Part shown: positions 1 to 64,000 of the stretch, piece after piece
How the letters are laid out: the number at the start of each line of letters is the position of its first letter
Position numbering within the stretch: the stretch's first letter is position 1
DNA from: Stachybotrys elegans
Lineage: Eukaryota; Ascomycota; Sordariomycetes; Hypocreales; Stachybotryaceae
NCBI GenBank assembly: GCA_020746835.1
Contig: JAGPNK010000014.1
Coordinates: 979,616-1,043,615 of the forward strand
Length of the DNA: 64,000 bases
Reading direction: 5' to 3'
Made by a program: the position numbers and the translations under genes
Notes under the pieces: generated by a model
Told to the model about the DNA's origin: nothing
What the model saw: the letters and a program-made list of their open reading frames with translations, nothing else
The model's database searches: none

Positions 1-225
1 GTTGGTTTCAAAACCAACACATTTAAAAATAGACAGCACTCTTAGGGGTGCTAAATTAAACAAAATTACGACTCGAATTGTTATAAGACTTCTTGTCCAC
101 CTAGATGCAAGATCATTCAATTGTGATAAAATTCTTTCAACGATAAGAGAAACGATATTACTTGTGCTTTTAAGACTTATACCAGAAACAAAGGTTGGCG
201 CTTGACTAACGCCAGTATTACAGCG

Positions 226-1968
226 ATGATGGTTCTAGCCAAGGCAATTTTATTACTCATCCCGGGCTTTGCATCATTGGCCCAGGCTGGAATGCATCCT
301 GTCCAACTAGCTTGTTCCGCAATTCAAGAGTCACTAGGGTCTCACATTGTCAACACAGCACCTTTGAATCAAACTCTTGTGCGCATTAATTGGTTTGCCT
401 CTCCTATAGAATTGGAGTGCCCCCTTCTCACAAGATCATATAGGTCGGCAACTTGTATCGCTGAGCCCCGATGCATAGTTCAACCAACAGCTCCAGAGCA
501 CATTTCGGAGACTCTCCAGATTATTGGGCGGCATAAAGTCAAGTTTGCCGTCCGAAGTGGCGGCCACTCGCCAAACCCCGGCGCGGCCAGCATCCATGAT
601 GGAATTCTCATTGATATGTCAAAATTCAATGAGGTCAGCGTTTCGGAAGACGCCTTGGTTGTAACTGTCGGTACTGGATCACGCTGGGGGAAGGTTGCCG
701 AAGTTCTAGAGCCTCACAACGTCAGCATTGTGGGTGCACGGGCACCAGTTGTTGGTGTTGGTGGATCCCTTCTCGGTGGTAAGTTCCCATAACCATCCGG
801 CAACCGAGTGTCATCGCGAGCAAGGAATTTAGGAGGCTATTCATACTTTTCTGGCCAATACGGATTGGCGGTTGACAATATTAAAAACTGCGAGGTAATA
901 CAGTGCATCTGCAATGTTGACGAAACGGATGAAATCGGGTTTACTGATCCAGGTTACACCAGGTCGTTCTTTCAAACGGAACCGTCATTAACGCTAACTC
1001 CGATGACAACTACGACCTTTTTTGAGCTTTAAAAGGCGGCGGCCCAAACTTCGGTATCATAACCAAATGCGATCTTTTCACAGTGCCCATTAATGGTGTG
1101 TGGTATCATGGACTACTGTACCTCCCCGACAAAGCCCATCAGATCCTGAATGCCTTTGCTACGTGGCAGAAGGAAGGTGCTTTAGACGTCAAGTCAAATA
1201 TAGCTTTATCCATTGGGCTGGACCAGATCATTGTTGTTTTCACTTACGCAGCTCCAATAACCGATACATCAGTCTTTGGCTGCTTCGAGGGCATTGAATC
1301 ACTTCTGGAGGCAATTCCACGAACAAATGGAACCCTGCACAGCCTGAACCAGTTATTGGCTGGCGTGTTTCAGGTTGATGGCCTGCGGTAAGTCATCTGG
1401 ATCAAGTTTTCTTCCTCTGGCATAATCTAAAGCACACAGCCACGACTACCGAGCTGTAAGCTCCAAAATCGACAACCAACTCTACATTGATATGTATGAC
1501 TTTTGGCTAGAGCGTGCCACACTAGCCAGGCATGTCGCGAATGTCAACCAGACCTTTGCAATACAACATGTCTCTCGGAATGTTGCCCGGGCTGGACTTG
1601 ACAAAGGTGGAAATCCGCTAGGACTTCCAGAGGAGGATCATCAATGTCAGTCAGATACCATGCAATAAAACCAGAATACTAACAAACATATAGGGTGGAC
1701 ATGTCTGGTTGACTGGGAGCATGAAAGCGATGATGATCTTGCCCGCTCAGCGTCGATCAAGACCACAGATAAATGGCAAGAGATGGCGGCTCAAAGGAAT
1801 CTTGCTATGCCGCTCCTTTACATGAACGATGCTTCCAGGGATCAAAATCCTATTGCTTCATATGGTAGCGAAAATATGAGCAAGCTCAAAGCCATAGCTC
1901 TCAAGTATGATCCTCAGGCAATGTTTCAGAGGTTCCAAAATGGGGGGTTCCTACTTTCAAGGACTTGA
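226..1968 (+). pseudogene. Berberine-bridge-type FAD-linked oxidase, inactivated by one internal stop
   Basis: Five exons can be joined (226-778, 833-894, 963-1387, 1440-1645, 1694-1968; about 506 codons) with good GT..AG introns of 48-68 bp. The product is a secreted flavoprotein oxidase of the FAD_binding_4/BBE class. It has a signal peptide (M-M-V-L-A-K-A-I then a hydrophobic run), then RSGGHS, whose His normally carries the flavin. GGSLLGG|GYSYFSGQYGL is formed across intron 1, and KGGGPNFGI follows. The C-terminus ends in a region typical of the BBE domain. The reading is intact except at 1023-1025, where TGA stands at the conserved Trp of the DLFWALKGGG motif. ATG 226 is chosen because it starts the signal peptide; the frame is open upstream without another ATG. 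Such oxidases tailor secondary metabolites, and the P450 and terpene synthase next door fit that. Family call is firm. Inactivation is firm unless the base is a sequencing error. Confidence 0.88.
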
Positions 1969-2439
1969 AAAGTAGTATACCTAGAATAGTCATGAAGTCG
2001 TGGCAGCCGTGTTCTAGATAGGACCTACTAGCTGTAGATGACTCCAACCTCCTGTTTATGGTGACACTCCAAAACTGCCCAACGGGGTGAAACTGCAGCC
2101 CCCTTTCCTCTTACAAGAAGTACCCGAACTTCTTACACATGTAACTACGGTTTCTTGTTAGGACAAGACTGCACATTCCAACAAATATTTGACTATATTG
2201 TCGACAGCTCAGAACCAATAGGGTCATAAACTTGAACATCTTCACGCCCTAGCCTTGGGGACAAGTTGCCAGGTGGGTATTGGACACCCATAGCGTGTCC
2301 CACGTGGAACACATATTGGATGGGACCTGTTGCATCGCGATGTCCAGGGTTCCTCGTGCAATCTCGCACGGCATCAGTAAGCCGCCCCGAGCTGGATGAT
2401 CAGACGAATACCTTTGCTGGTTAGTCACTCTAAGCCGTC
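1969..2439. other. Intergenic, no gene seen
   Basis: This lies between the oxidase pseudogene and the decayed end of the P450. A 67-codon minus-strand frame at 2249-2452 has no recognisable family and probably includes eroded P450 C-terminus. Confidence 0.4.
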
Positions 2440-4260
2440 TCGAATAATTCAAATCGTGGTCCGTTGCACCTGAAAAGTACTGCCAAGATGATGCTCATTT
2501 CCGCCATGGCGAGACTAGTCATTCACTACGCTATCACAACGAACACTTGTAAAGTGTTACTTACTTCATTCCCAGGCATTTCTAGATCCTCTGGAACAGC
2601 ACAAAATTGCGGTGCATTGCTACCAGCCAGCGTTCGGGGATGAATTCAGAAGGCGAGGTGTACACCGCCTCGCCTGAGTGCATCAGGTAGGCAGACATGC
2701 CCTCAGGACCCAGCCATTAGTCAATAACAAGCCACTGCCCTGCCATTTTTAAGAAACCTACACCTGCGGGAATGATATACTCCTTATAGGCAAAAGCGTC
2801 TGGCGAGATACGAGGAAGCCGGTGCATTACATCGTTAGTTGACCTAAATGATGCATTTATCAGTTCTGTAATTATGTATAATTCATTTCAGACATCTCAC
2901 TCAGAAACTTCCTGTTTGTGACTTGTGGAAGAGTTATCTTTCCAGGTCTGCCTAGGACAGAATGTGCTTAGGCCATCCATCCATTAAGTTCCCAATGTGT
3001 GCTTCGAGCTCAGACTGAAGCCGTGGCCGTGAAAGAACATAATAAGAATCAAAGTCTACAGTACGTGCAGTGCTAGCAGTACCTTCGCCCAGCAATACTT
3101 AGCTTCCTTGGCCAGGAGCTCCTCAGATCTTCCTGGTTCCGGTATCACTATTGGCAACATGGTGGAACAGGGAGCTGATATTGTCATGACTAGCATCTCC
3201 CACTTGCAAGGTTTGTCGTATCTTTTCCTTGGCCTTCTGTGAGAGCATTAGTAGCCGTGGATGGGCGTCAAGCGTGGACTAACTGTTTTGAAGATGTTGA
3301 ACATTTGACCAGTGGGATAGGCCCACAGCACTACTTTCTCTGGAATGAGATTGATTAGCCTGAAGATGGTCAGGTACTGTCGTGGATTACGGAAGGACTA
3401 TTCCATACTGAACAATCCAAGGAAATCCTGTAAGTAGAGGTGTGGATCGTACAATGGCGTGAATCAGATTATACCTGTATCGTTAGTGATTTGACAATAG
3501 AATGCATTTGCACGTACCAATCTGGCGCAAAGTTTGGATCATCCAAGAATAGGTTCTTCGCATCGTCCAGACAAATTCGTCCTATAATGTCACCGGAGAA
3601 GGCAGAGAAAGCATGGTCCAGACGAATAACACTTCCTGTGCCTTGAAGAGCTTGAATCCGAGATTCCAGATGGAAGGCTACTTCGCCGAGCATGTTTTGT
3701 AGCCGAGTGATGCCTTTGCGGGAGAAAAAAGGCTCCAACGGCTTTCTGCGTCTTATGTGGATGTTGTGGTCCCGGATTAAAAGATGCGACCCTAAAAGGT
3801 GAGCTGTATTCAAACGTAGACGACTTTCACGGAGCTTACCATCAAAGCCGATTCCGTTGCAGAAGACATCATATTGCTCGGTACGTCTCTTGCTTCCGTT
3901 ACGTAAATCTCATTATAAAATTCGGGATCGTGGATAGAAATCTCGTCTGGATTCACTCGGATGATTGGGCCTAGTCATTGTCAACTCTCTTAGCCATAGT
4001 AAAGGGCATACCATATTTCTTATGCATTTCTTCAATCTTAAAATATATTGGCCATTCAGCCAAAAGTCATAGTAAAACTCATACCATCCTTTGGCGGCGG
4101 CAAACCTTGGACCCGGGAAGTTGGCTAAAGGGGACAGATACAGTCGATAAAAAATGATCGACCCTGTATAGACTAGAAGAATAGCATAGCTTATTTGAAA
4201 CAGACTGGTCAAGGGCGGCCATATTGTGTGAGTAATCTCCATCGTGTGACTGGTCAGCAT
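2440..4260 (-). pseudogene. Cytochrome P450 (trichodiene-oxygenase-like class), heavily decayed
   Basis: Read on the minus strand, the N-terminus has a membrane anchor (from about M-E-I-T-H-T at 4242) and the proline hinge FPGPRFAAA, then GWYEFYYDF. A 1-nt deletion near 4045 shifts the frame of KIEEMHKKYG. A 41-bp intron (3971-4011) precedes [20 protein letters not shown] second 1-nt shift lies near 3880, before [15 protein letters not shown] 36-bp intron (3804-3839) leads into HIRRRKPLEPFFSRKG. Further on, scattered frames keep the I-helix (GEGTASTART), a meander piece (SPSEFIPERW) and the heme-loop remnant KCLGM followed by MAEMSIILAVLFR. Stops and frameshifts make it non-functional. It would have been an ER monooxygenase acting on a terpene or related scaffold. 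It is divergently placed with the terpene synthase pseudogene, as in fungal terpene clusters. Family firm, exact ends approximate. Confidence 0.85.
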
Positions 4261-4479
4261 TTTGCTGTGTGATATGGAAGAGCGTGAGAATGACACCGAT
4301 TTTCTCCATGCATACCTAGAGTTGCGTTTATAAGGTCGGGTACCGAGAAGGATTTCGGTAGTCCCGTTTAGACAATCAGATGCACTGGGGGCTGATTTCT
4401 CGAGGAGCATAAAGGGGGATACTGAATCACACTACCGCAATGCTTCATATTGATTTTATTTTCATCGAACATACCAACA
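4261..4479. promoter_or_regulatory. Former bidirectional promoter between P450 and terpene synthase
   Basis: About 220 bp separate the likely P450 start (4242, minus) from the terpene synthase ATG (4480, plus). Head-to-head arrangement with a short shared spacer suggests co-regulation before decay. No binding motif could be assigned. Confidence 0.35.
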
Positions 4480-5546
4480 ATGGAGTTTCAATACTCTGAT
4501 GTCGTTATGCCTGATGCTTATGAAACAGATGGCTTAAGCTGCGGCATACGTTTGCGTGTCAACAAATGGTATCTAATGGAAGAGAAGGGTATTCTTCGAG
4601 CCCAAAAGACTGGTCTTGTCTTGTTCACCTAGTCAAAGATTACAAGGGTGCTCTGGGTGACAAGTTCAGCTTCATTGCCGTTACGGTCCCAGAGTGTCTA
4701 CCGGACAGGATAGAAGTCATATCTTGCGCGAACGAGTTCGCATTTCTCTATGACGGTATGTACTCGTTTAAGCCGATCTCTTATATTCAGTTCTAACGCA
4801 ATCAAGATGCCATGGAGACCCTAGATCAAACTCTTCTAGAGTCCGATCGAGGTTTTCTCGAACCCTTTGGTGAGAATGTTTTAATCCGACTATAGACGCA
4901 GACGAACGACCAGAAAAGAAAATTCAGGCAAGGATACTTGAAGAGAGGATGGCCCTGGACTCCAAACGCGCAATTACATCAATGGAAGTCTGGGCAAATT
5001 TTATCCAACTAGCGTCTCGAGCAAGGGCAGGACCGTACGACACGCTTGAGAAGTATATCCCCGCTCGGATCATAGACGCTGGCGAGCTGTACGTTGTGTC
5101 CCCGTTGACCTACCATGCATCTTACTAATATCGATAGCCTTTGGTTCGGCTTTCTCACATTCGGCATGGCGATTACTGTTCCCGACATGGAATATAATAC
5201 TTGCATGGAACTTGCGCGGCCACGATATGTTGCGTTTGGTCTTGTGAACGATCTATACTCTTGGGAAAAAGAACGTGACGCTGCTTGACAGGCCAACCAA
5301 AGCCATGTTTGCAATGCAGTCTGGGTCATAATGGAAGAAATGCGAGTTAGTGAGACGAGAGCTATAATTATCTGTGGTCAATTGGCCAAGAAGTATTGCC
5401 TTGAATACTCCGGAATCGTAGAAAGGGCCAAAATTGATTCGAGCCTCTCAAGAGAAGTGCGGACATATCTCGAGGCTGTTCTCTTTAACTACGAGGGGAA
5501 CCTCGTATGGAGTATGTACCGCCCTAGATATCGCGCAAAACTGTGA
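4480..5546 (+). pseudogene. Class I terpene synthase (cyclase half of the fusicoccadiene/ophiobolin-type family), broken
   Basis: ATG 4480 begins MEFQYSDVVMPDAYETDGL, typical of the cyclase domain of fungal di/sesterterpene synthases. Both metal-binding motifs survive. DDAME (DDxxE type) is assembled across an intron (4756-4806) that splits the second Asp codon, and NDLYSWEKE (NSE motif) lies near 5250. An intron at 5089-5137 with branch TTACTAAT gives GELLWFGFLTFGMA. Lesions are a 1-nt deletion near 4605 (before DWSCLVHLVKDYKG), a suspicious 26-nt GT..AG interval at 4870-4895 that must be removed to keep frame, and TGA at 5286-5288 just after the NSE motif. The domain closes at NLVWSMYRPRY. 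I see no convincing prenyltransferase domain after it, so it is either a single-domain cyclase or a chimera that lost its second half. It would have cyclised a prenyl diphosphate. Confidence 0.85.
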
Positions 5547-6195
5547 TTACCTTTTCTGTATGTATTGAGGATGATATTTACACTGTCATTGAGATGCTTC
5601 ATGATGCATTAGGAAGGGTGCAACTGCCGTCTGTTCTCCCCTCAAACAAGATGTGGGACACCAATGCATTAACATGGTGACGCAAACGTAGCCTTCGAGT
5701 ATCCGTCGTCCAGCCCAATCCTCGATAACCTTTGTGGTTTGGGCGTGCCGCATAGCTGACCATGGGAACGGTAATAGTCAACTTCGGATGTCACTGTTGG
5801 TTGCTTGTGTTGCCTTGCGGAGTGACTTTGATTGCGATGTTACAGTTGCAACCATGCACCCACTAGCAATGCGCAGGCGGACTAGGAATGGATTCCCATG
5901 GAATGTGTGTGACAATATGCGTTAGCATAAAGGTTGTTGGTTGCCTACTGCCACATATATGCATGCACTTTCTGCACATTCGGATTTAGGGGTAATTAGG
6001 ACTCCGCCCGTGCGGAATTGAGTCCGGACTTGTTGGTTCACACGATTCGTGTTTCCTCCCTGCCTGCCGTCCTCTCATCCCTTTGCTCTTTTGTCGTTGC
6101 TCTTACCACCCAAGTACAACTCTCGAAAGATAGTGCCAGACCTTCACACTAATACAGTCGACGCCCTCGACCACGTTCAACTCTTTGTGCCCAAT
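5547..6195. other. Intergenic, no supported gene
   Basis: Frames here are short. A stretch near 5565-5640 (reading IYTVIEMLHDALG) is faintly like the aspartate-rich helix of prenyltransferases, but it lacks the DDxxD motif and is not called. The frame of the following dehydrogenase is open from 6049 with no ATG before 6196. Confidence 0.35.
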
Positions 6196-7158
6196 ATGTA
6201 TGCTCAATTTCGTCAGATGTTTCCTCCCCGGCCATGTTTCACGAGCGCAGATGTTGAAAGTCAAGAAGGAAAAGTATTCCTAGTCACAGGAGGTTATTCA
6301 GGGATAGGATTAGAGCTTGCAAAAATCCTGTACCACAAAACAGCCCGTGTGTATATTGCCGGCCACTCTTGGGAGAAGGCAACCAAGGCCGTAGAGGAAA
6401 TCCGGAGCACAGTACCGAATGGTGGCTCTGTGGAGTTTTTGCATCTTGATCTCGATGATCTCAGCAGCATCGGGTCAGCTGTAGAGGAATTCAAGAGCAA
6501 GGAGTCCAAGCTCCACGTTCTGTGGGACAATGCTGGCATTTCGCAACCACCTGTGGGCAGTCTCTCGAAGCAGGGCATCGAACTCCAATTGGCAACCAAC
6601 TGTCTTGGCCCATTCCTCCCAACAAAGCTTCTATTGCCCCTACTACAGGCTGCATCTGCAGATGCGGTTCCAAACTCAGTTCGTATTGTTTGGAGCTCCA
6701 GTCAGATAATGGAGCTTTCTGCACCGCACCATGGCATCAATATGGCGGAGCTCGGCAATCCCCCAGATACCGCTCGAGCTTATGTCAACTCAAAGACGGG
6801 CAATACTTTCCTTGCTTCCGAATTTGCCAAACGGCTTGATCCTTCGCATAAAATCCTCAATCTAAGCCAAAACCCGGGGCCGTGCAGAACCAGACTTTTC
6901 AGACACACACCAGCTCTGCCCTACTTGGCGTGGCCTCTCCTCCACCACCCCAAGTATGGTGCTCTGACCTGTCTTTTCTCCGGTCTTTCGAAGGAGATTA
7001 CGTGGGATGACAATGGAGGCTATATTATACCATGGGGCAGAATAGGGAACTTGAGGAAGGACTTGAAAGAAGCCACAGAGGAGCAAACTAGCGGGGGTAG
7101 TGGAAGGGCCTCTGAGTTTTGGGAATATTCTGATGATGCCACCAGTATGTATGTGTGA
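6196..7158 (+). CDS. Short-chain dehydrogenase/reductase (WW-oxidoreductase/retinol-dehydrogenase-like)
   Basis: An intact single-exon gene of 320 aa that would catalyse NAD(P)-dependent oxidation or reduction of an alcohol or ketone. The Rossmann fold shows VTGGYSGIG (TGxxxGIG, about residues 30-40), HLDLDDL (adenine-pocket Asp region), DNAG (in place of NNAG), the catalytic Ser region IVWSSS, YVNSK (YxxxK) and the NPG turn LSQNPGP with T three residues later. ATG 6196 is the first Met in frame and leaves a normal N-terminal length; the upstream open frame starts only at non-ATG codons. It is the only intact gene of a decayed terpene-type cluster, so it may once have acted on the cluster product. 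It may equally be an independent gene. The substrate cannot be told from sequence. Confidence 0.9.
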   Translation: MYAQFRQMFPPRPCFTSADVESQEGKVFLVTGGYSGIGLELAKILYHKTARVYIAGHSWEKATKAVEEIRSTVPNGGSVEFLHLDLDDLSSIGSAVEEFKSKESKLHVLWDNAGISQPPVGSLSKQGIELQLATNCLGPFLPTKLLLPLLQAASADAVPNSVRIVWSSSQIMELSAPHHGINMAELGNPPDTARAYVNSKTGNTFLASEFAKRLDPSHKILNLSQNPGPCRTRLFRHTPALPYLAWPLLHHPKYGALTCLFSGLSKEITWDDNGGYIIPWGRIGNLRKDLKEATEEQTSGGSGRASEFWEYSDDATSMYV

Positions 7159-8248
7159 ATTCAGCGGTCCATTGGGAGTGAATACGGTACGGATCCCTCA
7201 TTCATGGCCTGTATACAGCTCCTGTCATGTTCCAGACTTTGTTTCTGCGATACAGGGATAGCGAAGCCAGGAACTTATTGCTAGAGAAGCTACTGACTTG
7301 ACCTCCCTCATATTCTGCAAGGGAGCAGGCTCCACCAGTTTACCACGGGGGATTTCAATTCAACGTTTCACGTTAAAAGATTCTCATCATGCTAGTATCA
7401 GGACCAAACAAAGGGCCAGATACAGCTTCTTCTCAAGCCCGTGGAAGGCAAGAGGGAGGTTTTTCGAAGGATTGGCATTATATACATTCCTTCTCTGCAA
7501 GACATCAACGCCTTGGACTGGGTCAGTCAGGGACTAGGCAGTACTATCATGCTACTCGTTACAATAAAAATCGGGTAAGTAGCATACCCCTACACAATGC
7601 AAACGTAACTGGGTCTAATTAATACTATCAAGAAGCTTCTTAGATGCTGTAGCTATTTTCATTATAGTCAGCGGCCTTATTACCTTAACCTTTCCTCTGG
7701 ACCCAAACCGCTATCACGTACTCTATAAGACTGGATGTAGATATTATAATAAAGAAGAATGCTCCAACGAGCAAGCCTTGATAAAAAAAACCCCCAGAGG
7801 CGCGGTCAAAAGACATGAATAAAATTTTTATCCATACCCTGTTTGTTCCACTGGGAGATTAAACCCAAACGAGAGGGCAGAGTATAATAAATAACTTTTG
7901 CAAAGGGGGACAATTTGGCGCATTTACCGCCTCCATAGAGTTCCCAGGTTCTTATCCTGCAATCAGCGCGAGGTATGGGGTTTTGATTCGTAATGGAAAT
8001 TGTTTTGATAACCGGATCAGTTGTTTGTGGACTAATACACTCTTGATAAAAGCGTCTCAAAGGACCCTGATGGTAGCGAGGCATACTGGGACTTTGGTTG
8101 ATCCACTATCCGTAGGATTTTGATCTTATGCAAGAAGGGATACTAGTTCTGGTACAGCACCTGTTATGGTTACTCCTATGGCACTACCATGGCTCGGCTG
8201 GTCAGGAAATGTTATCCAATTGGCCACCAGGCATTAAAGGTAGATGTG
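7159..8248. other. Gene-free stretch
   Basis: About 1.1 kb with only short, unrecognisable frames. It is moderately AT-rich around 7620-7800. I see no RNA gene or transposon end in it. Confidence 0.4.
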
Positions 8249-8416
8249 GTATACATGGGCGCTGATTCATTAAGCATGGGGCAGATGCATGCTTACCCCT
8301 TTCTAGTATACGAGGCGCTGATTCATCAAGTATGGGCAGATGCATGCTTGCTCCTTTCTAGTATACGAGGCGCTGATTCATCAAGTATGGGGCAGACGCA
8401 TGCTTGCTCGTTTCTA
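8249..8416 (+). repeat. Three tandem copies of a 55-57 bp unit
   Basis: Units at 8249-8305, 8306-8360 and 8361-8416 each start GTATAC, contain GGCGCTGATTCAT and GCATGCTT, and end TTTCTA. Units 2 and 3 are nearly identical and unit 1 is more diverged. The array ends 46 bp before a TATA box and 174 bp before the start codon of a secreted protein gene, so it may be part of its promoter. Confidence 0.95.
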
Positions 8417-8462
8417 ACACTCCAAGCGATAGACATTCTGATAACTTAGCGTTCTCTAGGTC

Positions 8463-8470
8463 TATAAAAG
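8463..8470 (+). promoter_or_regulatory. TATA box of the secreted protein gene
   Basis: TATAAAAG lies 121 bp before ATG 8591, followed by a pyrimidine/CATCATCA-rich leader. This is a typical strong fungal core promoter. Confidence 0.7.
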
Positions 8471-8590
8471 GGAGTCGAATTCCCTGGGCATTTATCGAAT
8501 CGCCATCATCACCATACATCATATCATATTACTTCTTCCCTGACCACCTTTGAAACCTGTTTGGATTTCTCCTCCACCATCTTGCCCAAC

Positions 8591-9184
8591 ATGAAGTTTT
8601 CCGCTGCCTTCCTTAGCCTTGCTTCCATGGCCTCAGCTATTGACCTTTGGTCTTATTCCAATCGCGACTGCGGCGGCAACGCGGGCGTTTGTAGGAGTAT
8701 AAACCCCAACATATGCTGCTCTACCGGAGGCAGCTCCGGCTTAGGCAGCTCCGCTTCTGCGCATGGTATTCCCATTGGATGGCTGATCGAATTGAGGGCC
8801 TTTACTGGTGGAGATTGCACCAATCTGGCAGCGACGGCGGGAAGTGGCGGTGGCCAGACCTCGATTTGCATCCGTGGCGGGTTCTTCACCGGCATGAGCT
8901 ACAATTTCTACGGCCGGAAGCGGGGTGAGACTGTTGAGTCTGATTGCCAGAGACCCGATACCCTGGTTCTGACTGATGGCTCTGAATACGATATCAGCGG
9001 CCTGGATGATGAGACTTTTAGTGTCCTGTAAGTCTTCTCAAGTTTCGTCAAAAAGCGAGATGAATCGTTGATCTGCCTGCTCATCCGGATACTGATATTA
9101 TTTCTATCTAGTTACCCACTTGGCTTGAACGCAACAGGCCCCGAGGATGTTCCCCAGGAACTGAAGAGCTTGCAGATCAAGTAA
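8591..9184 (+). CDS. Small cysteine-containing secreted protein, effector-like
   Basis: Two exons (8591-9027, 9112-9184; intron 9028-9111 with GTAAGT and CTAG end) give 169 aa. The N-terminus MKFSAAFLSLASMASA is a clear signal peptide, probably cleaved before IDLWSYS. The mature part has seven Cys (DCGG, VCRS, ICCS, DCTN, ICIRG, DCQR), a Gly/Ser-rich loop and no known domain that I recognise. ATG 8591 is preferred over the upstream non-ATG extension because it starts the signal peptide and sits at a normal distance from the TATA box. Splicing is supported because the frame continues exactly across the intron to a stop. Size, secretion signal, Cys content and subtelomeric position suggest an effector or cell-surface protein; the function is not known. 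Confidence 0.85.
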
Positions 9185-9499
9185 GGAGGAATTGGTACAA
9201 TCATGGAAAGCTTCGGGAGTCGCATGGCATTGACGATGGCAAGACTTCTCTAGTTTGTCACGAGTATGCTTCCGTCAGAGGCTGGGAAATGAGGCTACCT
9301 GTAATCTGAGGCTGATGTCCACTTACTAAATGGAGTACTTTCTATGGACAGCTACACTCTTGCAGTGCTGCGGGAATGACAGCGATAGTATAGGCAATAA
9401 CGATAGACCATTCACAGCTCGGCATGTCTCCTGCGTTTGGCTAATTTGTGCTCGTGCCATCAAGCTCAATATGAAGCTCAGTTTCAAGTATGTTCTTGC

Positions 9500-10330
9500 T
9501 CGATATCATTTACTTACGAAGACGCAGCAGTAACATCCATAGTCAACTTGAGGAATTCTTGATGCATCACACTCGTCAGGCGCAACAACCAGAAAACCAG
9601 GAAATGCTCGGCTCGCGGATCTGACTTTGAACAGCGCAAGAAAGCATTCGCGTTAAACTAGCAGTGTTATACTCGCCAGTGGTTGGGGTGTTGCATCACG
9701 ACTATCAGCCCCTGTGGCGTTGTTTAAATCTTATTTGTGCCTTGACAGAAAATTATTAAAGAGCCGTTGTCTGGTAGAAGTTCTTCCACGATGGTGACCT
9801 GAGCATGGTCTTGCCTTTGCCGGGTCTGCCTTGATCTAGAGTAGCGTGTCGTCGTCGCCATTGCTGAAATTCGGGATCCAGCTGGATGCAGCCCGAAAAG
9901 GCCACCTTTCGACGCCGCTTGTCAAGGACGATCGGACAGGAGCGCATTGCCAAATATCAGTCTGCCTCACTGTACCATCTTGGATGGCTTGGAAGATGTC
10001 TTGTGTATGTTATCTTCAACCAACGTGGCTAAATCATCAAGGACTACGCATCCCGGAATTGTTGTACAGTGATATCCGCTGGACGACAGCCTCATCGGTT
10101 GACAGAGGACAGCGACCTTTGTTCCCAGAACACTCATCTGAGAAGGCATTGAAGAGACTGGCAATGTTTTTCCAGCCCATCGTCCATGACAAGGTCTAGT
10201 ACCAGTCCATTATTGTACGTTCGTGATTGGCTGCTGCTTCACTCAGGGGCTTGCCAGTACCTGCGACTGTCAGCATCATGCACACATTCCCGTGGGCCAC
10301 ACACCCATCAAGATGAAAACCCAGCCCAAG
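9500..10330 (-). pseudogene. NACHT-type NLR relic (HET-E-like ATPase module)
   Basis: Minus-strand frames contain the signature leading into a fungal NACHT P-loop. A PEFQQW block (about 9870) comes just before DDDTLL*IKADP in one frame and GRPGKGKTML in the next, with the Walker A at about 9804-9830. Downstream is an FCQGTN block. The Trp before IKADP is now TAG, and one base is missing inside the P-loop approach, so the gene is dead. Upstream (10000-10330) a degraded helical region reads NHERTIMDWY. No intact effector or repeat domain is visible. This was a STAND/NLR protein of the vegetative-incompatibility type. Family call rests on the P-loop context. Confidence 0.65.
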
Positions 10331-10699
10331 CATTCCTTAATGCGACGCCAACCATGTCTCTTGCTAAAGACACAATCCATCATGCAACTTTTGCTTTATG
10401 GCAGCTCTTCCAACCAGATTCGACGAGCTGGGTCATGTTGCTTCGCGACTGATATCCCTTGGTCGTTATGGCAGGTGTTGAAGAATCTTGAAGTTACATG
10501 TTAACACTGATTCGTACGGTTCGACGAGCTTGGATTACTGGTCTTGATGGCGTTGTAAGCTCGTAACCAGGGCGGCCTGGTAGAGTTGTGGGTGGCCATA
10601 TCAGTGACAGCGGAAGAGGCATCAATCGCAGCTAATATGTGCCTGTTGTGGTTGAATTTACGACAGTAGCACGAGAATCGGTGGTATCAGGTCCGGGAG

Positions 10700-11077
10700 T
10701 GTCACGAGCGTCCGCGGTGGAAGCATGAGCTTCTTTTGATAGTCCTTCCGCTGGGAGACCTTACCCCACAGCTTGTCTCGAATCTTTCCTGTGTATAGTA
10801 AGTGGCTCCGTGGCTGCGAGACGCCTGCCAGCCCGCATCCAGCGTCGCGACGATGAATACCTTGGATGACGAAATGTGCTTCCAAGGGTTCCTAGAGGCA
10901 GCTGTCCACGATGCATTGGAATAGTAATCTCCAGGTGACCCTGATCGCATCAGACACTGTCCTAACCTCCCTGGCACCTCCATGTTATTCTCCCACATAT
11001 TCAGAGCGTTCCTCCCTGAGTCGCCCCGCACGTATGAAGGTGGCCGAGGATGTGAAAATTCTCAGCGGCAGCTGGTC
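10700..11077 (-). pseudogene. Second NACHT fragment (sensor-1 region)
   Basis: On the minus strand at 11077-11020 one frame reads DQLPLRIFTSSATFIRAG. This resembles the LPLRIFITSRP strand of fungal NACHT ATPases, with the Arg replaced by Ser. The continuing frame (VTWRLLFQ..., then LEAHFVIQGIHRRD) is open only in patches. It lies 5' of the other NACHT relic in transcription sense, so by domain order it must come from a different gene. Call is tentative. Confidence 0.4.
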
Positions 11078-11740
11078 CCTCTTTGGGGATGTTTAGGCTA
11101 TGGTAAGAGACAGCCTCCAGACAAAATAAAATACAGACAAGCAAGTCCCTCTGCTCCATCCAATGATACAACCGACTCACAGGACAAGACCCTTACACTG
11201 AAGGAGCCCAATCTGACTTCAAAATTGAATTCGGCAAGCCCATTTGTCGGGGATATCAGGATCTGCTCTGCATATCACTCCCAAGACCAGAATCAGGACA
11301 TTTGGCAATGATGCCCTTCCTTACGTTATGGGCACCAGACGCGGCTGTCACCAGATTCCGTTCCAATAGTTCTCTTTCATGCTGGGCAACATGCCGCCCC
11401 ATAATACCAATGGGATCAACCTACGTCCCCGTTTGTCGAGTGACAGAGTAAGCATCAAGTTCTCGCTCAAAAGGTCGCGTCCCGCTATACGGTTAGCAAC
11501 GGTGGGCTGTGGAGCAATTTGGATAACGTCTGGACGATTGGGGAGTGGCCAGTATTTAGCACGCAAATGTATGAACGCACAGGAGAGACGGCTCTAGAGG
11601 GCTTTCAGCAAGCTTGCGCCCTCAGTATGAAATGGCTTGTTGGCAAAATACCATTTGCAATCACAATCTATCGGTGACCATATCGCGCTTTGCGTCCAGG
11701 ATGCGGATCGCAAGGTTAATCAGGGGTCCTGAGGACTATT
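11078..11740. other. No supported gene
   Basis: Short overlapping frames on both strands without family resemblance; probably eroded sequence between NLR relics and the LTR. Confidence 0.35.
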
Positions 11741-11745
11741 TACGA

Positions 11746-13053
11746 TGTAGTAGGTGCGTCCAGTGTGGAAAAAAGAACAATAGTATATATGAACAATAGT
11801 GGCCTTGCTACCCGTAGGACTAAAGAACAGTATTAAACAATAAATGGATTGTTAGATGATATCTCCTATTAGCTGGAGCTAGAGAATAATAAGAGGGCTA
11901 CAGCAGCGGCAGCGGCAGCAACCACATACAAGCGTATACAGTCGGGGGGACCTACGGTTAGCAGACGTTCGTCGGCCTGTTTAGTGTGTTCTGACGAGGC
12001 GAAGGTGCGAGAGCGATGCGCTGAGGTCGGGATACTGTATATACTGCAATTCTGGCGGAAGTCCTTAGATAATAAAGAAGCTGACTTACCATGTGATGGC
12101 TATGGCTGTGGATGGTACTATAGCCACATTGGGCCAGGAATGTATGATCTGGTGTATAAGGCCTAGCCCTAGAATAGAGTTTAAGAGATGTATACAAAAA
12201 GGCCTCTACCCTCTCTATTATATACCTCTCTCTTTCTCTTCCTTCTATCTATACTATTACTACTAAATTCACTCTCTATCAGTAATATTATAACTTATAA
12301 TAAACTAATCAAATAACCAGAATACTAAAGGTATCTCTAAGCTAAATCCCTTTACTAAATAGCCTACTAAAACTATATATAGCTAGATATAAGTAAGTCT
12401 ATCTATCCTAAGAGGCCTTCTTTAATCTATTGAGAAATAGTATTACTAATAGTCTATATTAATAGGCTATACTCTTTAAGCCCTTTAAAAGGCTCCCTGA
12501 CTATCTAGATCCCCTAAACTGGAAAATACAGGGGATAAAGAGGGAATTCTCTTTAAAGGAAACCAAATGGTTGCTCTCTTGCTGATAAGGGCTAGAGCCG
12601 GGCTAGCTACCTAGCATACCGCTTTGGTAGAGTGAGGTAGAGGGCTTCCAAGTGTTTCAGGAAGGCCTAGATAATGTTTAATGTGTCCTTGACCTATGGA
12701 TGGAAAACCCTTGTCAATCGTGCTGCTGTCGGCCTATTTATGACTATATTCATGACTATATTTGTGACTGTGGTCCCTATAGCGTGTGATCAAAGCCTTA
12801 ATGCGGTCCCCAAGATGCAGATGATCGAGCGTATCACATAACGGGCAATTGGGCATTTGTATTACCTATTCGACCTTAGCATAGCTAGAAGGAAGGGAAG
12901 ACTTACGGCCCCCCTGTCCCCCCCCCCTGAGCAGCCTTTGCCCCGTACTCAGGGGGCTGAGGACTATTTACAAGTGGCTCCCTGATACTTTTTCTCTTCT
13001 CGCTCGTCTCGGGATCCGAAGCGGACTACCACCAATCGATCGTGAATGCAACA
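11746..13053 (-). mobile_element. Solo LTR (about 1.3 kb), RIP-like mutated
   Basis: Read on the minus strand the element begins TGTTGCATTC and ends CCTACTACA, the TG..CA termini of an LTR. It is flanked by TACGA (11741-11745) and TACGG (13054-13058), a 4/5-matching 5-bp target-site duplication. The same sequence recurs, partly, at 28165-29358 (opposite orientation), 20217-20465 and 39108-39274. The central part (12190-12530) is very AT-rich with many TA dinucleotides compared with the 28-kb copy, where the same positions carry G/C; this is the pattern of repeat-induced point mutation. No gag or pol sequence lies next to it. Confidence 0.75.
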
Positions 13054-14029
13054 TACGGGCGAGCCCTGGTCAAGACGAAGGGGAGATTTGTGGCTGCGGA
13101 CTCTTCCTCTTTACTGGAAAGGCCCCATATGTGGCAATGTGGTGAGGAAAAAGAATAGGGGAGCTAGAAATGAGTATTCAGTGGTCGGTAGTTGTTTCTG
13201 CACGGTTTCCTCGATGGCACGGGGAATGTCAGCCCATCTCACGACTGATCATGTTTTATTTATTCTGTATGTGCATTGGCAAAGTAATCTGGCCAATAGT
13301 TGGAGTCTCAACCTAGATGCTGGGGGTAGAACAAGTAAAATTGGTAGCTACCTACAAGAATAGAAGCACTTTTTCTACTATGGCTTGTTTTGAGAAAACC
13401 GGAATGGTTTCAGTGCATTATTCAGAACAGGTGAATAGACGTTTTCGATATACGCAACACAACATTGGGGCCCATAAACAAACCAGCTTAAATTTGTGAA
13501 CAGGAAGGACGTAACCTGGGCCCCGTGCAATGTTCGAAAACGCGTGGATCAGACGGTAATGGTCAGGACAAGCCATTATCCTTGTGCTTGTCGAAATGCA
13601 TTTCCGAAATTAGACACGTTTAGTTGCTAAGTTTGTAGTTTTGTAAGATAAGAACATTGCTTCCTTTATATCATAGCAATGTGACCAGAGAATACCATAA
13701 TCTTGGCACTTGGAAGGACTCAGTAACCTATGTACCGTGATGAACCCTTTAACCGACATGGCGGCCTTTTTGCATACTACTAAATGGAAATGGATGCCTA
13801 GAGGATTTAGGCAAAAGTGCAATTATCATGCCCTGAACAATCAAAATGTGAAACAGCCACGCGACTCAACTTGATACCGCATTTCTCTCGCAACGACAAC
13901 ACCAATGGCAAGCACTGGCATTTACCGCTCTACTCCTCTTGACACCAAGTCTATTGGAGTTCTCAACCTCAAATAATCTGTCGACACCGGGGATCCTGTC
14001 ATAGGTACCCTACGGGTAATATCCCTCCA
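13054..14029. other. Gene-free stretch
   Basis: About 1 kb downstream of the solo LTR with short frames only. The 105-codon frame at 13046-13363 begins inside the LTR terminus and is not credible. Confidence 0.4.
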
Positions 14030-15664
14030 CCACCCAACCGAAGACCGACTCCCCATATAGAGCGCTCTATGTGGGATTTCCCGTTCGTGTGCCCCAATGG
14101 GATACAGACCAGTGACTTCGAATAGAGCGCTCTATCCTATGTCTGGGAGATTATGCTTCACCCAGAGATACCCTGAAGTGCGGCACGGATGAGATAGCCA
14201 TCACAAGAAATTGTCGCGATGCGCTGCGCACAATTCGCTGGCTCTTGGTCGACGCAATTTGTATTGACCAGGAACATGTAAAAGAAAGAACGCAGTAAGT
14301 CCAACTCATGTGTGACGTTTACGTGGCTTGGAGCTGGTGATGATGATACATGGTGGATGATGGATCGTCTCAAAGCAGCGGCCCAAACAAACTACCTACT
14401 TTTGGAACGGGTCCGGTTCTGTCGAGAGACTTGACCAGCTCACCTCATACAGTTTCCCCCAAACCCGCTGATATTTTCTCTTATGGGTTTTCTGAGTCTA
14501 TACCGTCCGCCCGGATGACTTTGAGAGGTACATGAATAGCTTCTTGGAGCAAGAATGGTTCTCACGCGCCTGACATTCCAAGAAGCTTTCTGCCTAGCCG
14601 TTCAATTCTAATATGCGGAGACAGTTTTCGTGAGTGGAAAACTATAGTGCAAGGTATGGCGATTCTCCGGTTCAAGTTTAGGTCCAAAACCCAAGGCCAT
14701 ATCGGCAAAAACCTACTATCCATTATCCTCTTTTGCGGCCTATACATTGCGAACTGTCGACCCCATTCGAGTTCTAACCAAGTTCCGAGCATTGGATCGA
14801 CTTGTTCAAATGTGGATGAAATTCGAAGACCCATACTTCCCGTGGATTCAACCTTTGGCAACATCTCAGACTCAAATCCTACACAATCCGTGTTCGATAG
14901 ACAGAATGTCCAAGTCCACCAGCTTTAGAGCAATGACTCGTACAAGCGTCTTGACAACCACGCCTTCAGACAACCTTTCATTGTACCTCTGTGCGCTTAT
15001 CATTGTGATTCTTCTACTTCAATTTGCTATTGGCATTGTTGCTGGCACTATCATTCCACTCCTTTTCATGACGTTCCAGCTCCGGCTCATCCTAGAGCTG
15101 GCAAGATGGCATATTGGCTTGACTCCAGAGGAGCACTCTCGGTTTCGTGATTTCTTGTATCCAGATGACGATGCCGATGAAGTCAAGGCTCTGCTGGTCG
15201 AGAGAGTAGTGATCAGCCTGCGCCAGCGACAAGCAAAAACACCACATGACAAGTCGTACGCCCTATACGGTATTCTGCAGAATATGTGGTTACAGGTTGC
15301 AGAAGTTGACTACAGCAAGTCGAGGGCACAAACGTTCCACAAGTTGATGATGGACCTTTTACACTGGCCGCCGGTAGCTCTTATAGTCCTTCTGGACGTC
15401 GGGCACGATTATTCGGAGATGAAAGATTCACCGTCTTGGGCCAGCTTCCATCCAAACCTACAATCTCAGACGACGACTTCCTCACCTCTCAGGTTCATGG
15501 ATGCGACTCTAGGATCCCGGCCTATCTTCAAACTGAGCGAGAACAGCCGCGTGCTTGTCACTAGAGGGCAGAAAAGATATTATATTGTTTTCTGCACACA
15601 GCCATTTCCAGCACTTTGTTTCAAATCGATAGTCGCAGAAGACATATGCGATTTTCCTCTTTAA
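14030..15664 (+). pseudogene. HET-domain (heterokaryon incompatibility) protein with membrane segment, broken
   Basis: HET motifs appear in changing frames: ALSYVWE (14126-14146), TRNCRDALRTIRWLLVDAICID (14205-14265), VTWLGAGDDDT, WFSR..FQEAF and RSILICGDSFREW (about 14605-14640). A 51-bp insertion with 14-bp flanking duplications lies just before the ALSYVW block, and several frameshifts and stops follow. The last part, from about 14747, is open for about 300 codons. It contains hydrophobic segments (LYLCALIIVILLLQF and IVAGTIIPLLFMTF), then a typical C-terminal HET-protein block (KSYALYGILQNMWL, EVDYSKSRAQTFHKLMMDLL). Such proteins trigger cell death on recognising non-self. The membrane segment is unusual but does occur in some HET proteins. 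Family firm, start unclear. Confidence 0.75.
14071..14121 (-). mobile_element. Micro-insertion copy 1 (51 bp) with 14-bp duplications
   Basis: A 51-bp segment starting GTGGGATTTCCCG is flanked by identical ATAGAGCGCTCTAT at 14057-14070 and 14122-14135. The same core recurs at 40605, 42060 and 45559. The duplicated target is nearly palindromic and encodes part of the conserved HET ALSY block. Orientation is given so that the end shared by copies is 3'. Confidence 0.85.
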
Positions 15665-18339
15665 TGAGGCAATTCAAATATTCCCCAGCTGGCCATCCGC
15701 CTCACAACGGATTACTACCTTTAAGATCCTGGATTCGAGTAGAAGTGGTGGTTAATGATGACGATATTACTTTCACTTTAATTTGTACACTCTGGAGCAA
15801 GGCGAGTTCTTGGATACAGTAGATATCCATTTGGTACTTACTCAGTCAGCGCATGTTCTCAAGGCAGATCCAGCTTTGCATACATTGGACCGGATCCTCG
15901 CCTGTTTCCCAAGCCCCCGTTCACCAAGCTGTCCTCTTCTTGGGGATATTAGACAATGGGAAACTTGCAACTTGTTGATCATTTTTATGGTCAACGACTT
16001 GAGTTTAATTCATCGTCGTCTTTTTGTCACTTGTCAGAAAATTTTCGGATGCGGCTCATATAATATTGCGCAGTAAGATGACATTGTGTTGGTGTCTGTT
16101 CTCAGGCAGGCATGCCGGGAGGCTGAGGACGGAATTTCGCCGCAGTATCAAGCCATATGTGCCGCATTTGTCCTTTGGGGGATGGGTGGATCAGCATGGG
16201 TAGGTGATGCACTAGAAGAAATCAGATTAATCTAAACGGAACAATTGAAGGTTCATATATGCCAAGCGAATAAGTCATTATTATCAACTCAATATGAAAG
16301 TAGCTACATGAATGAGGAGCCAAGACTACCATGAACAATGATTTGGCTACCATTGTAGGGCTATTCTGCGCTTTCTTATATATCCGCAGGCTTGACGATT
16401 AGGCTAAGCTCCAGCACCTGTTGGTATGACTACTGACCTGTCTAGAAAGAACCATCAACCATATTGGATGCAGTGGGGAGTTATTGCATGCAGGCGAACC
16501 AGAATATGCAGTAACTGCAATTCGGTTGAAGCGGACGCAAGGAGAATCGCGTATAGCCAGAGACTTGGAATGGCAAGACCGCGATGGTGACGTACCGTGG
16601 CCATCAGCGACATGGAATGCGTGGTAACCACATGTGCTTACGACACATAGCCTCAGGCAGGTTATCGGACTTGTCGACGATGCAGGATGCGGAACGAAAT
16701 CGAAATATGCAGTGACAGGAGCAGCAAGCAGCATTCTGTTGAATCGCATATCGTATGTCTTTGACTCTGAGGTTGGAAGTTGGCGCTCGCTGACATTTTG
16801 CCAAGGGCGTACCTATGACGGCCTCTGTAGTGAGGCAGAGGTAGCAGTTGTGGCCGGTGCCAATTTGATTCTGAGCTGTACATTACGGAGTCAACGCTAT
16901 ACATGCTCTCACACGTATGTTGGGATATGCATTTCGATAACTGAGCTCAGCCATCGAGCATATCACCACCTGGAGTACCTAGCAAACGAGCGCGAACAGT
17001 TGGCTTTAAAGGCACAAAGTGAGCTTCAGAAAAGCTAATTCATATTTTTCTAGTTCTTCAGACTGTGGTTCCTGGTGCCCACGCCATTGTGCACGCAAAC
17101 GGTTAAGAGCTCGCTAAGGGACAGACGACAAGCCTGGCGTTGGCAGCGGAGGGCCCCTTGTCTTCTCTGCCAACTCGCACACGTCTCTCCTAGCTAAGAT
17201 CCAAGCCTTTGCTGGCTTCCTCGAGCCCAACGGTAATGCTGATCCTGTAAGCCTCGGCCAAGCGCCGCACCGTTCTTCCCTAAGGACAGCGTTCCCGGCC
17301 TTGCGCAGCCCTCCTAACAGATCCCTTCCGCGACCATATACACAAGGCGCAACAGGCCCGCCGATTTGGCTCCGAGGTCCTCCACAAGATGCCGAGTATC
17401 TTCACTGGACAGGGAGCGTAGTGGTCGCAGATGAGGGCTCGCGTCGCTTTGTTCAGACAAGACTTGGACCGCCTCCAGGATTCGCTTGATGCACTGCCGG
17501 ATCCACTGTCGGTCTCAAAGCGGAACAAATCCAGCTTCCTCGCGAGTTATGAGGCTCTCTACATAGCAGTATAGGCTACCCTTAATGATTTGGTGTGTGA
17601 TGTTGGCATGTTGTTTAGAAATATTATATAACACTTATTAGTGAAGATTGTAGCTGTGTATGCCGCTGGTTCCTCTCTCCTTCTAACGTGATCTAGGTGG
17701 CGTACTATATATCCACAATGGCCACAGGGCCATAATGGCAGTTGAAATGCCCTTCAGCAACGCTCTAGAACTCTGACAGTCAAGCCGGTTTGCCAATCGC
17801 CTGGTTAATGCAGCTTGTAATTCTGCAACGGTCAGGGTCGAGCCGAGGAGGTGTTCGAGCCGTTGTGCAAGGGAAGGTCTGAGCTGACTGATGATACAAG
17901 GGTTTCGAACACGGCAATTTCTCGACGTTTTCAGCGTTTGTCTGGAATGTTGATGCCGTCTTTCCTATTGTGTAGAGACGGTGGGCTAAGGGGCTTACTG
18001 TATTAATACCCATCGGAAGTTCTCGATGAATCTGAGTGGGGTGCGATGTCTACACAATATCTTGCATAGTGGTGAGGATCTAATGCTATGCAGCATTATC
18101 ACAAACAACAAAGAATTTGTCTTAGTTTTTCGACAGTTCAAGACCAAGGCGTGATCCCAGCCTTTCTTATCCACACACTGCCCTTTCGTTCCATCTAGAC
18201 CCCGAATCTTTTCCCCTCGCCTCCTCACCATGCTATATATCAAAGTGATTGCGAGGATCTTGATAAGCAACTATTTGGAAAATTCCCAACCCAAGCTTGC
18301 CTATTTCCACCCATATAAACACATACCTCTATTGTGATT
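15665..18339. other. Eroded stretch without a supported gene
   Basis: Frames of up to 134 codons occur (for example 16634-17038, which has no ATG start) but none shows a family. At about 17420-17575 a plus-strand frame reads as a charged helix (RVALFRQDLDRLQDSLDALP), which might be the N-terminal helical bundle of a lost STAND protein; it is too short to call. Confidence 0.3.
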
Positions 18340-18540
18340 CATTGTAGCCAACAGCAAGTTCCTGCAAGTCGAGAAAGCCCTCCTGACTGGGCTTTGATCT
18401 GACAGGAGCCGGTCTCGGGGCTGTCTGTCTTGGCTTTATCCATCCGATTTGGGATAAAGGAAGGCGCTCGTATTCTGGACATCGAACACCCCTTTGGCAT
18501 CGCAAGCAAGGGCCTTGCCTCGTCGCATGTAAACTCATCT
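18340..18540 (-). pseudogene. Possible Zn(II)2Cys6 transcription factor remnant
   Basis: A minus-strand frame reads GPCLRCQRGVRCPEYERLPLS. It resembles the second half of a binuclear zinc cluster (CxxC...GxxCPGYE..L.W) that follows the DNA-binding Cys in fungal regulators. The first three Cys are not visible and the frame closes soon after. Weak call. Confidence 0.28.
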
Positions 18541-19381
18541 GAGAGTCGGCTGGAAAAGAGGCTACGATAAAGCGAGTAAAGACGCCTTAAGAGGTAGCAG
18601 GTTGAGACAGCTATGCTTACCAGACCTGCAGACATCGTAGCCGTTCCAGGGCCTTACTATAGTTCTCTTTACTAGCCGATGCCGAGGCTGCAGCTACCCT
18701 AAGCAGTCGGTGCAGTTTAACGGTTGCAGGTGTTAAGGAAAGGCCTACACTGAGTTTGCATTATGGTAATGATTTTCAACCCCTCATCTGACTCTCCTTC
18801 AGCCAGCCGGATTCCAATGTTTTAGTATGCCACTGGGACTCCTGAAGTGCTCAGATATCTGAGCCTGGTTAGCAAGTGATTGTTTTTCTGGTTTATGAGA
18901 GTCTTAAACACACTTCACGAGGCTAGAGGAAGGGAGCTGGCCTGGCTATTCGCCTGATGTAAAGATAAAGCCGCTGCAGCCACAAACTGAGCTGACTGTA
19001 GTAGGATTGTGTTAACCTCGTAAGTGAATCCATGTGGACCTAAAGTAGATGCAGATGCTACAGCACATTGACTGGGAAGCTTATATCTCACCATCCAAGG
19101 ATTGGTTAGTTCAAATGGCTTGCTGAGTTAAGGTAACTCGGTCATGTGGTCAAAGAGATGCAAGGATGAAAAGAGATAGGTATCAAAGCCAAGTGCCACT
19201 GGCTCAAAGTCGAGACTGAAGCTTAGGCCATGCAGCTGATCATTAACTGGGTCTCGGCTTACCTCTCCGTAGGGAATGTCTACCGTCAGATTCAGGCAAC
19301 ATGCGTCTCAGGAATTGGCATTTGCTTCGCTCAGACTTGATAGACGGACAACACCAATAACAACAGGCGTGCACATGATCC
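18541..19381. other. Gene-free stretch
   Basis: No frame with a family signature. It may hold the promoter of the NACHT-ankyrin pseudogene that starts at 19382. Confidence 0.35.
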
Positions 19382-22300
19382 ATGGAAGCACTTGGGGCGG
19401 CAGCGAGCATCACAGCGGTGCTCCAGATCCTCCACGATCGCTTACGTGAACACGGCCAAAGGCGCAGAGGAAAGAAAATCCTTGAGGGAGGCCTTCGCAT
19501 GTGAAGATGTCCTTGTCCAGCCCAAGGATGATTCATACGTCTCGAAACAAGGAGTGGTCTGCTAAGATTAATGCTATTGAAGCCAGGTGCACCGCTAGGC
19601 AGACTGAAAGTTGCCTTGCAAAAATTGCATGAGAAGCTTCTCCCCAACCACGCCGTGAAAGATATCCTAGCCAGTCTGAAATGGCCCTTCAGCGAAAAGA
19701 AGTCTGATTAATTCTCAACCGATCAAGCGAGGAAAGTCTCTCCTCGTTAGCTCTATCAAACAATTCCGCCAACTTCTGCAGGAGCTCAGCAGAATATCTA
19801 AAGACAGCAACGGCAAGCTCACGCACGGCTTGCAGAGCATGCAAGCCTCGGATGCTAGGATGTATGCAGGTCTCACATCCAGCCTGCAGAGCATTCAACC
19901 TATATGCACGCAGATTGGCAAGCGCAGGAGAGCCGCCATAAGAACCAGGACCTGTCGATTATTCTCGATTGGTTGTCGCTGGATAATTACGCTCAAGTCC
20001 AGAACGACATCTCTAGTCGCAGAAGCAGGGTACCGGGCAGTGGCGTCTCAACTCCCGGAGTTCCCAACTGGGTCGAGTCCGACAAGTAGACACTATATGC
20101 CAGGGCATGCCTGGTGACGGCAAGACGGTTTGACATCTGCTGTTGTCCAAGATCTCAACAACCATTTCCAAGGGGACACGAATGTAGGTGTCGCACACCT
20201 TTACTTCAATTATGATGGTATATACAAACAATAGCGGCCTTGCTACCGCAGGACAAAGAACAGAGCTAAGTAATGAAGGGATCGTCAGACTGTAGCTGAC
20301 ATCACCCGTTGGCCGGAGCTAGAGAACAATGAGGGGGCAGCAAAAGCGGCAGCAAAAGCGTATGTAGTCCGGGGGACCTGCGGTTAGCAGACTAGCCTCT
20401 CGATGTGTTACATACCGTTCGTCAGCGTGTATTCGCGATTCCGGCGGAATTCCTCAGACTGCATTACTTTAATTACACACGTCAGAACCCACTCAACTTC
20501 TTGCGAGCTTGCTGAGACATTGGCTGAACACTTCACGTTCCTGAGTCGGGGCGATTGCTACACAAGAAGCATCAGAATTACAAGACGCGACCAGCATTAA
20601 ACGAGATTCTAGAAGTCCTGAAATCCACAATTCAACAGTACTCAAACGTAGTCGTCGTTGACGCCCTTGACGAATGCCACACAACCAACGGCCATTGTGA
20701 AGAGTCTCTTCATGACCCGGCAATTACCGACCTTCTTGGTGAAAGGATTCCAGTTGATATTCCAGTTGGTACGCATGACGTTGACCTCTAGAAAATAAAG
20801 TGACGCGTTTACTCTCCGTGCAATGCCAGCCTGAGTTGCAGTACGAGATCATATCCGCAATTGTTGAGGCTGTCGATGGCATGTAAGCGCAAGATTCAAT
20901 AAACTCACACGCTAATTATTTCTTCTTCTTCACCTTGACAGCTTGGTCGGCAAGAAGTCCGTCAAAGCCCTCCGCAGTGCTCTCCCTCAGTTGCCTATGG
21001 ATCTTTGGCATACCATGCCGCTTACAACGAAGCCATGGAGCGAGCCAAATAACGGAACAGGAGGCATCATGTGGATCTCTCGCTTAATGAGACAACTGAC
21101 GACCAGTGAAGGACGCCCTTGCGGTGGAAATCGGCGAGACGACTCTCAACAAGGACAACATTCCGAAGTTGCTGATATGGTTTCACGCCGGTCTGGTGGT
21201 AGTCGACGGGCAAGTGACGCTATCCAGCCGGTGTACTACACGTAGGATTACAGCCGCAGGGCTGGACATGGCCACCACCGCTGCGTATACCTCTCGTTCT
21301 GATATTATTTTAGACCAATTCTACTCAAAATTGGTGATGAACTCGCGAAGAGTTGAAGGCAATTCATTTCAGCTACTGGGAGCCCATCCTCGGAACGCCA
21401 GAACGTATTCTCTGCATGTCATCAATTTCTTCGTTCTCACCACCATATCAAGACATATTGTCGAATGATTGGTGATTATGACGATGACTACCCTGAACCG
21501 GCAAACCATCATGCCCTGGCGGACTATTTCGGTATCAATTATGCAATGAAGATGTACATCAGCGAGGGCTGCCCTGATATGGAAGATGCGTTTGGCCGTT
21601 CTCCATTGCACTATGCAGCTGAGAATGGACATGATATTGTGAAAATACTGTCATCGAGAAAAACACATCCCGATAGAAAGGACAGGATACACACCGATTG
21701 CGATGGTAGCCTGGAGTGCGCAGATAACCGCGATGGGTTTATTGAAACCGTTAACCCCATATCGATGACACTATATAAACGCACAGAATTATCTTTGGCC
21801 GCAGAGAATAACCACATTGCAGTCGTCCAAATTGCTACTCAAGCTCAGCCTGGAGGAAATCAACACGCCGGATATTAACTACGCCATGCTTGTGGGAACG
21901 GCCATCTCGATCTTGTCAGGTTCTTCCTGGCCACGAACAGTATTGATATTAACGGAATCATCGACACATACCTTCGAGCCGCGCTCGACGAATGGTGATC
22001 TTGACATTGTCAGAACGTTTCTGAATACAGGTCGAGTTGATCCCAATGTCATTGTTGGTCATCAGCTCCATGGCATGTTGCCCGGAACGGTTATATCGAC
22101 ATCCGATGCTCTTGGAGGCACGGCAAATACCGATGCATTGGAAAAGTGTAGGGTGCTGGGACATGCGACTTCAGGTCATCTTGATGTCGTTAGAAGGTTC
22201 TTGAGTACTGATAAGGTTGATCTCCGCGCACCCGAAGAACACGGGTTCCTCACCCCTCTACAACGGGCCGTCGTGGGCGTGGGGGATAATAAGGACGTCG

Positions 22301-23487
22301 TGGAGCTTCTTCTCGAAAATGATAATGCCGATATCAACTCGAGCTATATGCAGGACAGGCCGCCACCCCTGTACATACGCAGCCAGGCTGCTGCTCAGCT
22401 ATTGCTAGACTGGAAAGCCAGTCCAAATGTCGTCGAACAGAAAGGTGGACTCAATAGTGCATCATCTCAATCAAGCAACACTTGATATTGATGTTGAGCT
22501 GCTGCTGGGTACACCTGGCTTCGAAGTTGAGGCCAGGATCTTGCGGACGGACTCTGCTATCACTGGTGTCTGGAACACAAGCTGATAGCTTCCAAACATT
22601 GCTCTTCAGAGAAGACGATCCCAGCTCTCGAGATCTGACATGGCCAACTCCTTCGAGCTATCGTATCCCTGCCTTCCAGGTGTTTATTCTATGCTGTTGG
22701 AAAGGGGCGCCAATCTTCAGAGTAGGGACTACATGGGAAGAGCGTCATTATCGCACGCTGCCGCGCAAGGTAAGTGGCTCGCACTCAATATTTTGCTTAA
22801 ATATAACGCTGACATGCACTCGAAGTACAACAATGGCCTAGCACCTCTTCACCACGCCGCAATATTCGCACGGAGAGAAGTGGATCCTATTGTCCTTGGG
22901 TAGGTTCCAAGGCCGACGCTGAAGACTACAGGGCGAACACCGCTTTCACGGTTCTGAATGAATGGGATAAACTCATGGAAGGATCCTACAATGACCCTCA
23001 GATCGAGGGCCACCTTCTTTCTATTAATCGAGGCTGGAGCTGACGTTAGTTGGATGGACAGCGACGGACAGCCACTTCTTTTCCACTGTCACTAGTAATG
23101 ATCTCTCTCTGGTCAAGGTGTCTTATGAACGGACCGCAGATTGACTCTGCGGACATATGTGGCCAAACACTACTTCTCCACGCTAGTCTTTCGTTGGACA
23201 ACATAGGAATGTAAAGACAGAAGTACGAGTATCCTGAAATACTTAATTGATGCCGGCGCCAATCCTTGCCATCAACCCCAGGACAACCAGACGGCTATAT
23301 CACATGCCACAGAGCCGTTATTACAGGCATTGAAGAGCTCTTTAAGGTCGAATAAGAACTTGACGCGATGCATATTAGAGAACAAAGAGTTGCAAGAAGA
23401 TGGCGATGAGAATTTCGTTCTCTATTGGAGGTTTGACATATATAAGTCAAAAAGAAATTATGTATTTTTAATTTATTTTGTTTCATA
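19382..23487 (+). pseudogene. NACHT-ankyrin NLR protein, interrupted and frameshifted
   Basis: ATG 19382 starts MEALGAAASITAVLQILHD, the usual opening of fungal STAND proteins with an N-terminal helical domain. The block LKWPFSEKE (19675) follows, and then ILDWLSLDNYAQVQ before the P-loop CQGMPGDGKT (20098-20127). A base is missing right after the P-loop, giving TGA at 20131. HLYFNYD is then interrupted by an LTR-derived insert (20217-20465). The gene resumes at YFNYTRQNPLNFLRAC and Walker B VVVVDALDEC (20648-20677). An exon junction near 20885-20941 leads to GKKSVKALRSALPQLP, then LAVEIGETTLNKDNIPKL. Ankyrin-like repeats run from about 21540 to 23330 (RSPLHYAAENGHDIVKIL, LERGANLQSRDYMGRASLSH), with more frame changes. 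It was a cytosolic immune-type receptor. The intact HeLo-E2 gene follows on the same strand. Confidence 0.85.
20217..20465 (-). mobile_element. LTR fragment inserted in the NACHT gene
   Basis: About 250 bp matching the internal part of the solo LTR at 11746-13053 (shared blocks AACAATAGYGGCCTTGCTACC, CGGTTAGCAGAC, GATTCCGGCGGAA). It lacks both LTR termini. It is flanked by TTACTTCAATTA (about 20201) and TTACTTTAATTA (about 20464), which both encode YFNY of the host gene and look like a diverged target-site duplication. Confidence 0.7.
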
Positions 23488-23766
23488 ATTACTCTATCCT
23501 TTATTGTAGACTCGCAGCACAGCCACAGCAGGCATGTTCTAAATCAGCCTTGCGTTCCACCCAACTGCCCTTGGACCAATCACGCAAAGATGGTTATGAG
23601 TGTGTATGCATGATGAGCTGGCAATGCGGGGTTTTTGGGGCACTGTCACTATGGACTTCTTCCATCTTTTGTATCTCATCCATAGCTGGTGGTTGCCGCA
23701 TCATCTGGCAACGAGACACTCTTCCATTCTGTGTGGTGTTGATAGCTCAAGCTACTCGATGCCAAT

Positions 23767-25994
23767 ATGGCTGAGGTTGCAGGCCTGGTGCTGGGCGCAC
23801 TCGGAATCGCTGGCCTGTTCACTGCTTGCATCGAAAACTTCGATATTATAGTCCGCGCCAGAGAGTGTAGCGAGGAATTCGAGCTCCTTTGCACTCAAGT
23901 ACGTCCTCATCGTCTGTCTCTCAATATCATATCGTTAACTCACACGCGCATGCTCCAGCTTGCCCTGCAACGGCTTCGATTGGTCATATGGGGTGAAACA
24001 TTGGGCCTGGTGCCAGCTCCTAACGGCGGAGCAGTACCATATAACCGGGCTTTGGAACGAAAGGATATCCGACCAGTTGTTGAAACCAGTCTCCATCAGT
24101 TGAAGCTTCTTTTGTGTAAAGCAGACGTCATAAATGGCCGGTACGCGCTGCCCGAGGAAGAGGCGACTGTTGCGCAGAAGCAACTGGCTGGCACTTCCTC
24201 ACATGGCATGGATATATTCCGAGAATCTTTCGAGAGATTTAGGATGAGGATCAGCAAAAGCCAAAAACAAAAGTCAGTTTGGACAGTCACCAGATGGGCC
24301 ATTCATGATTATCAACGATTCGAAACACTGGTCGACCAAATTACAAAACTACTCGATGCCTTGGAGAGTATAACAAGTGCCCTTGGCATTTTGGAGCAAC
24401 ATAATGCTCTCCTGGTAAATGAAATCGAGTCGCTCAGCAACACAGAGAGCCTGAGTCTCCTGCAACGGGTTGGCTCGTCCACAAGCGCGTCTGTTGCACT
24501 CAGAGAGGTGTCTGAGACGGCGAGCATACGGCTGTCAATCATGACGTCCAGCTCAAGGTCGTATTTCACTGCGCCACAGGAACAAACAGGAAGTTTGGCA
24601 TACAATCGACGCCAGGCCATGCTGGCAAGGGCATGGGAAGCAGGGGAAGCAGGGGCTTCCAAGCACCTGGTATCAGTTTACAGTGACCATCAGAAGATGA
24701 CCGAGGACGACACATACGACACGAGACAACTCGAGGACAAGAGCATCACCGATATACCACATCAACAACGATGGATGGCGGCCTTGATGAAAGATGAACC
24801 AGAGCTGCAAAAGTCTAGATCCATTTTCTCGGAAAAGGACATGCAATATGGGTGCCTTCTCCAGGAATTTAAGAACGAAGACGACGAAATTTGTGGTGCT
24901 GGCTCAGGCAGATTGGCTGTACAAGCACATGAAAATCTTCCCTTGGCTCGACGCGTGTTTCTGGAGTTGAGGAATATCCGTCGAGCCAAAATCTCGTTTA
25001 TCAGTGCTGTACCGGTAGAAGATAGTTTAGACAAAATCCTCGCGAGTATCGAGGGACCGCCTGGGACCCCATACGAGGGAGGCATCTTCTGGATTGCCGT
25101 AAAGATGATGGAGTCTAAGCCGCCCTTACTGCGGTTTCATACGAGGATATACCATCCCAACGTTGATCCCTCGGGGACGCTCTGTGCAGACTACGCTTCA
25201 TGGTGGCGGGACACCAACCAGCTAAACCAGCACGCTCACAAGATCCGCCAGAGAAGTCTTCCCTGGTTCTCCGAACATGCCACTAACCACTACTCGCTTG
25301 GGGCACTTCTGGTGGCCATCTGTGGTCTGCTCGCGGCTCCCAACATTGAGGATCCTCTAGTGCCCGAGATAGCCGAGAAATACTGCACTGACTACCAGGG
25401 TTATTGCAAGGCTGCCGAGCTATACACAGCTCGCTATGCTCGTACCAAGCGACCAGATCTTGCGAATCTGGTCTTTCCAAGTGAGGGGGCTGTATCTGAC
25501 CCAAGCTACGTCGCATCAGATTACAAGTCGAAACAGTACTCTGAAAGCTTGGTTGCTGAGGGCTTTTCCATAGCGGAACAGCCAGCCTTACTTTGGGAGC
25601 AGATTCCCGACTACATGCTATCTGTCGATGAGCTATGTGACGCACTTCGCGGCTGGTTTCCCGACACCTACTTTGATGCTCACGAGATCCTTTCAAGAAA
25701 AACAGGACATTCATACAGCATTTCCATTCCACGACACTTGAACGAGGTAGGAGCCACGTTATTAATTGGTTTTCCAGCTTACATAGTTAGGCCGAACTCA
25801 AGAAGATCCACGCGATGAGGGATATTCCCGATGATACCTTTGATGATGATGTGGAGGACTCACCCGATGATACCTTTGATGATGTGGTGTACCCACCCTA
25901 TACCTTTGACGCTATGGAGACCTCATCCGATGATGATAGCTTGATGGGGATCCTCGTGGAGGTAATCAAGAGGAAATGGAGAATGTTGCTTTAG
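23767..25994 (+). CDS. HeLo domain-ubiquitin-conjugating enzyme (E2) fusion protein
   Basis: Three exons (23767-23898, 23959-25746, 25791-25994) give 707 aa. Residues 1 to about 200 open MAEVAGLVLGALGIAGLFTAC, then EELLCTQ-like text spliced to LALQRLRLVIWGETLGL. This is the HeLo fold of HET-S/HELLP/NLR N-termini, which inserts into membranes to kill the cell. After a linker, residues about 371-560 form a full UBC domain: GPPGTPYEGGIFW, FHTRIYHPNV (HPN at 443-445), active-site Cys453 in GTLCADY, then LLAAPNIEDPLVPEIAEKY and a closing helix. HPN-to-Cys spacing is canonical. An insert lies after the Cys. Intron 1 is 60 nt and leaves the frame open, so unspliced reading is possible; splicing restores the HeLo helix. 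The last exon adds an acidic tail with repeated PDDTFDD. No lesion seen. HeLo proteins normally pair with NLRs, and a broken NACHT gene lies just upstream. Coupling to ubiquitin is inference. Confidence 0.88.
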
Positions 25995-28164
25995 TTGAGC
26001 GTGACGTGCACACGGATATATCTGTGCATCTGTTCATTAAGCGGCGCCTCTATCGCCTTCGGACAGCCACGCGAGGAGTATAAATGAAAATTTGAAAAGC
26101 AGGCTGGCTCTTGAATAACTCTAACGCACAATCTCTCCGGCTGCAGTGTCGTATCCTGCCAAGCTTCCATGTCACAGCCTCCTTGTGCAGCAGTAGAATC
26201 GATCATAGTGTGGCTCGCGGCGCCGTTATTTGCATAACCAAGTCAGCATAGCGGCTTTATAGAACCTCCTGGAGCCTTGCACGCTACCCCGAGAGAATTG
26301 ACCCGGCTTATGTGGTTGACTTCAAGGAGCGCCTTTGCGGAGCAGGGATACTCATGTTACGCACAATAACCCAGCCTGTGGTTGGTACATGGCAAGCGAA
26401 TCCAGGAATGGATCCCGTTCCATCGTTTGACTCGGTGTTTGAGGTCTGTTGCTTGACGTCCCGCCCTCTACTATCTCTCTTGTAAGTCTCTCGTCTGCCG
26501 CCTCAAAGGCCCTTGTATACGACGGGAGAGTACACAGCACCCTACGCAAGAGTCGCCACATGTTCTATGAGGAGTTTCACCAGGATGGTGTTGCCTGGTT
26601 TATCATTTAACAAACAACTTCATTGTGTCTGCCTGTACGGTCCACATTTCGGTGAGTTGATGGCGACTTCTCATGCACCAAGACTCTCATATCTGAGGTA
26701 CAATTTGGAGTAAGTCCAACTGCCTCACTAACATCTGAACTCCCTGAGACGCAGTTGCAAGATATTCAAGTGTTAGAAGCAATCGCTCTAGCGGTCGGAT
26801 ATCTATTAACCCAAAGATTGACATCAGCTCCTCTTTCAAGGAGATGGGTTAGTTATAGTTACCAGTGCTGCCGCACACAGCGCGGTTCCCATGTACCCAC
26901 CGACTCTGTCCACCTCGGCGTCAGCGTCTAGAATGTGATGGTGTCATCTCTCGCACCCATGTGGGCTGATCTGACGCAAGAAGCCTGAAGAATGTGGCGG
27001 GTCAAGACGGGGGATGATAGGCGCCGTTGTGTATCATGCCGACCATGTCTTATCTGTCGGTTTTCGCCATCGTCGGCTAGCTGGCGTTGAATACACGGAA
27101 CCAAGTGTCTGGTTTGGTTCGTGACTAAACCCCTCGACTATCCACAACCATGGCTAGACTGCAGGTCATGAGGGCGGTGACCTAACACCAATGATACTGG
27201 GAGAAGCAATCCCAACTCGTTTTGGAATCATCAAGGATATTAGATATCTCGCAGGGATGTATGCTACGTCCAGACAGATACGCTATAGTCACTCTTGTAT
27301 GGCTTTGTAATGGCCTACTCTATCCGTCCAGCTGGCGTTCTTTCCCGGGATTCTCGCTAAGGAGTCGCAGGTAGTAAGTCAGACGACTCATAATTCTGGC
27401 GTAGTTCCTTGAGCGCCGCGACGCTCTTTTCGGCCTCCTTTGCCAAAGCTTTATTCGCGGTACAAGGCTTGCATCGCTAGGTTGCGTTAATTCTTGAGCT
27501 GAGAGAGCCTCAATATCTCTTGCTTTACCCATGCCTGAATCAATTAAAACACTTTGAGGTGGCATGGACCTATTCAAACCTACAATGACAAATACAACCA
27601 CCATGCCAATTGCTGGCAGCAGGCAGCGCTGTCCTCCTAAAACACGGCGCGAAGATATGCTCTAGGAAGAGGGCCGGAATGCGCTCCTTACTGCCGCTAA
27701 TATCCACCCTTGGATATGAATTGTATACTTTAGCATTTTTATGAGGTGATCTTTATTACTAGCTTCATGTACCATTTAACTAACGGTTCGTTGGAATATG
27801 CTCGAGCCAGTTACACACAGTCTCTTATCGTATTAATCATCCCCATTGTCGACACCCCCACAGTAGTATATGTACACTGGGTAGGATTTCTGTTGACCTC
27901 TACCCTGAGGTTGACCCCTGGGCAATTCTTGTGGTACCGTACCCAGATCTCTTGTCCCTCGCCTGCATTACTCCTACAGGGGATAAGCTGCCTGTTCCTC
28001 CAATGTAGGTTATTCTAGCGATCAATCTTCCAGCCCCAAAAGTCTGCATTCTCATGAGTATCATGTTCCCGGATGCTATTCCAATTTGGACAGGGCCTGC
28101 AGAGGGTTGGCATGTACATTTGGCATTGGCTGAGACGTACCCTTGTTACCGAGTATAACATAGG
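25995..28164. other. Gene-free stretch
   Basis: More than 2 kb with short frames only. A frame near 26505-26610 (KALVYDGRVHSTLRKSRHMFYEEF) is open for about 35 codons and has a protein-like composition, but I cannot place it. Confidence 0.35.
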
Positions 28165-29358
28165 CTCTCCCCCCTGAGCATGGGGTAAAACTGCTCAAGG
28201 GGGAAGGGGTGTTAGTAAGGTCTTCTCTCTAGTTATGCTAAGGTTGAATAGATTATATAAATGCCTAATTGTCTGTTATGTGGGACTGTATTAAGGCTTT
28301 GACCACACGCTATGGGGACTATAGTTATGAATATAGTCATGAATAGGCTGATAGTAGTATGATTGATAAGGGTTTTCTATCTATAGGTTGAGAATATATT
28401 AAACATTATCTAGGCCTTCTAATCTAAAATACTTAAAGAAAGCTCTCTATCTCTCTTTACTAAAGCAGTATGCTAGGTAGGAATAAGCCATTTTTACTAT
28501 TCTAATAACAGGCTTTAAGATATAGGCCTATTATTTAAAGAAGGCTCTAGTAGGCTTGCTAGTTTTATTTATCTTTTTCTTGTCCCTTTGGTTCTGGGGG
28601 GGGCCTGGGTCTGGACTATTGGGCTGTTTTTTGAAGGGCTTGAAAGCCCCGGTTTATTATGTACTGTTAGTGATACTGTTTCTTGAAGGCCTCTTGGGAT
28701 AGATAGACTTACCTCTGTTTGGCTGTCTTTGGCCTGGGCAGGCTGCTGGTGTCCCTGCTCTAGGGGGGTTGATTTAGTGCTGCCTCTAGTGTTTTGGTTT
28801 GTATTTTCTATTAAGGATATGGAGCTGCTGTATTATTAATGATAAAGATTTTGGTATGTAGATGGAAGGAAGAGAAAGAGAGAGGTATGTAATGGAGGGG
28901 TAAAGGCCTTCTTGTGTGTATCTCTTGAACTCTATTTTAGGGCTGGGCCTTATGTGCTAGATTATGTATTCCTGGCCTAATGTGGCCATGGCACTATCTG
29001 CAGCCATAGCTGTCATATGCTTCTTTGTTGTGAGCCCATACAGTCTGAGGACTTCTGCCGGAATCGCGGTATGTTACCTTTGCCTTGTCAGAACATATGT
29101 AAGAGCTAGAGCCGATGAACGGTATGTACACACATCGAGAGGCCAGTCTGCTAACTGTAGGTCCCCCTGACTGTATATGCTTTTGCTGCTGCTGCTGCTG
29201 TTGTAGCCCCTTTATTGTTCTCTGGCTCTAGCTAATGGGAGATATTATTTAACGATTTCTTTATTGTTTGATACTGTTCTTTAGTTCTGTGGGTAGTAAG
29301 GCCACTATTGTTTGTATATATTATTGTTCTTTTTTCTACACTGGATGCACCTACTATA
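28165..29358 (+). mobile_element. LTR copy, 5'-truncated
   Basis: Inverted relative to the solo LTR at 11746-13053 and alignable by eye over nearly all of its length: the CCCCCTGAG...GGGG start, TGTGGGACTGTATTAAGGCTTTGACC-type block, GAAGGCCTCTTGGGATAGAT, GGTCCCCCTGACTGTATATG, and the terminus GGATGCACCTACTATA (expected ..CTACTACA). It lacks the TGTTGCATTC end. G/C content in the middle is higher than in the other copy, so the two were mutated to different degrees. Confidence 0.75.
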
Positions 29359-29490
29359 TTATAATATAGGCTCTCTGTTGGGGTAGGCCACAGCTACCAT
29401 TGAGAATCAGTTGACCGCTGACAAGTTGAAAGGATGTGTAGTTTGGGGGTCGGCGAGTTCCAACACAGGTTGCCGCTTGGTTGTAATAAT

Positions 29491-29658
29491 TTAGGCGCAA
29501 ACGGCCTTGAGCGGCACTGACTCGGGAGCCTGTGCCGACAAGGTTGAAATATTCCCTGGTCGGTAACTGCGCACGCGGCCAGACTGTGGTTCTGGGTTGG
29601 CCTCGGCGCCAACAAAAGCGGCAGTGAGAATGGTAGTGAGGAGAGCCGAGAACTTCAT
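29491..29658 (-). CDS. Very small secreted peptide (55 aa), hypothetical
   Basis: ATG at 29658 opens MKFSALLTTILTAAFVGAEA, a textbook signal peptide. About 35 residues with PEPQSGRVRSYRPG and a single Cys near the end follow. It is a single exon with no known family. The frame is open upstream to 29802, but only the internal ATG gives the secretion signal. Secretion is a fair prediction; reality of the gene is uncertain because of its length. Confidence 0.5.
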   Translation of the reverse strand: MKFSALLTTILTAAFVGAEANPEPQSGRVRSYRPGNISTLSAQAPESVPLKAVCA

Positions 29659-31400
29659 GGTGAACAAGTGTGTGCTTAGGTGAATAAATATTTCTTGAGG
29701 ATAAAGGACACTCAAAGGGATATCCCTTGCAAGCGTAAGATGCAAGGATGATGGAAACAACAACACACCAGTGACCTGTACAGGCGACAGTTCGAGCCGC
29801 ATGATATGTCAGAAATCATGCGCAAGAACAATACACTCTGCTCCAAAGTTGGCCTCTGCTCTCCCAAAGGAATCCTCGCTATTAGGCTTCATCGTCCCCG
29901 CTGGGAGTTTCCGCCGTGCAGCCAGACTTGGGTTGGCATGGCGAGGTCCACGAACGAGTACGCGCCTGCGGCACGATAGACTCGTGGGGCACAGAATAAT
30001 GAAACAGTTCGTGGAGGACGAGGACTGGACCATCTGCGTTTCCTTCCAGAACTTTTGGGAATTTTGAGACTTTGTATTCATCTGGTGGTAAAGTACCGGT
30101 CCAGTCGCGAATAGGGTTCAAAGGCATCCTTGATGTGGGAGGCCATTCGGAAAATAGCCAGATCAGACCATTTCCAGATGATCTCACCGAATACAGTAAT
30201 TTGAGGGAAGTCAAATGTTATGGCTCTCGCGTAACTGTAATGCAGGCTGAAATTGCTTAATGTCCGTGTTTGGTGGGAAGCAAAGATTCGGGTTAGCAGT
30301 GACTGTCTCCGAATAAACGGTATTTCACATGTTGACTCGGTTGACGTATGCTTTCTCGACAAGGTAGAAGCCATGTTATATTCTACCTGGCTCAAGTCGA
30401 TCTTCTATAAGGTAAAGCGGCAGGAGAATATGTGACTTGGGAAAGTTTGAAGCCAGGCAATTGTAGTCCATGGTCCACTACAACTTTCCCTGCAGGTAGA
30501 GATGAAGGCGAAGGTTTGGGCCACAATGGGTGACATGACTTGCACAGCAAATCCATGTACGTCCCCAAAGGCATAGGGATTTGCACAGAGCACACGTAGC
30601 CTTCTGACTGGACAGGGTGTAAAGGTTTACGCCTCTAAAGTTTACTTTAACCATGAAGCATGACCGAATAGGCACATCTCTTTTCATTGGAGAGGAGAAG
30701 ATAATATTCTTGTATATGATGTTGCGGCTTTTAATAATACTGACCAGATTATGGCCGCCCCGAGACCAAGAGAACCACCATAGCAATGATCCTACGGGCC
30801 TCACGAGCTTGCTTCAACGCTAGATACAGCTATCAACGGCCCATTCAGATGTTGGCTGCGCGATGAATCTAATTTGTATACCCAGAAACGCAAAGATAAA
30901 GGCAACACTGAGTGGACTGTGCGAGTAAGCTGATTATGACCACCGCCTCTGCCATCACTAGCAAAGGGGGCGCATAGAGAAACATACTCCCTTAAAGCCG
31001 GCTAAGACGCTCCGCGTGAAGTCTTACTTGCAATTGCAGTGGCCTTGGTAGCGCTATGGTTACCACCTGCTTGCACAGCAGCCATGGCGGCGACTTGGTG
31101 CCTTTGGTCGTTGATTAGCACCTTGCGTTGGTGGTTTGGAAACCAAGCCCCGGCCATGTTCACGCATCCCGCCAACCGCAGCCCCAAAGAGGCAAGGAAA
31201 TCCCCGGGCGACATGCTACACGCGGGAAGAGAAATTGAGTTAGACCCGACAATCAGAATTTGCACTACGGGAATGTGGGATACAAACTCGTGTTTCAGTT
31301 CTTAGATCAAGACCAAGCGTCCTTTAACATTGCCCGGACGTTTCTCGCCCTTAGATGGTTGCAATCTGATGTGTCTTGGACTCCCGCCCCAGTTCTGACT
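29659..31400. other. No supported gene
   Basis: Frames of about 90-110 codons occur on the minus strand (29809-30395, where SDLAIFRMASHIKDAFEPYS and KVLEGNADGPVLVLHELFHY lie in successive frames and could be exons of one decayed gene), but I recognise no family. Confidence 0.3.
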
Positions 31401-32050
31401 ATCTGTTCTTGATTCTCTCCATCGCGGAGGCATGCTGAGTTGGGTTTGCCCCAACTTCCGGGCCGTGGCGGAGCAACAGGCCAAACACTTTGAGTAGCCG
31501 TTCCGTGCTGCTTCTGCTATTGGATCGAGAGCATTCGACTTTTCCTTTGGAAACGCCCTTGATTAAGAAGGAGGCGGACCACATCCACATGTCCGTTCTG
31601 CAGCCAGCGCGGTCTCAGGGCCAGCCGCGCCTTTTCCCAGTTCGCTGAAGTTGACGACGCCCGCATTCGAGTAGCTCAACCGCTTCGACGCTCCTCGGCG
31701 CGCCGCGACCACTAACGGAAACGCATGGGTCCCGAAGGACCTGGGACGTCGGCGGATCCTTGTTCGAGGAGGAGCTTCGCGACATATGTGATTACGGATA
31801 TAGTTGACGCTGGTGTCTGCTCCGTGGTCGATTAACACAAATATTGTTATGGCCATGCTCTGCCGCAAGGAAGGCGCATCTTCGGAGCCGAGCAACACCC
31901 GCACAAGGTCGACAAAACCGCCGCGCAGGCGGCAAATAGCGGGTTGGTGAGTTGGTTATTGCCCTGAGCTCTTCTTCGGCTCGGTCTTGACGTAGGTCCG
32001 GCTCTTCCCTGTAGTGATTAATGGCTGCCATTGCTGAACGCCAGTCAAGA
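31401..32050 (-). pseudogene. Possible ankyrin-repeat gene remnant
   Basis: On the minus strand, patches in different frames read VRVLLGSEDAPSL, FVLIDHGADTSVNYI, PLVVAARRGASK and VFGLLLRHGPEVGANPTQHA. These are reminiscent of the LLL..GA.....G.T.L..AA pattern of ankyrin repeats. Stops and shifts break them up and no other domain is visible. Low-confidence call. Confidence 0.35.
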
Positions 32051-34541
32051 AATGCCCGTGATGCCCGCGCCGCTGGAGAAGAAACCTAGACGATAGGTCC
32101 CTCAGAGTTGCTTCACGGCGGATATCTCACTCCCGCGATAGCGAACCACTCAGAACCTCATGGCGTATTGTTACAGTGCGCTGTTTGCTGAGGTGCGTCT
32201 TTTACATGAGGATCCTCAAGCATGTCTCGGCGGCAGCCGCGTGCCTCCGTCGAATTGAGAGGGCGTCGCAAGATCTGCCCCATGTTTCAAACAATCATGG
32301 CGATTCTCTAGGTACTCCTGGACGGGAAATGCGAGAAGCGAAAGACCTGGAGCCCGCTGCCAGGACCACCAGGTTGAAGCAGCGATCAATCATTTTGGAA
32401 GTGGAACATTGCTGACTGGAGATGGTTGACACGGGGGCCAGTATTTTGGATGATTCAAGTGGCTGCTGTGCATAGAGCAGCTACCTCAGCGTGCCGAGGG
32501 TGATTGCCCTGCTCTCATCTGTTTTCGATGCAGCTCTATGTCACCTTGTATGACGGAGGCCTAGAGGAAGATGCTAAGCAAGTCCTCATACGTGCCTGGT
32601 CATCCTCTATGTATGATTGCACATTCTTCTGATCTAAGGCTTACCCACTAGAACCTGGACCTGTGTCTGAGGTTTTAACTTAGTTGTAACGGACCGGATT
32701 CTGAACGTCGTACATTGAGCACCGTCAGTTAGAACTTGGATCATCTTCTGCCGCGTCGTCTGGGACTTTGCAGTTGAGTATCCAACCCAGAGAGACTGAT
32801 CGATGAAACACTCAATGTCGCCCATATTGTCTTCCTTGCTGACCAGTATTCTGGGCGCATTGTGTAACTATGTGCCGAATCATTGTAGCTGTATCTTTAA
32901 GCGGCTCAGGTTCACGATGGGCCAGCTAGCTAAGATGATGCATGCGTGGCCGAGGAAGCCAAGGCGTTATTGCGCGAGTTGGCCATGGGCAGCACAGCAA
33001 GCACACCGGAGGAGGGGCAGGGGCCGACTTTGGACTTGTATAACGAGAGCTTCGTTTTTGAGCCCTCGAGGCAATACCTTTTTATTTTCACAACGGCAAC
33101 CCTAAGTCTCAAAGCCTCAGCATGCCCTTTCTAGTTAGCATGGGCCAGCACTACCCCTTTATAAGAGAACTTCAAGGCCACCAAGATACTTTCAAGAAAG
33201 GCATTAAAGAAGCAATAGACTTTTTGGCATTCATAGCAAGCCTGTTAAGTGCCCACCAAATATTGGAGACGGCAGCAATCTTTGGGCCGGGGTACTTAGC
33301 AAGGGGGTAGAACTTTAACTTGTAAATGACCTAAACGATGAATCCGATGATGGCGACAGATAGAAGCTGCCTGGCAGGCAAGAGATCCAGTAGGCCCAGA
33401 ATAGCTGAGCTAAGGCATGGCACCCATTTGCGGCGAGTGGGCAAGCTAAAAGGAACACAAGTACTAGATTGTGAAGTCGCCTCTCGTTACCAAGTTACCT
33501 GAACCACGATGCGGGCGAGACGCGGCGTCGGGCTGGGGTTTGGTTGTGTCTGATGATAGAAGCGGGGAAAGCATCAGCTGCAGGAAGGTCAAGCATTATC
33601 GGAGGCGGACATCATCACCTAGTCAATTGGGCCTAACCCCATCACGGAATTGCGACGCTTCGAGGACTAGCCATTTTGGGTAATAACCTTGCCGTATGAT
33701 GTATGGCAATGGAATTGGAGGTGAGCAATGGAATGTGGTTGAGCAGCCTCACGCTGATTGGTTCCTCTGCAAGTTATTCAAGCTTGATGGACTCGTAATC
33801 CCTTCATGATCCACCATGCTTGCGAGGCTGAGTGCGAGCCTGATGAGCGATTCAACCACTCAGAGAGCTGCGAGGACTGTCCCATGGAACATTGGGTGGA
33901 TATTGGTGTTGCTGCTTTGATGGGGCCGCCGAGTCCTCAAGTACCGTGAAAGGCGGCCCATAGACCTCGCCTGAACTTAATGCAATTCGGCGGGGCTCTG
34001 CGTTCGTTGTCACCGAGGCGACGGATCCCTGCATCACAGCTGCGCTAAGTATGCAGCAAGCATGCCTTTATTAAGTTTTTGTGTGGGTTGCGGAAGTGAT
34101 GGCCTGCCACGATCAGCAACGCTAACTGGGATGAGCAAGAAAACAGCAGCTGAGCCCCTGAAACGCTCCGGCTCTTCCATATGATTGACAGTTGTTGGTG
34201 CAGGGGTACAAATGAGTATTTCTCGGCAGTTGAGATACCTAATGTCTCGTAATATCCCTTTGAGCGTCGAGGACCAGCGAGCTGGTCACTAACAGGGATG
34301 TCAACTAATGACTATCACTAGAAGATATGCTACCTTTTTATAAAAGAGAATAACGAATAGCCCCAAGTACGTGGGGGCTGATCCAGCAAGTATATAAGCT
34401 TGCTGCTCCTCGACACTCAAAGGGATAAATGCCGGCCGACCCTCAACAGGTGCATTTCCTTGTATTGGACGGCACCTGCCGAGAAGGATCTCGCCTCTTG
34501 AATATCAATGCGTGAATACTCAATCCACTACTAAAATCACA
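32051..34541. other. Gene-free stretch
   Basis: About 2.5 kb without a supported gene. Frames at 32946-33134 and 33122-33310 are protein-like over about 60 codons each but unrecognised. A plausible promoter for the following gene lies at 34330-34540 (TATATAAGC near 34391). Confidence 0.35.
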
Positions 34542-36013
34542 ATGAGACTACATGCCCTTATCGTCATGTCCGCCCTCGCCCGGCTCACATGTGGTGCGCA
34601 AAAAACGAAGGATGATTCCATCGAAGTCGACGTTGCTATCGTTGGAGGAGGTGCAAGCGGAGCTTATCTCGCCGTTCGCTTACGAGAGGATTATGAGAAG
34701 CAAATCGTGGTGATCGAAAAGACTGACCGGCTTGTAAGTGCTTCCGATCAGGTAGCAGGAGTTATCGTGCTAACGCCTCCGAACAGGGAGGTCATGTGCA
34801 TTCTTATCAGCCACCCGATGGCGGTGATCCCATAAACTACGGGGTACAGGCTTACCTGAATCGCCCTCGAACAGCCGACTTCTTTGAGCGTTTCAACGTG
34901 AGCCTTGTCGACCCGGAGCTGTCAGATGGTATCGACCTTTTCCTGCGTACCAAAAACGTCGACTTCCAATCCGGCCAGAGCGTGGATGTAGACTACGGGC
35001 CGTTCGATCTTGCTGGAGTTCCTGAGGCCTTGCTGAGATACCTGGGCTTTGCGATAAAGTACCAGCCATGGTTCGAGGACGGCTACTTCCAGCAAGGGGA
35101 AGTCCCAGAGGATCTTCTGCTTCCATTCGGCGACTTTCTCGATAAATACAATCTGGGAGGTGCCTTAGGTGTTCTCCGCAATCTCCTTTGGCTTTCGGAA
35201 CCTCTCAAAACATCGACTTGGCACGTCATGGCTGTCGTGGGCCAGCCTCAAATTGCCGCTTTCGGTCTCGACCTCACAGGACCATCGTTCAAATATCCTG
35301 GGACTCATTCCTCTGAAACCTTGTTTGACCGGGTTTTGGATCTCCTAGCAGACGATGTGCTTTTGAAGAGCACTGTGGCAGCAAGCAAACGCACTGATAC
35401 CGGTGTCAGCCTCACTGTGCAGACTCCGTCAGGGCAGAAGTCGGTAAGAGCCAAGAAATTGTTGATCGCAGCGACTCCTTCGCCAGACAATATAGGCTCG
35501 TGGGATCTTGATGACAACGAATCCACGCTATTCGGAAAGTTCTCCTGGGAAACTTTATATGTCGGCGTCATTAACGGTACCGGGCTTCCCAACGATGTAA
35601 CTGGTATTCGCAACACACCAGATGATGAGAAGGATTTCTTCCTTCCTCAGGGCAACTTCGTGGATGCATACGATCGTTCAGGTGATCGTGATATATGGCA
35701 GACACGCGTGATAGGCGGTAGAGCTCTCAGTTTGGATGAGGCGCGTGCTATGCTTTTATCACCGCTTCACACTATGGGAGAATCTGGTCTTTACCCCATT
35801 GGCGAACCCTCTATCGCGGCATTCGCGTCGCATGGATTGACTGTGCCGAAGCTGACACCAGACGACCTCAAGGATGGGTTTTATAACAAGCTTTACAGTC
35901 TACAGGGCCAGCGGAGCACTTTTTGGACGGGTCTGACTTGGGCACCGGACTATACGCCAATTATATGGGACTTTAATGAGAAGCTGCTACCACAGATCGT
36001 TGAGGGTCTCTAA
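34542..36013 (+). CDS. Secreted FAD-dependent oxidoreductase (amine-oxidase/beta-cyclopiazonate dehydrogenase-like)
   Basis: Two exons (34542-34733, 34787-36013; 53-bp intron with GTAAGT and CAG) give 472 aa. The first residues MRLHALIVMSALARLTCGA form a signal peptide. A Rossmann FAD motif VDVAIVGGGASGAYLAVRL (GxGxxG) follows, with the acidic end VVIEK. Directly after the intron comes GGHVHSY, which in this family binds the FAD (usually GGR/GGH). The remaining sequence is the substrate and cap region, ending in TGLTWAPDYTPIIWDFNEKLLPQI. The start at 34542 is the first ATG and gives the signal peptide. The reading is intact from start to stop. Related enzymes oxidise amines or dehydrogenate metabolites; the substrate here is unknown. 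No partner genes sit next to it, and it is isolated by more than 2 kb on each side. Confidence 0.87.
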
Positions 36014-39000
36014 GTCCAAGTTTGTTGGCTCCCTCGACTCGAACCTGGTGATGTCAGCCGCACCAAGCAATCCGATCCCCGCGGGCCTGGCTGGCGGTTC
36101 ATCATAAAAAGTGGCCACTGCACAAAACCACGGTCCCTTTAATACCGTGCATTGCCTTCTAACGAATAACATTTGCTATGGACCAATTGTGCGCGCCGGT
36201 AATCGAGACATCAAGGGAGGCGGCCACAGTTAATTCTGATTCGCCAGCAATGGAAGGGGGAGAGCCGTGACAGTGGTAGGGCTGCAAGGGAAGAACGGCG
36301 AAGTGTATAAATAGCACCAGCAACGCCCATAGAATCTGGGAGAACAAGCTACTGTACCCTCTTTGAATAAGACCCTGCTCGCCGTGACCACATCCTCTGC
36401 CATAGCTGTGACGCGCATTGCGATGCAATTTAATGTTAACTTGTCATATCATGAAGACCACCGTTCAACCTCTGAGGCTGTGGCAATCCTGAGTATATTG
36501 CCATGTGCCCAAGGGAAGATCACTAGCAAAGCAAATATCCCCATCAGCATACCAAACGGTTTAGCTCCTCCAAATTTCTGTACCCGTTTTGCAACCAAGG
36601 ACCGTGCAAAAGCGATACCAGCTCTCGTGAAAGTGGAATATTCGTGAGAGCGTGCTCCGTCGCCGGTCCATGGCGGCGGCCTGGAAGTTGCTCGGGAGGA
36701 CCAAGAAGCTGAGCATGCTCTCGAAGGCACAGGCGGCCCGTGCAAGCCGGAACCATCCAATGCGAAAGCCAATGGCCACTAAAATACCTGCAATATCACG
36801 CACCCTAAACATAACAACAGCTTAATCTCGCCCGAAGTTGCCTCAGCTGCAAGAACCCTGGTTGATCAACGCATCTTCGGCCTTCCGGCTGACTCCATTC
36901 TCCGCCACCCACCGAGCTCCTAACATCTGTGCTATACTTCCGTATCTCGACTCGTCGACATTACAGTCCTCACCAGCTGTGAAATGCTAAATCCTCGTCT
37001 CAACGCAGCCAAGACGATTGGATGGGAGGCTTGCTGCTACATGCACTTGCAATTTGTGGGCTGACATGTGTCGGCCCCTGGGCCAGCGTTGCAGACGCGG
37101 AAAGAGTAGTTGTAGAGGTAGTTTCGCTAACCCACGTAGGTAACCTATAAATACACACAACGGCTATTCTCTGCATATATCACGATAGTTGGCAGGCTCA
37201 TCTTGAGGCATACTAGTCAACATTCCTAAAGAACTAGGTCCGGCCGGGATAAAACCGCTCCAAGGAAAGATCATAAATGACAATGTCTTGCAAGTTAGTC
37301 CGTCATCCTCCGTCACTTCTATACTGCCTGTCCAAGCAGGCAATATGTCATCCTGCGATGGCAAATGATTATAAAGCAACCGTGAGTTCAGAAATTATAT
37401 TACCAGGGTAGGGAGAGTAGGATCTGGTAGTTGGGCTTACGTTGGCTGCCCTCGTACTACCCTCCACAGTACCTTGACCAGTCCTGAAGCTCCTAAGGAC
37501 GAAAGTGTCCCGTAGGTATCTCTGTAACATTCCTAGAGGCATGCTCAAGACAAGTGGTGGCCTACTCGGGTTCGAGTCCCGTGTCCTCCAAACTGACTCT
37601 TATAACTCGAGCCAGATCACAGCCACACGAAGACTCCTACTGATATGAGACTGAAATAAATGGCCCAAGATGTATTCAGTGCAATCGTCTCGTGTTCTGC
37701 ATGTCGTTTTTATTGTGGCTCGGCGTTGGGCTAGACCGCACAGCAGACGGCAAATTGTGGCCTTGTCCTCGTGCGCCACTGGGATAAAGCTGAGGCCTGG
37801 CCTTCCACTATAAGTGTTTACTGGGAGAGGCGCTCCATATGTACCCTTTGCAACACCTCTAGCTTGGGTATATAGTAGTCGAAAGCGAAACATTGGTGCA
37901 GTTCTCGTTGACGGCCTGGTCATCAAGTGAGGCCAAGCGTACCATCACAGGTTGCAGTAGTCTCCCTCGTACCATCTGCGCACTGTTGGTACGGTGCTAC
38001 GCTGGTTGGAATCGTGATGGGAGCCGGTTCGATGGGGTGGTTGTGCCAAGTCATCAACCATTTCAGCCAGGTTGTAGCAGCCCGCATCAATGGGCTGTCA
38101 TAGCTGACATATCCCAAGCTGATTCTACTAGCTCATGCAAGATATGAGTAATTTCGGCGGAGTAAACTACTTGCAGGGTTCCAGTCTTTGAATTGCGGCT
38201 CAGCAATGTGAAACTTGCAATCGATGTGCATATCATTCTTGGCACCCTGTAAACATGACCCCCGGGGGCAAGTCAACGCAAGCTGACTTGAGGGCATTGT
38301 CCGTCAGGAGTCAGCCAGCCAATGCTTTGAGATGTCGTGACTGAGTTACAGTCATCATCTGGGCTTGGTAAGTGACTCCGGGAGGTAGGACATTTCTGCC
38401 TTGTTGGATTGCTTTTAACAGGGTAAAGATAACTACAAAACAGACTGAGGGCGTTTCTTCAAAGGTGCGCCTTGAATGCCGCAGCTGGACGTTTCAACTC
38501 TTAGGCCGAATTTTCCTGGAAATCCAATCCCATGCAATGTGAGACCCAGCTTAGCAGGCCTTGATCGCAAGGGTTCGATATCACAGGAGCGAGATCGCCA
38601 CCAGCAGCAAGTCCATTTGGTACATTCGGTATCTTGATCCAGATTAATAGTAGGCCTTGCATCCATAACAGAAGCTGTGATTGTATTGGATCATCTCATA
38701 AAGAGCGCCACGGGTTCATAAATGTCATGGCTAGCCCTTGTGTCGTCCTAGCAAGCAAAGACAATGTCACCACGATATTTGGTTAAAGATGCCGCACACC
38801 TGGGTCATATATTCAACTCCGTTGTAGAATAAGATGTACCTGCCTGCAGAACCGGCACTGCATGGACGCAGTCCACGCTGGCCAGAAGGCACCTTGACCG
38901 GCCGACCTATTCCCTCGGGGGCAGTCTGCTCCGTGAAGAATCGAGTGGCATGGGATAGATGATTGACGGAAAGCTTCAAGACCGACGTCTGCAAGATATT

Positions 39001-39107
39001 TGCCGTGAGACTAGGGGCCATGATGAGAAAAGGGTTGAGTTCAATGCAGTTCAAACAGGACCATTGCAGTTGTGAGAAACAATTATTTCTCGGCATATGT
39101 TCTTCTA
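36014..39107. other. Gene-free stretch
   Basis: Three kilobases with short frames. Minus-strand frames at 36159-36812 are hydrophobic (GMLMGIFALLVIFPWAHG; LWALLVLFIHFAVLPLQP) and might be exons of a decayed membrane protein, but no family is evident. A tRNA-like segment lies at 37493-37590. Confidence 0.35.
37493..37590 (+). other. tRNA-Leu(CAA)-like sequence, probably degenerate
   Basis: The 3' half looks like a tRNA: T-arm TCGGGTTCGAGTCCCGT with an intact B-box, then GTCCTCC-A as the 3' acceptor strand, and a loop CTCAAGA (anticodon CAA) 5' of it. A 5' acceptor TAAGGAC pairs at five of seven positions, and the A-box region TGTCCCGTAGG is poor. No clear T-run terminator follows. It could be a tRNA pseudogene or a SINE head. 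Confidence 0.35.
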
Positions 39108-39274
39108 TGCCGCTGCTGCAGCCCCCTCATTGTTGTCTGGCTCCGGCCAACGGGAGATGTCGTCTAACGATCCCTTTATTGTTTGACACTGTTCTTTAGT
39201 CCCGCAGGTAGCAAGGCCACTATTGTTCGTATATACTATTGTTCTTTTTTTCTAAACTGGATGCACCTACTACA
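39108..39274 (+). mobile_element. LTR 3'-end fragment
   Basis: About 167 bp matching the last part of the LTR family, with the block GGTAGCAAGGCCACTATTGTTCG and the terminus GATGCACCTACTACA. Unlike the 28-kb copy its terminus is unmutated. Confidence 0.75.
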
Positions 39275-40604
39275 TCATGTCCTTCTACTGGCCGCTGGTA
39301 CGAGGATTGATACCTTGCCGATAAAATTAAGATATTAGATTATATTAAAGCTGCTAGGCAGGAGTTAGGGATGGAATCCCTTATGTACATGAGATAATGC
39401 AGTGATCGCTTTCACGTGCCATAATCAAAATTCGTATCCATCCTATACCATCGTCTTAATGGGGGTGGAATTATATGAGATCGGTAGTTGAGAGGCTGTG
39501 GACCCATGGTTGACGTGACTGAGTTGAGCCAATATTGTCATTTGCATGACTCGAACCAAAGATTTCCGTGACCATGCTATAAGAATAAGGATCTCCTTGA
39601 CAAATTGGTTGCGATTAGCCACTTGCAATGTAAGCCAGGGGCGGCATTCGCCTGCAGTCAAGCTCCATTTATCTTCAAGCCAACTTTGAGATGTTGTATT
39701 CTTCCCGACTCTGCAAGATTTAGCCTCAACTCCTCCTGTTCCAGGACCTCTGTCAATAACCTGAACGGCCATGACTCTGTTCCAGCGTTGCGATGGATTT
39801 ACCAAGGCAATTTCACATGTTATTCGTCAGAAAAGGCCAGTTTCTAACCACCGGCACCAAAAGAGCGAGATCTAGGTTCCGTCCTGCAATTATGTACAGC
39901 ATAGTCCCACCGAAGACCACGCACTTACGACGGACGAGTAATGCCAAAACAAGCCATGAATAGGATATACACACGAACATGGAACCTAGTTTTCCCGACC
40001 AAGGTGGAAGGAAGGTCGAACGGTCCAAGATCTAGACTTGATAGAGATTATGCCAGGGTCTTAGAATTCTCTTTCAGTTCTCTCATCACAGTGTCTTGTA
40101 GTCTTCCACAACTTCCAGTTACTGGCTATTGGGTCGATATGTTATTTCTTACCTTGGTTGAGGAGTGTCCTCCAAAGATGATTGGTACTTGCCATACTGT
40201 CTCGTTCCGGATTCTGTCCACGCAGGCCAGCAACCAAACACACATATACAGTAGATAAGAAGGTTGCGAGAACGTACAGATTGAGTAAGCTGATTCAGGA
40301 GGATATAAGAAATAAGGCTTACGAGTTTATATCTAGCTGACTGTTTAATCAAGATCAGTGATCCCCTGGGTCCAGTTTGCGCCGTGATGGACATTACTTC
40401 CCTTGCATACTCGTGAGGTAGCCGAATCAGATGATTACTCTTGTAATAAGCACTGTCCATGGAAAAATGATGTCTTAAACCCTCAATTTACAAGTTCCCA
40501 GTACTAAAGCGGTGAGGTGCTTGCTATGCCAGACTGGCGAGTGCAACTATGGGCCAGAAGTAATTGCATTGGCCGACTTGTATGATGCTTAGTTACTCAT
40601 GAAT
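39275..40604. other. Gene-free stretch
   Basis: Only short frames on both strands; no recognisable family or RNA. Confidence 0.4.
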
Positions 40605-40660
40605 GTGAGATTTCCCGTTCGTGTGCCCCAGTGGGATACAGACTAGTGACTTCGAGGAGG
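40605..40660 (-). mobile_element. Micro-insertion copy 2 (56 bp) with 13-bp duplications
   Basis: A 56-bp segment beginning GTGAGATTTCCCG is flanked by identical GTTACTCATGAAT at 40592-40604 and 40661-40673. It matches copy 1 over its whole length and the 3' part of copies 3 and 4. It lies in non-coding sequence. Confidence 0.85.
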
Positions 40661-41029
40661 GTTACTCATGAATTAGGCTCTGGAATGTCTCCAATGAGGT
40701 TTGCTGGAGTAGTTTCGAAGCCAATGCGGCTGGAAGATCCCAGCACTAGATATGCACGTTGCTAACAGAATCAGATGCGCTAATATCCATGCAAGAAGTT
40801 CAACGTGTTTGTTACCTGTCTTTAGAGTCCCAGTCATTCTAGGCTGACCACAATAGGTGCTGCTCGTCGTTTTTCTGTGAGGTTACTGACAACAATGTAA
40901 CCTCGTGTCAGGATACTTGCGAGCAGCCTGGGTGAACGAAAGGGCTTGTAATGAAATGTTATGTCCAAGCCTTAAACGAGCTTCAACAGACCTTTTCTAA
41001 CATTCAAGCCGTCCATTGATCAGATCCCT

Positions 41030-44000
41030 GCAGTGCTTTACCCCATCTGTTTTCGTTGGGTGGCATCACCCCGAGACTTCTAGTCATATCAAACCTGAAC
41101 TGGTTAGCAAGCTGGCAGCACTCAAGAGGAACTGGCTGGAAGGTCATGGCTATTTCATGATCCGGGTACCCTCAAACTGTCTTTCACGACATCACCAGCT
41201 CCAAGGCCAACCGCACCAAGTTCATTGCCTACTTGCTGAGTTTGTGTCAGTACGCATTTGATGGTGCGACTTTGACAAGGTTCGGAGCTTCTTTGTATCA
41301 TACGGGCTTTGCCAAATTAACACGACATGCAGGAATATCCGGTCCTCCACATCGCGGCGGCGCTCAAGAGTAAGAACCTACTCTGCTGCTTCATGAGCTA
41401 AGGCAGGCTAGCCAGCCTAGCTGACACATGGCCTGACCGAAGCTTAGCCTTTGTGACCCAGTGAAACAGACTACTCGCTCACAGCAACATGACGGAGCTC
41501 AAGATGGCTCGACTTGTACTAAAGCAATAATCCTCCAGGGGTCAATTTAGGCCTTGGCCTCTACGGTAGGTCGTTCCAGCTGTCTGATATTAAACCGGCT
41601 GTCTTTTCAAGGAGAGTGTGTCATCTGGAGCTATCCTTGGCCATCCAATTTTGGCACGGCTTAGACTCGCTGAGTTCGAAAAGTGTACGGGATTCGGGCA
41701 CACTCGCCTCTCGAGAAGAGGTCGACGTAAAGGAGTGCAGCCGTATTACGAGAAGAACATGAGATCAAGCAGATTGTCTGGGATCAAGAACAATGGGTTA
41801 GCTACGTGAGTAGTTCTTGCAGCAGCACCAACAGTCTTTCATAACTGAGACTTGGCTGTTATACGATAAGGAGATATTCAAGATCGACTTTGCCAACAGC
41901 CTAGGTCTCGGAGAACTCGTAAGTGGTCGGTGAGTGTACATGCAGTTTCTTGGAAAGAACTCATCATTGACGTGGCCTTGGATTTATCAAGACACGAACG
42001 ATTAAAGGCATGTCTTGTTGTGGATCAGACACGATGGCTTCGCAATACACGACAGCGAACGCAGCCACAAGTGTCAAGCTTCTCTCAATCGAATTTTCTG
42101 TTTTGCCAAGTGTCATCTATTGATTTGATACTTTCTTTATCATCAGAGGGAGCCTCCTCGAAGTCGCTGATCTGTATCCTATTGAGGCACACGAACGGGA
42201 AATCCCACATACACGACAGCGAATGACGCGGCATTTTGAAGACCTTGGGATTAGTCTTGTTACGTGACAGATTGTGGCGGTCACTGTACATTGGGCTATC
42301 CCCTTGAGTGTACGAAGGCTCCCTCAATGCCATGGACAGGGCTTTTGGCCAAAAGAAATGCAGAAAAAATCGTGACTTCGGTTTCCTAAGCAATTAGGCT
42401 ATAATAGAAGTCCCAGCATTCCTGCCAGGTACATAGAGCTATATCACATATATCAGAGCCTTTCTTAAGGAATCGAAGTTACTTTGCGTACTGACCTAAA
42501 TTGAGGGGTATATGGCTCGAATACGTTGAGGGAGCCTTCGTACACTCAAGGGGATAAAAAAGTGACCTCACAGTCTTGGGTAGGCATTTCACGGAAGCTG
42601 ACAGCGAGCTCTGCTGGCCGTTGACCAACTCTCGAACGAATCCAAGTGCACATGGCGTGGAACGTTAGTATTTACTTCTCACCCTTGTCCTCACATGCCC
42701 AAAGCTAATCATCCGTTAGGGCGTCATCGTGCAACGGAAGATGTCACGACGGCGTGTTGCTCCAGATGAACCGCTGGCCCCGCGCGTATTTTAAGACGGA
42801 AACAAGGCCTACTGCTGCAAAAGAATGCTGCTGGTCAGGCGCAGGCAACGATTGCAGGGTTGAGATTAACCCTAAGAGATTGGTCAATTTGCTGTGGCTA
42901 AGTTCAGACGTTGCTGGGACCTTGCTGTGTGCCATTGCCATATGACGAGCCTCTTGCCCTGATCTCAATGAAGCCGACATTGGTTTGCGAGAAATACTGC
43001 TTCCTCTGCAAGATCTTGACAAATGGAAGAACTACGAGTGGAAGGGGCCTGCATCCTGCTTCGACAACCACTGCGATGTCAACACCAACTTCAGCTTGCA
43101 ACCCACAAGTACGCTGTGGATAATCCTGCTCGCCACGGTTTGAGCATGATCGCATATTCCTGTAATCACTGAGGAGAGGAACCTTTCTTCCTGTTCCCTT
43201 GACCTCATCCGCCCACGGGCGAAAATGTGGACACAAAATTGATCTGAAGATTGATTACTTTGGTGCGATAGCGCCGATACCAACACAGAGAATGATGCTG
43301 CTCTCTGGTTTCACGTCGTGGCGCCGCCGGAGATCCAGACGTCGCTCGACAAGAGACGGATCCCACTGGTTTTCAACTGCAATGACGAGAGCGAGGAGGC
43401 GCAGGCAAATTGTATGTCCGAAGACAGCAACTGCAATCATATTCAGACGTCTGGCACCATCTCCAATGCCCAAGGGCTGGGCAAGTATGCCATCGCCATT
43501 GACATGACGCCCTCCAAATCAGACGCTGCCATCTCACATTCAGAACATGGACAGAAACGTGGACTCAGTCACGAGCCGACTGTTTACGATCTGACTTTTG
43601 ACTACAACTACGCCAGCATGCCTTGAGACGAATTGACTTTAGCAATCAGTAAGGCTACTGGGACAGCGTTGTGGCCGCTGCGACGGACAAAGCGCAAGGG
43701 TTTAGGAGCCACAAGCGCTGGCTCGAGAAGTGGCGCGACGATGCACCACAAATCTGCACAAACGACGGTTCGGCTCAGCTGGTTGAAGGAGCTGTTGCGT
43801 TGAAATCAAGGAAAATCGACACAACTACGAGGGTCTCTATCACTCTTTTTCAGGGGAATTGGCATACAGGGAGCCCCAACTTTGACGCAAATTGATGCTA
43901 TCGACACTGCTGGAATCAAGATGTCGAGCTCTTTTGGCTTCACACTCATTACTACGCTGGGACCGCCGCGCCGGACTTGAGCCAGTCTTTCCTACACTTC

Positions 44001-44120
44001 AACGAGGGTTTCATAGAAGCCGTCGTCACCATTGGACCTCAGCTCGTTCTGCGAGCCCGCCTGAAAGCTAGTGCTAAGAGTGCGGTCACCCTAGCAGACT
44101 GGGAGCCACGGCTTTGATCC
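41030..44120 (+). pseudogene. GH18 chitinase relic (killer-toxin-type), strongly decayed
   Basis: Patches in changing frames match the intact chitinase further right in the window: HDITSSKANRTKFIAYLLS (about 41190), the eroded catalytic site EYPGPPHRGG (41331-41360), DQEQWVSY (about 41790), KIDFANSLGLG (about 41880), then at 43318-43626 IQTSLDKRRIPLVFNCND and KYAIAIDMTPSK, followed by YDLTFDYNYASMP and GYWDSVVAAATDKAQGF (about 43655). The end (43940-44115) reads FGFTLITTLGPP and KASAKSAV. Many stops and shifts, and a 149-bp micro-insertion at 42060, show it is dead. It would have been a secreted chitinase with the same C-terminal architecture. Called as a separate, older copy, not a recent duplicate, because similarity to the intact gene is patchy. 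Confidence 0.75.
42060..42208 (+). mobile_element. Micro-insertion copy 3 (149 bp) with 15-bp duplications
   Basis: The insert (from CGCAGCCACAAGTG to GGGAAATCCCAC) is flanked by identical ATACACGACAGCGAA at 42045-42059 and 42209-42223. It shares its right end with copies 1 and 2 and a longer part with copy 4 (TCATCAGAGGGRGCCTYCTCG). It lies within the GH18 relic. Confidence 0.88.
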
Positions 44121-45129
44121 GTCGCTGCAAGATACTCCCAAGAGAGAAATGAACAAGAATGTTGATGCCTCTGTCGAAGCCTATACGGCTCACTTGATGA
44201 GAACTGTCATTCGGAATGAATTTTGACGAGTAGTTGAATTTGGAAGGATCAGACTTAGTTACTAATGGCTGGCTTAAGCGCTTCCTGCTTTTCCTTTAAT
44301 AGATGATTGAACAAGTTATAATGAAAGTGCTAGGTTGATTCAATTGGCATGGAGATTGTCAGTAATATTAAAAGGACCCTTGTTCCTAACCATGATGGAG
44401 AGTGGGAGCTGACCGACAGTGGAAGGAAAAGGGACACAATCGATGCGCCGCCCATGCTCAGCGCAACCCGCATATCGGCAGAGTGCAAAAGACCATTCCA
44501 CAAGACGCTGAGCAGGCGTGTGGTTCTGTATGGCTCGCTGTCGGTCCCCTAAGTCAGAGTAGCTCTGTCCTTATAGGGAGGTCCTGCAGGCCCTCCGAAC
44601 TATGCTACGTCGTTGCCGCCAATACGCTAAGGACAGGGATTTGTTGGAGCGACGCGACTTGGCAGTTTCTTGGCTTTGATTAGACTTTGCGAGTTCAACT
44701 GAGAGCTTCATATGTGGGATAAGCAAAGAGGTAAAAAAAACCTTAAAGCTAAAGCGTAGAGGTTAGAGGTACTGTTCAACCGCACTGCAGTTAAGGGCGG
44801 GAAGACATGCAAGAAGACAGTCAATCAAGTACACTTCAATTAATCAGAGGCACCCTACGGTTCAACAAAACTTTAGCTACGGCAGAAATAACATCATAGG
44901 GCTGGGTAGATCATGTCCTCCTATGCCTACTTGCCATTGTGCAGCGGCGAGATTAGACTAGCTACCCTTTATCCTGGACAGCTTGCTGATGACATTACGC
45001 TTAGCATCTCGCATGTTGTCTTGACTCCTATTAACGGCCGAGCTTACTAGAGATTCGGGCTATGCTGCCTCCTGGTTGAGATGTGTTTGAGGAACTTTCG
45101 AGATAGCTTTGCTATTGCTACAAAATCAC
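44121..45129. other. Gene-free stretch
   Basis: No gene recognised. It probably held the promoter of the HET gene that follows. Confidence 0.35.
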
Positions 45130-47373
45130 AGAGGAAACTGGACGACATAGTGGACGTACCTAGATCCGGACTTTGATGCGCGCCGTTACAATGTCAATGT
45201 CAACCAGGACACACGTCAGAATCCGCTAGCTTATGAGGCACTTTCGTATACCTGGGGATCGGAGACGGCGACAACAGAGTTGGCAAATATCGTCCCTGAC
45301 ATTGGTGGAACTGCCAATGGCCTATTCTCCGGAGACACTCATCATTCGTGATACCTTGGCTTCAGCTTTGTGCCTCTGAGATATGAGGATCGCCCATGCA
45401 CACTGTGGATCGATGCGATATGCATCAACCAGCGTAACAAAGAGGAGTGCAGTCAATGGGTAAAGCGAGCGGCGACTGTGTATACAGAAATGAGGAACGT
45501 GGTGCTATGGCTCGGCCTCCTGTCAACGGACAGCGCACTTGCTATACACGCACTCGACCTTCCCGCGCCCGACGCCACGGCGGCATCTTCTAGGCAATTG
45601 CAGTATGTAGCTGGAAAACTTTGACACCTACCGCAGCTATAAGCGTTAAGCTTTTCTCAATCAAGTGTATTTTCTAAGCAATTGTTATCTATTGGTCTAA
45701 TATCGTCTTTATCATCAGAGGGGGCCTTCTCGAAGTCACTGGTCTGTATCCCATTAGGGCATACAAATAGGAAATACACGCACTCGACTATTTGGGAAAC
45801 CAGGTTGTCTGGAATACTGATATGCGTATGCTTAGCGCGCCACAAGCCGAAAACACGGAATGGTATAGTCCGCAAACTATCCTACTGTACGACAAGTCGA
45901 CATGGCGGCTATCGATTGCTTGCTGCGCCGTCCATGGTTTACCCGTGTCTGAATTGTCCAAGAGCTGCATCTCCCACGTCGGGCTGCCTTTGTATGTGGC
46001 AAGGACAAGGTATCGCGGGAGAAGTTCTAGCGAGCTATGCTCACAATGGCCCAAAAACTCCAGCTCTATCCAGCCATTTTACGCGAGGTTGTGCGCTTTG
46101 TCATGAGGGTGACTGTGCCCATCCTCCCTACCGCAGGTATCTTGCACATCATGACCAGGACCTTTCAGGGAAAATGCGCAAATGACAGAGACGTCATTTA
46201 CGGAGCCCTTAGACTCTTCCCAGTGTCTTTTCGGGACAAAGTCACTGTGGATTACTCCCTTAGCACGCGAGACGTGTATGCCAATTTCCTGAGATGCCAC
46301 GTCTCGCACGTAGGCCGCTTGGAAATGCTTCGCGTTTGTGATCTGGGAACACGAAGACCGGACATGCCCAGCTGGGTGCCGGATTTCACTCGCTCTTCCA
46401 GTCTAAGTATAGAACGAGGGGCAACTTGGCAGGTTTGTGCAGGCTATTCGGCCTGCTACGTTTCCTCCCGGGCCCAAGCTCTCAAGGCCAGCGGCGTCCA
46501 CGCGGCCGTCATCCAAGCCGCTGGCAAAGTAGTCCCGGACAACAGGCACGAATCCAGCTCAACGTTTCTTGATACGGTCAGACCTATGCGTAGTCTCATG
46601 GACGACTTCCAGGAAACCGAAGCAGCAACCAAATTCGGCACTGGTTCCAGAGTTTCATGTGGACAGTCGTCTACCGCTTCTTGCAGGATCGCCTGCCTGA
46701 GTTTTATCGGTCCATTGAAGGGACTGGGGACGGAGATCAACGAATCAATCATCTTTGGGTTTGGAGATGTAGAAAATGCAGTGTAAGGGAGTCTTTCCTA
46801 TGTCGAGGACTATTGTATCAACATGCTATTAAAGAGAAGGGTAGAGGACCACGGAGGGTTTCTGGGGCCTTGGGCCTTCCACTACTCAAGCAGGTAAGCT
46901 ACCAACTAACTGAAGCGATGATTCCTGCTGAAGCTGACTGTACCAGGAGATGTTATCGTCTGTCTGCTGCGTTTCGATTGCCCGGTGGTGCTGCGGAGAA
47001 CAAACAGCAAAGGGTTGTTGTTGGTTGGGGAGTGCTTTGTCCCCGAGCTGGCAGACCTGCGAGCCTTTCTCGGCCCACTTCCCTCTCCTTGGAAAGTCAA
47101 TTCCATATGGAGAACATTGATGGAGCGGGTGTCTATAAGTATTTTGATACCAAGACGGGAGAAGATAGTGACCAGGATCCTCACATGGGTGGTCTCCCTG
47201 ATGACATGGAAGTCGTCCCCAGGGACGAATTTGAGAGAACAGTAGATGACCCCATCACATTCCAGTGTTACAGAAACAAAATCACGGGTGCTACGATGAC
47301 GTCGGATCCCATACTGACCACGGATGCCTTGATAGAAGCTGGAGTTCCCATTGTGGAATTCACTCTTGTCTAA
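45130..47373 (+). pseudogene. HET-domain protein, broken by insertion and Trp-to-stop changes
   Basis: The N-terminal HET domain reads LAYEALSYTWGSE (about 45230), PCTLWIDAICINQRNKEECS (45395-45455) and RNVVLWLGLLSTDSA. The frame is then cut by a 215-bp insert with 15-bp duplications; removing the insert plus one duplication joins IHALD to YLGNQVVW in frame. A frameshift follows near 45910. In the restored frame PWFTRV*IVQELHL has TGA at 45950-45952 and KF*RAML has TAG at 46028-46030, both at conserved Trp positions. From 46037 the frame is open to about 46785 (RDVIYGALRLFP, RRPDMPSWVPDF), then moves to VIVCLLRFDCPVVLR and ends MEVVPRDEFE..., stop at 47371-47373. The intact protein would sense non-self and trigger incompatibility death. 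Confidence 0.82.
45559..45773 (+). mobile_element. Micro-insertion copy 4 (215 bp, longest) with 15-bp duplications
   Basis: Flanked by identical ATACACGCACTCGAC at 45544-45558 and 45774-45788. Its right half aligns with copy 3 (TTAAGCTTTTCTCAATC, CATCAGAGGGGGCC, CACTGGTCTGTATCCCATTAGGGC). Its left 90 bp are unique in the window, so it is the least truncated copy. Confidence 0.88.
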
Positions 47374-47692
47374 TGAAGCTATCTGTTTCACCACGAATGA
47401 CGCCGAATGGCAGTCGTCTACAAACCGCTATTCTGCAGAGCTCGGCAGCGGCCGTTTCACTGCATTGCACCCGCTAGCTATGCTAGCACGAGAAGCGTAG
47501 ATTAGCTTTCCTAAAGCTGCAATATGTTTGCTTTTACCACTTGTCTAGAGACAGGGAGAAGATCTTCTCCCTACTTAGCCTAGGTATTAAGTTATGCTTA
47601 ATGGGTAATAAGGATAAGGGCTTTTACCTAGACTATAAGGCTTTAAATGAGTTAATAAGGCAACTTAGACAATGAATAAAACTTAAAATATA
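47374..47692. other. Short gene-free spacer
   Basis: Convergent spacer between the HET pseudogene and the F-box gene. It is AT-rich from 47500 on and probably holds the F-box gene 3' end. Confidence 0.4.
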
Positions 47693-49348
47693 TTAGAGGT
47701 TCTTAAGATAGGGTTTAGGGTGCGGCCAATCAAACTCAGTATATACTCCCAACTTAACAAGTGTATCGTCCTCAGCAAAAGGGCAATCGTCTGCTGAATT
47801 AAACATATTCCTTTCTATGCCCACTTCAAGGTCCCTGTATACTGAATTGCCACTATCCAGTTCCGGATAATCCTGGTCTGCAAATGGAGTCTTCCCATTT
47901 TTGTAAACAACGGCTTCTGCTTCAGTGCTGATATCAACGTAGCGTCCAAAAAGCGGCGGATCAATATCGACAAAGATTGTAAGCTTTGGTCTTTCAGAAG
48001 TATGGCGTTCATGCCACTTGAGCTTCTCTCTCATATCAAGCAGAAGTCCAAGGTAACTTCCTCCACCAATTCTGATGAAAGAGAGGAAGCTCAACTCGAC
48101 TGACCTTAGTGTGGGTGGCATGTCGGCGAGGAACGAAGTCAGGTCGTCTTGTTTCACGATGAAACGGGCGAGTCCAAAATGCCGTAGCTGTGTCCACTGA
48201 TGCACGGGAAACAAGCTACGCAGCGGGAGGAAGTATTCTGAGCCATCAGTCCCGTACGGCGCAGGCATTTTAATATCCTCAGGAGGGTCCAAATCGGTTG
48301 TGAGCCTGACATGCTGCACATCCTTTGCCTCCATGAACATATTGTAAAGAAGACCGTTGCGATAAGAGGGCCAATTCACTTGCTCTGGGTCCCCTGCGAA
48401 AAGAGCCAAATCAAACCGAGAGAAGTTGGGACGCCGTACCAAGGAGACCAGATCCTCATATTCCTCATTGGGGTTATCGAATATGCGTAGGCTTATGCCA
48501 GTAAGAATCTGGTTAACGTCGACGACGAATTCGGTGACGCTGTGTGAATGCGTGACAAGGGCTCGTAGGAGGACACGAAGCCCACGCCACTTTTCCTTGA
48601 CACCATCCGCGTCCCAAGCTTTAGTTGTTACAGCAAAGGGTAGAACACCTCTACTCTCGGGCCATCCGCGCGGGATGGGATAGATGAAGCCGTACGGCAG
48701 ACTTCGAATGAAAGGCGTTTCATACTTGGGTCGAAAAGTAAGACCATGAGCCACAGCAGTCAATGTGACCTTGCGAAGACAAGGAAACTGCTTTAATCCG
48801 TATTGCAGGGCCCTGGAATCCGCGGATATGGCAATTGTTTCGTTCTGTTCGTCCACAATCCTTTGATATTGCGAGTATGATTGGGCAATGCTCAGTCGAG
48901 ATTCAAGCTGTTTAGCAACCTCGACATGGTCGGGACGAGTTATATATCTGCCGGGCTCCCTTTCAAGATCACCTTGAATATCGTCGTATGCGCATATGAA
49001 CCATTCAGGTACTCCGTCAATTACCCGGTCAGGTGATATGGCAGGATGCGTGTCTAATGGATCATCCTCATCGAGGTCGTAACCAATGCTTCTATGCGCG
49101 ACTCTCCGGCGAAAGCGAGCATCATCGTAGATGAGCTCAACAATGCGCCCTCTGTAGGAATCGTGACTGGCAATGCACATGAAGATTTCAATGTCGCGAG
49201 GGTGTGGCGACAAAAAGACGCGGTCGAGGCGCAGCTCGTGACTGGAGAGGCGAGTGCATGTCAAACGTAGGTTTTTGATGTCTCTGTTCGGAAGAAGAGA
49301 AGTGATAGAATAGAAAACCTCATTCGGAATATGAAATAAAGAAGCCAT
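47693..49348 (-). CDS. F-box protein, substrate receptor type, unknown target
   Basis: An intact single exon of 551 aa starting MASLFHIPNEVFYSITSLLPNRDIKNLRLTCTRL; residues about 5-40 are a clear F-box (LPxEV...I...L...DL..LRL.C). F-boxes bind Skp1 in SCF ubiquitin ligases. The rest is a leucine-containing region (LRKVTLTAVA, LRGLRVLLRALVTHSHSVTEF, PTLRSVELSFLSFI) typical of fungal F-box/LRR-like proteins whose targets are unknown. ATG 49348 begins the F-box directly. It is intact in a neighbourhood of broken genes, which suggests it is still under selection or recently acquired. Subtelomeric F-box families are common in these fungi. Confidence 0.85.
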   Translation of the reverse strand: MASLFHIPNEVFYSITSLLPNRDIKNLRLTCTRLSSHELRLDRVFLSPHPRDIEIFMCIASHDSYRGRIVELIYDDARFRRRVAHRSIGYDLDEDDPLDTHPAISPDRVIDGVPEWFICAYDDIQGDLEREPGRYITRPDHVEVAKQLESRLSIAQSYSQYQRIVDEQNETIAISADSRALQYGLKQFPCLRKVTLTAVAHGLTFRPKYETPFIRSLPYGFIYPIPRGWPESRGVLPFAVTTKAWDADGVKEKWRGLRVLLRALVTHSHSVTEFVVDVNQILTGISLRIFDNPNEEYEDLVSLVRRPNFSRFDLALFAGDPEQVNWPSYRNGLLYNMFMEAKDVQHVRLTTDLDPPEDIKMPAPYGTDGSEYFLPLRSLFPVHQWTQLRHFGLARFIVKQDDLTSFLADMPPTLRSVELSFLSFIRIGGGSYLGLLLDMREKLKWHERHTSERPKLTIFVDIDPPLFGRYVDISTEAEAVVYKNGKTPFADQDYPELDSGNSVYRDLEVGIERNMFNSADDCPFAEDDTLVKLGVYTEFDWPHPKPYLKNL

Positions 49349-49884
49349 GACTAGTCTTTATTACACATGGAATGAGATATAGCTCAGCAACGTCTTGGAG
49401 CTCACAGCGTAGTGTTATCTGGAAGTGAAAACCAAACCAGGAGGATATAAAGCAATACCGTAATGAAGCGGCCACGTCACCGAGCGGGGTCGTACCCACA
49501 ATGCCAAGGGGTTTTGAGTCATGGCCATTGAATGTTGGCTGGTCCCTTTTCTCTCTCACATCAGATTACTACTCGTATCGATACGCGCACTTCCTCGACT
49601 GACTGACGTACCATGAACCATCGCCATCAGCCGAAAACGGATAACCTCGAACATGGTTCGTGGCGGAATTGAGGGCACCCCCAAACTCTAAGCATAATAC
49701 GCAATCTTACGATTCATGACACAAGATAAGCCCTGATCTGAGGAATATATTACTACATATCCCGGCTATGGCCCAAAATCTCTTCCGAAACAAATAGTAA
49801 CAGAAGCAATGAAGACAATTGACAAGCAGCCTTGGGTTTGATGGCAAATATTACCACAGTCCTCAGCATCGCCCTATTAGATGT
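49349..49884. other. Spacer between F-box and chitinase genes
   Basis: About 540 bp without a gene. It contains the promoter side of the F-box gene and the 3' end of the chitinase. Confidence 0.4.
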
Positions 49885-52800
49885 TTAAGTCGGAGGGTTG
49901 ATCTCACCAAGGTTGTTACACCTCCCGCTGATACGGATTAACTGCCTGTTCTCGAGTCGATTTGAGGCCCAATGGAACAGAAATGTCAAGTTCGGCAGGG
50001 TTGCTAAACCACGACTAGCGAGTGTCCTAGATGTCAACAAGACATGTTAGTGACTGGTAGATTCCGAGAACTTTTTATGACGTACGCCAGGCCAGTGACA
50101 TATTGATAGTCAAACGTGGATCGACTTCTCCTCACAAGTGAGGTCAAGACGGTTTCCATATAATCCCTCCACTCAGCCTGAAGCGATGGAGGGGTAAAGC
50201 CAGATCCGTTGGCATCCCACCAATCGTCCCAATTACCAAGAAGATCATAGATTGCTTCGTATACACTGCAAAATGCTTGCCAAACCTCTGGATGATTGAG
50301 ATATGTAAAGACCATCCCTTAATACTATTAGCTTCAGAAACCTTTGTTTGGAGGGCATATCGCTTACCAAACTCTTTTGTCGCCGTGAGTTGAGCATCTG
50401 GGTCCATTCTCAGATACACAGTCCTGCTTGTGGGCTCGTTTCCACTGAAGAGCGAGCCTTTCATTCGGTTAGGTCTTCCTTTGAATATCGTCAAGCGGTT
50501 TTGATGCCGCTCGCTGCCTAACTCTGCAAGCATTAGGTGAATAAATGGAACTCGAACCGGACCCAGCATCCAAGGAAAGGCCGTATTTGCTCGAAGAAGA
50601 TACTGTTCAAGAAATGTGCCGCATGAGAGCTTGGGAGTTGGATTAGACGGCATCGGACTCTGGTTATTAATGTGGCCGCGGTTAAGCCAAAAGGTGAAGA
50701 AATCGCCAATGAGCTGCCCCTCGAACACATGCTCCGCTATTAGATTGTGAGCCAAAGTTCAAGAAACACCTAGTGACCACACTGCTATACGTACTTTGGT
50801 ATACGTCTCGAACCTCGCGGAGACCTGTTGGGGTGTTTACCCAAGCTGTGTCAGCCTGAGGTAGGTTCGTCGTCTGCCAGTTTGAACACGAGAGTGAGGT
50901 GTTTCCCCAATACTTTGGAATCGTATCCCATCGCCCATTCTCAATACCATCCCATGGATAGGCTGAATTGACTGGGAAGGCTGGATATCGCCCTTGTCCG
51001 CCTAGACGAAAAGCAAATCTGCCTGTTCTACTGCAGGCCGAAACAGCCTTTGATGACATAGTTGCTATCCCATACACACGCCCTTCTCGCTCTGGATCAA
51101 AGTCAGTGATATTGCGGCTTGTGGCCTGATCCTCTTGGAAAGCATCCAAGCCACCAGGCCAGCCGCCGTCTGACAAGTCGAGAGAGTTGCAGCCGTCGCA
51201 ACTCGGCATATCGCTAAACAAAGGAAACATGAGGTTCAGGTTCGCGCACCCGCAACAGACGTCCCTGTTCCTTTCTTCGGTGCCGCACTGAACGCAGCTG
51301 TCGCACTTGAATTGATTATTCCGATGATCCCCAAACTCGTCCCCAACAGGAACAGACAGATAGGTATTGGGATCAACACCCTGTTCTGACCCGTATGGCC
51401 ATCCGCCATCAGACCCAAGAGATGGTCGTTGTATGTAGCAGGATGAGTTTTCGTTGGGCCGTTGCTTCGTACTGTGAGCTAGAAAATGGGAAACAGTGAA
51501 TCGGAATACTCACGCGATCATTGATAACATAGGGCAAAGCCCGGGATTCGCCCCAGCCAAGAGTGTCACTATAATGTTAGGAAATAGGATATGAGCTAAA
51601 ATGTGCTTTACATACTCGTCATCAATCCGATAGTTTTGGAATCCCAGAGTCCTATAATGCGTTAGGTCCTGGTCCAGGCTTCGGTAAGTTCTACTCACGA
51701 AACTATAGTGTCCACACAAGCTTCAGCTGGATTAAGCCCAGGCTCCTCGAATGAGAAATGAGTCGTGGTCCTGTAGTGTGCAGTCATCTGTTATGTCAGT
51801 CTTGTGAAGCCACCTTATTTTTCAGCACGTACATCTGCGAGATCCCAGACACGTCTAGATCTTTCGCCAAACAACTCCAACCCAACTTCAAGTCCGAACG
51901 AGAAAAAAGACGACAGGGCAATCCTGCCACCGCTGCCGCCGATATTGTAGATGATATTATGCTCATCTAAAATCGACAGCTCGTTATCTCTTCTGTCAAT
52001 GTTTCTGCTCCCATTCTCATCTTCAGGACGAGGAGGGAAGTTGATCTGGTAGCCTCCAAAATCCTGAATCACTCGGGCGTGAAGCCGGCCATCAAAGTAT
52101 GGTCCACTGGAGTCCGAGCTGCCGCCTTCACTTTCGTTGAATACTGCAAGCATGTAGTCAATGTTCCAGTAGGGCTTGAAAGACATGGCCATGCCGCTTG
52201 GTCCAGCCTCGATATAATGTTCTTTGCCTCTGGTTCGTGAATTGCGAGTGTAGGCAGGGTTGCCATGGCTAGATCCATCTAGATCAATCTCGCCAATGCC
52301 GCCGACGGAGAATGACAGATCAGCCTCCCCGTTGACCTTCAACCAGCCATGTGCCTCCTGGACTTCAAGCGCGTTCTCCAAACTGGTCTGTATTTAAATT
52401 AGCCATACGTCAAGCATACCAAAGGAGGGGAGAATACAATCATGCTGAAGCCGTATGTGAACTCGAGGTCCATTCTTCCACCAACATGGGCCGCGAAGCC
52501 TTTGTAATAGTGCTCTCCATCAACTGTGCACCTATCGACGTCATCCCAATAAACGGGAGCACTGATAATCTCATTGATCCGAACATCTTCGCTATTTCCA
52601 GCTTCCATAAGCTGATCGGCGTCCGCATACATGTCACGCCAGTCTGAGGACAGCGGAGACCAGTAGCGCTTGCTCCTTGTACTGTTTCGTGCGGAGGATG
52701 TCTGATTACGGCGAGAAGACGATCCGGCTCCAGGGGAGTCAACAGCTGCATTCCAATAACCATTGACGTTGGAGTAGTCGACTCGTACGCTCACTCTGCC

Positions 52801-55181
52801 GGCATCCTGTCTCTTGCGGGTGATGTCCAGGTCAAAGGAAAAGTCATAAACCTCCGAAGTAGGAGGTCGTCGCCCCTTGACGTTGGGGATGGTTTGATCT
52901 AGACAGAGTTAATGGAAGCATCATATAATGAAGTGAACTCACCTTGGGAGACCTCTAGAGCTATAGCCCGTGCAAACAAGTTGCGACCGCACTAATTTTC
53001 GGTTAATGACACGACTTCAAGGTAGGGAATACTTACATTGTCAGGCATCTCCACTATGGTTCCCTCGACACCCTCCTTCATGACATTGAAGCACGCCGCA
53101 ACGTCTTGGCTCAGACACACCACTCTGGCCATTTGTACCTTGTTCTTGGGCTGCATCGAGACTCTATTGGGGCAATCCAAAAATATGAACGGTTCGGGAA
53201 TACCGTTTCTCCTCTTGAGAGAAGTCATGGCATGAGACTCGCCCGCCACGAGAATGAAGCCGAACCCGGTCTCGTTGGGGTCCACGGCACCCAGGTTAGC
53301 ATTCGATCCAAAGTTGACCAGACCCCAGTTAAGCGGACCGTCCTCAGGACGCAACATGTCTGATGGGAAGAGATTCTCAAGGTCAACAAGACCAAAGGGA
53401 CTGTTGGAACCCGGGATATAGCTGCGCCCAGTCACAGAGCTGAGGGCGTCCAGAGATCCGGTATCAAGGTCAATAGCCCAGATCATCAGTCCGCGCAATC
53501 CCATTTGAGCCGCATAGTCAATCTTTAACTCAAACGTTTCAGAATCGTCGAAGCTTGCAGTGTCAGCGGGATAGAGCAGAGGACATGTGTAACTCACGAG
53601 ATCCAACTGTGCCCATTATATACCATGTACTTTGCAGCAGCGGCTTCGTCGAAGAAAGGTGTGCCTCCTGTTCTTTCCAAAATCTCCATTATTTCTGTGA
53701 AATGTCAGTAGTGTTATAGAGCTTTCGGTATCTTGAAATTCTTACCATTGTAAGCTAGGATACCGGGTGCTCTGGAACAGCGCCCTTCGGCACCTGGGCC
53801 ACGGAAACTGCATCCGGGCTTCCAACAAGACGAAGACTCGAGTTCAAAGGAGCGGCCGTAGAATCCTAATCCAAGAACCACGTTGCTAGGTTGGACACCA
53901 ACGCGCCAGAACTATATTCTTAGTGAATGATTGCAACGCAGAATGGGAGTGACTAACCAGGTCCAACGCAAGGTCTATCTCCGTCAGGTTTGTGTGGGAT
54001 AAGACTTGATTGCCGATGGGGTTGTCACCATCCCATACTCCGTGTAGATCATATGACATGAGATTTATCCAGTCGACTTGGGCCTCCATCCCTGGAAGAT
54101 CGAAGTGGCGGAGATACCAGTAGGATGAAGGCGCGGTAAAAGTGACAATCAAGTCGCGCCCGCTGGCATTGATGGCCGCCCGTAGTTCACGCAGCAGAGC
54201 CGTGTAATTCTCGGCGTCATCCTCGAGACCCCCACGGTCCTCAGCGCCAGGGTATTCCCAGTCTATATTGTTAGCATCTAACTCGTTCCATTAGGTCGGT
54301 TCTGATGACACACCAAAATCTATGAATAAGTCAGCTCATGTCTGTCATGATACATGCACCGACTTACCAACACCATCATAGCCATATTCAGACATGAATC
54401 CCATAAGGTTTCGTATGAATATAGCTCGATTGGCCGCAGATGATGCCATCTCGGGAAATATGTGCCTCCATGGACCAGGGTCGCTAAAGGCCCAGCCCCC
54501 AAGCGCGATAACCACCTTGAGTTCGGGGTTGCGAGCTTTGACGTTGCCAATAGTCTTGAAGATTTCTGGATCAACGCCGTCCATGTTGGTTATCTCCCAC
54601 GCATCGTTGACGTACCCAAACGATACAAACAGATGGGTTAGCATATGGACAGGAATCTCACCGGGACCCATGGTACCACATGGCTTGTCCATATTCCATG
54701 CCTCCCAGTACCCGATGATGATATCTCTAGGGTTGGAAGGGGAGCCACCCGGCGAAGGAGTCTCGCAGTTAGACTGGCAGCCATCGCTGCAGAACTCGGA
54801 AGTCGTGCCACAAAAGCCATGGCGGGAGCAGCACACGTTGAGTGGACACCCTTGACCTGGAGTGCTAGCAAACCTACCGCACTCAGCTGTTGCATCACAA
54901 TTAGACTGGCAGCCGTCCGAGCAGTAGTCAGGCCCATAACCACACCAGCCGTCTTCGCCACAACATGCTCCGTTTACACAGGGTCTTCCGGGAGCACAGG
55001 TAAAGTCGTTAGTATCCTCAGCTTGAGATGTTGCCCATACTTGATCCAAGCGGAGGATGCTGGAATTGCGGGATGCCGGAGCATCCAAACCGTTGCTGGA
55101 GGATTGCGCCCAGGTTTGACTGCAATGGTAAAGTATAATAAAGAAGGAATGGAGAAGAGTGCTCTTCACAAAAAATGCCAT
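49885..55181 (-). CDS. Killer-toxin-type GH18 chitinase with two hevein-like chitin-binding modules
   Basis: About 1525 aa in 16 exons: 54368-55181, 54314-54319, 53958-54262, 53746-53911, 53598-53694, 53037-53553, 52943-52991, 52438-52898, 51833-52387, 51699-51787, 51616-51651, 51514-51568, 50795-51478, 50368-50736, 50086-50317, 49885-50026. A signal peptide precedes two Cys-rich ChtBD1 modules (CGEDGWCGYGPDYC; CCSRHGFCGTTSEFC). The GH18 barrel follows, with its catalytic DGVDFDWE (residues 269-276, acid Glu276) encoded across a 6-nt microexon. Then FYGRS, WISFDD and GLMIWAIDLD, then a long C-terminal region ending QTEHVFEGQLIG and EVWQAFCSVYEAIYD. Exon lengths sum in frame for the first 1050 codons. 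Near 51415 the frame changes without an intron (ATYNDHLLG to SDGGWPYGSE), consistent with one missing base. The last intron is tentative; without it the stop is at 50034. Secreted, degrades chitin; divergent from a LysM gene. Confidence 0.85.
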
Positions 55182-55960
55182 GCTGATTCATAGGATTGGT
55201 TAATTGAGAGGAGAGCAGCGTATAGCTGGGTGGGTTGGGAAGTCCTCTAGAAATACATCAATTCATGAACCCGGAACGATAGTTCCTGTGCAGAGGAATG
55301 GAACCGCGATGCCATGGATCCAAACAAGCTGCCCTCCGGAGTGTCCGGGGCGCGCATCCCAAAGCACAACATCGTGTACCAACTTAAGGAGGCTTACTCA
55401 CACAACTGGCACTATTTGCCATCACCTGCCACTTTTTGTTGCAACCTCATGACCAACGAATCTCGGCAAATGACGATTGGATCTCTTATTCGTCGGCTCG
55501 ACACATTTCGTTCTTCTTGTTGTTGCCTTGGCGGTGAGTGCCTCGAAGCCAAGCTCTTTCTGACTCGTGAGCTGCATGCCGTACCAAGTGAACATGAAGC
55601 TCTCGCCACTCTTGGCGCACTAAACAGGGCGTCTGGGGCGCAAAATTGCTTCATTAGAATGAAGACAGACCAACATGCAAGGGGTAAGATGGGTTGCGTT
55701 CGGTGATGCTCGGGGTAAGCGTCACAAATTTCTTGGCGTCTCACTGCCTTATGCTGTTGGTTTGGACAATATGTGAAAACCCCGCCCTTGAATGCTGGTG
55801 GTAAAAGATCATATTTTGATTTTTGGGCACTTGGTTGTTTCCAATTAATGTAGCATTGGCCCCCCCCTTGAACTTGACGCACTCAATCTCGGATACTTGA
55901 GCAGATCCAATTGCGCGTTTCTGAGCCACTCTTCCTCCCAGTTTCTTTGATCCAGATATC
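55182..55960. promoter_or_regulatory. Shared divergent promoter of chitinase and LysM genes
   Basis: About 780 bp between ATG 55181 (minus) and ATG 55961 (plus). Head-to-head pairing suggests co-expression. No binding site could be assigned with confidence. Short frames inside (for example 55314-55706) have no family resemblance. Confidence 0.5.
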
Positions 55961-57682
55961 ATGATGTTTCAATCAGCTACCGTGGGAGCTTTGCTTCTAT
56001 GCGGCAGAGGAGCGGCCCAGGCATGGTCGGCAGCGGCTATTGCAGATGAATGCAACACATATACCGTGCAACCTCGAGACACATGCTGGACCATCATGAG
56101 GAGTACCAATACTACCTTTGCTCAGCTAGTTTCTTGGAATCCCGATATAGACACGCAGTGCTCGTACGTAATGTCGCAATCTAAACAATCTCGCTAACTG
56201 GTTCTACTGACAGAAACCTGGGTGAACTGGAGGGTCAGAACATCTGCATTAGCAACCCAGACGGCAACTACGCCATTCCCAGCAACTCTCACGGCATACC
56301 TATCATTGTAACAACTACAGCGTAATACCATCTGCTGTGTGTGCTATGTTTCATTCACTAATAGATACCAGACCCATTCCCAATCCCACACCAGATAACA
56401 CCGAAGACAGGTGTGCTGAGTTTCACTTGGTGGAGAGCGGTCAAGACTGCTCGCACTTGACAGTTGGTTACGGACTAACAATGAGAGATTTGTAAGTGTC
56501 AAAATCGCTCAGTCTCTTGTCATTGACCAACTAATCAGGTGGCCAGTCTCTTTCTCAATCCACATGTCTGGGAGAATTGCACCAACTTGTTCTTGGGGTA
56601 TCACTACTGTGTCCGACCAGTTGGGTACATTTCCACCTATCCCGGCTATCTTCCAACGATAACGACCAATCCCTTTGTGAGAACACCAAGCACTCAACTC
56701 CCCCTTGTTCCTGACCCATTGAGTGACTATCCCGAGAGAGAGCCCGCTATACCAATTGCCAACGAGACACGACGGGATTGTTTGGAGTAAGACCTACCAG
56801 CTGATTCAATTGTGAAGATGGCCACTAACCATGATGTTCACTGCTGTAGATATTTCCATGTTCAAAACCTTACCGAAGTTCCCAGTCTGGCAAATTGTTG
56901 GGCACTGGCCATTGTCTTTGGTATATCTCCCGAGGTAAGCCTGACATTTCTTCGAAGAGCACATTACAGTTTCTAATGATCAAATATAGGAATTTATTCT
57001 TTGGAATCCTTCCCTTTTACCATTTGATGGAGACACGAGCAATTATACATACCCATGCGAAATTTCGGAAGGCTCTTCCTACTGTGTCGCTCTGGAATCT
57101 GCAACCCAAGGTGAGGCACACTCACGCCTCACTGTAATGAGAGATTTATTAATAACATAATGCCCAGTTCCAACCGATACGCCGCTTCAACCTCCTAGTC
57201 CTCGTGCAGCGGGAGAAATAGAGGGCTGCACAGCCTGGGACCGACCCCGCGACTACGAGACATGTGAGGATATGCTGCTAACAAACTTTCTCGATTTCGA
57301 TTACTTTTACTTCATGAACCCTTCCATCCGAAACGACTGTACCGGGCTCTCAGTTGGAACCTATTATTGCGTGTCAGTCGAAGAAGATGGAGGACTTCCA
57401 GTCACTACGGCAAGCGTCACCATGACTACCGCGACTACCGCGACTACAGCGACTGCTACAACTACTGGCGGTCCGCCAGGTATTCCATCGCCTACACAAG
57501 ATGGTATCTCGGATTCTTGTGTTGATTACTACCTCGTTGTGCCTAATGATGGATGCTGGGCTATTGCCAATGAGCATGGAATTGAGCTGTCGGACTTTTA
57601 TTTGTGGAACCCTGCCATTGGGAATGACTGTGCGAATCTTTGGCCGGGTTATTATGTGTGCGTTGGCATTTCTGCACTGTAA
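55961..57682 (+). CDS. Secreted protein with five LysM domains
   Basis: Seven exons (55961-56163, 56214-56321, 56372-56491, 56547-56786, 56850-56934, 56990-57110, 57168-57682) sum to 463 aa in frame. The signal peptide is MMFQSATVGALLLCGRGAAQA. Five LysM-like modules follow, each with the C..Y.V...D.C..I......F..WNP.....C..L..G..YCV pattern of fungal LysM: CNTYTVQPRDTCWTIM, CAEFHLVESGQDCSHL, a divergent CLEYFHVQN module, CTAWDRPRDYETCEDM and CVDYYLVVPNDGCWAI. A Thr-rich linker (TTATTATTATATTT) separates modules 4 and 5. Two introns use a downstream AG (ends at 56371 and 56546) because only these keep the frame. LysM proteins bind chitin and can shield hyphae or hide chitin from hosts. Pairing with the divergent chitinase is a known fungal arrangement. 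Intact. Confidence 0.9.
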
Positions 57683-57749
57683 TCCCATGCTTTTAGGCAT
57701 TATACTGGAATGTCAAGTGGTGCCCCGAGTATATACGATAAAGATATCG

Positions 57750-58610
57750 GATAGTTCTTATTTTAGTAAATCCATGATCCGTTTCAAGGAGCTTATAATA
57801 TTAGTAGGATTACTTACCCTGGCTGCAAGGTCTGAACAGAAAGAGGTATATAGAGGATACCAGGGAAACGACTCCCGCGAAATCCGTCTCGGTAAGAACC
57901 TGGAAAACACCATTCAGTGCTTCTTCAAGGCAGTTCCAATCAGAAGTCAAAAGCTCTGTGTAAGGAAGTCAAGAACTCCTGCTTTGACAGCTTTGATGCA
58001 CTTGGCAATCGGCCCAGTACCTACATTGGGAGCGCGTGGACCTTTCTTATACGGATGAATTATTGAGTCTACCAATGTCTGCAAAGAGAATTGGCTGAGG
58101 AATGTACAGGTGCAATGTCCAAACTTGTATGTTGAGACCGTTAAGACAATGAAGGTTGCCTTCATGACGCACCGCTATGTGTCCATGCAGGGTTTAAAAC
58201 ATCCTGATTGACGCAGCGCGTAGTGGCGCGGTTCAACAAAGGCGAGACTTCCTGGAGCAGAGGAACCTACGCAAGGCAGGATTGGCAATCTATTCCAATC
58301 ATACATCAAGGCGAGTACGACAGGATTATGAGGAAATGAACGCCTTCTTTACTACGTGGGATTGAAGAGGTCCTAAAGGATATGGACGAGAAGGATGACA
58401 GAGCAGCCTGACCAAAATATCAAGGTCAAGCTCGTGGCTCGACCCGGCGGTGATAAGGAGTGGCGTGTCATTTTATCAGGGAGGTTCAGAATACAGCAGA
58501 TGATGAAACAGCACTTACTGAAGATATCCAGTACACTGGGTTTATCTCATATACTCGTACATGTACTTAACGTGCCGGACAGCGTTAATTCAAGCTGGGC
58601 AGTACCCTGA
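57750..58610 (+). pseudogene. Decayed gene of unrecognised family
   Basis: Patches in several frames look protein-like and continuous: KNSCFDSFDALGNRPSTYIG with SAWTFLIRMNY (about 57970-58060), ARFNKGETSWSRGTYARQDW (about 58230-58290), QGEYDRIMRK, and TEQPDQNIKVKLVARPGGDK (from 58395). A DQPDQNIKVK-like tail followed by HILVHVLNVPDS ends the region. Stops (for example after MNY) break it. I do not recognise the family; its position beside the LysM gene hints that it belonged to the chitinase-LysM locus. Confidence 0.45.
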
Positions 58611-59639
58611 AACAAATTTTGTATAGTTAATTCTCATGACCTGCATGGATGATTTTATGGAATACTAGAGAAGAAAGTCTCATGTCTATGCTTTCTGAGC
58701 CAAGCGTTTCATCACCCAGCGGCCCAGTGAGTTCCCCGAGCGAACCTGCAGGTTGCTTTCCGCCCATCTCGTTGAATGCTGGTGCACCAGATTTCTTATT
58801 TAGGGACCAACAGCAATTGGCTTCCTATGCAGCTTGTTCTGGAAAGAACCTCGCAAGCTGCCGATTCTATGTCCACCACCCCTCACATGGATATTTATCA
58901 CTGACCAGACATTGGAATGGACCAGTCAACATTTGGGCTCGGTGCTTAGAGTCCAATGTGTTCACTTCTGTCTAGGGGAAAGATGAAGCGGCAAGTCGAG
59001 GCGTATTCAGGTTGAATTTAAACTTGATGCATGAGGTAACAGCACACAAAAGTCAGAACCGTGCCAAAGGCAGAAGGCGTGAAGTTGTGTCGTCAGCGGT
59101 AACGGGATACGATGGAGGCAGACAGTACGACCATTGTCCACAATTCATATATCACGACGGCGCATGCCATGCCAGCGACGGGGTGAAGGATGATTCGCCC
59201 TTTTCCATGCATTTCGATTGTTCAGAATCAGAGGAATGAAGAAGAAACCCAGCAGCTAGAGTGAGTGAATTGGTCAGAGCACTGTTTAGCTACGAAATAT
59301 ACACCAAATCAGTGGCCGTAGGATTCCGGATGAACCGAGGATACTGAAGCCAGCTCAGCTGCCAAGATGGACGAAACCTAGAAATTGAAACCTGGTGACA
59401 GAAGGCATGTTCTCGCTCGTCTCTTCTGAGGTTATCTTCCTTGTTTCTTTGGTATGGGTCAAGGGTCGATGCTTGGCATTTGCAGGAGGCCATGTTGAAG
59501 CTGAGCGACGGCCTCGCATTCAATATTGCATTAGGGTGTGAAAGGACGTTTGAAATCCAAATGGAGAACGGCCTACCATATCATTACACCGCCATCAAAG
59601 CGTGATGTGAGAAACATACTGAGGTATGCCCTTGTTCTA
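58611..59639. other. No supported gene
   Basis: A 108-codon frame (58649-58975) starts with ATG and is Ser/Pro-rich early (SVSSPSGPVSSPSEPAG), but it shows no domain and lies among decayed sequence. Confidence 0.3.
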
Positions 59640-61949
59640 TTACGTCTTCCCTCCCTCAAACTGAAAGTCGGGGTCTCCTAGCACTCCAATGGTGAAATAC
59701 TTATCCTGTATCCAATGACGTCCAAACCATCCCAACCGAAAGCGGCAGTGAGATAAGTGCTGGTAAAGTTCATCCACAGACATATTATGGATATCCTCTG
59801 GCATATAATCCTTGAAGTTGGAGTAGTGCGTCAGTGCCTGCACCATTGCCACGCTGTTGAACCCACGAGGAGCAAGGCCTTGGAGCTCCATGTCGATGAG
59901 CCACTTCATTCTACCACTGAATCGCGTTCGAATGAGAGCTGATACAAGAGCTGTAGCATTCATAGCGAAGCAAGCCGATAGGATTCCTACTATGATGTAT
60001 GTTACCGTTTCGTTCTGGACCAGGCGATGACGTCCGCTATTGATGATGGTTGCCTTGACTGGATCCAGCTTGCCATGATGTGTAGGATTCGTCACTGATG
60101 CCTCATGGATACCTAGCCGGTGCTCAGTGTTGGCCAGTTGGGCGCTGATAAGGGCGTAGTTGCGATGGAGTGCTTCGAGAATTCGGGCTTCAAGATGTAC
60201 CTGACCGAAATCTTCCACAGTCCATTGTCCGTAAGGCTCAAGCATGTAATAGAACGCCCCGGAGAGTCTTGTACCATTCAAAGGATCTTCTGTTGGAGGT
60301 ATTGGAAAGGCAGAGTTTAATGTAAAGTCTGGGACACTGAATTGCGGACTCCAAGGTTGATCCAGGGAGACTGGAACAGGGGGTTTGGTGTGGTTTATCA
60401 GAAAGTGGTTGTCGGCCCATATAAGCTCCGCTTCCGTTGATACTTTGACCCACGAGTAGTTGCATTGCCAAAATGAGAGGTGATTGACGTAGCTCCTATG
60501 GGTTGCTGAACTTGGTATGTGGCCCCAAGCATAGATCTCGGTTCTCCAGAATGGGTTTTGAACGTCTGACTTTGTGGGGCACTCGCTATATAGGTCTAGC
60601 GCGGCTCCAAAGTATGAATGTGCAGTCGTCTCCGTGTAATCAGTTCTGTCCGTCATGGAAATGGCAGACCCGTTCGCACAGGTATGGTTCATGGAAAGCC
60701 GCAGACTCTCATCCATTAAGAAGAGATGACGTGGTAGTCTGACACATGTCGGCTTTATTTTGGCTGCTGGAATGGTCGCTTGAAGAGTTGCCCCTTTTGC
60801 CCAGCCCACATCCAGGGTAGGGAATACCAACTCTGCGTATGTGTGCTGAGGATAGGTAAGATTAGAAACGTCTTTCATGAACAAAAGGCTGACCAATCGG
60901 TTGCGGTCGCTATGTCGCCTTTCCCTTTCGATGCCATCGCTAGATTCAAATGGCGTGGAAGAAGTAAACCAGCTGCTCTGCTCCAGTAGTGTTTCCCTTG
61001 TTTCTAAAACAAGTTCAGAGGTAAAAAGAAGAGAGCTCAACGTCACTAAAAACCCGCTGAGTAAGGCTAGTCCAAGCGACAAGCTGACGCCATGATGGTT
61101 TGAAGCCAATGCATGCTGCAAGGCTCGTACACCAACCATGTCGGATAGAGACACATCTAGATGGCGCGAATCGCAAGGTCGGGCGGAGATTTCTGACAGC
61201 GCGGCCAGGTCTCTCATCGCCATGTCTGATGAAGCTGTGTACTGTGCGACAATCAACAGGGAAAGGGCTGGAAGCACTCTCCATAAGGAAGGGTCAGCAT
61301 CGATGTTGGCTATACCATCCTGTGATTGAGAAACTTTCAGGGTACTCATGAGGCTGGCAATGAGACCCAACACGTAAACAACGAATAAGACGCGGATCCA
61401 CCTCTTGAGGGGAGTTTGACGGTATGTATTGTATGCCCACGCCGCAGTTCGGCTGATTCCTCCGTCGACCAGATACACCGACACGATTTGCCGTAGGTGC
61501 ATGTCGGCGTGAAAAGACATCAAGGAGCCTAGAATGGTTGCGGGATCTCGATGGTACATGGCTGACGTTCTCCTTTGGATGAAATCCCAGACCGATAGCG
61601 AGGTCATGAAAAGAAAGAAGGCAATCATTGCGATGCCGATGTTTTCGTTTACTCGAAGTCTTTTTGTCGAGCTGAACTGCAATCCGTCGACCTGGGCATC
61701 ATGGAACTCTCTCAATTGATAATGTGCAACCATGGGAGAGAGGTAGCGCGCCACGTCTTTGACTGCTTTCGCCAATACTGAGCTCTGATAAACAGAGGAG
61801 TCGTTTAGATATCCTTCAGGCTTGAGGGGAGTGAAATTCTCGTCTCGGAATGCCCATTCTGCTAGAATGGGTCCAGCACTCGTGCCGTGTATTTCGTTGG
61901 GTACAGCCCTCCAACCACCAAAATCATGAGGCACTGTCACGCTCAACAT
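59640..61949 (-). CDS. DUF3433-type membrane protein, probably truncated at its 5' end
   Basis: A single open frame of 769 aa from ATG 61949 (the frame goes back to TAA near 62010 with no other ATG). It has several membrane segments (IGIAMIAFFLFMTSLSVW, IRVLFVVYVLGLIASLM, LSLGLALLSGFLVTLSSLLF, TYIIVGILSACFAMNATALVSALI) and a large Asn-glycosylatable region between them, ending LGDPDFQFEGGKT. This is the layout of the fungal DUF3433 family, whose members are usually longer and have a repeated two-half structure. The usual N-terminal half is not here: within about 100 bp upstream the sequence becomes nearly pure A/T. Function of the family is unknown. Most likely a gene cut by chromosome-end rearrangement, or one whose 5' exons were destroyed. 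Confidence 0.75.
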   Translation of the reverse strand: MLSVTVPHDFGGWRAVPNEIHGTSAGPILAEWAFRDENFTPLKPEGYLNDSSVYQSSVLAKAVKDVARYLSPMVAHYQLREFHDAQVDGLQFSSTKRLRVNENIGIAMIAFFLFMTSLSVWDFIQRRTSAMYHRDPATILGSLMSFHADMHLRQIVSVYLVDGGISRTAAWAYNTYRQTPLKRWIRVLFVVYVLGLIASLMSTLKVSQSQDGIANIDADPSLWRVLPALSLLIVAQYTASSDMAMRDLAALSEISARPCDSRHLDVSLSDMVGVRALQHALASNHHGVSLSLGLALLSGFLVTLSSLLFTSELVLETRETLLEQSSWFTSSTPFESSDGIERERRHSDRNRLVSLLFMKDVSNLTYPQHTYAELVFPTLDVGWAKGATLQATIPAAKIKPTCVRLPRHLFLMDESLRLSMNHTCANGSAISMTDRTDYTETTAHSYFGAALDLYSECPTKSDVQNPFWRTEIYAWGHIPSSATHRSYVNHLSFWQCNYSWVKVSTEAELIWADNHFLINHTKPPVPVSLDQPWSPQFSVPDFTLNSAFPIPPTEDPLNGTRLSGAFYYMLEPYGQWTVEDFGQVHLEARILEALHRNYALISAQLANTEHRLGIHEASVTNPTHHGKLDPVKATIINSGRHRLVQNETVTYIIVGILSACFAMNATALVSALIRTRFSGRMKWLIDMELQGLAPRGFNSVAMVQALTHYSNFKDYMPEDIHNMSVDELYQHLSHCRFRLGWFGRHWIQDKYFTIGVLGDPDFQFEGGKT

Positions 61950-62089
61950 TTTCCACACATCTGCTTTGACCTTGGTACGATCTTGATTTGGAAATGCCGT
62001 TGCTTATGGGCGTATACTGTTGTCGATGACCTTAACCTTAGATAGCCATGAACGGGGTAAATATAAGACTGCGGTGTATGCATCTAAAG

Positions 62090-63890
62090 ACGGTTTTAAA
62101 GAGCTATTATTAATAATTTTTATATAATAATTAGTATAGTAATTAAAGGCTAGCTATAAAATATAAATAAAGTTAAAATACTTATTATTTATAATATACT
62201 AACTAAAAATTTATCTTTTATATTATTTATATTAATACTATAGTTTTAAAATATAAATAATTTATTATAGTTTTAAAATTAAAACTATAAAGTTAAATTA
62301 AATACTTTATAAAATAATAATAATAATTATATAAAAATAATATATAATATATAATATAATTAATATATTTATAATATATAAAATAAAATTTAAATAAAAA
62401 TAAAAATAATTATATTATATATAATATAATTTTATATATATTATTATAAATATATATATATATATAATAAAATTAAAATATATATAATATAAAATAATTA
62501 ATATATTTAAAATTAAATTTTATATAATAAAAATAAAATATAAAATAAATATAATATATATTAAATAATTATATATATTTTTATATTTAAATATATATTA
62601 AAAATAAAAATTTAAAATAAATAAAATATAATAAAAATAATATATTAAATATTAAATATAATATAATAAATATAAAATTTAAAAATAATATATTATATAT
62701 TATATATTTTTATAAAAAATATAATAAAATTTAATATTTAAAATATAAAATTAAATTATAAAATATATTTTATAATTAATATATTTAATAATAAAATTAA
62801 TAAAATAAATTTAAAATATAAAATAAAAATATTATATATAATAATAATTTATAATAATATATTTATTATTTAATATTATAATTATAAAAATAAAATATTT
62901 AATATATATAATAATTAATATATTTAATAATAAAATTAATAAAATAAATAAAAAATAAAAAATAAAAAGTTTATATATAATAATAATTTATAATAATATA
63001 TTTATTATTTAATATTATAATTATAAAAATAAAATATATAATATATATAATAATTAAAATATTTAATAAAAAATATACTAAAATATAAATAAAATATAAA
63101 ATAAAAATATAATATATTTATATTTATAATTAGATAATATATATATATTAATTAAATATATATAATATAATAAAATTAATAATTTTATAATTAAATATAA
63201 TAAAATTAAAATAAAATTTAAATTAAATATATTATATATAATAATATTTTTTAAATATATATATATTATTTAAAATTATAAATATAAAATTAAAATATAA
63301 AAAATATATTATAATTAATATTATTAAAAATAAAAAATAAAATATATAAAATAAATATATTATAAATTATATAATTTAATAAATATATTTATTAAATAAA
63401 ATATTAAAAATTAAAAATAAAAAAATAATAAATATAAAATAATTAATATATTAAAAATTGAATAAAAAAATAAAAAAATATAATATATAAAAATATATTA
63501 AATATTATATAAATTTATATATATTTTTTAATAAAATTATATATAAAATATAAAATTAAAATAAATAAAATATAATAAAATAAATATATTTAAAATTAAA
63601 TATAATAATATAAATATAAAATATAAAATAAATATATTATATATTATATTTTTTTAAATATAAAGTAAAACTATTTAAAAAAAAAAAATATTAATATAGG
63701 TTTTTTTTTAATTATATTAAAATTAAATAAATTATATAAATATTTAATTATATATTATAAAAACTATAGTTATAAATATAATTATAAATAAATTAATAAT
63801 AATATAATTAATAAATAGAGTTTTTTATTTATAAATTAAAAATATATTAAATATTATTTAGGCCTTTTTAAAATTCTTAGTATTAAAAAG
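62090..63890. repeat. Extremely A/T-rich subtelomeric block
   Basis: About 1.8 kb made almost only of A and T (long lines contain no G or C at all), with ATATAT runs, AATAAAAT words and a few near-repeated segments (for example the TTTATAATAATATATTTATTATTTAATATTATAATTATAAAAATAAAAT type at 62847 and 62987). G and C reappear only in the last 60 bp before the telomere. It holds no gene. Confidence 0.95.
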
Positions 63891-63900
63891 CGTCTTACCC

Positions 63901-64000
63901 TTAGGGTTAGGGTTAGGGTTAGGGTTAGGGTTAGGGTTAGGGTTAGGGTAGGTTAGGGTTAGGGTTAGGGTTAGGGTTAGGGTTAGGGTTAGGGTTAGGG
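63901..64000 (+). repeat. Telomere, (TTAGGG)n
   Basis: Eight perfect TTAGGG units (63901-63948), one variant TAGG (63949-63952), then eight more perfect units to the end. The G-rich strand runs 5'-3' outward, so this is the right chromosome end. Confidence 0.99.

Follow-up and report, generated by a model that had tools for sequence, protein, structure and literature searches.

The 64,000-nucleotide stretch of Stachybotrys elegans DNA analysed here (the window; positions 979616-1043615, from a 43.4-Mb assembly of 61 contigs) carries on its plus strand a gene (23767..25994) whose 707-residue product joins a HeLo domain to a complete E2 ubiquitin-conjugating (UBC) domain. It is not one lone gene: about 170 of the fungal proteins retrieved are assigned to one family, in which the same fusion recurs. 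As part of our best explanation, we infer that the window gene encodes a fungal regulated-cell-death protein of this conserved HeLo-E2 family. Our tentative model, held with somewhat less than even confidence, is that HeLo would be the executor and its built-in E2 would modify HeLo assemblies.

The HeLo-E2 gene and its subtelomeric surroundings

The gene model comprises three exons (23767-23898, 23959-25746 and 25791-25994), read from translation and Pfam matches. A single open frame, 683 codons long (23767-25818), spans both HeLo and E2. Splicing of the two introns placed at 23899-23958 and 25747-25790 in a preliminary description, made from the sequence alone, yields 707 residues ending at 25994. 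Intron 1 (60 nt, in frame) is absent from the deposited S. elegans protein (P0001), and its removal completes the HeLo match. P0001 has 663 residues, with intron 1 out and intron 2 (44 nt) read through; the fusion gene matches it at 100% as far as intron 2, and its 23-residue end differs from the spliced reading owing to the retained intron. The spliced junction of intron 2 aligned ungapped over 23 residues with Hypoxylon P0007 (E 1e-4, a single comparison) and, by eye, with Paramyrothecium P0003. With five alternative acceptors this junction alignment was partly or wholly lost. On the acceptor comparison and the ungapped P0007 junction, the deposited 663-residue end was rejected for the 707-residue end, and we take the two-intron model to be the better one, the deposited protein favouring intron 1 and the P0007 junction intron 2. 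The description of one intact gene is likewise borne out by the open frame and the presence of all catalytic residues. The fusion gene is single-copy in the S. elegans genome, where a DNA search finds only the gene itself and a protein search gives 12 further matches, each to HeLo alone or E2 alone.

The end of the window is a subtelomere, with a GC content of 0.07 over 62001-64000 and closing TTAGGG repeats. This AT-rich region looks RIP-mutated. At 14114-14328 and 45160-46441 there are interrupted HET-domain stretches that have matches among proteins of the S. elegans genome, and broken ankyrin-repeat frames (21576-22903) lie just upstream of the fusion gene on the same strand. The surroundings had been called a graveyard of HET and NLR genes. 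The HET remains agree with this, but no NLR was found in the window with eight probes and among the scored NPHP3_N candidates. Nor is the fusion gene one of very few intact genes, as had been proposed: several other long open frames occur in the window, including a dehydrogenase, pieces of chitinase, a DUF3433 gene and an F-box-like frame that scored under its cut-off. Chitin-binding and GH18 chitinase frames at 52992-55181 on the minus strand are perhaps one intron-bearing or broken gene. No partner gene was identified around the fusion gene in the window. Over the whole genome, HET gave at least 150 matches (150 of 309 candidates were scored) and NPHP3_N gave 135.

Domain architecture, E2 chemistry and the homologue family

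The HeLo domain occupies residues 1 to about 235 (23767..24531; all features of the gene lie on the plus strand). In a Pfam search with the window protein, the HeLo profile PF14479 matched residues 6-212 with an E value of 9.7e-43, covering profile positions 1-205 of 205. This full-length match and the sequence match to the HET-s structures 2wvo, 2wvn and 2wvq agree with the HET-S-type N-terminus proposed earlier. The domain begins with a hydrophobic N-terminal helix; the 19-residue Kyte-Doolittle maximum is 2.25 within the first 30 residues of the window protein, and the corresponding family median is 2.07 (79 complete N-termini). A Foldseek/VIA structure search supported an E2 fold for residues 370-539. 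Because the rows shown in that search were all E2 and none HeLo, the HeLo assignment rests on sequence.

A linker (residues 236-305; 24532..24741), mostly disordered in the structure model (pLDDT 34-49 in blocks 241-300), is followed by a partly helical lead-in (residues 306-370; 24742..24936), so that the E2 is preceded by about 60 conserved residues. Columns of the lead-in conserved at 90% include P311, Q312, R315, Y341, G342 and D352, and helices are predicted at 312-323 and 346-368. The E2 domain spans residues 371-540 (24937..25446; Pfam 379-532, PF00179), and significant HeLo and UBC matches thus occur in one chain. The domain is complete, as had been described, with HPN at 443 and, ten residues on at canonical spacing, Cys453 (codon 25183..25185), which aligns with the UBE2D cysteine. 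The block containing Cys453 has a pLDDT of 74; the pTM of the model is 0.50, and the relative placement of the domains is not fixed by it. The C-terminal region (residues 553-640; 25483..25746), is partly common to P0002-P0013, and a small helix-strand unit is predicted in it at 600-640 (pLDDT 65-77 over 601-640). Exon 3 (25791..25994) encodes an acidic tail and the stop, without a Pfam match. In the window protein, Pfam detected no domain after the E2, no ankyrin, TPR or WD repeats, and no NACHT or NB-ARC NTPase at E 1 or better.

At a threshold of E 1e-3, a homologue search with residues 300-600 returned 215 proteins. In the best 120 of these 215, PF00179 was present in 120/120 and PF14479 in 102/120, as read from the precomputed Pfam column. 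On the pair in 102/120 homologues, together with the one frame over both domains, two genes or a mis-joined model were rejected. Further searches from Rutstroemia P0093 and from the divergent P0163 returned 110 and 8 proteins; among the 8 were six HeLo-E2 proteins not retrieved before, including one of the lichen Xylographa. The collected set numbered 172; after removal of P0165 and P0172, other E2 proteins without HeLo, 170 were assigned to the family. These include the cut model P0164 and P0159, in which the catalytic part is missing. Members that bear a name come from Hypoxylon, Apiospora, Lasiosphaeria and Fusarium (Sordariomycetes), Cadophora, Mollisia and Phialocephala (Leotiomycetes), and Cladophialophora and Talaromyces (Eurotiomycetes), among others. 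Many matches are nameless, and none of those listed was named as a Podospora anserina protein. No match to the family HeLo model at E 1e-5 was found in 21 of the 172 proteins, two of them being P0165 and P0172. Many of the others have their start beyond HeLo, which is what gene calling that ignores introns would produce, and HeLo-less family forms may exist.

The catalytic residues are nearly invariant. H443, P444 and C453 were found in 120/120 aligned rows and N445 in 119/120. The acids D455 and D509, equivalent to UBE2D D87 and D117 by the alignment made in this analysis, were kept in 109/120 and 119/120, respectively. The pattern HPN-x7/8-C occurs in 162/164 members from the residues-300-600 and P0093 searches (163/165 with P0165), the exceptions being P0055 (HPT) and P0159, and in all six new proteins of the P0163 search. 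On this conservation of HPN and Cys, a dead E2 was rejected. In UBE2D1, D117 orients the incoming lysine, and UBE2L3, with His at this position, is without lysine reactivity (excerpts of PMC5095918 and PMC8899012); E2s without HPN, such as UBE2Q, act on other residues (PMC10971424, in excerpt). Judged by its residues, lysine transfer is the likely chemistry of the E2.

Two lineages differ in the spacing between Cys and the DPLVPEI motif. In the main lineage the median is 55, with 48 or more in 153/158 proteins (158 of 162 counted, the others having failed the patterns; one value, -428, is a pattern mismatch), while in the second lineage it is 31-33 in 8/8, the classical spacing. Main-lineage members thus have about 24 extra residues at the place of the UBE2D E3 loop, corresponding to about residues 461-487 (25207..25287) of the window protein, where we take UBE2D to have its E3-contact residues. 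Because the spacing in the second lineage is the classical one, the insert looks later, though the deep branches of the tree are weak. A family-wide loop shortening near UBE2D F62, expected from pairwise alignment, was not borne out by the spacings: in the main lineage the spacing is 27 in 51/158 and 30, as in UBE2D2, in 77/158. By a crude offset count, 42/158 main-lineage proteins have an aromatic residue at the F62 place. Support for the second lineage was 86/43 in a 38-row E2 tree, on which two changes are required for the main lineage owing to the cut P0164. In a 167-row tree, in which long branches meet, the outgroup split had support of 75. A single origin of the fusion is favoured.

The HeLo-E2 fusion was not found in the literature searched, which covers few subscription papers or preprints. 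The excerpts consulted of PMC9815663, PMC10197012, PMC4986451, PMC12258605, PMC12881547, PMC4518210 and PMC3321046 (ubiquitin/UBC) do not mention it. Among these, PMC9815663 describes, in the part consulted, NLR N-termini with Crinkler domains of the ubiquitin clan, which are not E2s. Both Pfam accessions stand in one table of PMC6525431, each in a row of its own. NCBIfam has no named family for P0001 or P0163, and such proteins already carry automatic domain labels in databases. Within the literature searched the family is undescribed. Its layout, common to many fungal proteins of which a few have the sensor repeats of fungal immune receptors, suggests a type of self-destruct protein that has drawn little notice.

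Variable C-termini and receptor-like members

The length of the chain after the DPLVPEI motif varies from 11 to 683 residues (113 of the best 120 proteins measured). Recognised repeats are present in 7 of about 170 members, five with ankyrins (P0003, P0019, P0090, P0098 and P0160) and two with TPRs (P0081 and P0122). Other extra domains are a C2H2 finger in P0044, DnaJ in P0132 and SAM in P0159. P0048 (Echria macrotheca) combines HeLo, E2 and a protein kinase in one chain. In P0164 (Talaromyces proteolyticus), a serine-esterase domain (DUF676) precedes a weak HeLo and an E2 that breaks off before its end, which places two effector-type domains on one E2. On the 167-row tree the ankyrin label needs three changes, of which at least two fall on starred branches. 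Two ankyrin members and both TPR members share one starred six-row clade; for these reasons the C-terminus is taken to be exchangeable.

P0122 contains seven full 42-residue TPR units that are 86-98% identical (mean 90%). Fungal NLRs are enriched in repeats with more than 85% internal identity, and most such TPRs are 42 residues long (Dyrka and co-workers, PMC4986451, in excerpt). Near-identical ankyrin repeats were not found: in four of the five members that bear ankyrins, neighbouring units compared with a simple pattern are 39-64% identical, and these units are not NLR-like in internal identity. Like TPRs elsewhere in the S. elegans genome gave 71 matches, of which six loci were sampled as a control. 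Five of the six carry NB-ARC, HET, PNP_UDP_1 or DUF7779, the last of which we assume to be an NB-ARC neighbour. HET, NB-ARC and TPR share one frame at L052, and at L048 neighbouring frames hold PNP_UDP_1, an NB-ARC match just below the cut-off and TPR. L051 has PNP_UDP_1, DUF7779 and TPR, L050 and L053 have DUF7779 and TPR, and L049 has WD40 and TPR frames only.

Four places in the S. elegans genome (C60, C7, C9 and C27) have HeLo followed by an NPHP3_N NACHT on the same strand within 320 bases, and the closest HeLo to that of the window protein is the C60 HeLo-NACHT, at 31% identity. Because HeLo precedes NACHT in these four pairs, the E2 occupies the middle place of the STAND NTPase. The seven repeat-bearing members point to a receptor-like reading; the window protein is itself without repeats. 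On this basis the family might comprise NTPase-less fungal immune receptor-executors, with HeLo as killer, an active E2 as central switch, exchangeable sensors, a threshold set by the ubiquitin thioester and, in the main lineage, an E2 working without ordinary E3s. We regard this extended proposal as rather unlikely. If true, it would add an immune-receptor layout with an E2 where the NTPase normally stands, and ubiquitin-thioester chemistry, not nucleotide exchange, would set the death threshold.

Proposed function and relation to known systems

In the executor model that we tentatively prefer, HeLo would be an executor that is active at membranes but latent at first. The chains would cluster in response to a trigger, which either the C-terminus or a partner would sense, and the E1-charged E2, acting with little or unusual E3 help, would then ubiquitylate HeLo or the linker in cis or in trans. 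Ubiquitin would license HeLo assembly at the membrane, as ubiquitylation of K219 does for MLKL (PMC8184782, in excerpt). Because it is without a repeat sensor, the S. elegans copy would act downstream of another protein or via its short C-terminal region. The mechanism could also run in reverse, with ubiquitin restraining HeLo. In favour of the executor model are the one-frame fusion and its recurrence, the conserved catalytic residues, the members with ankyrin or TPR repeats, the HeLo-NACHT pairs of this genome and the MLKL precedent. Points against it are the small number of repeat-bearing members, with the window protein not among them, ankyrins that are not near-identical, the modest confidence of the structure model and the lack of a partner gene. 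Incompatibility in P. anserina raises the expression of seven of eight additional HeLo genes, and genes that go up in Podospora as well as in Neurospora show an enrichment of ubiquitin-related domains (PMC3689799, in excerpt). We treat these data as context only, because the eight HeLo rows of Table 5 in that excerpt, het-S included, list no E2.

It is doubtful that the E2 is instead a payload and HeLo its address, the protein docking on membranes or HeLo-NLR assemblies while the E2 marks proteins for turnover or signalling. The E2 chemistry is indeed the best conserved part, and the genome contains separate HeLo-NACHT genes, the closest HeLo (31%) being among them. However, the hydrophobic N-terminal helix, the membrane-attack part of HeLo, is kept (median 2.07 in 79 N-termini), and HeLo domains assayed elsewhere are toxic (PMC12881547, in excerpt). 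Less probable again is an E2 that serves as a safety catch, sending stray HeLo chains to the proteasome by self-ubiquitylation until a trigger blocks it. A lysine-reactive E2 (acid at the D117 position in 119/120) on a flexible linker would readily self-modify, but the conserved extra loop and exchangeable sensors would be superfluous to such a catch.

The absence of repeats from the window protein could be read as decay. The nearest named relative, P0003, has ankyrins, the window gene ends in a short acidic tail, and broken HET and ankyrin stretches lie close by, as expected if the family were functional and the S. elegans copy a weakened remnant that lost its repeat sensor in a decaying subtelomere. 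The open frame with full catalytic residues makes this improbable, as do P0002 and the Hypoxylon-type P0004-P0013, which are likewise repeat-free in the Pfam column. A non-catalytic scaffold, as in UEV proteins, would suit the replacement of the usual E3 loop by an insert in the main lineage but is very hard to credit with Cys and HPN in 162/164 members, the exceptions being one HPT and one protein without the catalytic part.

HeLo proteins are fungal kin of MLKL, and most of what is known of their switching-on concerns control by amyloids and NLRs. A conserved E2-in-executor family would place ubiquitin chemistry inside the killing protein itself, and a comparison of C453A with wild type could then probe the MLKL-ubiquitin link within a single chain. 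MLKL is ubiquitylated by other enzymes.

Compared with known systems, the fusion protein resembles HET-S of Podospora anserina in its HeLo domain, by sequence to the HET-s structures, and in its hydrophobic N-terminal helix, but the family has an E2 and a variable C-terminus where HET-S has its prion-forming domain. With HeLo-NACHT receptors it shares the leading HeLo and, in seven relatives though not in the window protein, a C-terminal ankyrin or TPR array; it differs in having an E2 in the NACHT/NB-ARC place and no NTPase by Pfam. UBE2D/Ubc4-type E2s have the same fold, HPN, Cys and acids at the D87 and D117 positions, whereas the fusion adds HeLo, the lead-in before the fold and, in the main lineage, an insert of about 24 residues behind the active site. 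The four-helix bundle of MLKL is reported to be homologous to HeLo (PMC10197012 and PMC9815663, in excerpt), and its licensing by ubiquitylation (PMC8184782, in excerpt) parallels the proposed model. Where MLKL has a pseudokinase (PMC12881547, in excerpt), the fusion has an E2.
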